Of a stretch of DNA of 64,000 bases, positions 1 through 64,000 are shown piece by piece. The stretch comes from Janthinobacterium silvisoli. GTDB taxonomy: Bacteria > Pseudomonadota > Gammaproteobacteria > Burkholderiales > Burkholderiaceae_D. Numbering within the stretch: position 1 is the stretch's first letter; every line of letters begins with the position of its first letter. Under the pieces are notes generated by a model, which had not been told where the DNA came from, did no database searches, and was given only the letters and a program-made list of their open reading frames with translations. The stretch spans positions 62,001-126,000 of the forward strand of contig NZ_JACHCL010000001.1 in NCBI RefSeq assembly GCF_014200725.1, read 5' to 3'. Position numbers and translations under genes: made by a program.

Positions 1-53
1 TCCAGCATGTCGGCATCCACCGCGAACTGCGCCTGCCGTGCATGCGCGATCAT
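1..53 (-). CDS. Start of a gene, probably exosortase A-associated PLP-dependent decarboxylase (partial)
   Basis: Only the first 17 codons lie in the window, beginning ATG ATC GCG CAT GCA and reading towards position 1. The ATG at 53-51 overlaps the TGA of the acyl-CoA ligase in a 4-base ATGA, so the two are translationally coupled. In exosortase A loci the gene after this ligase is usually a pyridoxal phosphate-dependent decarboxylase whose N-terminus carries an F-x-V-x-D-x-x-L pattern. The visible residues (FAVDADML) fit that pattern. The function is inferred mainly from gene order. Confidence 0.5.
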   Translation of the reverse strand, partial: MIAHARQAQFAVDADML

Positions 54-1657
54 GGGTGGTCTCCATAGGCGGCCGCCAGTTCGGCCGCCAGCAGCGGCCG
101 GTCGATCTTGCCGTTCGGGTTGCGCGGCAAGCAATCGCCGCGGATCACGATGTAGACGGGCACCATGTAGGCAGGCAAGCGCAGGCGGCAGGCAGCCAGC
201 AGCGCATCGCGGCTCAGTTCTACGCCGGGCGCGGCGGTCACCAGCAAGGCGATGGCCGAGCCCAGCACCGGGTGCGGCACACCGAGCGCCGCCGCTTCGC
301 CCACCAGGCCGCTGGCATACGCTACCTCTTCAACCTCGGCCGGGCTGACGCGATAGCCCGACGTTTTGATCATGTCGTCGCTACGGCCGACAAAATATAG
401 GTAGCCGTCCGCATCGCGGCGCACCGTGTCGCCCGACCACACGGCCAGTTCCGGCACCACCAGGCCCGTGGCTTGCGGCGGCAAGGGCTTGAAACGCTCT
501 GCCGTACGGACCGCATCGTTCCAGTAACCAAGCGCTACCAGCGCGCCGCGATGCACCAGTTCACCGGGTTCGTCCGCCTCGCACTCGCTGCCGTCGGGGC
601 GCAGCACCAGTACTTCAGCGTTCGGGATGGCCTTGCCGATGGAATCGGGCCGCCGTTCCAGCTGTTCCGGCGCCAGGTACGTCGAACGGAACGCTTCGGT
701 CAAGCCATACATCAGGAAAATCTGCGTGCGCGGCAGGGATAAACGCAAACGCTCGACGCTAGAGCGCTGCATCACGCCACCCGAATTGGTGATGTAGCGC
801 AGCGGTGAAGACAATGGCCAGCTCAGCTGCGACAACTGTATCCACAAGGGCGGCACGGCGGCCAGGCCCGTGATCGCTTCCTGTTCCACCGTTTCAATGA
901 TGTCGCGCAGCAGCAGGTAATTCATCAACACGGCGCAGGCGCCGCTGGCAAAAGCTGTCGTCAGCTGGCTCAAGCCATAGTCAAAACTGAGTGGCAAGAC
1001 GCACAGGATGCGGTCTTGCGGCGTGTTGCGCAGATAACTGGCAACGCTGAGCGCGCCGGCCACCATATTACGGTGCGACAAGACCACGCCCTTGGGCCGG
1101 CCCGTGCTGCCCGAGGTGTACAAAATGGCCGCCATGTCGGTGTCGACCACGGCGTGCGGCGCCATCGGGATATCGGCGCCGGCCGCCAGCAAGGATTGCC
1201 AGGCCATCATGGGCAGCGCACTGGCGGGATGCTCATCAAGCTGATTACCCGTGACCACAATGGTGCGCAAGTCCGGACAGGCCGCCAGCGCCGGCGCCAG
1301 CTGGGCCAGCCGTTCGCGCGAGGTGACCAGGATGCTGACGTTGCAATCGGCAAGTATATAAGCGACCTGCTGCGCCTTGAGCAAGGGATTGACGGGCACG
1401 AACACCCCGCCGGCGGCCGCCGTACCAAACATGGCCGTCACATTTTCAGGGCATTTTTCCAGGTAAACGGCGACTCTTTCCGCGCGTCGCAGGTCCAGGC
1501 TCAGCAAGGCGGAAGCGCAGTCGCGCACGCGGCGCGCCAGTGCTGCATAACTGAGCAGCGTTTCCTGGGCCGGGTAGGCAGCGGGATAAGACAAGGCCGG
1601 TGTGCCAGGTGCACGCTGCGCCGCCTCGAAGATAAAGTCATGTACGAATGTCGCCAT
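50..1657 (-). CDS. Acyl-CoA ligase (AMP-forming), exosortase A system-associated
   Basis: A 535-residue ANL-superfamily adenylating enzyme. It would activate a carboxylic acid with ATP and pass it to CoA or a carrier protein in the cytoplasm. The P-loop-like A3 motif YTSGSTGRPKGV, the later YGLTE motif, the WSGDTVRRDADGYLYFVGR hinge region and the C-terminal catalytic lysine in NPNGKIDR are all present. The start at 1657 (MATFVHDFIF) is chosen over an upstream in-frame ATG because a purine-rich GGGGCG lies just before it and family members start there. It is coupled to the next leftward gene by an ATGA overlap. It stands opposite the carrier-protein/hydrolase operon, so the carrier protein at 2638 is a plausible acceptor. 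The exact substrate is unknown. Confidence 0.88.
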   Translation of the reverse strand: MATFVHDFIFEAAQRAPGTPALSYPAAYPAQETLLSYAALARRVRDCASALLSLDLRRAERVAVYLEKCPENVTAMFGTAAAGGVFVPVNPLLKAQQVAYILADCNVSILVTSRERLAQLAPALAACPDLRTIVVTGNQLDEHPASALPMMAWQSLLAAGADIPMAPHAVVDTDMAAILYTSGSTGRPKGVVLSHRNMVAGALSVASYLRNTPQDRILCVLPLSFDYGLSQLTTAFASGACAVLMNYLLLRDIIETVEQEAITGLAAVPPLWIQLSQLSWPLSSPLRYITNSGGVMQRSSVERLRLSLPRTQIFLMYGLTEAFRSTYLAPEQLERRPDSIGKAIPNAEVLVLRPDGSECEADEPGELVHRGALVALGYWNDAVRTAERFKPLPPQATGLVVPELAVWSGDTVRRDADGYLYFVGRSDDMIKTSGYRVSPAEVEEVAYASGLVGEAAALGVPHPVLGSAIALLVTAAPGVELSRDALLAACRLRLPAYMVPVYIVIRGDCLPRNPNGKIDRPLLAAELAAAYGDHP

Positions 1658-1852
1658 TGTTTCGCCCCTGTATTTCAACCCTGTTATGGAGCCCCGGCAA
1701 ACGGCTGCGCTCCCCGATGCACAGGCAGACCAGCCCACGCATCCCGCTATGATTGAGAAAAATGACAACACGGACATTGATTTTTATCAACTAATGCAAC
1801 AAGCGCGACAGCTTGAGACAGCGCAACACTGACCCGCTCCCCCCACGCTCTA

Positions 1853-2659
1853 ATGGACAGCGTAGACCAACCCGCCGCAGCGAGCACACTGTCCATGTCA
1901 ATCAGCACCACAGGCCGCATCCGCAACAGCATCGCCGAATTGGGCTGGCGCGATGCCGTCTGGCACGCGCTGGCGCGCCTGCTGCAGCGCGTGCCGGGCA
2001 AACGCTGCGCCTTGCACCGCTATCAGTTCGTGGCGCAAGGCGTGGCGCCCGGCAGCCTGTGCGGGGGACGCGGCAAATCTATCGTGGTCGCGCCATGCCT
2101 GGGTATGGAAACGCTGCCGCCAGCCAGCCAGCGCCCGCCACGTCCGCCAGCGACGCTGACAGCACGTTTTCGCCAGGGCGCGCGCTGCCTGCTGGCAAGC
2201 GCCCCGCCAACCTCGCAAACTCTGCTGGCGGGCTGGCTGTGGATGGTGCACGGCGCTTGCCAGGAAGACGAGGTACGCGCCCGCTACGTGCTGCCATCGC
2301 TGCAATCGTCGTGGGATCTCGACATATGGGTCCATCCCGAACTACGCGGCGGCCTGGTCTTCGCCCGCCTGTGGGAAGAAGCCAATACCTTGCTGCATGA
2401 GCAAGGCGTGCGCTGGTCGTGCAGCCGCATTTCGCGCTTCAACCGGACCTCGATGGCCGCCCATGCGCGCCTGGGCACCCTGGACCTGGGCACGGCCACC
2501 TTTTTACGCTGCGGACACTGGCAATGGATGCTGGCCAGCCTGCCGCCATACCTGCACCTGTCGCGGCGGGCAGACAGCTTCCCCAGCTTCATTTTCGACA
2601 CCAGCGGCTTGCCGCACATTCCTTCCCTGGAGCTGACATGCCGCATTCTGAAACAGTAA
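1853..2659 (+). CDS. GNAT-like acetyltransferase of the exosortase locus
   Basis: About 268 residues. The middle (roughly residues 145-215) has the pattern of an acyl-CoA N-acyltransferase: a strand with YVLPSLQSSWDLDIWVHPE, the helix RGGLVFARLWEEAN, then SRISRFNRTSMAAHARLG, which matches the usual N-x-x-S-x-x-x-H-x-x-LG segment after the CoA site. It opens the rightward operon and overlaps the acyl carrier protein gene by 22 bases. The start is uncertain: ATG 1853 and ATG 1895 both lack a clear Shine-Dalgarno sequence. It may acylate a sugar or lipid intermediate of the exopolysaccharide, which is inference from context. Confidence 0.6.
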   Translation: MDSVDQPAAASTLSMSISTTGRIRNSIAELGWRDAVWHALARLLQRVPGKRCALHRYQFVAQGVAPGSLCGGRGKSIVVAPCLGMETLPPASQRPPRPPATLTARFRQGARCLLASAPPTSQTLLAGWLWMVHGACQEDEVRARYVLPSLQSSWDLDIWVHPELRGGLVFARLWEEANTLLHEQGVRWSCSRISRFNRTSMAAHARLGTLDLGTATFLRCGHWQWMLASLPPYLHLSRRADSFPSFIFDTSGLPHIPSLELTCRILKQ

Positions 2660-2913
2660 ACGAGGCCCTGGAGACATCGGTCAGGCAGATCCTGCGTGCC
2701 ACGCTGGGACTGGGCCAGCGGCCGCTGACGGCGGCAACACCGCTGCTGGGCAGCTTGCCGGAACTCGATTCCATGGCCGTCATCAGCGTGATCAACGCGC
2801 TGGAAGACCATTTCGGCATCACCGTAACCGACGACGACATCCATGCGCGCCACTTTGCCACGGTCGGTAGCCTGGTCGATTTCATCCACGCCATCACCAG
2901 GCCGGACCGATGA
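2638..2913 (+). CDS. Acyl carrier protein
   Basis: A 91-residue carrier protein. The phosphopantetheine attachment site is Ser45 in the motif LPELDSMAVISVINALE, and the flanking helices match the ACP fold, including the second recognition helix and the acidic TDDDIH segment. The start at 2638 has GGAG seven bases upstream and overlaps the GNAT gene. Its own TGA overlaps the next start as ATGA. Exosortase A loci commonly carry such an ACP between the ligase and the hydrolases. It probably carries an acyl group for envelope or exopolysaccharide modification rather than serving bulk fatty-acid synthesis. Confidence 0.9.
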   Translation: MPHSETVNEALETSVRQILRATLGLGQRPLTAATPLLGSLPELDSMAVISVINALEDHFGITVTDDDIHARHFATVGSLVDFIHAITRPDR

Positions 2914-3794
2914 CACGTTCGTCTACCAGCCTGCTACCGTTCTTCCTGCCGGCCAGCGGCGGCCAGCGCTATTGTTTGCTGCACCTGCCGGCGCCTGAAT
3001 CGGGGCAAAAGCGGCCGCCGCGCGGCGGCATCGTGTATCTGCATCCATTTGCCGAAGAACTCAATAAAAGCCGGCGGGTGGCGGCGCTGCAGGCGCGCGC
3101 TTTCGCTGACGCCGGCTACAGCGTGCTGCAGATCGACCTGCATGGCTGCGGCGACAGCAGCGGCGATTTTGCCGATGCGCGCTGGGCCATCTGGCGCAAC
3201 GACGTGCACCTGGCCTGCGCCTGGTTGCAGCAAAGGGTGAGCGGCCCATTGACACTGTGGGGCCTGCGCCTGGGCGCCCTGCTGGCGCTCGACATCGCCC
3301 GCCATCCGCCTGTGCCGCTGGCCCGTTTGCTGCTATGGCAACCCGAGCTGTCGGGCCGGCGCAGCATGGACCAGTTCCTGCGCCTGCGGCTGGCTGCGCG
3401 CATGCTGGCCGATAACGGCCAGAAAGAAGCGCCGGTCCACACGCATGCCCAGCTGGCGGCCGGCCAGAACATCGAAGTAGCTGGCTATACCCTGGCTCCC
3501 GAGCTGGTACACGCCATCGACGACATCGATGCGGCCAGGCTGGCGCCCACGGCGCCAGCGGTTCCTGTCTATTGGCTTGAATACAGTGCCAGCACGGCGA
3601 CACTACCGGCGCCGGCAGCGCGCCTGGTCCAGCAATGGCGCAGTGAAGGAGCGCAGCTGCACATCGCGGCATTCGACGATGGCGCCTTCTGGTCCAGCGC
3701 GGAAATCATGGAATGCCCGCAGCTGCTGCAGGCTACGCGCCAGCTGTGCGGCGACTGGCTCACTGAACCGGGGAGCATGCAGCATGGCCGATGA
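2910..3794 (+). CDS. Alpha/beta hydrolase, exosortase A system-associated type 2
   Basis: A 294-residue alpha/beta-hydrolase-fold protein of the family annotated as hydrolase 2 of exosortase A systems. The oxyanion region is GGIVYLHPFAEELNKSRR, followed by YSVLQIDLHGCGDSSGDF. At the nucleophile elbow the sequence reads W-G-L-R-L-G (residues 117-122), so the position normally held by Ser, Cys or Asp is Arg120. Either the nucleophile lies elsewhere or the protein is not a conventional hydrolase. It is coupled to the ACP by ATGA and overlaps the type 1 hydrolase by 11 bases. The role in the pathway is unknown. Confidence 0.85.
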   Translation: MTRSSTSLLPFFLPASGGQRYCLLHLPAPESGQKRPPRGGIVYLHPFAEELNKSRRVAALQARAFADAGYSVLQIDLHGCGDSSGDFADARWAIWRNDVHLACAWLQQRVSGPLTLWGLRLGALLALDIARHPPVPLARLLLWQPELSGRRSMDQFLRLRLAARMLADNGQKEAPVHTHAQLAAGQNIEVAGYTLAPELVHAIDDIDAARLAPTAPAVPVYWLEYSASTATLPAPAARLVQQWRSEGAQLHIAAFDDGAFWSSAEIMECPQLLQATRQLCGDWLTEPGSMQHGR

Positions 3795-4629
3795 CCATCA
3801 AGCGCTGCAGCACCGCGAGCTGGCCCTGCGTTTCAGCTGTGGCGAGGAAAAACTGATCGGCATCCTCAACCTGCCGTGCAGGCCCGGACCACGCGGCGTA
3901 CTGATGATCACGGGCGGGCCGCAATACCGGGCTGGCAGCCACAGACAATTTACCTTGCTGGCGCGGGTGCTGGCCGAGCAAGGTTTTCCCGTGCTGCGCT
4001 TCGATTACCGAGGCATGGGCGACTCCGAAGGTGCAGCGCGTGACTACCTGACCATCGCCGACGACATCGACAGCGCACTGGCGCAGTTCTTCCATGGCGT
4101 GCCGGCGCTGCGCGAAGTGGTGCTGTGGGGGCTGTGCGATGGCGCCACGGCTGCCGCCCGCCACGCAGCCAGCGACGCGCGTATCAAGGGACTGGTCTTG
4201 CTCAATCCGTGGGTGCGCAGTCCGGCCAGCCTGGCCAGGACCACCTTGCGCCATTATTATCTGCGCCGGCTGGTTCAGCGCGACTTTTGGCGCAAGCTGG
4301 CTGGCGGCGGCCTCCAGCTGGCGGCCAGCCTGGCCAGCCTGCGGACCACGGCGGCGCATGCCGCGGCGGCCGGCGCCGAACTGCCGCAGGCGGACCTGTA
4401 CCACGCGCTATGCCAGTTTCACGGCAAGGTGTTACTCATACTGAGCGGCGAAGACCTGGGCGCCCGCGAATGGGACGAGCTAATTAAAACATCGAGTGAC
4501 TGGCGCACGCTGGCCAGCTGCGCGCCATGGACAACAGTCCACATCGCTGGCGCCAACCATACCTTTGCCAGCGCCGCCTGGCGCGCCCAGGTCGAACAGC
4601 ATTGCCTGGAATGGATAGCCTCATGGTAA
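3784..4629 (+). CDS. Alpha/beta hydrolase, exosortase A system-associated type 1
   Basis: A 281-residue alpha/beta hydrolase of the second family found in exosortase A loci. Visible motifs are VLMITGGPQYRAGSHRQ near the N-terminus, PVLRFDYRGMGDSEG, the elbow G-L-C-D-G (116-120) with Cys118 in the nucleophile position, and a late G-A-N-H-T-F segment holding the likely catalytic His. A Cys nucleophile recalls dienelactone hydrolases. The start at 3784 (MADDHQ) lies inside the end of the preceding gene, so translation is coupled. Substrate unknown. Confidence 0.87.
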   Translation: MADDHQALQHRELALRFSCGEEKLIGILNLPCRPGPRGVLMITGGPQYRAGSHRQFTLLARVLAEQGFPVLRFDYRGMGDSEGAARDYLTIADDIDSALAQFFHGVPALREVVLWGLCDGATAAARHAASDARIKGLVLLNPWVRSPASLARTTLRHYYLRRLVQRDFWRKLAGGGLQLAASLASLRTTAAHAAAAGAELPQADLYHALCQFHGKVLLILSGEDLGAREWDELIKTSSDWRTLASCAPWTTVHIAGANHTFASAAWRAQVEQHCLEWIASW

Positions 4630-5867
4630 GGCGCGTACTGATGATCGCCTATCACTATCCGCCGCTGCAGGGCGGCAGCGGCATCTTGCGCACCCAGGGT
4701 TTTGTCCGCCATTTGCCCGAACATGGCTGGCAGCCGCTGCTGCTGTGCCCCACTCCCGGCGCGTATGGGCAAACAGGAGTACTGGATCAGGACACATCAA
4801 ACACCGTACACCGCAGCCTGGCGCTTGATGCGGGCCGCCACCTGGCGATCAGGGGCCATTATCCGCGCTGGCTGGCCCTGCCCGACCGCTGGAGTTCGTG
4901 GTGGCTCAGCGCCGTGCCGGCAGGCCTGCGCATGATTAAAAAATATAAACCCGACGCGATCTGGTCCACCTACCCGATCGCCACCGCCCACCTGGTTGCC
5001 CTCACCCTGCAAAAACTCAGCGGCCTGCCATGGATCGCCGACCAGCGCGACCCCATGCTCGATGACAGCGATAGCGATGCACCTTACCCGGCCAACCGCC
5101 GCTTGTACCGCGTGCACCACTGGATCGAGCAGCGCATCGCGGCCCGCAGCGCGGCCATCGTCTGCACCACGCCGGGGGCCGTCAGCATGCACCGCCGGCG
5201 CCTGGCCCATGAGCGCTGCGTGCTGATTGAAAATGGCCATGACGAAGAAGATTACAGCGGCGCGTCCACGCTTGGGAGCAGACCTGGCCAACGCTTCCTG
5301 CTGCTGCACAGCGGCGTGATCTACCCTTCCGAACGCGATCCGCAGCCGCTGTTCGAAGCGCTGGCCAATCTGCGCCAGCAGGGTGTACTGGCGCCGCATA
5401 ATTTTCAGCTGCTGCTGCGCGCCACCGGCCACGATGCGTGGCTGGCCACCCTGCTGGTCAAATACGGCGTCAGCGATCTGGTCACCCTGGCGCCCTTGCA
5501 GACGCACGCGGCGGCGCTGGCCGAAATGCAGGCGGCGGATGGCTTGCTGCTGTTGCAGGCAGCCAACTGCAATAGCCAGATACCTGCCAAGCTATATGAA
5601 TACCTGCGCTGCCGGCGGCCCGTGCTGGCGCTGACCGACCTGGCCGGCGACAGCGCGGCCAAGCTGCGCCAGTGCGGCATCGACACCATCGGCCAGCTGG
5701 CCAGCGCCAGCGACTGCGCGCGCGCACTGATGCATTTTATGACGCTGGTGCGCCAGGGCCAGGCGCCGCTGGCCAGCCTTGAGTCCATCGCCCTGCAATC
5801 GCGCTCAGCCCGGGCCGGCGCCCTGGCCGAGCTGCTGCTAACGGTCAGCCACCGGAGTTCGCCATGA
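4623..5867 (+). CDS. Glycosyltransferase family 4
   Basis: About 414 residues with GT-B architecture. The N-terminal domain begins RRVLMIAYHYPPLQGGSG, typical of GT4 enzymes with a glycine-rich loop. The middle has PWIADQRDPMLDD, and the C-terminal donor domain carries LLLLQAANCNSQIPAKLYEYLRCRRPVLAL, where the E in LYEYL is the conserved nucleotide-sugar-binding glutamate. It transfers a sugar from a nucleotide donor at the cytoplasmic face, probably in exopolysaccharide assembly. The start at 4623 overlaps the hydrolase stop; ATG 4611 is an alternative four codons upstream. The stop overlaps the next start as ATGA. Confidence 0.85.
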   Translation: MVRRVLMIAYHYPPLQGGSGILRTQGFVRHLPEHGWQPLLLCPTPGAYGQTGVLDQDTSNTVHRSLALDAGRHLAIRGHYPRWLALPDRWSSWWLSAVPAGLRMIKKYKPDAIWSTYPIATAHLVALTLQKLSGLPWIADQRDPMLDDSDSDAPYPANRRLYRVHHWIEQRIAARSAAIVCTTPGAVSMHRRRLAHERCVLIENGHDEEDYSGASTLGSRPGQRFLLLHSGVIYPSERDPQPLFEALANLRQQGVLAPHNFQLLLRATGHDAWLATLLVKYGVSDLVTLAPLQTHAAALAEMQAADGLLLLQAANCNSQIPAKLYEYLRCRRPVLALTDLAGDSAAKLRQCGIDTIGQLASASDCARALMHFMTLVRQGQAPLASLESIALQSRSARAGALAELLLTVSHRSSP

Positions 5868-6526
5868 AAATCCTGTCCATCGTTTGCCTGCTGGCGCTGC
5901 CAGCGCACGCCGCAGCTTCCGCAACTTGCCCGCCCTACGTCAAGCACGATCCGGGCGGCGATTACACGAATCCACAAGACCGTAGCGGCCTGGCGGTGGT
6001 CGAACAATTCCATTTCAATGGGAGCGTGGATAAACTGGTGAAAGGCATGACGGGCAGCCTGGGCGCCGATATCAGCTACACGCTGGAGCATTTCCCCAAC
6101 CACCACCGCGCCTTGTCAGCCATGGCCAGGCTGGGCCTGCGCGAAAAAAACGTGCAGCCGCTGGGCGCACGCTACACCATCAATTGCTATTTTGAGCGGG
6201 CCATCGGCTACGTGCCCACCGACGCCACGGCGCGCTCCGTGTTCGGCAGCTATCTGCTGGCGACAGGCCAGGCGGAAGCGGCGCTGGATCAATTGCGCGA
6301 GGCGGGCCAATTGGCGCCGGAACAAGCCAGCACCCAGTACAACCTGGGCTTGATGTACGTGAAGAAAAAAGACTACACACAGGCGCTGGCCTATGCACAC
6401 AAGGCTTATGCGCTGGGTTTTCCGCTGCCGGGGCTAAAGAACCAGCTGAAAAAGGCGGGAAAGTGGCAAGAGCCACCACCACCGCATGCTACCGAAGCAG
6501 TTGTGGAAACGCCTAGCGGGGAATAA
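5864..6526 (+). CDS. Exported TPR-repeat protein
   Basis: A 220-residue protein. The first 20 residues (MKILSIVCLLALPAHAAASA) form a signal peptide, so the mature protein is probably periplasmic. Two TPR-like helical repeats are visible at about residues 118-185, for example A-R-S-V-F-G-S-Y-L-L-A-T-G-Q and Q-Y-N-L-G-L-M-Y-V-K-K-K-D-Y. It ends the exosortase-associated operon and is coupled to the glycosyltransferase by ATGA. Its 3' end runs 14 bases into the convergent gene. It probably acts as a protein-interaction scaffold for export, which is inference. Confidence 0.75.
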   Translation: MKILSIVCLLALPAHAAASATCPPYVKHDPGGDYTNPQDRSGLAVVEQFHFNGSVDKLVKGMTGSLGADISYTLEHFPNHHRALSAMARLGLREKNVQPLGARYTINCYFERAIGYVPTDATARSVFGSYLLATGQAEAALDQLREAGQLAPEQASTQYNLGLMYVKKKDYTQALAYAHKAYALGFPLPGLKNQLKKAGKWQEPPPPHATEAVVETPSGE

Positions 6527-7253
6527 GGGCTGGACGGTTGGCCAGGCTCAAATGCCGGGCCGGGCCGGCTTGCAGGGTTTCCAATAACGTCAACCGCGCT
6601 AACGCCTTGTCTTCGGCATCGCTGATAAAGTCCAGCTCCGCTGGCTGCAGCACGGTGGCTGTCAGCAGCATGATGTCGCCATAGGGCGTGGCGAACGATG
6701 GCGGCAGCGCCGTCTTTTGGCTCAGCAGCACACCCACCTGTTCATTCTCGTTTTCGAGGCCGGCTGGCGGATGCTGCAAGTCCAGCAGCATGGAGACGCT
6801 GCCATGGCGCTCGACCAGCAAATCGATGGAGCCGTGGTCGGCCACGTTCTGGCTGATCTGGAAAAGCAGCTCGAACAGCCACGAGTCAGATACTTGCTTG
6901 CCTTCGAACGCCGCCAGCGGCGCTTCCAGGCACACTTCCAGCAAATGCCCGCGCGGCACGAAAATGTCATCATCATCCTCGAACGGATCGCTCAAGCCAT
7001 CACTGGCGATGATGATGGAGTCTGGCTTGTGGATCACGCGCCAGGCCTGGCGCAACGATGGCCAGCGCGGGCCACCGTCGAAGGCTGGATTGATCAACGG
7101 CGTCAGCACGTCGCTATCCATGCTACCCAGGCTGGCATAAAAAGCATCGCGTGCGGCACACGCCGTGGCCAGCATTTGCGCGCCCGCCTGCTTGCCGACG
7201 ACGGCGTCATCGGCTTGCGGCAACTGGGGCATGTCCTGATCGTGGTTGTCCAT
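6513..7253 (-). CDS. Conserved hypothetical protein downstream of purT
   Basis: A 246-residue soluble protein with no signal peptide or membrane segment. A block from about residue 68 to 190 (RWPSLRQAWRVIHKPDSI, GHLLEVCLEAP, LFELLFQISQ, PYGDIMLLTATVLQP) is reminiscent of suppressor-of-fused-like domains, but I cannot confirm that. It starts 17 bases after the purT stop with an AGGACA ribosome-binding site, so it is probably cotranscribed with purT. No function can be assigned. Confidence 0.7.
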   Translation of the reverse strand: MDNHDQDMPQLPQADDAVVGKQAGAQMLATACAARDAFYASLGSMDSDVLTPLINPAFDGGPRWPSLRQAWRVIHKPDSIIIASDGLSDPFEDDDDIFVPRGHLLEVCLEAPLAAFEGKQVSDSWLFELLFQISQNVADHGSIDLLVERHGSVSMLLDLQHPPAGLENENEQVGVLLSQKTALPPSFATPYGDIMLLTATVLQPAELDFISDAEDKALARLTLLETLQAGPARHLSLANRPALIPR

Positions 7254-7270
7254 GGTTGTCCTATGCCTGC

Positions 7271-8491
7271 TTAGCGTGCGACTGGCTTGACCTTCGATGC
7301 CGCCAGCACGGCACGTTCACGCGCCGTATCGATATCGTCGGCGGTGGCCAGCGCCACGCCCATGCGGCGGCGGGCAAACGATTCGGGTTTGCCGAACAGG
7401 CGCAAGTCGGCGCCGGGCACATTCAAGGCATCGGCCACGCCTTCGAAGGCGATGCCCTTGGCTTCCACCTGGCCGTAGATGACGGCCGAGGCGGCAGGCG
7501 AGCGCAGCGCCACGTTCACAGGCAGGCCCAAAATCGCCTTGGCGTGCAGCTCGAATTCGCTTTGCAGCTGGCTGGCCATGGTGACCATGCCCGTGTCGTG
7601 CGGACGGGGGCTCACTTCCGAGAACCACACCATATCGCCCTTGACGAACAGCTCCACGCCGAACAGACCCAAGCCACCCAGGTTATCCGTCACCTTGCGC
7701 GCGATCTCGCGCGAGCGCTCCAGCGCCAGCGGCGCCATGCGCGCCGGCTGCCACGATTCCACGTAATCGCCCTGCACCTGGCGATGGCCGATCGGCTCGC
7801 AAAACTGCGTTTCAACCTGGCCGTTAGCACCGACGGCACGCACCGTCAGCAAGGTGATTTCATAATCAAAATCGATAAAGCCCTCGACGATCACGCGGCC
7901 CGAATCGACGCGACCGCCGCTGGCCGCATAGTTCCACGCGGTTTCCACGTCTTGTGCACCATCGAGCCTGGACTGGCCCTTGCCCGACGAAGACATGACG
8001 GGTTTTACCACGCAGGGAAAACCGATTTCCTGGCAAGCGAGCTGCAATTCCTGCAAGCTGCTGGCGAAGCGGTATGGCGAGGTGGCCACTCCCAGTTCTT
8101 CGGCAGCCAGGCAGCGTATGCCTTCGCGGTTCATCGTCAGCACGGCGGCGCGCGCGTTCGGGATGCAGGTGATCTGGCCCGCCGCTTCCAGAGCGGCCAG
8201 CGTGTCGGTGGCGATGGCTTCGATTTCCGGCACGATCAGGTCCGGCTTTTCCAGGTCGATCAGCGCGGCCAGCGCCACGCCGTCGCTCATGTCGATCACA
8301 TGCGAACGGTGCGCCACCGGATGGCCGGGCGCGTTCGGATAACGGTCGACGGCAATCACTTCCACGCCCAGGCGCTGCAGCGAAATGATCACTTCCTTGC
8401 CCAGTTCACCGGAACCGAGCAGCATGACTTTGATGGCGGTGGAAGACAAGGGAGTACCGAAGGTGCGGGGAATCTGGATAGCGTTGGTCAT
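7271..8491 (-). CDS. purT: Formate-dependent phosphoribosylglycinamide formyltransferase (GAR transformylase 2)
   Basis: A 406-residue ATP-grasp enzyme that makes formyl-GAR from GAR, formate and ATP in the third step of purine synthesis, without folate. Hallmarks are [21 protein letters not shown] at the N-terminus, the ATP-grasp lysine segment [17 protein letters not shown], and the metal site [17 protein letters not shown]. The start at 8491 ([10 protein letters not shown]) gives the usual family length; the frame runs further upstream but those residues do not resemble the family. The window also encodes purL. Nothing in the leader suggests how it is regulated. Confidence 0.95.
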
Positions 8492-8583
8492 GTAGAGGAT
8501 CACGGTAAACGAAGGATGGCCCGGACTATAACAAATGCAGACCGCTTTGGGCAGGGAGCGGCCGCTATCGTGCAAGCCTGCCG

Positions 8584-8700
8584 CCGTGGCGCGAAGCCGA
8601 CGCCAGCCATGAACAGGCCTGGCAGCGTATCGCCGCCATCGGCGCGCACTTATCGAACTTGCCAGCCGCAGCCCCCTGGAAACAATGTGCACTGACTTGA
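8584..8700 (+). pseudogene. Possible FecR-type regulator remnant (N-terminal fragment)
   Basis: Between purT and the VOC gene, the frame ending at TGA 8698-8700 reads [18 protein letters not shown], then [10 protein letters not shown]. This matches the N-terminal domain pattern of FecR-family anti-sigma regulators (W-x-A-x-D-x-x-H-x-x-A-W-x-R, then L-x-x-L-P). No start, no FecR domain and no sigma factor gene adjoin it, so it would be a decayed fragment. The segment is short and the assignment rests on pattern only. Confidence 0.35.
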
Positions 8701-8724
8701 CGGGCCAGCTTCCAGGCTGCTGGA

Positions 8725-9222
8725 TTAACCGGCATACGCCCGCTTGAGCACCTCGATATCAAGCTTCTTCATGCCCATCATGGCTTTCATCACGCGCTGG
8801 GCCTTGACGGGATCGGGGTCGCTCAGCAATTTCGGCAAGATCACGGGCACGATTTGCCACGAAACGCCGAACTGGTCCTTGAGCCAGCCGCATTGCTGCG
8901 CCTCTTTCGGCCCGCTCTCGGATAATTGCTCCCAGTAATGGTCGACCTCATCCTGGGTTTCGCAATTGACCTGGAACGAGATCGCTTCGGTAAACTGAAA
9001 CAGCGGGCCGCCATTCAAGCCCGTGAACGTCTGGCCGTCCAGCTCAAATGCGACGGTCAAGACGCTGCCCGGCTGCTGGCCGTGGATTTCCTGGCCCTCC
9101 TCGCTGTAATAGCTGAGCTGGCCGATCTTGGAATTGGGGAAAATGCCCGTATAAAAACGGGCCGCCGCCTCGGCGTGGCCGTCAAACCATAGACAGGGGG
9201 TGATTTTCTGGATGCGCTGCAT
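8725..9222 (-). CDS. VOC-fold protein, PhnB-like
   Basis: A 165-residue protein of the vicinal-oxygen-chelate superfamily, in the group often named PhnB or 3-demethylubiquinone methyltransferase-like. It starts [27 protein letters not shown], the standard opening strand and helix, and later has [15 protein letters not shown]. The start at 9222 is supported by AGGAGA ten bases upstream. Members of this group rarely have a proven reaction, so none is claimed. The gene appears monocistronic. Confidence 0.85.
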
Positions 9223-9329
9223 GATGTCTCCTTTCGTCCGGTACAACGTAGAAGTCCATCCAATATAGGCATTTCGCGCGCCGCATGGCGCACCAATCAC
9301 TGCACACGCACCACGTACTCACCGCAGAC

Positions 9330-10220
9330 TCACGGCACCCCGAAAACGCGTTCCTGGAAGTGTTCCACCAGGAAATCAATGAACACGCGCAGCCGTGGCG
9401 GCATATGGCGGCTGGCTGGCCACAGCAGCCAGAAGCTCGCTTGCTGCGGCGTGTCATCGTCCAATACGGTCTGTAGCTGGCCCGCCGCCAGCTCGCGCTG
9501 CACCGTAAAGGCGGGCAGATAAGCGATACCCTGCCCCTGTACGGCCAGGAACACGCGCATTTCCACGCTGTTGCAGACCATGCCCGGCGCCAGTAACGCT
9601 CCTTCGTCGGCCATCGGCCAGGTTTCCAGCCGCCCGGTAGCAGGAAAGCGGTATTGCAAGCGCGCATGCTGCGCCAGGTCCAGAAGACTGGCTGGCCGCC
9701 CGTGTTGCGCCAGGTAGGCGGGCGAAGCCACCAGCAAGCGACGAAACGTGCACAAACGCCGCCGCGTCAAGCCGGAATCATCGAGCTCCCCGCTGCGCAA
9801 GACCGCGTCATAACCGTCGCCCACCACATTGACCAGCTCGTCGGAGAAATCGAGGTCCAGTTCGATGGCTGGGTAAGCTTGCATGAACGCCAGGATGGCA
9901 GGCTCGAACAGGCCGCTATAGCGTGGCAGGCTGATGCGCAAGCGTCCGCTGGGTGCACTGTTCGACTCGCTCAGCTCCTGCTCGGCCGCTTCCACTTCGG
10001 CCAGTATGCGCTTGCAGCGGTCGAGGAATTTGGCGCCTTCCGCCGTCAGCGCCAGGTGGCGCGTGCTGCGCTGGAACAGGCGCACGCCCAGCCGCGCCTC
10101 CATGCGGGCGATACTTTTTCCCACGGCCGACGACGACAAGCCCAACTGGCGGCCGGTGGCCGAAAAACTGCCGCTGTCGGCCACCTGCACAAACATGGCC
10201 ATGCCATGCAAACCTTCCAT
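9330..10220 (-). CDS. LysR-family transcriptional regulator
   Basis: A 296-residue LysR protein: an N-terminal winged helix-turn-helix (residues 4-63, with SGSFSATGRQLGLSSSAVGKSIARMEARLGVRLFQR split over the usual helices) and a C-terminal periplasmic-binding-protein-like effector domain from about residue 90. It is divergent from the MFS transporter at 10333 across 112 bases containing a perfect palindrome at 10238-10249. It therefore probably controls both itself and the transporter. The effector cannot be predicted. Confidence 0.92.
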   Translation of the reverse strand: MEGLHGMAMFVQVADSGSFSATGRQLGLSSSAVGKSIARMEARLGVRLFQRSTRHLALTAEGAKFLDRCKRILAEVEAAEQELSESNSAPSGRLRISLPRYSGLFEPAILAFMQAYPAIELDLDFSDELVNVVGDGYDAVLRSGELDDSGLTRRRLCTFRRLLVASPAYLAQHGRPASLLDLAQHARLQYRFPATGRLETWPMADEGALLAPGMVCNSVEMRVFLAVQGQGIAYLPAFTVQRELAAGQLQTVLDDDTPQQASFWLLWPASRHMPPRLRVFIDFLVEHFQERVFGVP

Positions 10221-10237
10221 ATCACTCCACGATTCAA

Positions 10238-10249
10238 GACAAATTTGTC
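10238..10249. promoter_or_regulatory. Palindrome between lysR and MFS genes, likely LysR operator
   Basis: GACAAATTTGTC is a perfect 12-base palindrome in the short divergent intergenic region, 18 bases upstream of the LysR start. Its T and A positions are compatible with the T-N11-A rule for LysR binding boxes. Binding is inferred from position and symmetry. Confidence 0.5.
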
Positions 10250-10332
10250 CGATATGTTGATCAGTTTAGCCCATTTTTCTTTAATCATGGCGCGACCATA
10301 CTCTGCGCTCTATCTTTACGTATGAGTCCGCC

Positions 10333-11832
10333 ATGCCTGTTTCGCCCGCTTCCCGACTATCCTTATTGCTGCAAGTACTGGCCGCCTGCCTGACGGGCTT
10401 GCTGATCCCCCTGTGTTTTACAGGCCCGGCCGTAGTGCTGCCCGCCCTCAGCGCTGAGCTGGGCGGCAGCGCCTCCACCCTGAACTGGGTCATCAATGCC
10501 TACATCCTCAGTTATGGCAGCGCCATGATGGTGGCTGGGAGCCTGACCGATTTGCTGGGCCGGCGCCGCGTATGGCTGGCCGGCATGCTGGTGTTTTGCG
10601 GGGCCACCGTGGCGATTGCCGCAGCACCCAGCGTATGGATGATTTCTGTGCTGCGCTTCATACAGGGACTCGGTGGCGCCGCTGCGTTCGCCGCCGCCAT
10701 GTCCTCGCTGGCGCCGTTGTTCCACGGTGCGGCGCGCAACCGCATCATGAGTTTGCTGGGCACCACCTTCGGCCTGGGCCTGGCTTTCGGTCCACTGGCG
10801 GCCGGCGCCATGCTGGAATGGGCCGACTGGCCAGCCGTCTTTTACGCCACCGCCGTGCTGGGACTGCTGGGCTTGTTGCTGGTGGCGGTCAGCGTGCCGG
10901 CCGATAGTGCGCAAACGGCAGGCCGGCTGGACTGGCCCGGCGCCGTCGGTTTCAGCGCGGCGCTGGGGCTGCTGACTTTTGCCATGCTGCAAGCGCCCGA
11001 ACATGGCTGGTCCAGCGCCAGCGTATGGCTGCCGCTGGCCGCAGCGCTGCTGTTGTTCGGCCTGTTCATCAGGACCGAACGCAAGACGCTCCAGCCGATG
11101 CTGGACTTGTCGCTGTTTCGCCAGCGCCACTTCGTCGGCGTGCAAGTACTGGCCGCCTCGCCCGCCTTTTTGTTTATCGTGCTGATCGTGATGCTGCCCG
11201 GCCGCTTTATCGGCGTCGATGGCCATACGCCGCTGGCCGCGGGCCGCTTGATGATCGCCCTGGCCGCGCCGCTATTGTGCGTGCCCATGCTGGCCGCTTG
11301 GCTATTGCGCTGGTGCAGCGCGGCCACCCTGTGCGCAGCAGGCTTGCTGTTGACCGCTGCCGGCCTGGCCTGGCTGGCCCTGGTCATGGGACATGGCAGT
11401 GACGCCATCCTGATATTACCCTTGCTGCTGATAGGCGTGGGCATAGGCTTGCCTTGGGGCTTGATGGATGGCATGGCGCTCAGCGTGGTGGAGCCAGAGC
11501 GGGCCGGCATGGCGACGGGCATCTTCAATACCGTGCGCGTCAGCGCCGATGGCGTTGCGCTGGCGGTGGCTGGCGCCGTGCTGGCCGGCTTGATCGCGAT
11601 GCGCCTGGGCCAGCTGCTGCCGCCTGAGCTGCCCCTGCTGGCAGCGGCCAGCCGCGCCGCCCTGGGCAACCTGCAGCAGGCGGCGATATTATTGCCGGGT
11701 CAACAAGAGGTGCTGCGCACAGCTTATGACGGCGCCTTCCGCGCAATGCTGGCCTGCCTGTCCGGCCTGGCGGTACTGCTGGCGGTACTGGTGAGGTATT
11801 TACTGGTCAAGCGTCCAGGCCAAACGAAATAG
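10333..11832 (+). CDS. MFS drug-efflux transporter, DHA2 (14-TM) type
   Basis: A 499-residue integral membrane protein made almost entirely of hydrophobic helices, consistent with 14 transmembrane segments. Motif A is seen as G-S-L-T-D-L-L-G-R-R-R-V-W after TM2, and antiporter motif C-like glycine and proline residues occur in LLGTTFGLGLAFGPLAAG. Family members export drugs or dyes with proton antiport across the inner membrane. It is divergently paired with the LysR gene, the likely regulator. The 3' end overlaps the convergent CPBP-like gene by 26 bases. Confidence 0.9.
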   Translation: MPVSPASRLSLLLQVLAACLTGLLIPLCFTGPAVVLPALSAELGGSASTLNWVINAYILSYGSAMMVAGSLTDLLGRRRVWLAGMLVFCGATVAIAAAPSVWMISVLRFIQGLGGAAAFAAAMSSLAPLFHGAARNRIMSLLGTTFGLGLAFGPLAAGAMLEWADWPAVFYATAVLGLLGLLLVAVSVPADSAQTAGRLDWPGAVGFSAALGLLTFAMLQAPEHGWSSASVWLPLAAALLLFGLFIRTERKTLQPMLDLSLFRQRHFVGVQVLAASPAFLFIVLIVMLPGRFIGVDGHTPLAAGRLMIALAAPLLCVPMLAAWLLRWCSAATLCAAGLLLTAAGLAWLALVMGHGSDAILILPLLLIGVGIGLPWGLMDGMALSVVEPERAGMATGIFNTVRVSADGVALAVAGAVLAGLIAMRLGQLLPPELPLLAAASRAALGNLQQAAILLPGQQEVLRTAYDGAFRAMLACLSGLAVLLAVLVRYLLVKRPGQTK

Positions 11833-12355
11833 CAATCAGGATGGCCGTGTTATTGCAGGCGCGCGAAAAAGCCGTGGTGGTGTAGGCAGCAGCGACGCCC
11901 TGGTCGCGGTAGCGCAGGTAGACAAAGCTGAACATGGCGCCGGAACCGAGGGCGACGATGGCGTGCAGCAAGCCGCCGCTCAGGTAATGGACGATGCCCC
12001 AGAAGATGGCGCCGATAAAAATGCTCCACTGCCGGTTGATCCGCATGCGCTTGAGTATTTCGAGCGGCAGTAGCTGGCCGAGGAAGGTTTCCAGTATCGG
12101 CGAATAAATGATGACCCAGAATACCAGCAGCGGCAGCGACATTTCGCGCTTGAATTTGGCCAGCCCCGTATGCGCGCCCCAGTACTGGGGTGGCAGCAGC
12201 CATTTGGTCAGTGTCAGAATGACAAAACACAGCAGACAGGTAAGCACACCCCAGCCGAGTCCGGCCAGGGCCAGTTTCAATACGGGCGGCGACGGCTTGT
12301 GAACCAGCTCGACACCTTCCGGATTGACAACGTCATCGCTACTGCGCGCTTGCAT
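11807..12355 (-). CDS. CPBP (CAAX/Abi)-like membrane protein with degenerate active site
   Basis: A 182-residue multi-pass membrane protein. The sequence SPILETFLGQLLP occupies the place of the CPBP protease motif E-E-x-x-x-R, but the second Glu is Thr and the Arg is Gln. The third motif reads S-R-A-C-N where H-x-x-x-N is expected. The fold assignment is thus plausible but protease activity is doubtful. The start at 12355 (MQARSSDDVV) has AGGAAA seven bases upstream; upstream in-frame ATGs lack such a site. Confidence 0.65.
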   Translation of the reverse strand: MQARSSDDVVNPEGVELVHKPSPPVLKLALAGLGWGVLTCLLCFVILTLTKWLLPPQYWGAHTGLAKFKREMSLPLLVFWVIIYSPILETFLGQLLPLEILKRMRINRQWSIFIGAIFWGIVHYLSGGLLHAIVALGSGAMFSFVYLRYRDQGVAAAYTTTAFSRACNNTAILIAISFGLDA

Positions 12356-12427
12356 GGTATTTCCTGGCAATGATCCAGCTTTCATTGTAGCGCGGAATAG
12401 CAAATCTGCGCGCTACAAGCAGCCCGC

Positions 12428-14056
12428 TTACCTGGTGGCCAGGCGCAACGAACGCTGAACGCTTTGAGCATGCGCGGCACGTTGCGGGCGTTGAACGCGG
12501 CCAGGCGCGTGCGCCAGCTTGAAGATGCCCACTTCCTGCTCGAGTTGCGCCGCCTGCTGCTGCAATTCTTGGGCGGCAGCGGCAGCCTGTTCCACCAGCG
12601 CCGCATTTTGCTGCGTAACGCGGTCCATGTCGACGATTGCGTGGTTCACTTGCTCGATGCCGGAGCCTTGTTCCTGCGTGGCGTGGCTGATCTCGGCCAT
12701 GATGCCCGTCACCCGGGCGATGCCGGCCACCACTTCATGCATGGTGGCGCCCGCCTGTTCGACCAGCACCGTGCCCGTGCCGACCTTGCTGACGGAATCA
12801 TCGATCAGCACCTTGATTTCACGCGCGGCGGCGCTTGACCTCTGCGCCAGGCTGCGCACTTCCGTGGCAACCACGGCAAAGCCGCGCCCCTGCTCGCCAG
12901 CGCGGGCCGCTTCCACGGCCGCGTTCAAGGCCAGGATATTGGTCTGGAAGGCAATGCTGTCGATCACGCCAATGATATCGACGATCTTGTTCGACGAGGC
13001 ATGGATCAAGCCCATCGTCTGCACCACTTCGGCCACCGCCTTGCCGCCCTGCTCCGATACGTTAGACGCCTCGCGCGCCAGCAAGTTCGCCTGCTGGGCA
13101 TTATCGGCATTCTGGCGCACGGCCGTAATCAGTTGCTCCATCGAGGAAGCCACTTCTTCCAGCGAGCCGGCCTGCTGCTCGGTACGCTGCGACAAATCGC
13201 GGTTGCCCGAGGCAATCTCGGTCGACGCCGTGGCAATGCTTTCCGTTCCCAGCCGCACCTTGCCGACGATGGCGGCCAGCTTGTCGCGCATGGTCTTGAT
13301 GGCAAACAGCAAGCTGCTGTCGTCGCCGCTACGCGTTTCCACTTCAATATCGAGTTCGCCTTGGGCGATGCGGCCCGCGATGGCGGCAGCATACGCCGGT
13401 TCGCCACCGAGCTGACGCAGCAAGCCGCGCGTAATTACGGTGGCAATCACGATGCAGACCAGCACGCTAACGACCGCCAGCAAGGCGATCCAGCGCAAGG
13501 AATGGCTATAAATCGCGCGCGCCGCCTCGCTGGCCAGGTTCGATTCACCCTGCACCGATTTGAGCATGGTGTCTATATCGCTGACGATCTGGCGCCGCAA
13601 GGGGCTGCATTCATTGACCAGGAAACTGCCATATTGCTCCATCTGCCCCGTTTCGCGGAACTTGCGCGGGCGCTGCAATTCCTTCGCCATCGCCTGCAAG
13701 CCCGTGCTGACCTTGTCGAACTGGGGATCGCCCGCGAAACGCGGCGCCAGCTGGGCCAGCGCCTGCATATAGCGTTCCCGTTGCCGGTCGAGAATATCGA
13801 GTTCCTTGTCGGCCGCCTCGCGCTCATGGAAAATATAGGCGTTGCGGGCAGCCAGGCCCGTCTGGTCCAGCGCTTCGCGCGCCACGTACAGCGGTTCCAG
13901 TTTTTCCTGGCGAACTTGTTCCTGTGCGCTGACGGCGTCTGCGATGGCGCCGATGCGCAGCAGCGCAAACGCCGCCAGTAGCAGCATCAGCACGATCAGT
14001 GCGCCAAAGCCAGCGGAAAGGCGAGCGCCTATCGTCAGACTATTCAGTGTCTTCAT
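12428..14056 (-). CDS. Methyl-accepting chemotaxis protein
   Basis: A 542-residue chemoreceptor. It has an N-terminal transmembrane helix (residues 10-32), a periplasmic four-helix-bundle sensor region, a second helix near residues 190-212, a HAMP linker, and a cytoplasmic coiled coil. The signalling tip shows the conserved [20 protein letters not shown] run that contacts CheA and CheW. The start at 14056 ([13 protein letters not shown]) has AGGATA upstream. No che genes are nearby and the ligand is unknown. No C-terminal CheR-docking pentapeptide of the NWETF type is seen. Confidence 0.95.
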
Positions 14057-14586
14057 TGGGTATCCTATGTCCAGCTTGTCTATCATTGAAATGGTTTCCG
14101 CTGCTCCATGTACCAGGGACGGGGAGCTTGCGGATAGTGCGTCTCAGTCGCTGTGCCATGCCGTGTAACAGGAATGGTCAGACATCGTCGCTTCTGGCCG
14201 GCATTTTTTAGGCAGTCAGATTTGTAACTTCTAGTGATGGCGCTTTTTTGGCATTGTTGTCAATGCGGCGTCACGCGCATACGCGTGAGCAGCCGGAATT
14301 ATATCCCAGCAGCAATATGTCATGTTCTCCTGAATCCACGTTTTATGTCTTGACGTGCATCAAACAAGGGGACAAATGTTACCAAAAGACAATTTCTCAA
14401 CTTGTTAAGCAGCCATCCGCTATCTGCACTTACGCACCTGGCGCAAGCAGGTATGGAAAGTGTGCAATAAAAACAGGCAAGACACGCTCGCCATAAATAT
14501 GACTTCAGTATTCCTTCACCTGCGTCAGGGGTAAGGGGGCGATTAACTGTATATAATCACCCCATTCTTTACAATCGGGGTGTGGT
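14057..14586. other. Divergent intergenic region between chemoreceptor and LpxO-like gene
   Basis: About 530 bases with no convincing gene; the short open frames here have no ribosome-binding site or recognisable product. The base composition is lower in GC than the flanks, as expected for promoters. A TATAAT box at 14552-14557 lies 30 bases upstream of the rightward gene. Confidence 0.6.
14552..14557 (+). promoter_or_regulatory. Probable -10 box for the LpxO-like gene
   Basis: A perfect TATAAT hexamer lies 30 bases upstream of the ATG at 14587. No good -35 hexamer is visible at the standard distance, so the promoter may depend on an activator. An imperfect inverted repeat (GGGGCGATTA and TAATCACCCC) surrounds it, a possible repressor or activator site. 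Confidence 0.4.
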
Positions 14587-15486
14587 ATGAAGTGGGCCTT
14601 GTTGGGCATTTTTGTAATTTCTGTTTTACATATTCATTTCCGTGGCAAGGTGCGCCTGCCGTTCCGCCGCCAGCTGTTCGACCATTCGTCGTTCATGGCG
14701 CCGCTGAACCTGTTCATGCATGTCTTTTCGAAAGTCCCGGCCACGCCTTACCTGGCCGTTGCCGACTTCCCGGAGCTGGCGCCGCTGCAGCAGAACTGGC
14801 ACATCATCCGCGATGAAGCGCTGCGCATGCAGGAGCTGAAAAAGATCAAGGCGGCTGAAAAGAATGATGACGTGGGTTTCAATTCCTTCTTCAAGTATGG
14901 CTGGAAGCGTTTTTACCTGAAATGGTATGACGCGAACCACCCATCGGCACAGCAGATGTGCCCGCAAACCTATGCGCTGCTGCAATCGATTCCGTCGATC
15001 AAGGCCGCCATGTTTGCCGAGCTGCCCAAAGGCGGCAAGCTGAACCCGCACCGCGATCCGTTCGCCGGCTCCCTGCGCTATCACCTGGGCCTGCAAACGC
15101 CGAACGATGACCGCTGCTATATCGATGTCGATGGCGAGCGCCACAGCTGGCGCGATGGCCTGGCCGTGATGTTCGATGAAACGTATATCCACTCGGCCCG
15201 CAACGACGCCGACAGCGACCGCATCATCCTGTTCTGCGATATCGAGCGCCCCATGCGCTACCGCTGGGCGCAAGGCTTGAACCGCTGGCTGGGCCGCACG
15301 TTGATGACGGCTGCCGCTTCGCCAAATGAGCTGGGCGACCAGGTTGGTGGCGTCAGCAAGCTGTTCCGCATTTCCTGGGCCATGGGCCAGTACCGCCGCC
15401 AGTTCAAGGCGTGGAACAAGACGGCATATCAGTTGTCCAAGGTAGCATTGGTCGTGGCCATCGTCGCCTTGATCTACTTTATCTGA
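14587..15486 (+). CDS. Aspartyl/asparaginyl beta-hydroxylase-type dioxygenase, LpxO-like lipid A hydroxylase
   Basis: A 299-residue Fe(II)/2-oxoglutarate dioxygenase of the family that includes LpxO. The iron site is visible as H-R-D in LNPHRDPFAGSLRYHLGL and the distal His in YIHSARNDADSDRIIL, where the following Arg would bind 2-oxoglutarate. An N-terminal and a C-terminal hydrophobic helix suggest inner-membrane anchoring, as in LpxO, which hydroxylates the secondary acyl chain of lipid A. A bidirectional terminator follows. Substrate is by family only. Confidence 0.8.
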   Translation: MKWALLGIFVISVLHIHFRGKVRLPFRRQLFDHSSFMAPLNLFMHVFSKVPATPYLAVADFPELAPLQQNWHIIRDEALRMQELKKIKAAEKNDDVGFNSFFKYGWKRFYLKWYDANHPSAQQMCPQTYALLQSIPSIKAAMFAELPKGGKLNPHRDPFAGSLRYHLGLQTPNDDRCYIDVDGERHSWRDGLAVMFDETYIHSARNDADSDRIILFCDIERPMRYRWAQGLNRWLGRTLMTAAASPNELGDQVGGVSKLFRISWAMGQYRRQFKAWNKTAYQLSKVALVVAIVALIYFI

Positions 15487-15520
15487 TCTGCTTTATCTGA
15501 TACTGCCAGCTCCAAATGCA

Positions 15521-15544
15521 ACAAGCCGCCCTCGGGCGGCTTGT
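15521..15544. terminator. Bidirectional rho-independent terminator
   Basis: A perfect 10-base stem (ACAAGCCGCC and GGCGGCTTGT) with a 4-base loop lies between the ends of the convergent LpxO-like and DUF1439 genes. It would serve both. Confidence 0.85.
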
Positions 15545-15564
15545 TTCGTTTACAGAACTTGTGC

Positions 15565-16134
15565 TTACTTCGCCGGCTCCACCGTCACCACCAGCCCATC
15601 GCTGGTGGTCTTGATCTGTGTGGGCATGAATTGCACGCCAGCGTAGCGCAGCTCGTCGGGCTTGAAAGTGTAGATCGGGGTTTCATGCAGCAACTGGTCG
15701 GCCACCAGGCTGGCGATCTTGGCGAACTGGCGCTGCTGGCCTTCATCCATGCCATCGATGCCTACCTTGTCCACGCTGGCGTCGTTCAGATAGACGGCGT
15801 TGCGCTGCGGATTAAAAGTCAGACGGCCCGAGATGGCCAGGCTGCCATGCCAGGACTTGCGGATAAATGGCGGCGCCACATCGGCGTCCAGCGACAGGGC
15901 AACGCGGTCGCGTTCCGGCTGCATCGCCAATTGCGGATGCGACAGTTTCACATCGATCACGGACAAGACGCGCTTGTCGATAGGAAAGCGGCGATCGAGG
16001 CCTTGCTGCATCTTGCCCAGCGACAGATTCACATCGCGCGGCCCGATCAGGGTCGAGCAGGAAGCGAGCAAAGTACAGGCGACGGCGGCAAAAGCCAGGG
16101 TTTTCAAGATAGGTCGTGCAGCGGTGGCAGTCAT
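15565..16134 (-). CDS. DUF1439 lipoprotein (YceB-like)
   Basis: A 189-residue lipoprotein precursor. The signal peptide ends in the lipobox L-A-S-C with the lipidated Cys near residue 24, and the next residue is Ser, favouring outer-membrane sorting. The rest matches the DUF1439 family of small beta-rich envelope lipoproteins (SLGKMQQGLDRRFP at the start of the mature domain). The start at 16134 is chosen because it gives a normal-length signal peptide. Role unknown. Confidence 0.8.
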   Translation of the reverse strand: MTATAARPILKTLAFAAVACTLLASCSTLIGPRDVNLSLGKMQQGLDRRFPIDKRVLSVIDVKLSHPQLAMQPERDRVALSLDADVAPPFIRKSWHGSLAISGRLTFNPQRNAVYLNDASVDKVGIDGMDEGQQRQFAKIASLVADQLLHETPIYTFKPDELRYAGVQFMPTQIKTTSDGLVVTVEPAK

Positions 16135-16196
16135 GGCGGATTTTTTAACATCATCAACAAAGTGCGTGTATCTTACACACCGGCCGGCAGCAACAC

Positions 16197-16228
16197 AAAC
16201 GGCGCGCACTTTGACATGGGCGCCGTTT
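16197..16228. terminator. Hairpin, possible terminator of the small-peptide operon
   Basis: A 9-base stem (AAACGGCGC and GCGCCGTTT) with a 14-base loop lies downstream of the leftward small-peptide gene and is followed by T5 on the rightward strand. No rightward gene needs it, so the leftward assignment is inferred and the T-tract is on the less useful side. Confidence 0.4.
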
Positions 16229-16261
16229 TTATTTCCTTATCTATTCCCTATCTATTCCTTA

Positions 16262-16336
16262 TTAACGCACAAATAAGGCGATCAGAATCACGATGGGCAG
16301 TGGAATACCGAGCAGCAATAAAAGAATCGAACGCAT
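16262..16336 (-). CDS. 24-residue hydrophobic membrane peptide
   Basis: A very short gene, ATG at 16336 and TAA at 16264-16262, with a strong AGGAGA ribosome-binding site 6 bases upstream. The product begins MRSILLLLLG, continues with IPLPIVILIALF, and ends in an Arg, so it is essentially one transmembrane helix with a short charged start. It starts 23 bases after the stop of the membrane protein gene at 16360 and is probably cotranscribed. Single-helix peptides of this size often modulate a membrane partner; that role is inference. Confidence 0.7.
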   Translation of the reverse strand: MRSILLLLLGIPLPIVILIALFVR

Positions 16337-16359
16337 GATTATCTCCTAATTAATTAAGT

Positions 16360-17301
16360 TTAAACACTCACCTGGCGCAACACACGTTCGTGGTCGCGCT
16401 GGCGGCCACCCCAGGTCGCTGCCAGGCTGGCGACAAAGGCGCCCAGCAACAGGGCCACGAACATCCACAGGGCAGTATGGGCGCCGGCCTTGCGGGCCGT
16501 ATCGGCAGCTTGCTGGGCAGCTGCCTTGGCGTCGGCGGCGGCTTTCGCGGCACGGTTGTAGACGGCGTCAACACGCGCTTCGGCATCGGCCTGGCTCAAG
16601 CCGGTACGCTTGGCCACCAGCTGGCCCAGGTAGGCGCGGTCGTCAGGCGCCAGGTTGCCCGTGCTGAGACTAGTGGCGAAGATCTTGCCGATTTCGCCGC
16701 GCTGGTCGGCCGTATTGGCACCGGTATCGGCGGCAGGGGCAGGTGCAACGCCGCCGGCAGGAGCTGGAGCAGCGCGCAGCAACATATCAGAGAAATAATC
16801 AAGTGGATTGCCAGCGTGGCTGGCGCCACCCTCGCCTGCTTTCGAAGCAGCCACCGCGCCGGCTGGTCCGATGGCCTGCCCCGCGGCTTGCGCCGCCCCG
16901 CTACCTGCTTCGATAGCGCCACTGAGCACGGCCCGCGTGCCGCTAGCTAGCACGGCCACGGTGATCAGGGTCGCCACGGCCCAGGCCAGCAAGCCATGCG
17001 CCGTATCGCGGAAATGGACTTCATCGGCATGTACGCTACTCCATTTCACGCGCAGACGACCCGCCAGATAGCCGCCGATGCCGGACGCAGCCAGTTGCAT
17101 GAAGGCGAGCCAGACGATGGTCGACACGCCGATGGCCGTGGCATTGAAGGACCATGGCGACATGGACGACAGTCCCAGGCCGACGCCGAGTATCAACAGG
17201 ATGAAGGATAGCGCTGCGGCAGCGGCGGCGCCCGCGATGACGGCCCCCCAGGACACACCCGATTGGTTCAGGTCCGTTGCGGATAGTTGTGTAGCTTGCA
17301 T
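16360..17301 (-). CDS. Multi-pass membrane protein (PhnA-like annotation in related genomes)
   Basis: A 313-residue protein with about four transmembrane segments: one at residues 14-38 rich in Ala (SWGAVIAGAAAAAALSFILLILGVG), one at 50-72, one near 95-115, and one at the C-terminus (LWMFVALLLGAFVASLAATWGG). The region between is Ala-rich and charged (ADAEARVDAVYNRAAKAAADAK), probably helical. The start at 17301 (MQATQLSATD) has GGGGAGA upstream. Similar proteins are sometimes labelled PhnA-like, but no link to phosphonate metabolism is visible. Cotranscribed with the small peptide. Confidence 0.7.
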   Translation of the reverse strand: MQATQLSATDLNQSGVSWGAVIAGAAAAAALSFILLILGVGLGLSSMSPWSFNATAIGVSTIVWLAFMQLAASGIGGYLAGRLRVKWSSVHADEVHFRDTAHGLLAWAVATLITVAVLASGTRAVLSGAIEAGSGAAQAAGQAIGPAGAVAASKAGEGGASHAGNPLDYFSDMLLRAAPAPAGGVAPAPAADTGANTADQRGEIGKIFATSLSTGNLAPDDRAYLGQLVAKRTGLSQADAEARVDAVYNRAAKAAADAKAAAQQAADTARKAGAHTALWMFVALLLGAFVASLAATWGGRQRDHERVLRQVSV

Positions 17302-17355
17302 AAATTTCTCCCCAAGAGCGTGGTTGTATATCGGCGTAAACAGCAGCGCCAAGGC

Positions 17356-17376
17356 GGCGCACCAAGCTGGTGCGCC
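17356..17376 (-). terminator. Hairpin downstream of prsR
   Basis: A perfect 9-base stem (GGCGCACCA and TGGTGCGCC) with a 3-base loop about 100 bases after the prsR stop. There is no clear T-tract, so it is a weak terminator at best. Confidence 0.4.
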
Positions 17377-17478
17377 AAGGTGATGATGTATAGGGAGGAT
17401 GGCCTGCTACTGTTTTCGCGTATGTGCGGCGTCGTACACAATCTTGATATTCATGCCATGATCGAAAGACCGTATGAT

Positions 17479-18834
17479 CTACTTCACGCCGTGGTGATTC
17501 ATCAGGTCATACAGGGTAGGCCTGCTCACGCCCAGCAGCTCGGCCGCCTTGACGATATTGCCGTCGGCGCGGGCCAGCGCGCGCACCATGACTTTGTATT
17601 CCGCCGCCTCGCGCGCCTGGCGCAGGTTGATCGTGTCGTCTAGCGATGGCGATTGCGGGTTGTCGGGCAAACCCAGATCATCGAGGGTGATGTGAGGGCC
17701 GTCGCACATGATCACGGCGCGCTTGATGCAGTTTTCCACCTCGCGCACATTGCCGGGCCAGCCATAGCTTTCGATGCGCAGCAAGGCCTCGGCAGTGAAA
17801 TGCAGCGAGGATCGGCCTTCGCCCGCGCAAAACTTGTTCTTGAAATGGTGGGCCAGCAAGGCAGGATCGCCAGCCCGCTCGCGCAGCGGCGGTATGCGCA
17901 GCACGATTTCGCCGAGCCGGTAATACAAGTCTTCCCGAAAGCGCCCCTGCCCGGCCAGCGCCTTCAAATCCTGGTGCGTGGCGCACACGATGCGCACGTC
18001 GACGGCGATTTCACCGCGCCCGCCCACGCGCTCGATCACCCTCTCCTGCAAAAAGCGCAGCAGCTTGGCTTGCAGCGCCAGCGGCATGTCGCCGATTTCG
18101 TCGAGAAAGAAGGTGCCGCCGTGCGCCAGCTCGATCTTGCCCAGGGTTTGCCGCGCCGCGCCCGTAAAAGCGCCCCGCTCATAGCCAAACAGCTCGCTTT
18201 CGAGCAGGTTTTCAGGAATCGCCGCGCAATTGATGGCGACAAAACGCTGTGTGCTGCGGCTGCTCAAGGTATGCAGACCGCGTGCGATCAATTCCTTGCC
18301 GCTACCCGAATCGCCGAGCAGCATCACGCTGGCCGACGAGGGCGCCACCTTTTCAACGCTGCGGCACAGTTTGAGCATGCCGGGATCGCGGCTGACGATA
18401 CCGGCCAGCGGCGAGTCGGCCTGGGTTTGCAGCATGCGCCGGTTTTCCTGCTGCATTGCATGCAGATAAAAAGCGCGCGCAATGACCAGGCCCAGCATGT
18501 CGGCGTCGAACGGTTTCTGGTGAAAATCGTAGGCGCCCAGGGCGATGGCCCGCAAGGCGTGGGCCCGTTCCTGGTTACCCGACAGGATGATCACCTTGGT
18601 GTCGGGCGCCAGCGCCAGGATTTGCTGCAAGGTGGCCAGCCCTTCCGTCGCGCCATCGGGATCTGGCGGCAAGCCCAGGTCCATCGTCACCACGGCCGGC
18701 TGATGGCGCCGCACCTGGGCCAGTGCCGCTTCGCGCTCGGACGCTACCAGCACCTCGTAGGCAGCCAGACTCCAGCGCAACTGTTTTTGCAGGCCGGGGT
18801 CGTCTTCGATCACCAGCAGTTTTTGCTTAGCCAT
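17479..18834 (-). CDS. prsR: PEP-CTERM-box response regulator, sigma-54-dependent activator PrsR
   Basis: A 451-residue NtrC-type regulator. The receiver domain (residues 1-125) has the acidic pair in VIEDD, the phosphoacceptor Asp in VVTMDLGLP and Lys in HQKPF. The AAA+ domain has Walker A GDSGSGKE, the sigma-54 contact loop GAFTGA, and Walker B TFFLDEIGD. The C-terminal Fis-type HTH reads ADGNIVKAAELLGVSRPTLYDLM. In PEP-CTERM systems PrsR activates genes carrying an upstream PEP-CTERM box together with sigma-54. It starts 15 bases after prsK, its kinase partner. Confidence 0.93.
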   Translation of the reverse strand: MAKQKLLVIEDDPGLQKQLRWSLAAYEVLVASEREAALAQVRRHQPAVVTMDLGLPPDPDGATEGLATLQQILALAPDTKVIILSGNQERAHALRAIALGAYDFHQKPFDADMLGLVIARAFYLHAMQQENRRMLQTQADSPLAGIVSRDPGMLKLCRSVEKVAPSSASVMLLGDSGSGKELIARGLHTLSSRSTQRFVAINCAAIPENLLESELFGYERGAFTGAARQTLGKIELAHGGTFFLDEIGDMPLALQAKLLRFLQERVIERVGGRGEIAVDVRIVCATHQDLKALAGQGRFREDLYYRLGEIVLRIPPLRERAGDPALLAHHFKNKFCAGEGRSSLHFTAEALLRIESYGWPGNVREVENCIKRAVIMCDGPHITLDDLGLPDNPQSPSLDDTINLRQAREAAEYKVMVRALARADGNIVKAAELLGVSRPTLYDLMNHHGVK

Positions 18835-18849
18835 GCTATTCCTCGACTG

Positions 18850-20907
18850 TTACGCCGCGTGCAGCGGCAAAATCACGCGAAAGGTCGTGCCCACGGCCGG
18901 CACGCTGGACACTTCCAGCCGGCCACCCACTTCCTCGATATATTCGCGGCTCTCGAATACGCCGATGCCCATGCCGGCCGTCTTGGTGGTGTCGAAGGGC
19001 TTGAAGAGGCGCTCGCGGATGAATTGCTCGCTCATGCCCTGGCCCGTATCGGCCAGCTCGACGACGGCCGTGCCGCTTTCCTGCCGCAGCCGCACGGCAA
19101 CCTTGCCATCGCTGGCCGTGGCCTCGATGGCGTTCTGTATCAGGTGGCCCAGCACCCGTTCCAGGCGGGCCCGGTTGGCCAGCACCGTCAATTGTCCATC
19201 GATAATTTCCAGCCGCGGTACGGGCGCGAGACTCGCCTTGGCCGCTACCGCCTGGCGCAGCAAGGCATCGAGCTGCAAGGGCGACGCCGCCGGCGCGTCC
19301 AGCGTTTCGCCGCGCGCCAGTTTTTGCAGCAGGGTTTTCATCTTTTGCACGGAATGGTCGAGCGTGACGAGCATGTCTTGCTGGAATTCGGGATTGGCGC
19401 GGTGCTTTTCTGCATTACTGAGCAGCAGCGATAGCTGAAACACCAGGTTTTTCAAGTCATGCACGATAAAGGTCGACATGCGGTTGAAAGACTCGAACTG
19501 GCGCGATACGCTGAGGGTATCGAGCGATTCGCGGTAAGCCAGGTAGCTGGCCGCCTGGCTGCCGGCAATTTTCAGCACGTCGCGGATTTCCCAGTTCAAG
19601 CCGATGCGCGTGCGGGGGCGGGCCAGCGCCACCACGCCGAACAGCCGGCCGTGCAGCATCAATGGCACCAGCAGCCAGACTTGATGCAGCGCCAAGGGCA
19701 GTTGCAGGTCGTCATACAAATCGGGATGACACGCGCAATCGGACACATCAATCACCCATTGCCGCTCTTCCAGGAAACGGCCTAGCGGGCTGGAAACCGG
19801 CTCGCTCCACGCTTGCGGCGGCCAGTTCCAGCTGGCGGCCGGCGTCAACAGGCCAGGCTCGCGGGCTATCCACAGCGCGCCGGCCGGGCTTTCCACCAGT
19901 TGCGCCACGGCTTGTATGCTGCGTTCGCCCAGCGCCGGGCCATCTTCGGACAGCGCACGCGTAAAACGCAGCCATTCCTCGCGGTAATCAAAGATCGCCT
20001 TATAGAAATGTTTATTGATAAACACCTTGAGCTTGGCCCGCAGCGCGCCGGAAAACAGCACGCCGGCCAGCAGCAGGCCAGCGCCGCCCAGGTAAGCCAT
20101 CTGCATCAACGCGCCCCAGGTGCCGCTGACATAACGCAAGTAATAGGCGCTGGCCGCCATCGCCAGCAGGTAGATGGCCGAGCCCAGCAAGGCAGCCGAG
20201 CGGAACAGCATCTGCCGCGACACGGACAAGCCTGGCGCCCAGCCCGGATTGCGCGCGGCCGAGACGGCCAGCAGCGGCGCGCACAGAGCGTTAACAACGC
20301 CGCGCGCGGCCCAGATGTCGTCATTGATGGTCCGAAACAGCAAGGCGTCGCTATACAGGTAAAAGTCGTAGGCAAACAAGCCGCCCACGCCCAGGCAGGC
20401 AAACTTGATGCCCCAGCGCTGGGGCGCCGGTGTGTTGCGATACCATTGCTCCACCAGCAACATGCCCAACACGGCCAGCAGCACGTGGCAGACGATGGTC
20501 GTGGTACGGGCCGGCATGGCCAGCGGTGATAAGGGATCGGCCAGGCCGCACAGCCATTGCAGGCTGGCAATGGCAACGATGACGGCCATGGGCGCTTGCC
20601 AGCGCGGGCGCGACGGTTCGATCAGCAATAGCAAAAACAGCAGCCAGGCGACCGTGCGCACGGTTTCCAATGCCGTTTCCAACACGATACCGATCAACCA
20701 GACGCGCTGCCCCAGCAGCACCAGGATCACGCTTGCCGTGGCCCAGATACCCGTGGCCAGGCAGGCGGCCAGCAAGGCGCGGACATTCTGGCGGGCACGC
20801 CAGTTACTGATCAATAACAGGGCCAGCGCAAAAAAGGCCAGCGACGCCAGGCCGTGGCTGAGCGCCGCCACATCGCTGCTCGCCAGCAAGTCTGGCGGTG
20901 TCCTCAC
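18850..20907 (-). CDS. prsK: PEP-CTERM system membrane histidine kinase PrsK
   Basis: A 685-residue sensor kinase. About eight or nine hydrophobic segments occupy residues 15-300, followed by a GAF-like domain (about 320-460) and a kinase core. The H-box region is FNRMSTFIVHDLKNLVFQLSLLL, with the phosphoacceptor His in V-H-D-L-K-N. The N-box reads LIQNAIEATASDG, the G1 box V-E-L-A-D-T-G-Q-G-M and the G2 region TAGMGIGVF. It phosphorylates PrsR, encoded just downstream. Its ATG overlaps the sugar transferase stop as ATGA, placing all three in one operon. Confidence 0.93.
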   Translation of the reverse strand: MRTPPDLLASSDVAALSHGLASLAFFALALLLISNWRARQNVRALLAACLATGIWATASVILVLLGQRVWLIGIVLETALETVRTVAWLLFLLLLIEPSRPRWQAPMAVIVAIASLQWLCGLADPLSPLAMPARTTTIVCHVLLAVLGMLLVEQWYRNTPAPQRWGIKFACLGVGGLFAYDFYLYSDALLFRTINDDIWAARGVVNALCAPLLAVSAARNPGWAPGLSVSRQMLFRSAALLGSAIYLLAMAASAYYLRYVSGTWGALMQMAYLGGAGLLLAGVLFSGALRAKLKVFINKHFYKAIFDYREEWLRFTRALSEDGPALGERSIQAVAQLVESPAGALWIAREPGLLTPAASWNWPPQAWSEPVSSPLGRFLEERQWVIDVSDCACHPDLYDDLQLPLALHQVWLLVPLMLHGRLFGVVALARPRTRIGLNWEIRDVLKIAGSQAASYLAYRESLDTLSVSRQFESFNRMSTFIVHDLKNLVFQLSLLLSNAEKHRANPEFQQDMLVTLDHSVQKMKTLLQKLARGETLDAPAASPLQLDALLRQAVAAKASLAPVPRLEIIDGQLTVLANRARLERVLGHLIQNAIEATASDGKVAVRLRQESGTAVVELADTGQGMSEQFIRERLFKPFDTTKTAGMGIGVFESREYIEEVGGRLEVSSVPAVGTTFRVILPLHAA

Positions 20908-22292
20908 CGGCTCCCCTTGCCGAACAGGACCACCTGCACCGTATCGAGCAAGATCAGCAGATCGAGGAACAGGCTATTGTTTTTCACATAATAGAGATCG
21001 TATTGCAGTTTTCTTACGGCGTCGTCGACCGACGCGCCATAGTGATAGCGTACCTGGGCCAGGCCCGTGATACCCGGCTTGATGCTGTGGCGAATATTGT
21101 AATAAGGCACTTCCTGTTTGAGCTGCTCGACAAAATAAGCGCGCTCGGGGCGCGGCCCCACGAAGCTCATCTCGCCGCGAAACACATTGAGCATCTGCGG
21201 CAACTCGTCGATGCGCAGCTTGCGTATCCAGTGGCCCACGCGCGTGACGCGGCTATCGTTGGCTGCTGCCCAGGTCGGCTTGCCATCGCCCTCGGCATCG
21301 CAGCGCATGCTGCGGAACTTGAGCACATTGAAGGGCAAGCCATCGCGCCCTACCCGCTCTTGCTGATAAAACACGGGGCCGCCATCTTCCAGGCGGATGC
21401 AGATCATGGTGGCGAGCATTACCGGCAGCGCGGCAACGCAAATGGCGGCGCTGGCGGCCAGGTCGAACAGGCGCTTGGACGCGGCCCGCACGAAACTCTG
21501 GTCAAAGCCGCCGCCGTAAATCAGATAGCTGGGCTGCAAGGAATCGATGCGGATCTGGCACGCTTCGCGCTCAAAAAACGTGGCGGCATCGATCACGCGC
21601 ACGCCGCCCAGCGCGCATTCGAGCAATTGCTTGACGGGAAACGCGCCATTGCGCCTGTCACCGACCGAGACGACGATTTCCTGCGCATCATAGCGCTGCG
21701 CCATGGCCAGCAGCGAAGGCTCGGCTGGCAGCAGCGCCGAGGCCGGCACGCAGCACGTTTCGCCAGGCACGTGGATGCAGCCCACCACCGTAAATTGGTG
21801 GAAACCGATCTTGCTGGCCGCCAAGTCCATGCATTCACGGGCCAGGACGCCATCGCCCACCAAAATCAGGCGTCCTTCCATCAGCGTCGATTCCGACGAT
21901 TTGAATACGGCCAGCCGCGCCAGCAGCACACCGATCGCCCCCAGCGCAAAAATAGCCAGGCTGGCGCGGCCGAAATGCAGGGAGGGAATCACGCGGATCA
22001 GCAGGCTCAGCAAGGCGAAGCCCAGCGCAAACGACGGCATGATGCGCAGCAAGGTATTGCGGATATCTTCGCGCGAGCGGTGCTGGTACATGCCCAGGGT
22101 GCTCATGCTGAACACGATCACCAGCGCAAACGCCAGCGAGGAAAGGTAGATTTCGCCCGCCCGCACAATGCGGCTGGTATCGACCAGCCAGATCAGCGAC
22201 GTCAGGGTGGCGGACAGCAGCAGGATCATTATTTCCAGCAACAGCAAGATAAACGCTGTTTTGGAGACGTAATGGCTGAATATGCGGATCAT
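20904..22292 (-). CDS. Polyprenyl-phosphate sugar-1-phosphate transferase, PEP-CTERM system type
   Basis: A 462-residue polyisoprenyl-phosphate hexose-1-phosphate transferase. Five hydrophobic helices occupy the N-terminal part, a CoA-binding-like nucleotide domain follows (LILVGDGVLARECMDL), and the C-terminal catalytic domain shows KRLFDLAASAA, PVFYQQERVGRDGLPFNVLKFRSM, LRIDELPQMLNVFRGEMSFVGPRPE and IKPGITGLAQV. It would start exopolysaccharide repeat units on undecaprenyl phosphate at the inner membrane. The start at 22292 is fixed by AGGAGG nine bases upstream. It heads the prsK-prsR operon. Confidence 0.93.
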   Translation of the reverse strand: MIRIFSHYVSKTAFILLLLEIMILLLSATLTSLIWLVDTSRIVRAGEIYLSSLAFALVIVFSMSTLGMYQHRSREDIRNTLLRIMPSFALGFALLSLLIRVIPSLHFGRASLAIFALGAIGVLLARLAVFKSSESTLMEGRLILVGDGVLARECMDLAASKIGFHQFTVVGCIHVPGETCCVPASALLPAEPSLLAMAQRYDAQEIVVSVGDRRNGAFPVKQLLECALGGVRVIDAATFFEREACQIRIDSLQPSYLIYGGGFDQSFVRAASKRLFDLAASAAICVAALPVMLATMICIRLEDGGPVFYQQERVGRDGLPFNVLKFRSMRCDAEGDGKPTWAAANDSRVTRVGHWIRKLRIDELPQMLNVFRGEMSFVGPRPERAYFVEQLKQEVPYYNIRHSIKPGITGLAQVRYHYGASVDDAVRKLQYDLYYVKNNSLFLDLLILLDTVQVVLFGKGSR

Positions 22293-22497
22293 GTGTGCCT
22301 CCTGCAGCAAGAACAGTTCGACCGGAAACATGGCGGCCAGGAACTGGTCTCACCATCATGGCGAACTGTTCCGCACAAGCATTGACACGCCACAAGCCAC
22401 GGCCTCAGCTATCACGCGCAGGCAGAATTTAGCTCAACACATTACCGAATGATGTGAAATGGAATATAGTATGCTTCCCTTAAAAAAGATCAATGTC

Positions 22498-24111
22498 ATG
22501 AAATTTGATGTCGCGATTGTCGGCAGTGGCCTGGCGGGTTTATCGGTTGCACTGCATTTAGCTGAAACGCGCACCGTCGCGATCATTTCCAAACGCGCGC
22601 TGCTCGATGGCGCCAGTAACTGGGCGCAAGGCGGCATCGCGGCCGTGCTGGACTCGGGCGACAGCCACCAGGAACATATACAAGACACCCTGATCGCCGG
22701 CGGCGGCCTGTGCGACGAAGCGGCCACCCGCTACATCGTCGAACACGGCCGCGAAGCGATCGAATGGCTGATCGAACAAGGCGTGCCCTTTACGCGCGAC
22801 GCCAGCGCCGAGCTGGGTTTCCATCTGACCCGCGAAGGCGGACACAGCCAGCGCCGCATCATCCATGCAGCCGACGCCACCGGCCACGCCGTGCAAGTGA
22901 CCCTGGAAGAAAAGGTACGCGCCCATCCGAACATCACCTTGTTTGAACACCACTGCGCGATCGACCTGATCACCTCCGACAAGCTGGGCATGAAACCGGT
23001 CCAGCGCAATTCCCAGCCCCATTGCCACGGCCTGTATGTGCAGGATGAGCAAACCGGCAAGGTGCTGACGTTTGCCGCCGAGCACACCGTGCTGGCCACG
23101 GGTGGCGCCGGTAAAGTCTATCTGTACACCACCAATCCCGACACGGCCAGCGGCGACGGCATCGCGATGGCCTGGCGCGCCGGTTGCCGCGTGTCCAATA
23201 TGGAATTCATCCAGTTCCACCCGACCTGCTTGTACCACCCCTACGCCAAGTCTTTCCTGATTACCGAAGCCATCCGCGGCGAAGGCGGCTTGCTGAAGCT
23301 GCCGCCTGAAGCGGGCGCAGCAGCTGGCACGCGCTTCATGCTGGCCCACGACGAGCGGGCCGAACTGGCGCCGCGCGACGTGGTGGCGCGCGCCATCGAC
23401 TTCGAGATCAAGAAACGCGGCCTCGATTATGTGCACCTGGATATCAGCCACAAGCCGCCTGAATTCTTGATCGAACACTTCCCCACGATCTATGCGCGCT
23501 GCCTGGAACTGGGCATCGACATTACCAAGGAACCGATTCCCATCGTACCCGCCGCCCACTACACCTGCGGCGGCGTGGTGACGGACCTGGCTGGCCGCGC
23601 CGACTTGCCGGGCTTGTATGCCGTCGGCGAGACCGCCTGCACAGGCTTGCATGGCGCCAACCGCCTGGCCAGCAATTCCCTGCTGGAATGCATCGTGATC
23701 GGCCGCGCCTGCGCACAAGATATTGAAAGCAAGGAAAAGCTGGGCACGCCTTACTTGCCCGATTGGGATGAAAGCCGGGTCACGGACGCCGATGAAGAAG
23801 TGGTGATTTCCCACAACTGGGACGAATTGCGCCGCTTCATGTGGAATTACGTGGGCATCGTACGTACGACAAAACGCCTGGAACGGGCGCAGCACCGCAT
23901 TGCGCTGCTGAAAGAGGAAATCGACGAGTACTACCGCAACTTCCGCATCACGCATGACTTACTGGAATTGCGCAACCTGGTCGACGTGGCCTCGATGATC
24001 GTCAACAGCGCCCTGTCGCGCCGCGAAAGCCGTGGTTTGCACTTCAGCCGCGATTATCCCGAGACCTTGCCGAAGGCGATTGCCAGCGTGCTGACGCCGC
24101 CGCGGCGCTAA
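22498..24111 (+). CDS. nadB: L-aspartate oxidase
   Basis: A 537-residue FAD enzyme that oxidises L-aspartate to iminoaspartate, the first step of NAD synthesis. The dinucleotide fold is [21 protein letters not shown], followed by [13 protein letters not shown]. The substrate and FAD region has H-P-T-C-L-Y and the catalytic Arg lies in the IRGEGG and HYTCGG segments. The C-terminal helical domain begins near residue 430. The start at 22498 (MKFDVAIVG) gives the usual N-terminus; two in-frame ATGs at 22459 and 22471 would add up to 13 residues. No nadA or nadC adjoins it. Confidence 0.95.
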
Positions 24112-24142
24112 GTTCAACCCAACGGCAAATGCCGCAAAAACT

Positions 24143-24169
24143 GGGGTCAGACCCGCCGGGTCTGACCCC
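24143..24169. repeat. Dispersed palindromic repeat, copy 1 (12-3-12 hairpin)
   Basis: GGGGTCAGACCC, a 3-base spacer, then GGGTCTGACCCC: a perfect 12-base inverted repeat in the gap between convergent nadB and the MORN gene. A related element with the same 12-3-12 geometry is at 50295-50321. Such elements recall REP-type dispersed repeats and may also stop transcription. Confidence 0.8.
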
Positions 24170-24212
24170 GGCTCTTTGCCGCTGAGTTAAACAACTTGAC
24201 CTCCACTCCAAG

Positions 24213-25007
24213 TCAAGGCACAACCCGCCCACCCCGCATCCTGGTGCGCGCAATCAATTTACCGTTTTCATCAAAGCTTTCCACCTCGCCATCCCCGCCC
24301 ATGGTCACGGGACCGCTGCCACCCTGCCTGCCATTGCGCCAGTTACCGCGCATCAATAACTTGCCATCCTGCCGATAACGGCTAAAACGGCCGCTGCCCG
24401 GTGCATCTTGCTCTACCTGCATTTCCAGCCCGCCATACGGGTAATACACGGCGTAGCTGCCCACCAGCTTGCCCTGCAGATAATCGGGGGTATCGACCTG
24501 GCCCGACAGGCGGCGCGGTTCATTTTCTTTCACGTGGAAAATCTCCACTTGCCAGGTGCCAGCCTGCTTGCCTGGTGGCAGCGGCACAACCACGGCGTAG
24601 CGGGCCTGGGCCTTGCTCTCGGCCTGCGACAGGTTGTGGTTCAGATACAGGCGCGCCTTGCCGTCAGAACAGGTTTGCGGCTCGCAGCGCTCCAGCTTGC
24701 TGACCTGTGGAATAACATCTTTTTCGGCTGGGCAAGCGTCTAGCGTCAACAAGATGGGTGCGCCCAACAGGCCAGCCAGTTCTACCTTCATGGCCGCGTA
24801 CGATGCGGGCGCCAGGCCCAGCGAAGCAGCATCCATGCGGACTTGCCGCCCGCCACAGCCACTGTCTGCAACCAGGGTCAGCACGTCATTTTCGGCTACG
24901 CTGCTTATCGCCGTGACCACCTGGCGCTGCACGATCTCTGCCTGCGCCGGGAAGAACAGCAAGACGCCCAGGCCAGCCAGCAGCGTCTGCGCTACAGTGC
25001 GCGCCAT
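24213..25007 (-). CDS. Exported MORN/YwqK-repeat protein, short paralogue
   Basis: A 264-residue protein with a signal peptide ending A-Q-A near residue 23. The mature N-terminal domain (V-L-T-L-V-A-D-S-G-C-G-G-R-Q-V-R-M-D, then YAAMKVELAG) is shared with the proteins at 24992 and 34326. The C-terminal part has a few MORN_2-like repeats (Y-Y-P-Y-G-G-L-E, YRQDGKLLMRGNWRNG, SFDENGKLIARTRMRGG), many fewer than its paralogues. It overlaps the end of the 24992 gene by 16 bases and closes the vWA-PP2C-kinase operon. Probably periplasmic. Function unknown. Confidence 0.72.
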   Translation of the reverse strand: MARTVAQTLLAGLGVLLFFPAQAEIVQRQVVTAISSVAENDVLTLVADSGCGGRQVRMDAASLGLAPASYAAMKVELAGLLGAPILLTLDACPAEKDVIPQVSKLERCEPQTCSDGKARLYLNHNLSQAESKAQARYAVVVPLPPGKQAGTWQVEIFHVKENEPRRLSGQVDTPDYLQGKLVGSYAVYYPYGGLEMQVEQDAPGSGRFSRYRQDGKLLMRGNWRNGRQGGSGPVTMGGDGEVESFDENGKLIARTRMRGGRVVP

Positions 25008-26350
25008 GCCTGTTCCCTTTGCAATAACTCCGTGGACTGCGGCTCAGCTGCGCAAGCTCCCTGCGCCTCTCCAGCTACATAGCGGCACTCGCTGATCACA
25101 CTGCCATCGTCACCCCAGCTGCGGCTCCAGCCTTCGCGCCTGTCGTTCACATACTCGATGGCATGTTCAGGCTTGCCACTTGCATACCAGGAACGCGAGG
25201 TACCCTGCTCGCGCAATTTTTCATCCCAATCACGCTGCAGCACCAGCACGCCCTGCGGGCTGTAGCGGCGTATGCTGCGCAGCGCGCCTTGCTCGCCATA
25301 TTGCTGCCGGGTCTGGACCTTGCCATCAGGATAAAACTCCAGCGCCTCGCCCACCGGCAAATCATTGCTTTGCATCATGGTGCTCCGCACGGCGCCGTCA
25401 TCATCATAATCAGTGCTCAAGCCATTGAACTTGCCCTTGCTCATCTGCGCGCGGCTCGCAACTTTGCCATTCGGAAAATAGCTGAGCAGCTCGCCTTCCA
25501 TCTTGCCATCGCGCAGCACATAACTGGTGCTCAGCTTGCCGTTCTCATCAAACGTCTGGCCGGGTCCATCGATGCGCTTGCCATCGCGGTAAACGACTTC
25601 CTCGCGCAGCTTGCCGGTGCCGTGATAGTGCTGATGTGGGCCTTCAGGCAAGCCATGGCGCCAGTCGCCGCGCGACTCCAGCGTGCCATCGGGATAATAA
25701 GTGCTGCTGACACCATCCTGCCGGCCCTGCATATCCTGGGCTACCTGCTTTTCGATCTTGCCATCGGTGTAATACATGACATAACCGCCTACCAGCTTGC
25801 CGGAGACATAATCGGCCGCATCGACCTGGCCCGACAGGCGTATTTTTCCCGGACCGCTGGTGACGACAATCTCCACCTTCCAGGTACCGGCCAGCCTGGC
25901 TGGCGGCAAAGGCAATACCAGCATGTAAGGCGAACGGCGCTTCTCTTGCGGAAACAGCTTTTCGGACAGATACAGCCGCGCCTTGCCATCAGCGCACGCG
26001 GCCGGATTGCAGCCGACCAGCTTGCGCACGACGGGAACGGCGACCTCGCCCACCTCGCCGACAGGGCATGCGCCTATCGTAAGCAGCAATGGCGTTTTGG
26101 CGTGGATACGCCCGGCCAGCTCAATCTTCATGGCGGCATACGGCTGCGTATCCATGCCCAGCGAATGCGCATCCATGCGCACCTGCCTGCCGCCACAGCC
26201 GCCATCACCAGCCAGGGTCAGCACGTCGGCGCCTTCGCTGTCTTGCTCAGGATTTATGCCGGTAATCTGTACGCGCTGCACGATGTCGGCTTGCGATATC
26301 GGCGGCAATAGCAATAAGGCCGCCAGGATCAGGACTGTCTTCTTGTTCAT
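24992..26350 (-). CDS. Exported MORN/YwqK-repeat protein, long paralogue
   Basis: A 452-residue protein with a signal peptide (residues 1-22, ending S-Q-A). After the family N-terminal domain (G-C-G-G-R-Q-V-R-M-D and CADGKARLYL) come roughly ten MORN_2-type repeats of about 20-25 residues, each with Y-x-D/N-G-K pattern such as YYTDGKIEKQVAQD, YYPDGTLESRGDWRHG and YDDDGAVRSTMM. It starts 2 bases after the kinase stop, so it is in the same operon. Similar repeat proteins are predicted partners or substrates of envelope systems. It is paralogous to the gene at 34326. Probably periplasmic or surface exposed. Confidence 0.78.
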   Translation of the reverse strand: MNKKTVLILAALLLLPPISQADIVQRVQITGINPEQDSEGADVLTLAGDGGCGGRQVRMDAHSLGMDTQPYAAMKIELAGRIHAKTPLLLTIGACPVGEVGEVAVPVVRKLVGCNPAACADGKARLYLSEKLFPQEKRRSPYMLVLPLPPARLAGTWKVEIVVTSGPGKIRLSGQVDAADYVSGKLVGGYVMYYTDGKIEKQVAQDMQGRQDGVSSTYYPDGTLESRGDWRHGLPEGPHQHYHGTGKLREEVVYRDGKRIDGPGQTFDENGKLSTSYVLRDGKMEGELLSYFPNGKVASRAQMSKGKFNGLSTDYDDDGAVRSTMMQSNDLPVGEALEFYPDGKVQTRQQYGEQGALRSIRRYSPQGVLVLQRDWDEKLREQGTSRSWYASGKPEHAIEYVNDRREGWSRSWGDDGSVISECRYVAGEAQGACAAEPQSTELLQREQAWRAL

Positions 26351-26352
26351 CT

Positions 26353-28656
26353 TTATGGATTTTCCTTGTTTTCAGGCGCCGCTACAAAGCTGACCCGTCC
26401 ATTACGGTAGCGCAGCAATATATCGACCTTGCTATCCTTCAATTGTCCATGCTGCACCGCAGGCTGCAGGGTCCAGGACTTCACGGCCAGCAATACCACT
26501 TGATTAAGAAAAGGCTCCATCACCTGTTCAGCCTGAACGGCGGTCAGCGCACCGCTGGCGCCGATGGAAACGGTAAGCCGGTTCTGGCCTTCGGCCATCG
26601 CTGGCTCGGGCGGGCCGTAGTCCACGGTCTGCATGGAGTCGCGTACGACGCTAGCGGGCTGGTCTGGCAGCGGCGGCAAGGCTTGCAGCTTTTTCGCCAG
26701 AACCACGCCTTCGGCCAGGGCCTGGTCCCAGCGTTTGGGATACGCGCCTGACTGGGCCATGCGCAAGACCGCACCTGCCCTATCCATGCGGCGCTGCGTC
26801 CGTTCGAGACCATTATCGGGCGCCTCGCCATCCTCGGCTGGCATGGCGTTCTGTATGGCATAACGTTGCGCCGTCAGATAGCCCAGCGCCGCCAGGTGGG
26901 TGGCGTCGTCTTTATTGCCACGCAACAGCGCGCTGGCTGCCAGGCCCAGCCAGGCCACGCCATCGGTGGGACGCGCCCAGACCGCTTGCTCGAAATACTG
27001 GCGCGCCGCCTGCGGTTCGTTCAGGCTCAGGTGCATGCGCCCCAGGGCAGCGGCTGCCAGATAATCGCGCGGATCGCTTTGCAACTGGTCCCTATACGTA
27101 TTGGCCAGGTCAGGCTGGTAGCCGGGCAGCGCACCCAAGCCTTCCATCAGGGTGGTGCGCAATTGCTGGCGCACCTGGTCGCCCTGGTAGCCAGAGTTAT
27201 TGTGCGTGGCTGTGCGATACAGCAACTGCAAGTCGCGCGTGAGGGCTATCTCATCGCCACGACTCATATCTTGCGACAAGGTATGCAGCAGCTTGCTGGC
27301 ATCGGACTGTAAAAAACCTGCCGGCTTCGGTGTCTGCCACCGCAGCCGTTCGCGGCCAGCCTCCTGGGCTATCTTTTGCTGTTGTTCTTTTTCCTCTTCG
27401 GACGAAGCCCATATGGACAGGCCCAGCAGGATAAACAGAGACAACAAGACCAGCACCACGGCCACCGTCCAGCGCCTGCCCGAAATCGTACCGGGATGGG
27501 CGCTGACGGGTACCGCAGCTTGTCCCGGCGCATGCTGTCGCGCGGCGGGCGGCTGAATGCGCTGAAGCTGCGCCTGCGATGACGCGTTGGCCGCAGCAGC
27601 GATCACCGTGTCGCGCGCGCAGGCGGCGCAGGCCATACCGGTGAAATGCTGGTGTTCCGGCTTGAGTTTGCAGACCGTCAGCTTGCCGCCGCTGCGCTGC
27701 GCATAGGTTCGCAGCAGCTGCGCCCAGTCGGACGCCGATGGGCGCACCGCCTTGGGCGACTTGCCAAAAGCACGGTCAAACATGGCCCGCAGCTCGGGTG
27801 GCATCAAAGCGTGGCCGCTGGTGGCGTTCGGCGCCATCAGCTTTTGGCGCTTCACGCCGTAAGCGTAATAACCGTCGCGTATGCGTCCCGGTATATCGGT
27901 AGGCACCTGCGCATTGGCGGGCCGGCCGCTATACGGATGGATGCCGAAGTTGAGCAACTGAAAGATCACCACTGCCAGCGCAAAACGGTCTTGCGCCGGT
28001 TCCGCGCCAGCCGGCATCCCTTTTCGTTGGAACTCGGGCGCCAGATAATCGACGGTGAATTGTTCTGCAGGAAAACGCTCGGCATGGCCCTGGATGCTGA
28101 AGCCGTCGCAATCGAGCATGGCGATATACAGCGAATCGCGGTAAAAGCGCAGATTCACCGGTTTCAGATCGACCACATAATGCTGCTGCTGATGCAGGGC
28201 GTCGATCACGGCCGCCAGATTGGCAGCCAAGGTCAGCTTTGGGCCCAGGCCCGTCGGCAAACCGGCCGCGCGCGCCTGGCGCTCCTGCAGGATATGTTCC
28301 AGCTCGGCCGTTTGCGCCATGTCCAGCAAGGGCATGACAAAGCCGGCAAAACCGCCCTCGCCATCAAACACTGCCGCTTGCGGCCAGGCGATCTGCACAT
28401 AGCGCCGGCCGTTTTCCAGCTGATCGGGCAATTCAGGCGACAATTCCAGCATCGCTTCGAGCTTGCGCCGGTTTTGTACCCGGTCCAGATGCGGGTGATA
28501 CAGCTTGGCTACTTGCGTCGGCGCACCAGGCAACAGATACACGCTGCCCGCGCCACCGCTCTTGATCAGCTTGCCCAGCACCAGCCCGCCTACCTTATCG
28601 AGCCAGATTTTTCCGCCCGCACTCGATCCTGGCGCCACACCCTGCTTTTGACTCAT
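26353..28656 (-). CDS. Transmembrane protein kinase of the TerY-P type, with TPR region
   Basis: A 767-residue protein. Residues 20-320 form a eukaryotic-like kinase domain: GGAGSVY loop, VAK Lys51, catalytic V-V-D-L-K-P-V-N (Asp163, Asn168) and D-C-D-G-F in place of DFG (Asp184). A Cys/His cluster (C329, H335/H337, C343, C346) suggests a small zinc ribbon. A single transmembrane helix at about 396-416 is followed by TPR-like repeats (about 500-600) and a C-terminal segment resembling the TonB C-terminal fold (SIGASGALTAVQ then LAVKSWTLQPA). It overlaps the PP2C gene by ATGA. The kinase end should be cytoplasmic and the TPR end periplasmic. Confidence 0.85.
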   Translation of the reverse strand: MSQKQGVAPGSSAGGKIWLDKVGGLVLGKLIKSGGAGSVYLLPGAPTQVAKLYHPHLDRVQNRRKLEAMLELSPELPDQLENGRRYVQIAWPQAAVFDGEGGFAGFVMPLLDMAQTAELEHILQERQARAAGLPTGLGPKLTLAANLAAVIDALHQQQHYVVDLKPVNLRFYRDSLYIAMLDCDGFSIQGHAERFPAEQFTVDYLAPEFQRKGMPAGAEPAQDRFALAVVIFQLLNFGIHPYSGRPANAQVPTDIPGRIRDGYYAYGVKRQKLMAPNATSGHALMPPELRAMFDRAFGKSPKAVRPSASDWAQLLRTYAQRSGGKLTVCKLKPEHQHFTGMACAACARDTVIAAAANASSQAQLQRIQPPAARQHAPGQAAVPVSAHPGTISGRRWTVAVVLVLLSLFILLGLSIWASSEEEKEQQQKIAQEAGRERLRWQTPKPAGFLQSDASKLLHTLSQDMSRGDEIALTRDLQLLYRTATHNNSGYQGDQVRQQLRTTLMEGLGALPGYQPDLANTYRDQLQSDPRDYLAAAALGRMHLSLNEPQAARQYFEQAVWARPTDGVAWLGLAASALLRGNKDDATHLAALGYLTAQRYAIQNAMPAEDGEAPDNGLERTQRRMDRAGAVLRMAQSGAYPKRWDQALAEGVVLAKKLQALPPLPDQPASVVRDSMQTVDYGPPEPAMAEGQNRLTVSIGASGALTAVQAEQVMEPFLNQVVLLAVKSWTLQPAVQHGQLKDSKVDILLRYRNGRVSFVAAPENKENP

Positions 28657-29411
28657 GGACGCATGGCCAGCAACAAGGTCTTGTCATCCCCGGTGATCTG
28701 ATGCGTGCGCGGGTCTGCCAGGGTCGAGGCCAGCGCCTGATTGCCCACCAACACACTATCAACCGTGCGCAGATAGCCTTGCACGGCATCCATGAACGGT
28801 GCATACAGGCTCGCGTTATGCTTGCTCATGGCAAAGGGCATGCAGCCATCGGACATCAGCACCACACCGCGCGCAGCTTGAGGTATCGTTAGCAGGCGCA
28901 GCTGTTCACGCCAGCGCTCGCCGCTGATAAAGTAAGTTTCGTTCGCATACTCGCCGTTGGCAGGCAATGAAATCAACTCATTGCCATCGGCCAGCTGCAC
29001 CACGCCCAGGCCATCGCCAAGGTGAAAAAAGAAGCCGTCATCTGGCCCCATGACTACGCCGACCACGGTGGTAGCGTAATCTTCGAGGGTGGCGCAGGCA
29101 ACGCGGGCAATATCGTCCAGCGCGGCACGGATTTGGACCAAAGTAGCCATCAATGCGCCAGCCTGCAAATCCTGCAGGGATGCCCCCAGACGCAGCCTTT
29201 CGGCCAATGCCAGCACAGTCTGGGTTGCCACAAACTGCGCGCCCTGCTCGCTATGCCGCGCTGAACCGGCGCCGTCGCAGACGATGGCCACCAAAATATC
29301 GTCCACCACGGCTTGCGCGTGGGCATCCTGGCAAGGCAAGCCATTGTCCAGGTGCGACTTGCCCGTGACGGACGCGCCAAACACGCGCCAATGATTCTGA
29401 GGTGCCGCCAT
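28653..29411 (-). CDS. PP2C-family protein phosphatase
   Basis: A 252-residue PPM phosphatase. Metal-binding residues are visible as Q-D at 28-29, CDGAGSA with Asp46 and Gly47, and SDGCMPF later; V-V-G-V-V-M and F-F-H-L-G-D-G-L-G-V correspond to the core strands. It lies between a vWA gene and a kinase gene, the three-gene arrangement described as the TerY-P triad. It would reverse phosphorylation by the kinase it overlaps. Cytoplasmic. Confidence 0.87.
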   Translation of the reverse strand: MAAPQNHWRVFGASVTGKSHLDNGLPCQDAHAQAVVDDILVAIVCDGAGSARHSEQGAQFVATQTVLALAERLRLGASLQDLQAGALMATLVQIRAALDDIARVACATLEDYATTVVGVVMGPDDGFFFHLGDGLGVVQLADGNELISLPANGEYANETYFISGERWREQLRLLTIPQAARGVVLMSDGCMPFAMSKHNASLYAPFMDAVQGYLRTVDSVLVGNQALASTLADPRTHQITGDDKTLLLAMRP

Positions 29412-29425
29412 GGATCAGGTATGCA

Positions 29426-30109
29426 TCAAGTATTGACTACCGACCAGCCGTCCGTCGACGCCAGTTGCGCCTGCGCACCGGGGCGCGATTGCGACACCAC
29501 CTGCATGCTGGCGCTCAGCCACAAGAACAGCTCACGGAACTGCAAACCTTTCAGCTGCTTGACGCCACGCTCGCCACGGCTGGAAAACTGCCCCAGGGTG
29601 TCGATATTGGCGTGTTCACCCACGGCAATCGGGAAAATCGCCACCTTGTTGCCTTGCTCGCCAGCCCTCGCCTGCTCGGCGCCCTGCTGCCAGCGGTCAG
29701 TCGGTTCGCCGTCCGACATCAAGAACAGCCAAGGCCGCGTGTACGCCACGCCCGCCTGGCGGAAGCGCTGCTTTTCCTGCTCGATCTCGGCCAGCGCCAG
29801 TTCCACCGCCGCACCGGTCGGCGTAGTGCCATTTGCTAGCAGCCGTGGCGCCGTGAAATCCATGGCGTCGCACCAGTTGCTGGCCACCACGGCTTCATCG
29901 TAAGCGCCATACTGTATCACCAGGATCCGCACGCGCTTGGCGGCGATCAGGTCAGACTTGAGTTCCTGTTCCAGCAAGGCCAGGCCTTCATTGAGCAGTG
30001 CGATAGGTTCACCGTCCATGCTGCCGGAACAGTCCAGCACCAGCACCAGCGGCGTGCGTTGTTCGGTATTGTCGACCAGCGCGACGTCGGGAATCATTAT
30101 TGAACTCAT
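29426..30109 (-). CDS. TerY-like von Willebrand factor A domain protein
   Basis: A 227-residue single vWA domain. The metal-ion-dependent adhesion site is intact: D-C-S-G-S (Asp26, Ser28, Ser30), the Thr in NGTTPTGAA, and Asp in MSDGEPTD. It is the first gene of the operon with PP2C and kinase, spaced 14 bases from the phosphatase. No tellurite genes (terD/terC) are nearby. The start at 30109 is a choice among ATGs at 30139, 30109 and 30097, none with a good ribosome-binding site. Confidence 0.87.
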   Translation of the reverse strand: MSSIMIPDVALVDNTEQRTPLVLVLDCSGSMDGEPIALLNEGLALLEQELKSDLIAAKRVRILVIQYGAYDEAVVASNWCDAMDFTAPRLLANGTTPTGAAVELALAEIEQEKQRFRQAGVAYTRPWLFLMSDGEPTDRWQQGAEQARAGEQGNKVAIFPIAVGEHANIDTLGQFSSRGERGVKQLKGLQFRELFLWLSASMQVVSQSRPGAQAQLASTDGWSVVNT

Positions 30110-30298
30110 GGCTAAACAGTAAAATGTAAAATCGGACAAGATGCGAATCTTACATCACGGTTCCCAATTGCTGCCACGAGATTGTTTTTGAGCAACCATC
30201 TGTCTAGTGTGCTGAGCAAACTTGGCAACGTGCTATCATCGCCGCCGATTCTTTCAAGCAAGTATTACAACGTGTGAACTTACAACGTGTGAAGCGCA

Positions 30299-30816
30299 AT
30301 GCATACACCTGACAATAATCCCCTCTGGGCAACGCTGCGCCGTGGTCTGCGCCTGCTGGCCTGGCCTCTGCTGGCTATGGCCAGTGCCGCCTGCAGCACG
30401 ACTACGCGCCACCCCACAAGCGAGGCCACCGAAGTCATACTGCGTTTCACCTATGACGACGGCAAGCCCATGCGGCATGACAACTATATTGCAACGGCCC
30501 GGCAGCAGCTATGGACCAAACAATGCAGCAATCTTGGTGGCACCCGCAACTGCGATATCGGTCTCGATATCCTCTTCATGAGCGGCGAACAGCCGCTCGA
30601 TGCGCAAGGCGAGTACGCGTTACCATACGCTCCACCGGCCCCATCGGCGATTATCCGAGCCAGTACTGCATCAACGGCAAGGCTTACGTCTTCGACTCTG
30701 GTAACTGGACACGCGGTCCTTTCGTCGCCGGCCAGGTGATACAGATCAATTACAAGATCAGGGAAATACAGACCGCCTGTACCTTTTCATCGAGTACCCC
30801 TGCCTGGTGGCGCTAA
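30299..30816 (+). pseudogene. Lipoprotein-like gene broken by a frameshift
   Basis: The first frame (from ATG 30299) gives a lipoprotein signal peptide with A-A-C near residue 32, then EVILRFTYDDGKPMRHDNYIA and CDIGLDILFMSGEQPLDAQGEY. Coding sense then moves to another frame, reading V-T-I-R-S-T-G-P-I-G-D-Y, then YCINGKAYVFDSGNWTRGPF, to a TAA after 30813. One missing base near 30619 would join them (TAC GCG GTT ACC). Either a real one-base deletion or a sequencing error. The product is not recognised; it may be an outer-membrane lipoprotein. Confidence 0.65.
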
Positions 30817-30840
30817 TAAACCATCACTGATGCATGGCGC

Positions 30841-31683
30841 TCAATGATCGGTCGTCACACTGAGCGCTTCCCAGGCATCGATTTCGCTCGATAACTGCGC
30901 CAGTTTCGCCCGCACGATGGCCAGCGCATCGCTGCCCAGCAGCAAGTGCGCGGGTGGTGCGGCGCTGTCGAGCATGCTCAAGATGGCGCGCGCGCCCTTG
31001 GCCGGGTCGCCCAGCTGCTTGCCGTTCTTTTCCTCGCGCGCCTGGCGAATCGGGTCGAACGCGGCATCGTAATCGGCAATGCTGCGCGGACTGCGCTGCA
31101 TCGAGCGGCCGGCCCAGTCCGTGCGGAACGAACCTGGCGCCACCGCCGTTACATGGATGCCGAACGGCGCCAGCTCCTTGCCCAGCGCTTCCGAGATGCC
31201 TTCCAGCGCAAACTTGCTGCCGCAGTAATAAGCAACCCCAGCCATGCCCACATGGCCGCCCATCGACGTGATATTGACGATATGACCACGGCGGCGCTGG
31301 CGCATGGCCGGCAAGAAAGCCCTCGTGACGGCCACCGCGCCAAACACATTCACGTCAAACTGGCGCCGCAATTCGTCCAGCGGCGACTCTTCCAGCACGC
31401 CTTCATGGCCATAGCCGGCGTTATTGACCAGCACGTCGACGGGGCCTACCGCTCTTTCCACTTCCGCCGCCACACCTTCGGCCGCGCCAAAGTCGCTGAC
31501 ATCGAGGATGCGGCCAAACGAGCGGCCCGGCTGCAAGGCCTCGAACTCCAGCCGCGCTTGTTGATTGCGCACGGTGCCAACGACGGTATGGCCGGCCGCC
31601 AAAGCTTCCTTGGCAAGCGCCAGGCCGAAACCGCTGCTCACGCCCGTGATGACGATGATTTTTGAGGTTGTAATCGAGTTCAT
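30841..31683 (-). CDS. Short-chain dehydrogenase/reductase
   Basis: A 280-residue classical SDR. The NAD(P) loop is T-G-V-S-S-G-F-G, the N-N-A-G motif is in VDVLVNNAGYGHEG, and the catalytic Ser-Tyr-Lys is seen in NITSMGGHVGMAGVAYYCGSKFALEG. The start at 31683 (MNSITTSK) has AGGAAG upstream. It is divergent from the AraC regulator at 31854 with a 170-base gap, which suggests control by it. Substrate unknown. Confidence 0.92.
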   Translation of the reverse strand: MNSITTSKIIVITGVSSGFGLALAKEALAAGHTVVGTVRNQQARLEFEALQPGRSFGRILDVSDFGAAEGVAAEVERAVGPVDVLVNNAGYGHEGVLEESPLDELRRQFDVNVFGAVAVTRAFLPAMRQRRRGHIVNITSMGGHVGMAGVAYYCGSKFALEGISEALGKELAPFGIHVTAVAPGSFRTDWAGRSMQRSPRSIADYDAAFDPIRQAREEKNGKQLGDPAKGARAILSMLDSAAPPAHLLLGSDALAIVRAKLAQLSSEIDAWEALSVTTDH

Positions 31684-31853
31684 GGTGATCTTCCTGTAAT
31701 GGGTTGTTCCGCAAGGCATGGATAGCATGATAGGTCGCACCATCACAACGGTCGATGGCCTGCAGTCTGTATTTATTGCCTAATCCTATTGACAGCCAGA
31801 TATTCAGGTATGCTTATGCCACCATTGCTACTTCACTTTAGCGGGATACCTCC

Positions 31854-32819
31854 ATGCCAGATTACCCCATCCACTATGCGCCCCAAGAGCGCGAACAGCA
31901 AAGGCAGCGCATGGCCAGCCTGCTGGAACAGCTGGCGCCGAACGAGGGCTATAACCTGACGTCCTTGCCCGGCGTGCGCTTCTTGCGTTCCAACCGCGCA
32001 TTAAAACTGGTACCGGTGCTGTACGACCCCGGCATCGTGATCGTGTGCCAGGGCCGGAAACGGGGATTTTTCGGTGGCCAGACTTATGTCTACGATGAAA
32101 ACCATTGCCTGGTAGTCTCCGTGCCCGTGCCATTCACGATGGAAACGGACGCCAGCCTCGAGGAACCGCTGCTGGCCATCTATATGCACCTGGACTTCAA
32201 GCTGGCCGCCGACCTGATGCTGCAGCTGGACCAGCTCGGTGCGGCAGCGCCCGGCAAACCGCAAGGCATGTTGTCGACCGCCATGGACCAGCGGCTCAAC
32301 GGCTCCGTGCTGCGCTTCCTGGCCGCCATGATCGAGCCGACCGAAGCTGCCATCCTCGGCCCTGCGCTGGTGCGTGAAATCTACTTTCACATATTAAATA
32401 GCGAACAAGGCCCGTCCATGCGCGCCGCGCTGGCGATGCAGGGCCAATTCGGCAAGGTCGCCAGGGCCTTGCGCCAGCTGCATGCGCGCTACAGCGAAAA
32501 CCTGACGGTGGAACAATTGGCCAGCGAGGCCGGCATGAGCGTGCCCGCCTTCCACGTACACTTCAAGAGCGTCACCAACACCTCGCCCATGCAATACCTG
32601 AAATCGACGCGCTTGCACCAGGCGCGGCTGCTGATGGTACGCAACAGCATCACGGCAGCGGCCGCCAGCAGCGAGGTCGGCTACGACAGCCCGTCCCAGT
32701 TCAGCCGCGAATTCAAGCGATTGTTCGGCAACAGCCCGGTCGAAGAAGTCAAGCGCATGCGTGCAGACTTTGCCGTGCCGCCGGCGCATGCGGCGTCGGT
32801 ATTTGTGTCATCGCATTGA
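31854..32819 (+). CDS. AraC-family transcriptional regulator
   Basis: A 321-residue regulator. An AraC N-terminal cupin-like arm (residues 20-200, FLRSNRALKLVPVLYDPGIVIVCQG split across strands) precedes two HTH motifs: TVEQLASEAGMSVPAFHVHF and the second ending EVGYDSPSQFSREFKRLFG. It is divergent from the SDR gene and probably regulates it. Confidence 0.92.
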   Translation: MPDYPIHYAPQEREQQRQRMASLLEQLAPNEGYNLTSLPGVRFLRSNRALKLVPVLYDPGIVIVCQGRKRGFFGGQTYVYDENHCLVVSVPVPFTMETDASLEEPLLAIYMHLDFKLAADLMLQLDQLGAAAPGKPQGMLSTAMDQRLNGSVLRFLAAMIEPTEAAILGPALVREIYFHILNSEQGPSMRAALAMQGQFGKVARALRQLHARYSENLTVEQLASEAGMSVPAFHVHFKSVTNTSPMQYLKSTRLHQARLLMVRNSITAAAASSEVGYDSPSQFSREFKRLFGNSPVEEVKRMRADFAVPPAHAASVFVSSH

Positions 32820-32837
32820 CAACGCTGCTGCCAGATA

Positions 32838-33689
32838 TCAGCGCAGCGAGCGCGCCACCACGGCTTGCAGCGTTTGCGGCTGGCGTCCGCCCAGCACAGC
32901 GATATCGCCGCTGACCACATCGAAAGCGCCTTCGATAAAGGTCTGCTGCATATGCACGAAGGATGCCAGCAAGAACTCCGGCAAGCCAGCCTGTGCCAGA
33001 CTGGCCAGCAGCTCCTGTTCAGACACAAGCTGGTAAGCCATGGGCCGCCCCGTCACCTCGGCAATAATAGCGGCACGCTCTGCACCCGACACACTGGCCG
33101 GCCCCGTCAATTCATACGTCCGGCCTTCATGCCCCTGCGTCAGCAGCACGCCGGCCAGGGCTGCCGCCACATCGCTGCGCGACACGAAGGCGACGCGGTT
33201 TTCCGCCAGGCCCGGCATGGCGCCTGATGGCAGGGCCATGGCAGTCAACTCGACAAAGGTCTCGGCAAAAAAGTTCATGCGCAAGACGGTTTGCCCGGCG
33301 ATGCCGCTATCGGCCAGGGCCTGTTCCGCCAGCCGGTACGATTTACCCAGATCAGAAGCATTCGTGGCACGGACATGGGCCGCCGACAGCAGATACACAT
33401 GCGCCACGCCAGCCTGCTTGGCCGCCGCGATCGTCGCCACCAGCTGGTGGCCGATCACGCCGGGGCGCAAGTCCGGGCTGGGAATGATCAGCAAGCGCTC
33501 CAGGCCGCTGAAAGCGCTGATCAATGTTTCCGGCGCATCGTAATCGCCATGGCGCTGCACCGCACCCAAAGCCGACGGCTGTGGATTGCGTGAAATCGCC
33601 ACGATATCGGCCGGCGCCATGCTGCCCAGCAATCCCTCGATGACCGCCAGACCCAATTGGCCGGTGGCCCCTGTCATGCCTGTTTTCAT
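32838..33689 (-). CDS. NmrA-type NAD(P)H:quinone oxidoreductase-like protein (QorB/YtfG-like)
   Basis: A 283-residue atypical SDR. It starts G-A-T-G-Q-L-G-L-A-V-I-E-G-L-L-G with the NADP loop, has D-I-V-A-I-S-R-N-P and L-E-R-L-L-I-I-P-S, and resembles E. coli QorB/YtfG along its length. The pairing with a divergent HxlR regulator mirrors the qorB/qorR arrangement. The start at 33689 has GGAGAA upstream; the open frame continues further upstream without family resemblance. Expected role: NADPH-dependent quinone reduction in the cytoplasm. Confidence 0.85.
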   Translation of the reverse strand: MKTGMTGATGQLGLAVIEGLLGSMAPADIVAISRNPQPSALGAVQRHGDYDAPETLISAFSGLERLLIIPSPDLRPGVIGHQLVATIAAAKQAGVAHVYLLSAAHVRATNASDLGKSYRLAEQALADSGIAGQTVLRMNFFAETFVELTAMALPSGAMPGLAENRVAFVSRSDVAAALAGVLLTQGHEGRTYELTGPASVSGAERAAIIAEVTGRPMAYQLVSEQELLASLAQAGLPEFLLASFVHMQQTFIEGAFDVVSGDIAVLGGRQPQTLQAVVARSLR

Positions 33690-33770
33690 TTCTATTCTCC
33701 AATACGCCTGCACACCCTTGTACAGCCACGTTGCGGCCGATGATAGGTCTGCCCCTGGCTGCCAGCAAGA

Positions 33771-33788
33771 ACGCACAATCTTGTGCGT
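33771..33788. promoter_or_regulatory. Likely HxlR operator
   Basis: ACGCACAA, two bases, TTGTGCGT: a perfect 8-base inverted repeat between the divergent oxidoreductase and HxlR genes. A half-site-like GTGCGTG follows at 33801-33807. HxlR dimers bind such palindromes. Confidence 0.65.
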
Positions 33789-33845
33789 GGTAACAGAAAT
33801 GTGCGTGCAGGTGTATAAAGACAGGCTGAGCTTCCAGGAAAAACC

Positions 33846-34280
33846 ATGCCCACGAATTCCCATTCCGTCCTGCATTGCCAGGGCGAACACGACCATGCAG
33901 CCCAGACTTCCTGTTCGCTCGGCAAGGTGATCGACCGCCTGGCAGACAAATGGGCAATCATGGCCATCGCGCAACTGTCTGACGGCAGCCTGCGCTTCAA
34001 CGAACTGATGCGCCGCCTGCCCGGCGTCTCCCACCGCATGCTGACCTTGACCGTGCGCGCCCTGGAACGCGACGGCATCGTGCTGCGCACCGCATCGCAC
34101 AGCGGGCCGGCCAAGGTTGATTACACACTGACGGAACTGGGCATCTCGCTGCTAGGTCCCCTGGGCCACCTGGCCCGCTGGGCCGATGCGCGGCAAGACG
34201 ATATAGTTGCGGCCCGTGCAAGCTACGATCAGGCGGAGACAGCAAGGAAAGAAACACAAGCCAGGCAACATCGTCTGTAA
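33846..34280 (+). CDS. HxlR-family transcriptional regulator
   Basis: A 144-residue winged-HTH regulator. The core reads CSLGKVIDRLADKWAIMAIAQL, RFNELMRRLPGVSHRMLTLTVRALERDG and TASHSGPAKVDYTLTELG, the HxlR pattern. The Cys in CSLGK is the residue used by QorR/YodB-type members to sense quinones or diamide. Divergent from the QorB-like gene across the palindrome at 33771-33788, so it probably represses that gene until oxidised. Confidence 0.92.
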   Translation: MPTNSHSVLHCQGEHDHAAQTSCSLGKVIDRLADKWAIMAIAQLSDGSLRFNELMRRLPGVSHRMLTLTVRALERDGIVLRTASHSGPAKVDYTLTELGISLLGPLGHLARWADARQDDIVAARASYDQAETARKETQARQHRL

Positions 34281-34325
34281 CCCCCGGCAGCGGAAATATC
34301 AGCAAGCTCACGAACAACGGCAGCG

Positions 34326-35753
34326 TTAATGCAGTGAACGCCCTGCCTGCTCCGTTTGCAATACCCCAGGGACTGTCGCCGACGGCGGTGCGCCGCTGCA
34401 TTCGCCCTGCGCATTTTCCTGTGCTTCGCCCGCCACATACCGGCATTCGCTCGCCAGGCTGCCATCTTCACGCCAGCTGCGGCTCCAGCCATGGCGTCTG
34501 TCGTCCACATACGCGATGGCATGTTCAAGCTGGCCATTGTCATACCAGGAACGCGATATGCCCTGCTCGCGCTGCTCCCCGTCCCAGCGGCGTTCCAATA
34601 CCAGCAGACCTTGCGCGCTGTAGCGCCGGGTGTTGCGCAGCCTGCCCTTGCTGTCATATTGATGCTGGGTTTGCACACTGCCGGACGGATAAAACTCCAG
34701 CGCCTCGCCCATCGGCAAGTCATCCACCATCGGCATGCTGCCGCGCACGGCGCCATCGCTGAAATAATCGATACTGACGCCATTGAACTTGCCCTTGCTG
34801 ACCTGCCTGCGGCTGGCGATTTTTCCATCAGGATAATAAATGAGCAATTCGCCTTCCATTTTTCCACCACGCAGCTCGTAACTGGTGTTCAAGCTGCCAT
34901 ACTCGTCGAAGCTTTGTACCGGGCCATCGACGCTCTTGCCGTTGCGATATTCCAGGGCGACTCTCCGCTTGCCCGTACTGTGGAATTCCCTATGCAAGCC
35001 TTCCGGCAAACCGGCGCGCCAGCTACCCTGGGTTTCCAGCTTGCCATCGGGATAATACGTGCTGCTGATGCCGTCCTGCCTGCCCAACGCATCTTGCGCC
35101 ACCTTTTTTTCAACTTTGCCGTCGGGGTAATACACGGTATAGCCGCGCACCAGCTTGCCTTGCGCATAATCGCTGGCATCGACCAGGCCTTTCATGCGCA
35201 CATGCTGTTCGGACACATCGAGCACCTCGACTCGCCAGGTACCCTCGGCCTGACCTTTTGGCAGCGGCAGCAAGAGTACATTTTCCGCATCCGCTTGTGC
35301 CACAGGAAAAAAATCCGCATGCAGATACAGGCGCGCGCGCGCATCGGCACAGGCCCCGGTAACGGTCCCGGTAACGGCGCCGGCACCAGCTTCGGCGCCA
35401 TCGCGGCGACAAGCGGCCAGCTTGCGCACGATGGGCACTGCCATGTCCGCCGTTTCGCCCACCGGACAGCTGGCCAGGGTCAGCAGCATGGGCACGCCGT
35501 CTTTCACCTGGCCCGCCAGCGTCGTTTTCAAGGTGGCATACGCCGCTTCGTCCAGGCCCACCGAGCGCGCATCCATGCGCACCTGCCGGCCACCGCAAGC
35601 CGTATCAGCCGCCACGGTCAGTACATCGGCGCCCTGGCTATCGGGCGCAAGTCCCATGCCCGTCATCACTAGGCGCTGCACGATTTCCGCCTGCCCCATG
35701 TTTGGCAGCAGCAAGGCCGCCACCAGGATGGCGCACATGGTCCTGATTTTCAT
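34326..35753 (-). CDS. Exported MORN/YwqK-repeat protein, stand-alone paralogue
   Basis: A 475-residue paralogue of the 24992 protein, with the same order of parts: signal peptide (ending G-Q-A), N-terminal domain with C-G-G-R-Q-V-R-M-D and CADARARLYL, and about ten MORN_2 repeats such as YYPDGKVEKKVAQD, YYPDGKLETQGSWRAG and YFSDGAVRGSMP. A short G/T-V-rich insertion (GAVTGTVTGACAD) from a small direct repeat in the DNA near 35355-35380 separates it from its paralogue. It is alone, with no kinase or phosphatase gene beside it. Function unknown. Confidence 0.8.
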   Translation of the reverse strand: MKIRTMCAILVAALLLPNMGQAEIVQRLVMTGMGLAPDSQGADVLTVAADTACGGRQVRMDARSVGLDEAAYATLKTTLAGQVKDGVPMLLTLASCPVGETADMAVPIVRKLAACRRDGAEAGAGAVTGTVTGACADARARLYLHADFFPVAQADAENVLLLPLPKGQAEGTWRVEVLDVSEQHVRMKGLVDASDYAQGKLVRGYTVYYPDGKVEKKVAQDALGRQDGISSTYYPDGKLETQGSWRAGLPEGLHREFHSTGKRRVALEYRNGKSVDGPVQSFDEYGSLNTSYELRGGKMEGELLIYYPDGKIASRRQVSKGKFNGVSIDYFSDGAVRGSMPMVDDLPMGEALEFYPSGSVQTQHQYDSKGRLRNTRRYSAQGLLVLERRWDGEQREQGISRSWYDNGQLEHAIAYVDDRRHGWSRSWREDGSLASECRYVAGEAQENAQGECSGAPPSATVPGVLQTEQAGRSLH

Positions 35754-35999
35754 GTGGTTCCTCTACTCAAACACTCAAGCCGGCATCAAAGGCGATGCGT
35801 GGACGAGGCTATTCTCGAAGGCAACATCAAACAAGATATATTAAACAAGATATTAAGCTTACATCACCAGTGGAGGCACACCACACGCGTTTTTTTGAGG
35901 AAATTTTTACTGATGAGGTTTACTGATGATCAGTTATTGCTTGAAAAATAAACATTGCCATGTCAGCATGGAATGATTTTTCTACACGGCAAGGTCTAG

Positions 36000-36806
36000 A
36001 TGGACAAGCAACTGCTTTTGATATGCGCATTGACGTTTATCATCCATATTATCGGCACCCTCACCTATTCCGTCCGCATCGCCGGCATCCGCACGCGGCG
36101 CATTGCCGTGTCGCTGGCCTTGTTCAGCATCCTGGTGCTGGTATCGCGCACCTCAAACTCCTTCCTCGGCCCCTTCCTCGCCAAGCGCGTGGAAACCGGT
36201 ATCGACCAGCATATCGCTGCCAGCGCTTTATTAATCGACTTCCGCTGGCTGCTGGTCTCGGCCAGCTTGGCCACCATCCTCGGCGCCATCCTGATCCCCA
36301 CCTTCCAGCGCGTGTTTTGCCGCGCCGTCGACCACTTCCAGATACACAGATCAGTGCCCAAACTCATCCTGCACGGTTTTTTCAAAGGCGGCCTTTCCTA
36401 CCTCAAAACCTCCGCCAGCCTGCCCAAACCCGCCAACGTCATCGGCCTGCGCGAAAAGTCGGGCGTCTCGCTTTCCATGACAGCCATGAACGTCATCGCC
36501 ACCGCCCTCTGGACTGTCGGCGTCTTCGCCGCCCTGTACGCCGGAGTGCTGGACCCCAGCGTGCGCGTCACCTCCAGCGCCCTTTCATCGATCATCAACG
36601 GCGGCGCCACCGTCATGATGGCCGTCTTTATCGACCCGCATATGTCGGGCATGACAGATGACGTCATCGAAGGCAAGATCGAAGAATCGCAATTCAGGCG
36701 CGCCGTGGTGTGGCTGGTGGGAAGTAGATTAGCCGGAACGGTGATTGCGCAGTTTTTGCTGGTGCCGTCGGCGGTGGTGATTGTGGGGGTGGCTAAAGGG
36801 TTATGA
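36000..36806 (+). CDS. amj: Amj-family lipid II flippase
   Basis: A 268-residue membrane protein with about six transmembrane segments, matching the Amj (alternative to MurJ, formerly DUF2837) family: TFIIHIIGTLTYSVRIAGIRTRRIAVSLALF is split over TM1 and the first loop, followed by LVSRTSNSFLGPFLAK. Amj proteins flip the peptidoglycan precursor lipid II. The start at 36000 has AAGG upstream. It is the last GC-rich gene before the AT-rich island. Whether a MurJ gene also exists lies outside the window. Confidence 0.85.
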   Translation: MDKQLLLICALTFIIHIIGTLTYSVRIAGIRTRRIAVSLALFSILVLVSRTSNSFLGPFLAKRVETGIDQHIAASALLIDFRWLLVSASLATILGAILIPTFQRVFCRAVDHFQIHRSVPKLILHGFFKGGLSYLKTSASLPKPANVIGLREKSGVSLSMTAMNVIATALWTVGVFAALYAGVLDPSVRVTSSALSSIINGGATVMMAVFIDPHMSGMTDDVIEGKIEESQFRRAVVWLVGSRLAGTVIAQFLLVPSAVVIVGVAKGL

Positions 36807-37077
36807 TATTCCGATACTAGGACACTCGTAATCTACAACACATGAAACTTGCAGTAATAAGATACAACATATTTACACAAGAAAGGATGTTTTCTTGCAA
36901 CAGCCTTGCCACTTACCATAAATGTATCATATAGTCTTAAAAAATTTTCATAAAAATTTCGACTCAACTTACTATCCGAAAACATAAATTCTCTATGTAG
37001 ATAAAATAAAAAAATGATGTTATCATTAAAGGAATATTTTATGATATCTAAAATTCAGAAAAAATGGAGAGTTAAAT

Positions 37078-37920
37078 TTGAAAACTATAAGCGTGATCAA
37101 TATGAAGGGTGGAGTTGCAAAAACTACTTTAGCAATAAACTTGGCCGATTGCTTGGTTAGACGTCATAGCTCAAAGGTGCTCATAGTCGATGTAGACCCT
37201 CAATTTAATGCAACTCAATGTCTAATGAAACCGGAAGTTTATGTTGACCATCTGAAATCAGGTGGAGATACGATTGTAAGTGTTTTCGATAGAAATAAGC
37301 GAGCAGTTTCGAGCACTGTTAATGCAGCAACAACAAAATCAGCAAAAAAAGCTGAAGAGATAACTGTAGTGTCTGTTAAACCGAAGTTAGATCTTCTACC
37401 TGGGAATCTAGAATTATATCGTCTTGAAATGGCTCCCGGCGAAGGACGAGAGAATAGATTAAATACGTATTTAAGTAAGTTATCAAAAGAAAATACATAT
37501 GATTTCGTAATAATCGATACACCACCAACTCCATCAGTTTGGATGACAAGTGCATTGATCGCCTCAGATTATTATCTAATTCCAGTAAAAGCAGATCCAT
37601 TATCGCTTACTGGAATAGATCTTCTTCGAAGTATAATAGAAGAAAAAATAGAAAATTTTAATTTAAATATTAAATGTGCGGGACTTGTATTAACAATCAC
37701 AGAATCATCTACAAATGTTTACAATGAAGCAAAAGGAACATTAACTAGAGATATTCATTGGAAAAAATTTCTTTATAAAGCAACTCTTCCAAAACGCACA
37801 AGAATTGCAAGCCGGCAGATCAAACAGATGCACATTCTCGATGGAGACTGTATAGATTCAAAAACTGCAATCGCCAATATAACGACTGAATTTTTTAATT
37901 GCGTGGCGGAACATGAATAA
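37078..37920 (+). CDS. ParA-like P-loop ATPase of the AT-rich island
   Basis: A 280-residue ParA/MinD-superfamily ATPase. The deviant Walker A reads MKGGVAKTTLAINLAD, Walker A' is V-D-V-D-P-Q-F-N-A-T, and Walker B is FVIIDTPPTPS. It lacks the N-terminal DNA-binding extension of plasmid P1-type ParA. It starts with TTG, supported by GGAGA 7 bases upstream. No parB or parS lies beside it, so it is unlikely to be a standard partition system. The 3' end overlaps the next gene by 8 bases. It probably works with the two genes that follow. Confidence 0.85.
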   Translation: MKTISVINMKGGVAKTTLAINLADCLVRRHSSKVLIVDVDPQFNATQCLMKPEVYVDHLKSGGDTIVSVFDRNKRAVSSTVNAATTKSAKKAEEITVVSVKPKLDLLPGNLELYRLEMAPGEGRENRLNTYLSKLSKENTYDFVIIDTPPTPSVWMTSALIASDYYLIPVKADPLSLTGIDLLRSIIEEKIENFNLNIKCAGLVLTITESSTNVYNEAKGTLTRDIHWKKFLYKATLPKRTRIASRQIKQMHILDGDCIDSKTAIANITTEFFNCVAEHE

Positions 37921-38449
37921 CCCAAAGAAAAACTCTTATCCAAGAACTCCATCGGAAGAAATTCAAATAAAATATGCCATAGACTTCATAGAAGAATTGT
38001 CATGGTTATTTGAGTCAAAGAAAAAATTAAATTTCCCCATAGTTTCAGAATTATTGCGGAAACGTCTATTGCCCACTCCAAGAGTAGCAGATAGCTCCGC
38101 AGCTTATGTATCACCAAATCCAAACATACACTATTTAATCGGAATACTACCTAGGCTATTTCAAGACGAAAATCTTTTTTTAAAAAATGAAGAAATTGCT
38201 GAATTTGCAAAGGAAGTATTGGGAATTGAAATTAGCAGAGTTGAAAAAAGATCAAAATATGAACTAATAGGTTTAATTGTATGTCAAACAAATGAACTAA
38301 ACGACGAAAAACTTGATGAAATGGTGCGCTCTCTTTCGCATATTGCCGGAAATAATGACAAATTAAATCTGATGGCTAACGAGAAAGCATCTACAGGTTT
38401 TTCTTGGAACGAAGCCATTCGGAAATTGGCGGTTGAAAATGACTCGTGA
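37913..38449 (+). CDS. Hypothetical protein of the ParA cassette
   Basis: A 178-residue soluble, mostly helical protein, charged and lysine/glutamate rich, with no signal peptide. Its start overlaps the ParA stop and its end overlaps the next gene, so it is translated as part of one unit. Recognisable stretches are AIDFIEELSWLFESKKKL and NPNIHYLIGILPRLFQDE, but no family is recognised. Position suggests a ParA partner, replacing ParB; this is inference. Confidence 0.75.
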   Translation: MNNPKKNSYPRTPSEEIQIKYAIDFIEELSWLFESKKKLNFPIVSELLRKRLLPTPRVADSSAAYVSPNPNIHYLIGILPRLFQDENLFLKNEEIAEFAKEVLGIEISRVEKRSKYELIGLIVCQTNELNDEKLDEMVRSLSHIAGNNDKLNLMANEKASTGFSWNEAIRKLAVENDS

Positions 38450-39164
38450 AAGATTGGAAGATTTTTCGCTACTAAAGGACTATTTAAAAAAATATAACAT
38501 CCAAGACAACATAAAAAATAAATTATTTCTAGAAAATCTAAAAGCAATACACAAAAGTTATTTTTCGCTACTTACTTGGTCGGGGGAAATTAAATTTTCC
38601 GAAGGCTTATTTAAATATAAATCCATTGAAATATCAAAAGAAATCAACGAATTAATTCTTGAATCTTTCTCAGACATCGGTTCATCCATATTCAATTGGA
38701 CATATGGAGGATATAAGACATCCCGAGTTATGTTGAGGTCAGCAATTGAAAATTTCATTCGCGCCATATCCGGAATTGAAAAGAAAGAGCAGCTTCAAGA
38801 AAAAAATATATATTCACTTTTTGACGGCGCGGCGACTTTAATAATTTTCAAATCATCGGAGGAAGTTAAAGCTTCGTTCAAGCAATTGCATTCTGACTAC
38901 AAAGAACTTTGCCGCGATGTGCATAGTGCCCTCCCAGAAAATATGGAAAAAATTTCTACTTTATCAGATTTACCTAAATTTGATGCTGAGAAATCCAAGA
39001 AATGTTGCGAAATAATATGCAGAGTTACAAAAAATATTTTAATATTATTATGCCTTATATTTTTTAATTTTTTTCACAGTATGCATCATAGAAATAAAGA
39101 AAATATTTTAATTTCATTACCAAAAAAAATAAAACCTTTCATTAATGGAATGAATGAAATATAA
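38439..39164 (+). CDS. Hypothetical protein of the ParA cassette with C-terminal hydrophobic helix
   Basis: About 241 residues. The N-terminal two thirds is helical with S-I-F-N-W-T-Y-G-G-Y-K-T-S-R and L-R-S-A-I-E-N-F-I-R-A. A short Y-K-E-L-C-R-D-V-H-S-A motif is vaguely like the histidine-containing segment of HEPN-like or Abi proteins but not enough to assign one. Near residue 200 comes a hydrophobic stretch (ILILLCLIFFNFF) that could be a membrane anchor. ATG 38439 is preferred to a TTG two codons upstream. Last gene of the cassette; a terminator follows. Confidence 0.72.
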   Translation: MTRERLEDFSLLKDYLKKYNIQDNIKNKLFLENLKAIHKSYFSLLTWSGEIKFSEGLFKYKSIEISKEINELILESFSDIGSSIFNWTYGGYKTSRVMLRSAIENFIRAISGIEKKEQLQEKNIYSLFDGAATLIIFKSSEEVKASFKQLHSDYKELCRDVHSALPENMEKISTLSDLPKFDAEKSKKCCEIICRVTKNILILLCLIFFNFFHSMHHRNKENILISLPKKIKPFINGMNEI

Positions 39165-39193
39165 ATAATTAAACATCCGCAACAGAATGAAAA

Positions 39194-39221
39194 AAAGCCG
39201 CTATCCCCCGATAGCGGCTTT
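39194..39221. terminator. Bidirectional rho-independent terminator
   Basis: A perfect 12-base stem (AAAGCCGCTATC and GATAGCGGCTTT) with a 4-base C loop lies between the convergent ParA cassette and purL. An A-run precedes it, so it suits leftward purL transcripts; TTT follows on the rightward side. Confidence 0.88.
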
Positions 39222-39284
39222 CTCACTCCTACCCCAGCAACAGCGCCTCAAACCCATCTCAAGGCGCCGTTGAAGAGTAAAAAA

Positions 39285-43325
<4,041 letters not shown>

Positions 43326-43510
43326 GGTTGGAAGGTGGTTGATGCAGCGTGGCTGCGGGTTAAAGGTAGGTATGACAATATCTTTCGTACGGCAAATTTC
43401 CTTTGCGCGCATTATACCCGTTTTACCCCTGCCTTATTAGCCGAAGTTGTGCGTTTACTGCCATTTTACGCCGCAAAACCGCACTTCCAGACCCGCATAC
43501 AACAGTCGCT

Positions 43511-44581
43511 TCAGGCGATCACGTAGCGGTTCTTGCCCAGGTGTTTGGCCTGGTACAGCGATGCGTCGGCCCGCCGGTAGCTGTGGCCCAGGTCCTGGCT
43601 ACGGTCCATTTCGGCAATGCCCACGCTGATCGACACAGCGCGCTCGGGGTGGAAACTGTGATAAACCGTATCGACCAATGCGGCGGCAAAGCGGCAGACG
43701 GCGTCGCGGTCGCCGGTAAACACCACGCCGAATTCCTCGCCGCCCAGGCGGCCGCACAAGTGGCCCTTGGCCTCGGTCGCGATAATGGCGGCGGTGCGCA
43801 CCAGCACTTCGTCGCCGATATCGTGCCCCAGCAGGTCATTGATTTTCTTGAAATTATCGATATCGATCATCATGAAATGCAGGGGCGCGCCGCCCTGCCC
43901 CGCATGCAGCAGCTGCGCGCCCTGATTGAACATGCGGCGGTTGTTCAATCCCGTCAGGCTGTCCTGAAAGGCCAGCCGCGTCAGCTCCTGCTTGGCGTGG
44001 AAGTTACGCAGCCGCAGCAGGCTGAAACTGATATTTAAGGCCAGTCCGAACAGAATGCTGACGACGATCATCAGCGGCACCCAGGCCTGGTCGGGCAATC
44101 CTGCATGCACGGGATACAGGCCGTGGCCCACATTCCACCAGACGCCAGCCACCACGGCCAGGTAACTCAAGCCGCCATTGAAGATGGAGGCGATGGCCAG
44201 TGTCATGAAGACGCCTACGGGCAAGACCCAGAAACCGGCATCGCCCACCGCATCGGCCATGGTGCGCAAACCAAAAGTCAGCGACAGCACGGCGCAGGCG
44301 CCCGTGATCGTCAGCACCCGCAAGGTGGTGCAGCGCGAGCGCACGGCCAGGCTGGCAAGCATGCCCAGCAGCGCCAGCACGGCATGCGACAGGATGGGAT
44401 GATAAGGGTCCGGCATCAGCAGCCAGGTCAGGCTGTAGGCGCAGATGCCCAGCGCCTGCGTGATCATGCCGACCCGGTGCAATTCAGCAAAATAGGTGTG
44501 CTGCTGCTGACTATTGCCGCCAAAGGCAAGAGGAACAGCGATACGCGCTGCGCTAAGCCGGAAATTGGTCAAGGAAGACAT
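43511..44581 (-). CDS. Diguanylate cyclase with membrane sensor region
   Basis: A 356-residue protein with about six hydrophobic helices (residues 35-180, MASE-like) and a C-terminal GGDEF domain. The active site reads GRLGGEEFGVVF, an active GGEEF variant, with D-I-D-N-F-K-K-I-N-D at the metal/GTP site. The allosteric I-site RxxD is absent: the equivalent four residues are A-K-G-H, so product inhibition is unlikely. It makes cyclic di-GMP from GTP. Divergent from the REC-TPR gene across about 260 bases. Confidence 0.9.
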   Translation of the reverse strand: MSSLTNFRLSAARIAVPLAFGGNSQQQHTYFAELHRVGMITQALGICAYSLTWLLMPDPYHPILSHAVLALLGMLASLAVRSRCTTLRVLTITGACAVLSLTFGLRTMADAVGDAGFWVLPVGVFMTLAIASIFNGGLSYLAVVAGVWWNVGHGLYPVHAGLPDQAWVPLMIVVSILFGLALNISFSLLRLRNFHAKQELTRLAFQDSLTGLNNRRMFNQGAQLLHAGQGGAPLHFMMIDIDNFKKINDLLGHDIGDEVLVRTAAIIATEAKGHLCGRLGGEEFGVVFTGDRDAVCRFAAALVDTVYHSFHPERAVSISVGIAEMDRSQDLGHSYRRADASLYQAKHLGKNRYVIA

Positions 44582-44845
44582 GAGGGCAGGCGGTGAGTGG
44601 TGCACAAGGGGAAACGCAAAAGTGCTGGAAAGGCGATGCAAAACAACTACTGACAGTTGCTACGAGAATACTAACATGCTAGCCGCACTGTTGCCAGCGT
44701 ATATGCAAAGTTGCCGCCGCGCTCGCCGCCGCGCGCGATAGCCTGCATTTTGCTGGCAGTGTGGAAGCGCTTTGCAGTATGCTCACAAGAAATAATATGA
44801 TTTGTACTATTCCATATTGGTACACAGATAACAGAGAGCTGAACG

Positions 44846-46471
44846 ATGCCAGAAAATAGCGACTTGTCTGTCCTGATCGTCGACCCTAACCCCAGCATGC
44901 GGGGCAATCTGCATAATATGCTGAACCAGGCGGCCATCACCAAGGTGGAATATGCGGTCAATTCAGGCACGGCGATCCGTCTGCTGACGAAAAAGCCGTT
45001 CGACATCATCCTGTGCGAATACGATCTTGGTAGCGGCACGGATGGCCAGGACGGACAGCAATTGCTGGAAGATTTGCGCCACCATAAGCTGATCGGCCTG
45101 TGGACCATCTTCATCATGCTGACTTCCGAAGCCATCCACAGCAAGGTGATCAGTGCGGCCGAACTGACGCCCACCGACTATATCCTCAAACCGTTTACGG
45201 TCGATGTGCTGAGCGGGCGCATCGAGCGGGCCATCGAGCGGCGGGCCATCTTCCTGCCCACCTATCAGCTGATCGAAAAAGGAGATTTGCGCGAAGCGGT
45301 GAAACGCTGCCGCGACGCCGAATTGCAGCATCCGCGCCTGGCGGCCGACTTTGCGCGCCTGCGCGCAGAGCTGCACATCACTTTAGGCGAATGGGGCGAG
45401 GCGGAACAGATTTATCAAAACATGCTGGCCACGCGGCCGATGGACTGGGTGCACCTGGGCCTGGCCCGCAGCCTGTTCGAACAGCAGCGCTATGAAGAAA
45501 CGCAGGAAACGCTTTTAACGCTGGTCGAACAAAACCCGCGCTACATGGCGGCCTACGACTTGCTGGCGCAAACCCATGAAGCGCTGGGCCAGCAGATACA
45601 GGCCAAGAAAATCCTCGAAGACGCCGTCGCGATCTCGCCGCACATGGTGCGCCGCCTGCGCCACCTGGGCGGCATCGCCTACGACACGGGCGATATCGGC
45701 GCCGCCGAGCGGGCTTACAAGCAGGTGGTCACGAAAGCCAAATATTCGGAATTTCGCGACCCCGAAGACCACGTCAACCTGGTCAAGACGCTGGTAAAAA
45801 AAGGCGATGGTCCGCAAGCGAGCGGCGTACTGCGCGACCTGGAACGCTCGATGCGCGGCAGCGCCAATGTGGAAGCGTGCCGCGCCATCTCGGCCGCCAT
45901 GCTGCATGAATTGTCGGGCAACGATGAAGCCACGGCCAGCGAGCTGCAACTGGCGGCGGCCGCCATCGACACGGCGCGCGGCTTGTCCAAGCAGCTGAAA
46001 GTGGGCCTGGTACAAAGCTGCCTGAAAAACAACCTGGAACAGGCGGCGTCGGAAGTGATGCTCAAACTGGTCAACGAAGCCGATAGCGACGTGACGATGG
46101 AGCAAGCGGTGGCCGTATTCGAACAGGCAGGCCGCCACGATCTGGCGCAAGGCATGGGCCAGCAAATTACCAACCAGGTTCAGGAGCTGATGCAGGATGC
46201 GGCCAGCAAGTCGGAAAATGGCGAATTCAAAGGGGCCGTGTTCATGCTGCGCCAGGCCCTGCGCAAGACCCCCGGCAACCTGCCCGTGCTCTTCGCGTCG
46301 GTCGACGCGATTCTGCGCCAGCTCAATATACTGGGCTGGGAAGCACAGCTGGCCGAACAGGCCCAGCATCAGATGCAGGTGATACGCAAGATCGATCCCA
46401 AGCATCCGAAGCTGGAGTCGCTCAAGCAGCAGTATGCGGCGACCCAGCATAAATATGGTATTGCCACCTGA
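44846..46471 (+). CDS. Response regulator receiver domain fused to TPR repeats
   Basis: A 541-residue protein. Residues 5-125 form a CheY-like receiver (LIVDPNP with acidic Asp13, Thr/Ser in MLTSE, Lys in YILKPF). At the phosphoacceptor position the sequence is IILCEYDLG, giving Glu58 in place of Asp. From about residue 140 to the end are helical TPR-like repeats. No output DNA-binding or enzyme domain exists, so it probably acts by protein contacts. An Asp-to-Glu change can mimic permanent phosphorylation; the same change may be normal in this subfamily. Confidence 0.85.
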   Translation: MPENSDLSVLIVDPNPSMRGNLHNMLNQAAITKVEYAVNSGTAIRLLTKKPFDIILCEYDLGSGTDGQDGQQLLEDLRHHKLIGLWTIFIMLTSEAIHSKVISAAELTPTDYILKPFTVDVLSGRIERAIERRAIFLPTYQLIEKGDLREAVKRCRDAELQHPRLAADFARLRAELHITLGEWGEAEQIYQNMLATRPMDWVHLGLARSLFEQQRYEETQETLLTLVEQNPRYMAAYDLLAQTHEALGQQIQAKKILEDAVAISPHMVRRLRHLGGIAYDTGDIGAAERAYKQVVTKAKYSEFRDPEDHVNLVKTLVKKGDGPQASGVLRDLERSMRGSANVEACRAISAAMLHELSGNDEATASELQLAAAAIDTARGLSKQLKVGLVQSCLKNNLEQAASEVMLKLVNEADSDVTMEQAVAVFEQAGRHDLAQGMGQQITNQVQELMQDAASKSENGEFKGAVFMLRQALRKTPGNLPVLFASVDAILRQLNILGWEAQLAEQAQHQMQVIRKIDPKHPKLESLKQQYAATQHKYGIAT

Positions 46472-46544
46472 CTCCTGCCAGCCCCTGAGTTGCCACGAGT
46501 CTGCCTGTCACGAGTCTGCCCACCACATTAGCCAGGGAGCCGCC

Positions 46545-46943
46545 ATGAACAAACAGATCATCCTCAACCTGCCCGTGAAGGACCTGGAAAAATCCAGGGC
46601 CTTCTTTTCTGCGCTGGGCTTTACCTTCGATCCCCGGTTCAGCGGCGAGAAGGCGGCGTTCATGAACATCGTCGACGGCAGCATCCAGGCGATGCTGACG
46701 ACCGAAGCCTTCTTCCAGTCGCTGATCAACAAGCCGGTCGTGAATGCGAAGCAAGCCAATGAAGTCGTCATTTGCCTCAGTTGCGAAAGCCGGCAAGAGG
46801 TGGACAGCCTGATCGCCAAGGCCGTTGCCGCTGGCGGCCGCATACCGCATCCGCCCGAGGACCATGGCTTCATGTATGACCAGGGTTTCGAGGATATCGA
46901 TGGCCATCTGTGGAACCTGGTCTGGACGGCCCAAGAAGCCTGA
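46545..46943 (+). CDS. VOC-family (glyoxalase-like) protein
   Basis: A 132-residue vicinal-oxygen-chelate protein: IILNLPVKDLEKSRAFFSALGF opens the first beta-alpha-beta unit and Q-G-F-E-D-I-D-G-H-L-W-N-L-V-W closes the second, with a likely Glu/His metal site. The start at 46545 follows CAGGGAG. The reaction is unknown for this group. Just upstream, two close copies of CACGAGTCTGCC (46488-46520) form a short direct repeat. Confidence 0.87.
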   Translation: MNKQIILNLPVKDLEKSRAFFSALGFTFDPRFSGEKAAFMNIVDGSIQAMLTTEAFFQSLINKPVVNAKQANEVVICLSCESRQEVDSLIAKAVAAGGRIPHPPEDHGFMYDQGFEDIDGHLWNLVWTAQEA

Positions 46944-46982
46944 TTTTTTGTATCCCCGAGCTTGCTGAAACAGGCCGCTCAG

Positions 46983-47630
46983 TCAGTGCGTGGCCGGATT
47001 ACGCTCCACCCTTGCCACCACCAGTTCAATCAATTCCGCGATCAAAGGCCTGAACGTGGCCGCGTCGCCGCCCTGGCCCAGCATCACGGTGCGGGTGGTC
47101 AGGTGCGAGAAGACGGCGTCGAAGAGGATTTGCGGCAGGTTGGAAAATGAGGTCTCGGCGGCGATGCGGCCCTGGGTGCGCTGCTGTTCCAGCAGGCGAA
47201 GAATTAATGCGTGCCAGACTTGCGGGCCGTGCTCGTACCAGGTCTGACCCACGGCCGGGACGGCGGCGGCGCCAGTGACGACGAGGCGGTAAAAATCGAC
47301 GTGGCGGGGGCTGGTGATGACGGAGACCAGTTCATCGAGGATCAGCTGCAAGCCCTGCTCCAGTCCTGCCTGGGAGGTATCGAGCTGGCGCAGACGGATG
47401 ATAAAGTCGGCGCACAGGTATTCCACCACCGCCACCAGCAAATCTTGCTTGCTGCCGAAATAGCGGTAGGCGGTGGCTTTGGAGCCGCCCGCCTCGGCCA
47501 CGATGGCGTCCATGCTGACGCCATCGTAACCCGATGCCAGGAACAGCCGGCCGGCAGCTTCCAGCAATTTGCGCCGCCGCTCACTGCTTCGGTTACTGGA
47601 AGTAGCGGGAGCGGTAGGCGGCTGGGACAT
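46983..47630 (-). CDS. TetR-family transcriptional regulator
   Basis: A 215-residue TetR protein. The N-terminal HTH is R-K-L-L-E-A-A-G-R-L-F-L-A-S-G-Y, then D-A-I-V-A-E-A-G-G-S-K-A-T-A-Y-R-Y-F-G-S-K; the C-terminal ligand domain is all helical. It starts 12 bases after the gcd stop, so it is in the same operon. A 25-base palindrome upstream of gcd (50149-50173) is its likely operator, giving autoregulation. The start at 47630 (MSQPPTAPA) is preferred because family resemblance begins soon after it. Confidence 0.9.
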   Translation of the reverse strand: MSQPPTAPATSSNRSSERRRKLLEAAGRLFLASGYDGVSMDAIVAEAGGSKATAYRYFGSKQDLLVAVVEYLCADFIIRLRQLDTSQAGLEQGLQLILDELVSVITSPRHVDFYRLVVTGAAAVPAVGQTWYEHGPQVWHALILRLLEQQRTQGRIAAETSFSNLPQILFDAVFSHLTTRTVMLGQGGDAATFRPLIAELIELVVARVERNPATH

Positions 47631-47641
47631 GAAGCAAACTC

Positions 47642-50068
47642 TTACTGTTTCTTGGGAAGCGCGTATGCTATCACGTAATCGCCACGATCCGGACTCTGGC
47701 GGGCGCCACCGGCAACCACCACCACATACTGGCGGCCAGACGCCGGCGACATGTACGTCATCGGCGTGGCCTGGCCACCGACAGGCAAACGTCCCTTCCA
47801 CACTTCACGGCCGGTTGCGATATCCATCGCACGCAAATAGTAGTCCTGCGTGCCTGCATAAAACACCAGGCCGGACGCCGTGCTCACGCCACCGCCCAGG
47901 GTCGGCATGCCCAGCGGGATAGGCAGTTTGGCGCGCACGCCATTGATGACGGCGTCCTCCACCGTGCCGGCCGGACGTTCCCAGACTTTTTTCCGGGTTT
48001 TCAAGTCGATGGCGGCAAACACGCCCCATGGCGGACTTTGGCATGGAATGCCCAGCGGCGAATTGAAGGCTTTGTGATCGATGACGAAGGGCGTGCCATC
48101 CATCGGATAGGTGCTGCCCACGCCATGGCCCGAGGTCAGCTTGGCCACGTCGACCGTCTCGCGCGGCACCAGCTTGACCACTTGCGGCATGCGGATATCG
48201 TTGACGAACATATAGCCATTGCTTTCATCGACGGCCGCGCCACCCCAGTTGAAGCCACCGTAGTAGCCTGGGTAAATCAGGGTGTCCTGCGTGCTCGGCG
48301 CCGTGAATTCGCCCTTGTAATTGAGCTTGCGGAAGCTGATGCGGCAGGCCAGCTGGTCGAAGAAGGTGGCGCCCCACATATCCTGCTCCGTCAGCGGCGC
48401 GGCGCCCAGGGCCGGCATGCCGGTCGAATAGGGCTGCGTCCTGGCGACCCAGTCGCCTGCTGCATGATCTTGCGGCACCGGTTTTTCCACCACTTCGGCG
48501 ATCGGCTTGCCCGTGCGGCGGTCCAGCATGAAGATCTGGCCACGCTTGGTCAGCTGCACCAGCGCAGGGATCTTGCCGCCCTTGCCGTCCGGGACGTCAT
48601 ACAGCGCTGGCTGCGCGGCCACGTCGTAGTCCCAGATATCGTGATGCACGGTTTGATAGGTCCAGCGCTCGCGGCCCGTGGCCATGTCGAGGGCGACGAT
48701 GGCCGACGAGAATTTCTCCGTCAGCGGCGGACGCTTGCCACCCCAGAAATCGGGCTGCTCGTTCCCCAGCGGCAGATACACCAGTCCCAGCGCGTCATCG
48801 ACGGCGGGCGTGGACCACATGTTCGGCGTGCTGCGCGTGTAGCTTTGGCCTTCCGGCGGCAGCTTGGTGATGTCTGGATTGCCCAGGTCCCAGGCCCAGA
48901 CCAGCTCGCCCGTATCGGCACTGTAGGCGCGGATGACGCCGGACGGCTCGTCGATCGAGCGGCCATCGAACACCCAGCCACCGAGGATGATCAGGTTACG
49001 GGCCACGGTCGGCGCCGAGGTATAGGCGTAATACGGCACGTTCATGCGCACCTTGCCCAGGCCGACCATCAGGTCGACGGCGCCCTTGTCGCCAAAACCC
49101 TCGCACAGCTTGCCCGTTTGCGCATCGATCTCGATCAGGCGCGCATCCATGGTCACTTGCACGATGCGCTTGGCGCACACACCCGCTTCAGGGGCCCTGG
49201 GCTCCTGCATGCCGGCAAACTGGAAAGGCTTCGTCACCTTGGCCGGCTCGTAGTAGCCAACGCCGCGGCAACGGTTCCAGGTCTTGGTGTTGCTCGGCCT
49301 GGAGTCGTAAGTCCAGCGCTCCTTGCCCGTATCGGCATCAAGCGCGATGACCTTGCTGGTGGGCGTGCACGTATAAACGGTGTCGCCGATTTGCAGCGGC
49401 GTATTTTGCGATTCCGACGCGCCCACGGCCAGTTCGCCCGTGCGGTAAGTCCAGGCCACTTGCAACTGGCCGACGTTCTGCTTGTCGATCTGCGTGTATG
49501 GCGCAAAGCGCGTGCCTTGCGGGCCATTCGAATAATGCGCCCAGTTGGCGCTGCCATCGTTGACGGCGGCCACCGCATCCTGCTGCGGCTTTACGGTCGC
49601 TTCCTGCACGCCATGCGGACGGAACATGGAAGCAAAACCGGCTACCAGCAGCACGCCGAACAAGGCTGCGAAAGCGCGCGACTGCCCGGTCGGACGGCGC
49701 GCCGCCAGCCACGGGTGCACGATGGCGGCGGCAAAGCCGATCACGAGGAAAGGCGCCAGACGCGGCACCATGGGCCAGAAGGCAAAACCGATTTCCCAGA
49801 CCGCCCATATCAGGGTCGCCACCACCAGCACAGCCACGATGGCGCTGGCCAGCGGTTTGCGGCGGATATACAGCACACCGGCCAGCATCAGGCCGAGGCC
49901 AGCCAGCAGGTAATACCCGGAGCCGCCAAGCAAGATGAGTTCGACGCCACCTAAGCCCAGGGCCAGGCCGGAGAGCAGCAGGAAAATACCGAAGAAAACC
50001 AGGGCAAGCCGCTTGCCCCTGGAGACAGGCTGGCTCGCAGCTGCCCCGTTTTTGATTGAAGTGTCCAT
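47642..50068 (-). CDS. gcd: Membrane-bound PQQ-dependent glucose dehydrogenase
   Basis: An 808-residue quinoprotein. Five N-terminal transmembrane helices (residues 20-150) anchor it in the inner membrane, with the large PQQ beta-propeller facing the periplasm. Propeller repeats are seen as W-A-H-Y-S-N-G-P-Q-G-T-R-F-A-P, V-I-A-L-D-A-D-T-G-K-E-R-W-T-Y and LDRRTGKPIAEVVEKPVPQ. It oxidises glucose to gluconolactone and passes electrons to ubiquinone. No pqq synthesis genes are in the window. It is followed by the tetR gene in one transcript. Confidence 0.95.
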   Translation of the reverse strand: MDTSIKNGAAASQPVSRGKRLALVFFGIFLLLSGLALGLGGVELILLGGSGYYLLAGLGLMLAGVLYIRRKPLASAIVAVLVVATLIWAVWEIGFAFWPMVPRLAPFLVIGFAAAIVHPWLAARRPTGQSRAFAALFGVLLVAGFASMFRPHGVQEATVKPQQDAVAAVNDGSANWAHYSNGPQGTRFAPYTQIDKQNVGQLQVAWTYRTGELAVGASESQNTPLQIGDTVYTCTPTSKVIALDADTGKERWTYDSRPSNTKTWNRCRGVGYYEPAKVTKPFQFAGMQEPRAPEAGVCAKRIVQVTMDARLIEIDAQTGKLCEGFGDKGAVDLMVGLGKVRMNVPYYAYTSAPTVARNLIILGGWVFDGRSIDEPSGVIRAYSADTGELVWAWDLGNPDITKLPPEGQSYTRSTPNMWSTPAVDDALGLVYLPLGNEQPDFWGGKRPPLTEKFSSAIVALDMATGRERWTYQTVHHDIWDYDVAAQPALYDVPDGKGGKIPALVQLTKRGQIFMLDRRTGKPIAEVVEKPVPQDHAAGDWVARTQPYSTGMPALGAAPLTEQDMWGATFFDQLACRISFRKLNYKGEFTAPSTQDTLIYPGYYGGFNWGGAAVDESNGYMFVNDIRMPQVVKLVPRETVDVAKLTSGHGVGSTYPMDGTPFVIDHKAFNSPLGIPCQSPPWGVFAAIDLKTRKKVWERPAGTVEDAVINGVRAKLPIPLGMPTLGGGVSTASGLVFYAGTQDYYLRAMDIATGREVWKGRLPVGGQATPMTYMSPASGRQYVVVVAGGARQSPDRGDYVIAYALPKKQ

Positions 50069-50148
50069 TTTTTATCCATGACGCCTCCCCTGCCCAGGCC
50101 AATACGCTGGGGATGGCTGATTTTTCAAACTACGTAGTTAAAACTTTT

Positions 50149-50173
50149 ATGAAACTGTACTGTACGGTTTCAT
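50149..50173. promoter_or_regulatory. Likely TetR operator upstream of gcd
   Basis: A 25-base inverted repeat: ATGAAAC, then a GTAC-T-GTAC core, then GTTTCAT, with only one pair of outer-core bases mismatched (T opposite G). It is 81 bases upstream of the gcd start, where a promoter is expected. A second short palindrome, AACTACGTAGTT, is at 50129-50140. Confidence 0.65.
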
Positions 50174-50294
50174 TTTAAGCCGATTTGAAAAGCAAGGAAA
50201 GAAAAATTGACAAAGGAGCTTGATTTTTGGTGGGGATGAGGGATGCGCGTAGTACTGAGCTACATTGATAAAACGTTACCCCAAAAAAACTGCC

Positions 50295-50321
50295 GGGGTC
50301 GGACCCTGAGGGTCCGGCCCC
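50295..50321. repeat. Dispersed palindromic repeat, copy 2 (12-3-12 hairpin)
   Basis: GGGGTCGGACCC, spacer TGA, then GGGTCCGGCCCC: a 12-base stem with one G-U pair. It resembles the element at 24143-24169 in spacing and in most bases. The surrounding 50174-50455 region between gcd and the alcohol dehydrogenase holds no supported gene. Confidence 0.75.
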
Positions 50322-50455
50322 AGTCCTTGGCTGGGGTTACTACTTAAAACGCCAATAAAGCCAAGGCTCAGGCGTGGAGAAGCGGTGTTCGGCCCGGCGC
50401 TGGAATTTGCCCCAATCGCACAAATTCCAATGCCGAAAGGCCTCCCCGCTGCGCT

Positions 50456-51508
50456 TTACTCAGCCAACGAAGCCATATCGATGACGAAGCGGTAGCGCAC
50501 ATCGCTCTTCACGACGCGCTCAAACGCTGCATTGATATCCTGGATGCGGATGATTTCGATGTCCGAGACGATATTGTGCTTGCCGCAGAAGTCCAGCATT
50601 TCCTGGGTTTCCTTGATCGAACCGATCATGGAACCGGACAGGCTGCGGCGCGCGCCGACCAGACCGAAGGCGCTGATCGGTGGCACGGCGCCGTCGGGGA
50701 TGCCAACGATGACCATGCTGCCGTCAACTTTCAGCAGGTTGATGTAGTCGTTCCAGTCGATGGACGCGCCCACGGTGCAGATCAGCAGGTCGAAGGTACC
50801 GGCCAGCTTGCTGAAGGTTTCTGCGTCCCTGGTAGCATAGTAGTGGTCGGCGCCCAGGCGCAGGCCGTCTTCGCGCTTGGACAACGTCTGGCTCAGTACC
50901 GTCACTTCGGCGCCCATGGCGTGGGCGATTTTCACGCCCATGTGGCCCAGGCCGCCCATGCCCAGGATGGCGACTTGCTTGCCAGGGCCGGCTTTCCAAT
51001 GGTTCAGCGGCGAGTACAGGGTGATGCCGGCGCACAGCAGCGGCGCGGCGGCGTCCAGTGGCAGGTTGTCGGGAATCGACAGCACATAACCTTCCTTGAC
51101 GACGATGCTGTCCGAGTAGCCGCCTTGCGTTGCCGTCTTGCCGTCCGCTTCCAGGCCGTTGTAGGTCTGGATCAGGCCTGGCATATACTGTTCCAGGTCC
51201 ACATTGCGCGTTTTGCAGGTGGTGCAGGAATCGACGAAGCAGCCCACGCCCACATGGTCGCCCACCTTGAACTTGGTAACGTCGGCGCCCACGGCGGTGA
51301 CGACGCCGGCGATTTCATGGCCAGGCACCATGGGGAAAGCAGAATTGCCCCATTCGTCGCGCGCCTGGTGGATGTCGGAATGGCAAACGCCACAGTATTT
51401 GATCGAGATGGCAACGTCGTCTGCGCGCGGGGCGCGGCGTTCGAACGAGAATGGCTGCAATGCGGAAGTCGGGCCCAGGGCGGCGTAGCCTTTGACGGTG
51501 GTGGTCAT
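50456..51508 (-). CDS. Zinc-type NAD(P)-dependent alcohol dehydrogenase (YahK-like)
   Basis: A 350-residue medium-chain dehydrogenase. The catalytic zinc site is present: C-G-V-C-H-S-D and the G-H-E in [11 protein letters not shown]. The NAD(P) loop is G-M-G-G-L-G-H-M-G. The structural zinc lobe is degenerate: [17 protein letters not shown] keeps only two of the four Cys found in YahK-type enzymes. The start at 51508 has GAGGAG upstream. Divergent from the AraC gene at 51690. Likely an aldehyde or alcohol reductase. Confidence 0.9.
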
Positions 51509-51689
51509 GAAAACTCCTCGTGTAGATAAATAGGTCACGCAAGCTGTGCAAGCGATCATACAAGTTTGCCGCAGATGGCTGGCGCGCGTTACTGTGATCC
51601 TGCAAGACCTTTGCACGATCCTCCAGACTTGCCCATCTTTACCAAGCGCCCGCCCCAGCTTTCCTGACGATTCATGCATAATAATAGCC

Positions 51690-52619
51690 ATGCATACATT
51701 GACCCTTCCGCAAGACGAACTCGCCGCCATGATCAGCCGCCACGCGCCCGGCGACGGCGATTACAGCACGGTAGTCGGCAACCTGAGCCTGCACCGCCAG
51801 TCGGCGCCCACCGAATCGCTGTTTCACGCGGTGCGCCCCAGCGTGGCGCTGATCGTGCAAGGCGCGAAAAAAGTCACCCTGGGCAGCGCCACCTTTCATT
51901 ACAGCCGCATGCAGTATCTGCTGACCTCTGTCGATTTGCCAGTGCAAGTGCGGGTGGTGGAGGCGAGCGCCGAAGCACCTCATTTATGCGTGGTGCTAGC
52001 CATCGACAGCGCCGACGTGGCAGCCCTGGTGACAGGCGAAAACGCGGCGCAGCCCATGCCGATTCCGGCCGCGCGCGGCATTTCCGTCAGCGACGTGTCG
52101 CCGGAACTGCTGGACGCCATGCTGCGCCTGGTGCGCCTGCTCGACAAGCCCGATGAAGTGGCCGCGCTGGCGCCCTTGATACGCCGCGAACTGACTTTCC
52201 GCCTGTTGAATGGTCCCGTCGGCGGGCGGCTGCGCCATATGGCGCTGGCCAGCAGCCAGTCGCACCAGGTGGGGCAAGCGATCGACTGGATCAAGCACAA
52301 TTACGCGCAGCCGCTGCGCATCGAACACCTGGCGGGCATGGCGAACATGAGCATGTCTTCCCTGCACCACCACTTCAAGACCATCACCGCGATGACGCCG
52401 ATGCAGTACCAGAAGCTGCTGCGCCTGCAGGAAGCGCGGCGCTTGATGCTGGTCGAACGGATCGACGCAGGCACGGCCGGTTACCGTGTGGGTTATGCCA
52501 GCGAATCGCAATTCAGCCGCGAATACAGCCGCCAGTTCGGCCAGGCGCCGATGCGCGACGTGGGCCAGGTGCGGGCGCAGATGGGTGCCGTGCCAACTGC
52601 CTATTCAACCCCAACCTGA
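51690..52619 (+). CDS. AraC-family transcriptional regulator
   Basis: A 309-residue regulator with the AraC N-terminal domain ([18 protein letters not shown] pattern) and two C-terminal HTH motifs: [20 protein letters not shown] and [14 protein letters not shown]. Divergent from the alcohol dehydrogenase gene with a 181-base gap, so it probably regulates it. Its 3' end overlaps the convergent oxoprolinase gene by 19 bases. Confidence 0.9.
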
Positions 52620-55600
52620 CCAAAACCGCCGCCACCAGGCGTCTCGATCACGAACACGTCGCCCGGCTGCATCTGCGTCTTGCCGATATGCGGCAGGCGC
52701 TCCACGGTGCCGTCGACGCGTTCCACGGTATTGCGCCCCAGCGCGCCCGGTTCGCCCCCGTCCATGCCGAACGGCGGAATCATGCGGTTGTTCGACAGGA
52801 TGGCGGCCGTCATCGCTTGCAGGAAGCGCACCCTGCGCACGCCGCCATTGCCGCCGCACCAAAGCCCCGCGCCTCCCGATCCGGCGCGAATCGCGTAGCT
52901 ATCGAGTCGCACGGGAAAGCGCCATTCGAGGATTTCGGGGTCCGTCAGCCGAGAGTTGGTCATGTTTGTCTGCACCACGTCCGTACCATTGAAGCCAGGA
53001 CCGGCGCCGGAACCGCCCGAGATGGTTTCGTAATACTGGTATTGCGCATTGCCGAATGTGAAATTGTTCATCGTGCCCTGCGACGCGGCCATCGCCCCCA
53101 GCGCGCCATACAGGGCGTTGGTGATGCAGGTCGAGGTTTCCACATTGCCCGATACGACCGACGCGGGATACTGCGGATTGAGCATGGAGCCAGGCGGAAT
53201 GATCACCGTCAAAGGCTTCAGGCAGCCCGCGTTAAGGGGAATATCGTCATCGACCAGCGTGCGGAATACATACAGCACGGCCGCCATGCAGACGGCAGAC
53301 GGCGCATTGAAATTGTTCGGCAGCTGGCAGGACGTGCCCGTGAAATCGATGGTGGCGTTGCGCGTGGCGGCATCGACCCTGATCGCCACCCTGATCTGCG
53401 CGCCGTTATCGAGGTCCAGCACATAGGCGCCATCGCGCAAGGTGCCGATCACCCGGCGCACCGCTTCTTCCGCGTTATCCTGCACATGGCCCATATACGC
53501 TTGCACGACATCGTGGCCAAAATGGGCCACCATCTTGTGCAATTCCTCGGCGCCCTTCTGGTTGGCCGCCACCTGGGCCCGCAGGTCGGCCAGATTTTGC
53601 TGCGGATTGCGCGCCGGATAGCGGGCGCCCGCCAGCAAAGCCAGCGTTTCGCGTTCCAGTAACAGGCCCGTGCCGCCGTCGACCAGCTTGAAATTATCGA
53701 TCAGGACGCCCTCTTGCTCGATATGCGTGGAATCGGGCGGCATGGAGCCTGGCGTGGTGCCGCCGATATCGGCATGGTGGCCGCGCGAACCCACGTAAAA
53801 CAGGATGGACTCGCCTGCCGCATCGAACACGGGCGAGATCACCGTCACGTCGGGCAAATGCGTGCCGCCGTGATAAGGGTCGTTCAGCATGAAGACGTCG
53901 CCTGGCCGCATGTTGCCACTATTCCTCGTCATGACAGTGCGGATGCTCTCGCCCATGGAACCCAGGTGCACGGGCATATGGGGCGCGTTGGCGATCAGGT
54001 TGCCATCGGCGTCGAAGATCGCGCAGCTGAAATCGAGCCTCTCCTTGATGTTGACCGAATGGGCTGTGTTTTGCAGGCGCAGTCCCATCTGCTCGGCAAT
54101 CGACATGAACAGATTATTGAAAATTTCCAGCATCACCGGGTCGGCATTCGTGCCAATCGCCCGCCGCTCGGGCAGCGCTTGCACTCTGCGCAAGATCAAG
54201 TGGCCATGCGGCGTGACCGATGCACGCCAGCCCGGTTCGATCACGGTGGTGGCGTTGGCGTCCGTGACGATGGCCGGACCGTTGATCTGGTCACCGGGCC
54301 GCAAGGTGTTAGCTGCATAAAAGCCGCTATCGCGCCACTGGCCCGCGCTATACATGGCCACTATTTCAAGCGGGGCCAGCCCGCCCGCACGGTCGGCATA
54401 CGATGGCGCCGCGATGTCGGGCGCGTCCGAGGCGCCGATGGCTTCCACGGAAATCGCCTCGACGATCAGCGAGCGCGTCGGCATCAAGAAGGAAAAGCGC
54501 TTTTTATAGGCAGCCTCGAACTGAGCCTGCATGCCGGGCTGCGTATCGAACAGCACGATCAACGGTGAATCGGTGCCCTCGTAGCGCAGATGCACGCGCC
54601 GTATCAAGGAAATGCGCTCCGCTGTCACGCCCTGCTCCAGCAAGTCTGCTCTCGCCTGTGCGCCCAGAGTTTCGAAATCGCCATGCAAATCCACGCCCAG
54701 CCTGACTTCGATGGCGCGCTCGCGCATGGCGCTCTGGTCGGCCAGGCCCATGCCGTAGGCGGACATCACGCCTGCCAGCGCATGGATAAAGACGGTCTTC
54801 ATGCCCAGCGCATCGGCCACCAGGCAGGCATGCTGGCCACCCGCGCCGCCAAAGCTGGTCAGGGCGTAATCGCTGACATCGTGGCCGCGCTGCACGGAAA
54901 TCTGCTTGATGGCGTTGGCCATATTGCCCACCGCGATAGCGATATAGCCTTCGGCCACCTGCTCCGGCGTGGACCCCACAGTGCGCGCCAGCGCTTCGAA
55001 CTGGGTGCGCACGGTAGCCACGTCCAGCGCTTCATTGGCGTCCGGCCCGAATACGCGGGGAAAGTGCGCGGGCTGCAGCTTGCCCAGCATGACGTTACAG
55101 TCGGTGACAGCCAGCGGCCCGCCGCGCCGGTAGCTGGCGGGGCCGGGATTGGCGCCCGCGCTGTCCGGCCCCACGCGATAGCGGGCGCCGTCGAAATGCA
55201 GAATGGAGCCGCCGCCGGCAGCTACCGTGTGAATGCTCATCATGGGCGCGCGCATGCGCACGCCGGCGATCTGCGTTTCGAACACGCGCTCGAACTCGCC
55301 CGCATAATGCGATACGTCCGTCGACGTGCCGCCCATGTCGAAGCCGATCACCCGGTCGAAACCGGCCAACTGGCTGGCGCGCACCATGCCGACGATGCCG
55401 CCGGCCGGGCCGGACAAGATGCTGTCCTTGCCCTGGAATGCACGCGCATCGCTCAAGCCGCCATTCGACTGCATGAACTGCAGGTGCACCCCGGGCAATT
55501 CCACCGCCAATTGATCCACATAGCGGCGCAGTATCGGTGACAGATAAGCGTCCACCACGGTCGTGTCGCCGCGCGCCACCAGCTTCATCATCGGGCTGAC

Positions 55601-56179
55601 CTCGTGCGACACGGATACCTGCGTAAAGCCGGCCTGGCGCGCCAGTTCCGCCACCGCAGCCTCGTGCGCCGGATAGCGGTAGCCGTGCATGAACACAATC
55701 GCGATCGAACGCAAGCCGCGCGCATGCGCCTGTGCCAAAGCCGCCTGCGCGGCCGCTTCGTCGAGCAGCGTCACCACTTCGCCGTGGGCGCCCATGCGTT
55801 CATCGATCTCGATCACTTCGCCATACAGCAGCTCGGGCAGCACGATATGGCGGACAAACAGTTGCGGGCGGTTCTGGTAGGCGATGCGCAAGGCGTCGCG
55901 GAAACCGCGCGTGATGGCCAGCACGGTCGGTTCGCCCTTGCGCTCCAGCAGCGCATTGGTGGCGACCGTGGTCCCCATCTTGATCGCGCCCAGGCTTTCC
56001 ACCGGCAGCGGCGCATCGGGCGCCAGCTGCATCAAATGGCGCATGCCAGCCAGCGCCGCATCGCGGTACTGGCCCGGATTTTCCGACAGCAGCTTGTGCG
56101 TGGCCAGGCTGCCGTCGGGACGGCGCGCCACGATATCGGTAAACGTACCGCCCCGGTCGATCCAGAATTGCCACTCCAT
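52601..56179 (-). CDS. 5-oxoprolinase / hydantoinase, A and B parts fused
   Basis: A 1192-residue ATP-dependent amidohydrolase. Residues 1-690 are the HyuA-like part (DRGGTFTDIVARRPDG, GFDMGGTSTDVSHY, SFGGAGGQHACLVADALG) and 700-1190 the HyuB-like part (HSVNIKERLDFSCAIFD, LNDPYHGGTHLPDVTVISPVF, NNFNAPSAVC). The fused arrangement is that of eukaryotic-like and proteobacterial oxoprolinases, which hydrolyse 5-oxoproline to glutamate. The start at 56179 follows GGAGGGCA. Hydantoinase substrates cannot be excluded. Confidence 0.92.
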   Translation of the reverse strand: MEWQFWIDRGGTFTDIVARRPDGSLATHKLLSENPGQYRDAALAGMRHLMQLAPDAPLPVESLGAIKMGTTVATNALLERKGEPTVLAITRGFRDALRIAYQNRPQLFVRHIVLPELLYGEVIEIDERMGAHGEVVTLLDEAAAQAALAQAHARGLRSIAIVFMHGYRYPAHEAAVAELARQAGFTQVSVSHEVSPMMKLVARGDTTVVDAYLSPILRRYVDQLAVELPGVHLQFMQSNGGLSDARAFQGKDSILSGPAGGIVGMVRASQLAGFDRVIGFDMGGTSTDVSHYAGEFERVFETQIAGVRMRAPMMSIHTVAAGGGSILHFDGARYRVGPDSAGANPGPASYRRGGPLAVTDCNVMLGKLQPAHFPRVFGPDANEALDVATVRTQFEALARTVGSTPEQVAEGYIAIAVGNMANAIKQISVQRGHDVSDYALTSFGGAGGQHACLVADALGMKTVFIHALAGVMSAYGMGLADQSAMRERAIEVRLGVDLHGDFETLGAQARADLLEQGVTAERISLIRRVHLRYEGTDSPLIVLFDTQPGMQAQFEAAYKKRFSFLMPTRSLIVEAISVEAIGASDAPDIAAPSYADRAGGLAPLEIVAMYSAGQWRDSGFYAANTLRPGDQINGPAIVTDANATTVIEPGWRASVTPHGHLILRRVQALPERRAIGTNADPVMLEIFNNLFMSIAEQMGLRLQNTAHSVNIKERLDFSCAIFDADGNLIANAPHMPVHLGSMGESIRTVMTRNSGNMRPGDVFMLNDPYHGGTHLPDVTVISPVFDAAGESILFYVGSRGHHADIGGTTPGSMPPDSTHIEQEGVLIDNFKLVDGGTGLLLERETLALLAGARYPARNPQQNLADLRAQVAANQKGAEELHKMVAHFGHDVVQAYMGHVQDNAEEAVRRVIGTLRDGAYVLDLDNGAQIRVAIRVDAATRNATIDFTGTSCQLPNNFNAPSAVCMAAVLYVFRTLVDDDIPLNAGCLKPLTVIIPPGSMLNPQYPASVVSGNVETSTCITNALYGALGAMAASQGTMNNFTFGNAQYQYYETISGGSGAGPGFNGTDVVQTNMTNSRLTDPEILEWRFPVRLDSYAIRAGSGGAGLWCGGNGGVRRVRFLQAMTAAILSNNRMIPPFGMDGGEPGALGRNTVERVDGTVERLPHIGKTQMQPGDVFVIETPGGGGFGQVGVE

Positions 56180-56321
56180 CGCCCTGCCCTCCAGCTAAGT
56201 GAGATGCTTATATGTTAGATGGTTATTGTAATGGTGATTCAGCACAGGGTTTAAGCTGGACTTCAGCGGTGCGCCCTTGCCATCGACATGGATAGACCTT
56301 ATGTTGAATGGATACTGACAA

Positions 56322-57881
56322 ATGGAATACGCCATGACCTTGCCCATCTCCCCTACCGACACCACCGCCCCCTTGTACTCCATCGCCGAGATCCGCGCCG
56401 TCGAACTGTCGACCGCTGCCACCCTGCCAGAAGCCGCATTGATGCAGCGCGCGGGCCAGGCAGCGGCCACCGCCGCATTAAAACTGCTCAATGGTGCGCA
56501 AGATGACGGCGCCGGCCACAGGCGCGTGCTGGTACTGGCTGGCCCCGGCAACAATGGCGGCGACGCCTTCGAGGTGGCGGCCCACCTGGCTGGCAGCGGC
56601 ATCGAAGTGCTGGTGTGGACGGCGCCCGAAGCGTTAGCCACCTCGCCTGAACGCGAACAGGCACTGGCCCGCGCCCGCAACAGCGTGGCGCGCTTCATCA
56701 GCGCCGACACCGGTATGGCCTCGGTGGCGGTCGGTGCGGCGCCGTGGAACCTGGTGATCGATGGCTTGTTCGGCATCGGTGCTTCCCGCCCCCTGAACGA
56801 CGCCTGCCGCGACGTGGCGCAACTGGTCAACCAGCTCGATTGCCCCATACTGGCGCTTGACGTGCCCAGCGGCCTGGATGCAGACACGGGCGCCGTTGAT
56901 GGCGTAGCCATCCGCGCCAGCCACACCATCACCTTCATCGGCGACAAGCCAGGCTTGCACACGGCCGATGGCCTTGATCATGCAGGCAGCGTGGAAGTGG
57001 CCGCGCTGGCGATCGATCCGGCGCTGCTGCCGCCAGCGAAAGCACAGTTGAATGGCCTGCATCTGTTCCGCAGGCAGTTGCAGCCGCGCCGCCAGAATAC
57101 GCACAAGGGCAGCTTTGGCAGCCTGGCCGTGATCGGCGGCGCGCCGGGCATGGCGGGTGCGCCCATCCTGTCGGCACGCACTGCCCTGCACGCAGGCGCG
57201 GGAAGGGTCTACGTGGCGTTCGCCGGCACGCCGCCCGCCTACGACAGCGGCCAGCCTGAACTGATGTGCCGGCCCGCGGCAGACCTGGATTTCTCGGGTT
57301 TCAATTACTCGGCGCTGGTGGCCGGCCCCGGCCTGGGCGATAGCCTAGACGCCGTGGAATTGCTGCAGCGGGCCATCGATAGCGACAGCCCCTTGCTGCT
57401 GGACGCCGACGCGCTCAACCTGATGACGGCCGAACCGGAACTGCAATCGGCGCTGGCCACGCGTGCCGGCGCCACGATATTGACGCCGCATCCGCTGGAA
57501 GCGGCCCGTTTGCTCGACATGACGGTGGCGCAGGTGCAGGCTGACCGCCTGGCCGCCGCCCGCCAGCTGGCAGCCCAGCTGGGCGTGATCGTCGTATTGA
57601 AAGGCGCAGGTACGGTGGTGGCAAGCCAGGATGGCAAGGTGGTGATCAATACCACGGGCGGCCCGGCCCTGGCCACGGCCGGCACGGGTGATGTATTGTC
57701 CGGCCTGTGCGGCAGTCTGCTGGCGCAGGGCTGGCCCGAATGGGAAGCGGCCATCGCCGCCGTCTGGCTGCATGGCGCCGCCGCCGATGCGCTGGTGGCC
57801 GCCGGCAGCGGACCGATCGGCTTGACGGCTGGCGAATTGATACCGGCGATCCGCAAGCTGATGAATAGCTTGACGGCCTAG
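56322..57881 (+). CDS. nnr: Bifunctional NAD(P)HX epimerase / ADP-dependent NAD(P)HX dehydratase
   Basis: A 519-residue fusion that repairs hydrated NAD(P)H. The N-terminal epimerase domain (about 20-235) has GPGNNGGDAFEVA and DVPSGLDADTG. The C-terminal dehydratase domain (about 255-515) has T-H-K-G-S-F-G, LSARTALHAGAGRVYV, L-T-P-H-P-L-E-A and N-T-T-G-G-P-A-L-A-T-A-G-T-G-D-V-L. ATG 56334 is an alternative start. The stop region overlaps the convergent ABC gene by 4 bases. Confidence 0.93.
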   Translation: MEYAMTLPISPTDTTAPLYSIAEIRAVELSTAATLPEAALMQRAGQAAATAALKLLNGAQDDGAGHRRVLVLAGPGNNGGDAFEVAAHLAGSGIEVLVWTAPEALATSPEREQALARARNSVARFISADTGMASVAVGAAPWNLVIDGLFGIGASRPLNDACRDVAQLVNQLDCPILALDVPSGLDADTGAVDGVAIRASHTITFIGDKPGLHTADGLDHAGSVEVAALAIDPALLPPAKAQLNGLHLFRRQLQPRRQNTHKGSFGSLAVIGGAPGMAGAPILSARTALHAGAGRVYVAFAGTPPAYDSGQPELMCRPAADLDFSGFNYSALVAGPGLGDSLDAVELLQRAIDSDSPLLLDADALNLMTAEPELQSALATRAGATILTPHPLEAARLLDMTVAQVQADRLAAARQLAAQLGVIVVLKGAGTVVASQDGKVVINTTGGPALATAGTGDVLSGLCGSLLAQGWPEWEAAIAAVWLHGAAADALVAAGSGPIGLTAGELIPAIRKLMNSLTA

Positions 57882-58630
57882 ACCAAACGACCCGCCGCAA
57901 TCGTGATCGTGCGGCCGCAGCGGGCCGCTATCGAGGTATCGTGGGTCACCAGCACCAGGGTCGAACCGCGTTCGCGGTTCAACTCAAACATCAGCTGGAT
58001 CACGGCTTCGCCGGTGGCCGCATCCAGGCTGCCGGTGGGTTCATCGGCGAACAGCAGCGGTGGTTCGGTCACAAAGGCGCGCGCCAGGGCCACGCGCTGC
58101 TGCTCGCCGCCGGACAGGTATTTCGGATAGTGCTTGAGACGGCTGCCCAGGTTGACCCGGCCCAGCATGGCTTGCGCCTTTTCCTTTGCATCGGGGTCGC
58201 CGCGCAATTCCAGCGGCAGCATGACGTTTTCCAGTGCCGTCAGATGGGTCAGCAGCTGGAAGGACTGGAACACGAAACCCAGCTTTTCCTTGCGAAAGCC
58301 GGCCCGGCCATCTTCATCGAGCGCGAAGATATCGGTGCCGTCGAGGATGACCTTGCCTTCGGTGGGCGTGTCCAGGCCGGCCAGCAAACCGAGCAAGGTG
58401 GATTTGCCGGAACCGGATGCGCCGACGATGGCCAGCGTCTCGGCCGTTTGCACGGTAAAATCAACGTGATGCAGGATGGTCAGCTCACCATCGGCATCGG
58501 GTACGCGCTTGGCCAGATTACGCACTTCAATCGCGGGCTGGCCGCTTTGGCCAGTCGTGGCTGCCGGCTTGTGGGCCGCTGCCGCTTCGGGAAGAAAATT
58601 GATGGAAGTCGCTTTAGGGAATTCGGGCAT
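57878..58630 (-). CDS. ABC transporter ATP-binding protein (LolD/YbbA-like)
   Basis: A 250-residue nucleotide-binding subunit. Walker A is GASGSGKS, the signature is LSGGEQQRVALARAF, and Walker B is P-L-L-F-A-D-E-P-T-G-S-L-D. It resembles YbbA, whose gene in E. coli and many Proteobacteria lies divergently beside the arylesterase tesA; the same arrangement is seen here. The permease gene (ybbP type) is not adjacent in this window, which is unusual. Confidence 0.9.
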   Translation of the reverse strand: MPEFPKATSINFLPEAAAAHKPAATTGQSGQPAIEVRNLAKRVPDADGELTILHHVDFTVQTAETLAIVGASGSGKSTLLGLLAGLDTPTEGKVILDGTDIFALDEDGRAGFRKEKLGFVFQSFQLLTHLTALENVMLPLELRGDPDAKEKAQAMLGRVNLGSRLKHYPKYLSGGEQQRVALARAFVTEPPLLFADEPTGSLDAATGEAVIQLMFELNRERGSTLVLVTHDTSIAARCGRTITIAAGRLV

Positions 58631-58682
58631 GCTGATCTATCTTAAAAAAATTCGTGAACACAGTGGTGAAAAGGTCAGCCGC

Positions 58683-59318
58683 ATGCGGCGACGCACCCTG
58701 TCCTTGCTTCCTGCGGCAGCCCTGCTGATGGCAGCAGGCATGGCGAACGCCTATTCTGCACCAAAAACGCTGCTGGTGCTCGGCGATAGCCTCTCTGCCG
58801 AATATGGTTTGGCACGCGGCACGGGCTGGGTTGCCCTGCTGGAACAGCGTTTAAAAACACAAAACAATAACACGCAGGTCGTCAACGCCAGCATCAGCGG
58901 CGAAACCACCAGCGGCGGCCGCGCGCGCCTGCCAGCCCTGCTGTCCAAGCACCACCCTGACGTGGTGCTGATCGAACTGGGCGCCAACGACGGTTTGCGC
59001 GGCTTGCCTGTGGCCGCCGCCGAAGCGAATTTGCGCGCCATGGGCGAGGCGGTAAAACAAGCCGGCGCACAGGTGGTGCTGGTCGGCATGCGCATGCCAC
59101 CCAACTATGGCCGCGACTATGCGGACAAATTCTCTGCCTTGTATGCCAGGCTGGGCAAGGAATGGAAAGCGCCGCTGGTGCCCTTCATGTTCGCCGGCGT
59201 GCCCGACCAGCCGCAATTCTTCCAGGCCGACCGCATGCACCCCACTGCCATCGCCCACCCTACCATCCTCAACAATATCTGGCCGCAACTGGCGCCCTTG
59301 TTAAAGGCGCACAAGTGA
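58683..59318 (+). CDS. Exported SGNH arylesterase/thioesterase I (TesA-like)
   Basis: A 211-residue SGNH hydrolase with a signal peptide (MRRRTLSLLPAAALLMAAGMANA). Catalytic blocks are visible: G-D-S-L-S (block I Ser), G-E-T in the second block, G-A-N-D-G in block III and D-R-M-H-P (Asp and His of block V). It hydrolyses acyl esters or thioesters in the periplasm. ATG 58629 is an alternative, but the start at 58683 makes a normal signal peptide. Divergent from the ABC ATPase. Confidence 0.9.
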   Translation: MRRRTLSLLPAAALLMAAGMANAYSAPKTLLVLGDSLSAEYGLARGTGWVALLEQRLKTQNNNTQVVNASISGETTSGGRARLPALLSKHHPDVVLIELGANDGLRGLPVAAAEANLRAMGEAVKQAGAQVVLVGMRMPPNYGRDYADKFSALYARLGKEWKAPLVPFMFAGVPDQPQFFQADRMHPTAIAHPTILNNIWPQLAPLLKAHK

Positions 59319-59410
59319 AAGCTTGATTGATATAGTTTAGTGGATATGCCTTAAAACCTGCTCATCGGCAAGGGCTACAGTGACCAGTCCGGTCACGATG
59401 AAGGCTTGTC

Positions 59411-59768
59411 ATGAGCGACACGCAAGGCAGCGATCCTGACAACCCATTCGATGCAAAAGTCGCCGTGGTGGTGGGCCAGGCAGACCTTCAATATGCCTGC
59501 CTTGCTGGGCGAAACGGGCGCTGGCACGGCGCTGACGAACGTGGCGCTGGCGATCGCCTATGCCAACCACGTAGGTGGTCCCGTACTGGTGGCGGGCACC
59601 AGTGAAGCGCAACAGGTGACGGCGCTGGTGGTCGCGCCGCCGGCCGTGATCCGTCCCATCGATCACGACAAAGCCTGGTTTCGCGCCCGTGGCGGCAATA
59701 CCGTCTTCTTGCCATGGTGGGGCTTGCGCTACGATGCGCGGCCGGGATCGCAGGGTTATTCGAGATAA
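59411..59768 (+). pseudogene. Frameshifted gene remnant, family unrecognised
   Basis: ATG 59411, after AAGG, opens MSDTQGSDPDNPFDAKVAVVVGQ. Coding-like sequence then continues in another frame from about 59485: F-N-M-P-A-L-L-G-E-T-G-A-G, then TNVALAIAYANHVGGPVLVA, later WFRARGGNTVFLPWWGLR, to TAA 59766-59768. A duplicated GCAG-like tetranucleotide near 59477-59483 would account for the shift. The total (about 117 residues) looks like the C-terminal end of a longer protein. I cannot name the family. Confidence 0.5.
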
Positions 59769-59782
59769 ATTAAGTTTGTACC

Positions 59783-59813
59783 CAAAAAAAATAGCCGCTC
59801 GAAAGCGGCTATT
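59783..59813 (-). terminator. Rho-independent terminator of ppiD
   Basis: An 11-base stem (AAATAGCCGCT and AGCGGCTATTT) with a CGAA loop, and a run of A on the left that becomes T8 in leftward transcripts. It lies 22 bases past the ppiD stop. Confidence 0.9.
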
Positions 59814-59834
59814 TTTATGGCTAAAAGCAATCTA

Positions 59835-61757
59835 TTACGGTGCTTCCGGTGCCTGGGCTGGGGCGGCGATCGGTTTCACGATCTTGACCTTGGCCTTGGT
59901 TTTCAGGTATTCGACGTAATCAAACATTTCCTGTTGCGACAGGATGTTGCCGATCTGGTCTTTCTCTTGCTGGCGGCGTGCCTGGTCGACTTCGGCTGGC
60001 TGTTGTACCTTGCCGATGCGGTAGATGCCGTAGCCCATGGCTGGCAGGTCCACTCCCACGTAGGCTGGCAGCTTGCTGGTGTCGGCCTTCATCACTTGCG
60101 CGATGGCGGCGCGGTTGATGCCGTCCAGCTTGCTGCGCGATACCCATTGTGCGGCGCCGAAACCGGTCGCGTCACCCGAGGTTTTCAAGGCGGCCAATTT
60201 GGTTTCGCCGTCTTTCTTCGCCAGTTTTTCCGCTTCTTCCATGGTCACGCGCTGACGGATCATGGCATCGACTTCAGCCAGTGGACGCTTCGCAGCAGCC
60301 TGGAACTCGACGATACGGCCCGATATCAGGGTATTGGGCGCAATTTCCACGGCTTCCGTATTGCGCTTGTCTTTCAGCGAATCGTTCGAGAACAATACTT
60401 TCAGAAACTTGGCGTTGTTGTACGGCGCTGCGCCCAGTACCGGCGATGGCGTCATGCCGACATTCGCAACGGTTTCCACTTTCAGTTTCAGCTTGTCAGC
60501 CACTGGCTTCAGGCTATCCGATTGGGTGTACACCAGGTCGGTGAATTGCTCGGCCAGGTCCGAGAATTTCTTCGCGGCGAACTGCTTGCGCAAATCCGCG
60601 GTAATCTGGCCTTTGACTTCGTCCAGCGTTTGCACGTGTTCCGGCTTGTCGGAAGTCACGGTCAGGATGTGGTAGCCGTAGTCCGAAGCAACAACATCGC
60701 TGATCTCGCCTTGCTTGAGCTTGGCAACTGCATCTTGCAGCGGTTTCGGCAAGCCATCCTTGACGACTACGCCCAGGTCACCACCCTGTTCGGCAGAAGC
60801 TGGATCTTGCGACTTGGCCTTGGCGATAGCAGCAAACTCGGCTGGCGTCTTGCGCACTTCAGCCAGGATGGTCTCAGCCTTGGCCTTGGCGGCTGCCTTG
60901 TCGGCGGCGCTGGCGTCTTTTTTGACAGCGATCAGGATGTGGCTGGCACGACGCTCTTCCGGGCTGGTGAAAGCCTTCTGGTTTTTCGCGTAGTAGCTGG
61001 ACACATCGGCATCGCTGACATCGACCTGGTCGCTGACGGAAGCGCTGTCCAGGACGGCGTATTCGATCTTCGCGTGGGCCGGGATTTCAAACTGCTTGCC
61101 GTTCTTGTCGTAGAACGCCTTGACCATCTCGTCCGTGACCTTGACTTGCGACACGTACTGGGCGATCGGCAACAGCAGTTCCTGCACTTCACGCTCTTCC
61201 GAGGTGATGTCCGACAGGCGCTTGCTGACGGCGTTCGGCACGAAGGCGCTGCCTTGTACGGCGCCAGCCAGTTGCTGCAGGGCCAGGTCGCTGCGGCGGC
61301 GCGCATCGTACATCTGCGGCGTCATGCCTTGCGCGGCCAGCATCTGCTTGTAGCGTTCCAGGTCGAATTTACCGTCCGGCAAGGTCAAGCCTGGAATTTC
61401 CAGCACTTCCTTTTGCAGCACGGCATCGCTGATGACCAGGTGGCTGCGGCCAACTTCGGCAGCCACGGCACGTTCAGCGATCAGGTTATCGAGGATGCCC
61501 TTGCGCGCTTCCGGCGTGTCGAACATTTTCTGGTCAAACTGCTCGCCCATCATCTGGCGGTAGCGGTCGATCTGCTGGCGTTGCGCTTCTTCATATTGCT
61601 GCTGCGTGATGACCTGATCGCCGACCTTGGCGATGGTGTTCGCGCCGTCGCCGAAGCTTTGGTAGCCACTGATACCGACCAGTGCAAAGGACGGGACGAT
61701 GATCAACATCAGGAGAAACTGCATCAAGCGTCGATGGGTACGAATAAATTCAAACAT
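59835..61757 (-). CDS. ppiD: Periplasmic folding chaperone PpiD (SurA N-domain, rotamase)
   Basis: A 640-residue membrane-anchored foldase. One transmembrane helix (residues 12-34) leads to a periplasmic SurA-like N-domain (VGDQVITQQQYEEAQRQQ), then a parvulin-type domain (ASHILIAVKKDAS, PASAEQGGDLGVV, DVVASDYGYHILTV) and a C-terminal domain. It helps fold exported proteins emerging from SecYEG. The start at 61757 (MFEFIRTHRRLMQ) is typical; the leader carries a terminator-like hairpin at 61791-61816. Confidence 0.93.
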   Translation of the reverse strand: MFEFIRTHRRLMQFLLMLIIVPSFALVGISGYQSFGDGANTIAKVGDQVITQQQYEEAQRQQIDRYRQMMGEQFDQKMFDTPEARKGILDNLIAERAVAAEVGRSHLVISDAVLQKEVLEIPGLTLPDGKFDLERYKQMLAAQGMTPQMYDARRRSDLALQQLAGAVQGSAFVPNAVSKRLSDITSEEREVQELLLPIAQYVSQVKVTDEMVKAFYDKNGKQFEIPAHAKIEYAVLDSASVSDQVDVSDADVSSYYAKNQKAFTSPEERRASHILIAVKKDASAADKAAAKAKAETILAEVRKTPAEFAAIAKAKSQDPASAEQGGDLGVVVKDGLPKPLQDAVAKLKQGEISDVVASDYGYHILTVTSDKPEHVQTLDEVKGQITADLRKQFAAKKFSDLAEQFTDLVYTQSDSLKPVADKLKLKVETVANVGMTPSPVLGAAPYNNAKFLKVLFSNDSLKDKRNTEAVEIAPNTLISGRIVEFQAAAKRPLAEVDAMIRQRVTMEEAEKLAKKDGETKLAALKTSGDATGFGAAQWVSRSKLDGINRAAIAQVMKADTSKLPAYVGVDLPAMGYGIYRIGKVQQPAEVDQARRQQEKDQIGNILSQQEMFDYVEYLKTKAKVKIVKPIAAPAQAPEAP

Positions 61758-61790
61758 GGTCAGCCAATTCGGGATGAGTGGATCACTATA

Positions 61791-61816
61791 AAAAAAGGCG
61801 AACATGCGTTCGCCTT
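61791..61816 (-). promoter_or_regulatory. Terminator-like hairpin in the ppiD leader
   Basis: A 9-base stem (AAGGCGAAC and GTTCGCCTT) with an ATGC loop is followed by T6 in leftward transcripts, 34 bases before the ppiD ATG. It may end an upstream transcript or attenuate ppiD. The 61817-62140 stretch upstream holds no supported gene; it does contain a strong AGGAGG (complement of 61915-61920) with only a very short frame after it. Confidence 0.55.
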
Positions 61817-62140
61817 GATTTCTTCGGCGGAATGGACGGGACAGATGTCCACTTCCCCTTTAAATTCAACAACTTGGCGCTGGAACTAAAGCAGGATTCT
61901 GACGCCCAAGCTATTACCTCCTGATTCTACAATGCCCATAGCGCTATAGCAAGGGTAAATCAGGGTGCGCGCCCTGTCCCGAGGCGCAGCCTAGACCCCT
62001 ACAACAGCGCTGGCGATGCATGCCATTGAACATGGACAAACTTAAAGGCGATTTAAAAACTTGCTGATTCTTTATTCAAAATACCGCGCAGAATATTTAA
62101 AAGGCAAACACCAAAGATAATCGGCGAGATAAAACAAAAA

Positions 62141-62168
62141 ACCCGCCAGACTTTACAGTCTGGCGGGT
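62141..62168 (-). terminator. Rho-independent terminator of the tRNA-Asp pair
   Basis: A perfect 12-base stem (ACCCGCCAGACT and AGTCTGGCGGGT) with a 4-base loop, 11 bases past the downstream tRNA. The left flank AAAACAAAAA becomes a T-rich tail in leftward transcripts. Confidence 0.9.
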
Positions 62169-62178
62169 TCTCATATTC

Positions 62179-62255
62179 TGGCGGAGCGGACGGGACTCGA
62201 ACCCGCGACCCCCGACGTGACAGGCCGGTATTCTAACCAACTGAACTACCACTCC
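62179..62255 (-). tRNA. tRNA-Asp (GTC), copy 2
   Basis: 77 bases including an encoded CCA. On the leftward strand it reads GGAGTGG acceptor, the anticodon loop CTGTCAC with anticodon GTC, and the T-arm GGTTCGAGTCC. It differs from copy 1 at only two positions (62209-62215 and 62230 regions). Confidence 0.95.
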
Positions 62256-62273
62256 TAAAGAGCGTATTTTTTT

Positions 62274-62350
<77 letters not shown>

Positions 62351-62449
62351 GTAAAAATACACTTGCTACTGCATTTGTATTCAAGGCCGCGAACTGACTG
62401 GCAATTAACAACCTTGAATTTACAGCACCCGAAGATGCTGCCAAACGTT

Positions 62450-62473
62450 TTCGGTGATTGTCACCTCACCGAA
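62450..62473 (-). terminator. Hairpin after hupB
   Basis: An 8-base stem (TTCGGTGA and TCACCGAA) with an 8-base loop lies just past the hupB stop. The T-tract is poor, so termination strength is uncertain. Confidence 0.4.
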
Positions 62474-62478
62474 GTCGA

Positions 62479-62751
62479 TTAGTTTACAGCATCCTTCAAA
62501 GCTTTACCAGCTTTAAATTTTGGAACTTTAGCAGCTTCGATGGTGATTGCTTCTTTGGTGCGTGGGTTGCGGCCAGTGCGTTCTGCACGTTCGCTTACCG
62601 AGAAGGTACCGAAACCAACCAGCGTGACGCTGTCGTTGTTTTTCAAAGTTTCCGTTACGCCGCCGATAACAGCGTCGAGTGCGCGCGCAGCGGCGGCTTT
62701 GGAAATGTCAGCTTTTTCAGCAATGTGGTCGATCAATTCAGTCTTGTTCAC
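62479..62751 (-). CDS. hupB: DNA-binding protein HU
   Basis: A 90-residue HU protein, [11 protein letters not shown] at the start and the DNA-binding arm with [18 protein letters not shown]. The GTG at 62751 is chosen over ATG 62757 because it gives exactly the usual 90 residues and a GGGGA ribosome-binding site at proper spacing. It follows lon on the same strand, a common order in Proteobacteria. Confidence 0.92.
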
Positions 62752-62905
62752 TAGCATCCCCAATTACAAAGGTATAAAACGTTACCGTATCCTTGCGGCA
62801 CTTTTGGCACCACAGCTATCCGGCGAAAAAAATGTGCAGCCGTATTAAACAAGCCACACAGTAGGTGTGTCAAGCGCTTTGGGGGCGCAATTCACGTTTG
62901 AATAT

Positions 62906-62934
62906 AAAACAAGCGCTCTAAAAGCGCTTGTTTT
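62906..62934 (-). terminator. Rho-independent terminator of lon
   Basis: A perfect 12-base stem (AAAACAAGCGCT and AGCGCTTGTTTT) with a 5-base loop, 20 bases past the lon stop. It separates lon from hupB, so hupB likely has its own promoter in 62752-62905. Confidence 0.88.
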
Positions 62935-62954
62935 AGGAAAACAACGGTAAAACG

Positions 62955-64000
62955 TTAGTGTTTTACCACCTCGCCCGCAGCATCAGGCTTGGCAGCCGCC
63001 GCCGTCACCGCTTCCACGGCAGCGACTTCTGCCAGTGGTTCAGGCAAGCGCTCCAGGGCGATTTCCAGCACTTTATCGATCCAGCGCACCGGCACGATCT
63101 CGAGCTTGTTCTTGACGTTGTCCGGAATATCGGCCAGGTCTTTCACGTTTTGCTCTGGGATCAAGACCGTCTTGATACCGCCGCGATGGGCTGCCAGCAG
63201 CTTTTCTTTCAAGCCGCCGATCGGCAACACTTCGCCGCGCAAGGTGATCTCGCCCGTCATCGCCACGTCGGCGCGCACAGGAATGCCCGTGAAGACCGAC
63301 ACCATCGCCACCGTCATCGCTGCGCCAGCCGATGGACCATCCTTCGGTGTCGCACCTTCCGGCACGTGGATGTGGATATCGCTTTTCTCGAACACGTCCG
63401 CCTTGATGCCCAGGCGCTGGGCCCGGCTGCGCACGACGGTACGTGCCGCTTCGATCGATTCCTTCATCACGTCGCCCAGGGTGCCGGTGCGTATCACGCC
63501 ACCCTTGCCCGGCATCGACACGGCCTCGATGGTCAGCAAGTCCCCGCCCACCTCGGTCCATGCCAGGCCGACCACTTGGCCCACTTGGTTTTCTTTCTCG
63601 GCGACACCGAAATCGTAGCGGCGCACACCGAGGAATTTATCCAGGTTTTTCGAGTTGACGATGACTTTCTTGTCCGATTTTTTCAGCAGCAGCATCTTGA
63701 CGACCTTGCGGCAGATCTTCGACACTTCACGCTCAAGCGAACGCACACCGGCTTCCCGCGTGTAGTAGCGGATGATGTCGCGCAGCGCCGATTCGGCCAC
63801 CGAAATTTCCTCTTCCTTCAGACCATTGTTCTTGATCTGTTTCGGCAGCAGATAACGTTGCGCGATGCTGGTTTTTTCGTCTTCCGTGTAACCGGACAGG
63901 CGAATTACTTCCATGCGGTCGAGCAAGGCTGGCGGAATATTGTACGAGTTCGAGGTCGCCACGAACATCACGTCCGACAAGTCGAAATCGACTTCGATGT
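62955..64000 (-). CDS. lon: ATP-dependent protease Lon, C-terminal part (partial)
   Basis: The 3' 348 codons of lon; the 5' end lies beyond the window. Visible parts are the end of the AAA+ module ([21 protein letters not shown]), the sensor-2 region ([21 protein letters not shown]) and the protease domain. Catalytic Ser is in P-K-D-G-P-S-A-G and Lys in [19 protein letters not shown]. Lon degrades misfolded and regulatory proteins in the cytoplasm. Confidence 0.96.

Follow-up and report, generated by a model that had tools for sequence, protein, structure and literature searches.

A conserved AT-rich ParA-type ATPase operon in an exchangeable amj-purL slot of Janthinobacterium silvisoli: a likely anti-phage system

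The window considered here is a stretch of 64,000 nucleotides from Janthinobacterium silvisoli, in which a composition scan reveals a drop in GC content from about 0.61 to 0.33 across 36.8-39.2 kb. Here, an operon of 2.1 kb with 33% GC is inserted between amj and purL, both at 61% GC. The locus comprises the following features:

36000..36806, + strand: amj (alternate to MurJ), left core flank (Pfam Amj, 2.8e-90)
36807..37077, + strand: AT-rich left end of the cassette and operon leader (from the sequence)
37078..37920, + strand: ParA, 280 aa, ParA/MinD-type deviant Walker ATPase with TTG start (AAA_31, 1.1e-40)
37913..38449, + strand: P2, 178 aa, all-helical, family not assigned (phrog_12497, 1.5e-19)
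38439..39164, + strand: P3, 241 aa, likely HEPN-like bundle (phrog_12265, 2e-22; structure model)
39191..39224, - strand: terminator hairpin of purL, bounding the slot on the right (terminator scan)
39285..43412, - strand: purL-like gene, right core flank, presumably FGAM synthase (open reading frame; flank match in sister genomes)

A ribosome-binding-like GGAGAG is located 6 bases 5' of the ParA TTG start. For P3, the ATG at 38439 was taken as start; the list of open reading frames begins this gene at the upstream TTG 38433. Far downstream, at 62179-62350 of the window, a tandem pair of tRNA-Asp(gtc) genes is found.

The original prediction had described a sharp AT-rich stretch in a GC-rich core, holding a ParA-like ATPase without parB and two overlapping partner genes of no assigned family, and this description holds. 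The GC content of the trio is 0.330 versus 0.614 in the remainder of the window. As the list of open reading frames offers no plausible gene beyond these three in the gap from amj to purL, parB is absent, and only P2 and P3 lie 3' of the ParA gene. Neither of the two gave a Pfam or NCBIfam family over cut-off or a PADLOC model at E <= 1, and a ParB family match was obtained for neither in Pfam, NCBIfam, PADLOC or PHROGs. An iteron or centromere-like repeat cluster was not seen in 36800-37080, where the scan, which may pass over diverged single sites, returned one direct repeat pair of 9 nt and four short inverted ones. Likewise, neither a phage gene nor an integrase was recognised between amj and purL of the window. 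The three genes follow each other on the + strand in the order ParA-P2-P3, with coordinate overlaps of 8 nt (ParA/P2) and 11 nt (P2/P3). These overlaps, together with one shared terminator, had been taken as signs of a functional unit; the unit is upheld by the overlaps and by the conserved gene order described below, whereas the terminator belongs to purL. The hairpin at 39191-39224 is assigned to purL because the terminator scan scores it on the minus strand and because, in 13 of 15 sister genomes, the conserved flank on the purL side opens with it irrespective of the insert (or none) next to it. In the other two sister genomes (L044 and L047), the purL match begins only some 90 bases further inside, and another sequence, hairpin-like by eye, stands there.

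ParA is a member of the ParA/MinD deviant Walker group, as it possesses the signature lysine and the Walker A' and B motifs and exceeds the Pfam cut-off for AAA_31. Among solved structures, it matches the Soj-type segregation protein chain 1wcv at 3.9e-19, and 8ray as well. Its ATPase motifs are intact: KGGVxK[ST]T, D.DPQFNATQ and DTPPTPS are retained in 8/8 aligned trio ParAs, an alignment from which the copies of L004 (split), L007 (cut) and L002 (broken) are left out. Three of the eight aligned proteins have a TTG start (window 37078, L003 10665, L006 9133; starts set by hand), which perhaps keeps expression low. The protein thus resembles ParA/Soj of ParABS systems in the deviant Walker A motif KGGVxKT and the ParA-type ATPase domain (AAA_31; 1wcv, 8ray). 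In contrast to ParABS, however, the trio shows no ParB and no centromere repeat cluster, carries P2 and P3 as fixed partners, is mostly chromosomal and often stands in defence settings. None of the three proteins belongs to a known system of PADLOC-DB 2.0; the only PADLOC match of ParA was PDC-M28B at 0.0044 over 38 residues.

P2 matches a PHROG without known function, and the protein-database search returned 175 proteins, its own included. The structure model is all-helical and of moderate quality (pLDDT 78.9, pTM 0.55), with a basic and flexible N-terminus, and the fold search gave no usable match. Alignment and model together place the invariant residues K112-R113-S114 directly ahead of a helix. 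P2 is likely an adaptor or sensor.

P3, which also falls into a PHROG without known function and for which 76 proteins were retrieved (own included), gave a model with pLDDT 91 and pTM 0.88. Since HEPN chains rank at the top of both Foldseek and VIA-align, the model suggests that P3 is likely a HEPN-like helical bundle (approximately residues 62-211) near DUF5677. R100, E104, Y154 and H162 are invariant in 81/81 family members and C158 is present in 80/81, giving the site pattern R-x3-E / Y-x3-C-x3-H. A conserved RX4-6H motif was not found in P3: such a string occurs somewhere in 33/81 members, with no single position common to more than 12 of the 81, and precedes the invariant H162 in only one. 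Against DUF5677 (PF18928), matches at E <= 0.1 were obtained for nine of the 81 members, with 9.8e-4 as the best and all below the curated cut-off, and neither P3 of the window nor any protein of its own genome matches. In an alignment of four DUF5677 proteins, derived from five matches in sister genomes, R109, E113, Y214, S218 and H222 are invariant. Hence, P3 and DUF5677/HEPN-fold proteins are alike in R-x3-E and Y-x3-[SC]-x3-H and in the HEPN chains heading the fold searches, whereas P3 stays below the Pfam cut-offs and does not conserve RX4-6H. The shared pattern is read here as a likeness, not as proof of descent. As to the hydrophobic C-terminal helix that had been noted for the last protein, the hydrophobicity itself is real, with a best 19-residue Kyte-Doolittle mean of 1.92, but values of at least 1.6 are reached in only 34/81 homologues. 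A role of this helix as membrane anchor is unsupported, because it is modelled within the folded bundle (block pLDDT 93-98).

The trio is a real conserved unit. Contrary to the possibility that the genes never occur together elsewhere, the order ParA-P2-P3 was the same in 8/8 readable species-level loci of Pseudomonadota, Desulfobacterota and Bacillota, namely in Pseudomonas cerasi, Halioglobus, Pseudoteredinibacter, Leucothrix (where a contig end cuts ParA), a Desulfobacteraceae genome, Calidifontibacillus and two Paenibacillus; nine loci of the genome collection match P2, and the one cut inside P2 is left out of this count. The GC content of the trio is lower than that of its flanks in 9/9 loci measured, including the window and with the insertion in P. 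cerasi counted as part of the trio. In this latter locus (L004, 7804-9632), ParA is interrupted by an insertion with two open reading frames that by eye are IS21-type transposase-like. Among relatives and across the phylum the trio is rare, as no further carrier was found among 149 relatives or among 398 genomes of the phylum. In Escherichia coli, a near-identity search, which more distant copies would escape, found the trio in 133 of 5426 complete genomes, with all records at >=99% identity and 134 of 135 places being chromosomal. Among 72,556 plasmid records, only two match P3, and the same two match P2. One of them is a 4.8 Mb record; the other, Plesiomonas plasmid p11184, carries the trio 3' of a replication gene, in a form whose ParA is disrupted by stops.

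An amj match is present in 28 of 40 genomes of the genus, own included, and 15 of the 27 sister genomes with such a match were sampled for the slot. The purL flank was found in 15/15 with 89.9-94.3% nucleotide identity. While the slot is empty (61 bp) in one of them, the other 14 hold an AT-rich insert of 1.0-3.4 kb with a GC content of 0.32-0.40 and one or two open reading frames of at least 80 aa. The DNA of the sisters diverges at the final codons or the stop of amj, and the inserts mostly end at the purL terminator. An integrase was not recognised with PADLOC on 17/17 insert frames or with Pfam on 10/17. With these borders and no repeats visible by eye, an exchange of the inserts via recombination in the core flanks is suggested. 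The amj-purL gap is a swap slot for interchangeable AT-rich inserts, and 8/14 of these match known or candidate defence families in PADLOC at E <= 1e-20, given in the first six lines below:

L040, L043: Old
L041: PDC-S06
L042: dGTPase
L044: SIR2 with HerA
L045, L046 (the latter in two pieces): dCTPase deaminase
L047, N-terminal part: NsnA/PD-T4-2-like GmrSD_N protein
L049: DUF3800, weaker PADLOC match (6.5e-15)
L048: HATPase, weaker PADLOC match (1.1e-6)
L037, L038 (DUF6119), L039, L051 (UvrD-like): no PADLOC match at 1e-5

Counted by open reading frame, 9/17 insert frames match PADLOC at E <= 1e-20 versus at most 4/43 other frames of the window (Fisher p 6e-4; 7e-5 should the control matches, RtcR-type and mad3, come from two proteins), a rough comparison in that the control consists of the long open reading frames of one window and does not represent other intergenic sites.

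Elsewhere, the trio was found beside defence genes in several genomes. The copy of Paenibacillus ihumii is preceded, at a distance of about 100 bp, by a UG13b reverse transcriptase, while in P. foliorum the type I restriction M, S and R genes and a BglII-like enzyme are found upstream of the trio. Its neighbours in P. cerasi are PDC-S06 pieces and DUF4238. This neighbour scan covered 10 chosen proteins with PADLOC and as many with Pfam; no defence neighbour was recognised in Halioglobus, Pseudoteredinibacter or Calidifontibacillus, of which few or no proteins were scanned. For E. coli, the annotation of six hand-picked records out of 134 was considered. In three of them the trio adjoins type I restriction and darTG, in one it lies inside a lambdoid prophage and in another it shares an island with Ag43 and CbtA-type genes. 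In the sixth, E. coli S19-141, it is part of a P2-like prophage, where it separates the tail-sheath from the tail-fibre genes and is bounded by 32-nt inverted repeats resembling those annotated for the Z region of P2-EC46 (Z-region-type repeats at L063 5524-5555 and 8295-8326, and at L065 215-244 and 3301-3330). The annotation of the two Z-region open reading frames in the P2-EC46 record goes no further than putative lysogenic conversion proteins. One copy beside darTG (L013) has a 2.8 kb block in common with the lambdoid copy (99.6%) and with the P2-prophage copy (99.5%). This block begins within the inverted repeat, and the island copy (L015) keeps one repeat end. The common block and the residual repeat end suggest that the E. 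coli trio moved as a Z-region-type cassette, and such cassettes appear to move between element types. Among INPHARED phage records, no match was obtained for P2 or P3 of the window or for the E. coli P3, and no record covers 80% of the E. coli trio DNA.

The original prediction had supposed a foreign cassette, possibly for defence or derived from a plasmid or prophage, and the results agree with this: the trio travels together and is associated with defence loci, through the sister slot and its neighbours in other genomes. Three types of position, i.e. the sister slot, the defence neighbours elsewhere and the P2 Z region in E. coli, point to defence. As the slot holds other AT-rich genes, many of them anti-phage-like, in 14/15 sister genomes, the trio is likely an immune system, a role proposed from genomic position. 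Taken together, we regard it as a conserved mobile operon that probably constitutes an undescribed anti-phage system. Its ParA-type ATPase, together with the adaptor P2, would detect the invader and unleash the HEPN-like P3, the predicted effector. Mechanistically, ATP-bound ParA dimers may sit on DNA, and P2, with its basic tail and the KRS residues before a helix, could couple the state of DNA or of a phage protein to ATP hydrolysis in the manner of a ParB-type partner. Infection would then upset the ParA-P2 balance and free P3, which might cut RNA or another nucleotide target and thereby stop growth. The interchangeable antiviral cassettes with fixed flanks of the P2 hotspot and P4 satellites, described by Rousset et al. 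(2022, PMC9122126), are comparable, whereas the window has chromosomal amj and purL as flanks instead.

Alternatively, a minimal partition module of a plasmid or prophage could have become stranded in the chromosome; P2 would then bind a centromere in a ParB-like way, and P3 would be an accessory. The nearest solved relatives of ParA are indeed Soj/ParA segregation ATPases, the basic flexible N-terminus of P2 would suit such a binder, and P2 may have a ParB-like role. This explanation is kept alive by the Plesiomonas plasmid, where the trio follows a replication gene, and by the putative plasmid partitioning system, possibly related to the trio, that Rousset et al. (PMC9122126) report from the cos-adjacent hotspot in about one quarter of P2-like phages. 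However, partition homologues of the partners, which would have spoken for it, were not found, and the E. coli places are chromosomal but for one. Of the two plasmid records, one measures 4.8 Mb and the other has a broken ParA. With no parB, no upstream repeat cluster seen, a predicted HEPN-like fold in P3 and no recognised partition gene in the sister-slot inserts, we consider partition quite improbable.

Toxin-antitoxin modules frequently contain HEPN toxins, so that P3 as toxin, P2 as antitoxin and ParA as ATP-dependent regulator might be retained mainly by addiction, which the tight gene overlaps and the presence as AT-rich cargo in several element types would fit. We know, however, of no ParA partner in such modules, and the defence-like character of most slot inserts, as of the neighbours recognised in several genomes, speaks against it. 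Addiction as the main role is unlikely, and in practice it overlaps with a defence function. Finally, six of the 14 slot inserts remain without a PADLOC match at 1e-20, and one E. coli copy occupies a P2 Z region, the site of the putative lysogenic conversion proteins of P2-EC46. Cargo serving a different trait (lysogenic conversion, or control of the nucleoid or cell cycle) could hence use the same recombination slots by chance, but defence genes accompany the trio in separate Pseudomonadota and Bacillota settings, which makes such a coincidence highly improbable.

ParA ATPases are, to our knowledge, known for DNA movement, not for immunity. If the anti-phage reading is true, the trio would bring a new type of molecular switch to bacterial immunity, along with a HEPN-like effector that lacks the usual catalytic motif. 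A bolder version, which we hold to be doubtful, sees in it the first case of immunity based on a DNA-positioning ATPase of the ParA type: ParA-P2 would patrol the nucleoid like a partition machine, read foreign replicating DNA as a disturbance and fire a HEPN-like effector that uses an R/E/Y/H centre in place of RX4-6H, so that sensing and killing chemistry would both be new and amj-purL a new integrase-free swap slot. Literature searches yielded no description of the trio, which may still be listed unnamed in a supplement; PADLOC-DB 2.0 of 2023 has no model for it, and the word ParA does not occur in the main text of PMC13092281. Being compact and present both in complete E. coli genomes and in distant phyla, the system is directly testable in laboratory E. 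coli.

Additionally, the amj-purL slot may serve as a discovery trap for additional systems. The inserts with DUF6119, DUF3800, HATPase, an unassigned 545-aa protein and a UvrD-like helicase pair are further defence candidates. As a separate observation, the 3' end of purL matches twice in L031 (G011), at about 762-1467 and 2399-3012, flanking amj as if this gene were bounded by a duplication of the purL end.
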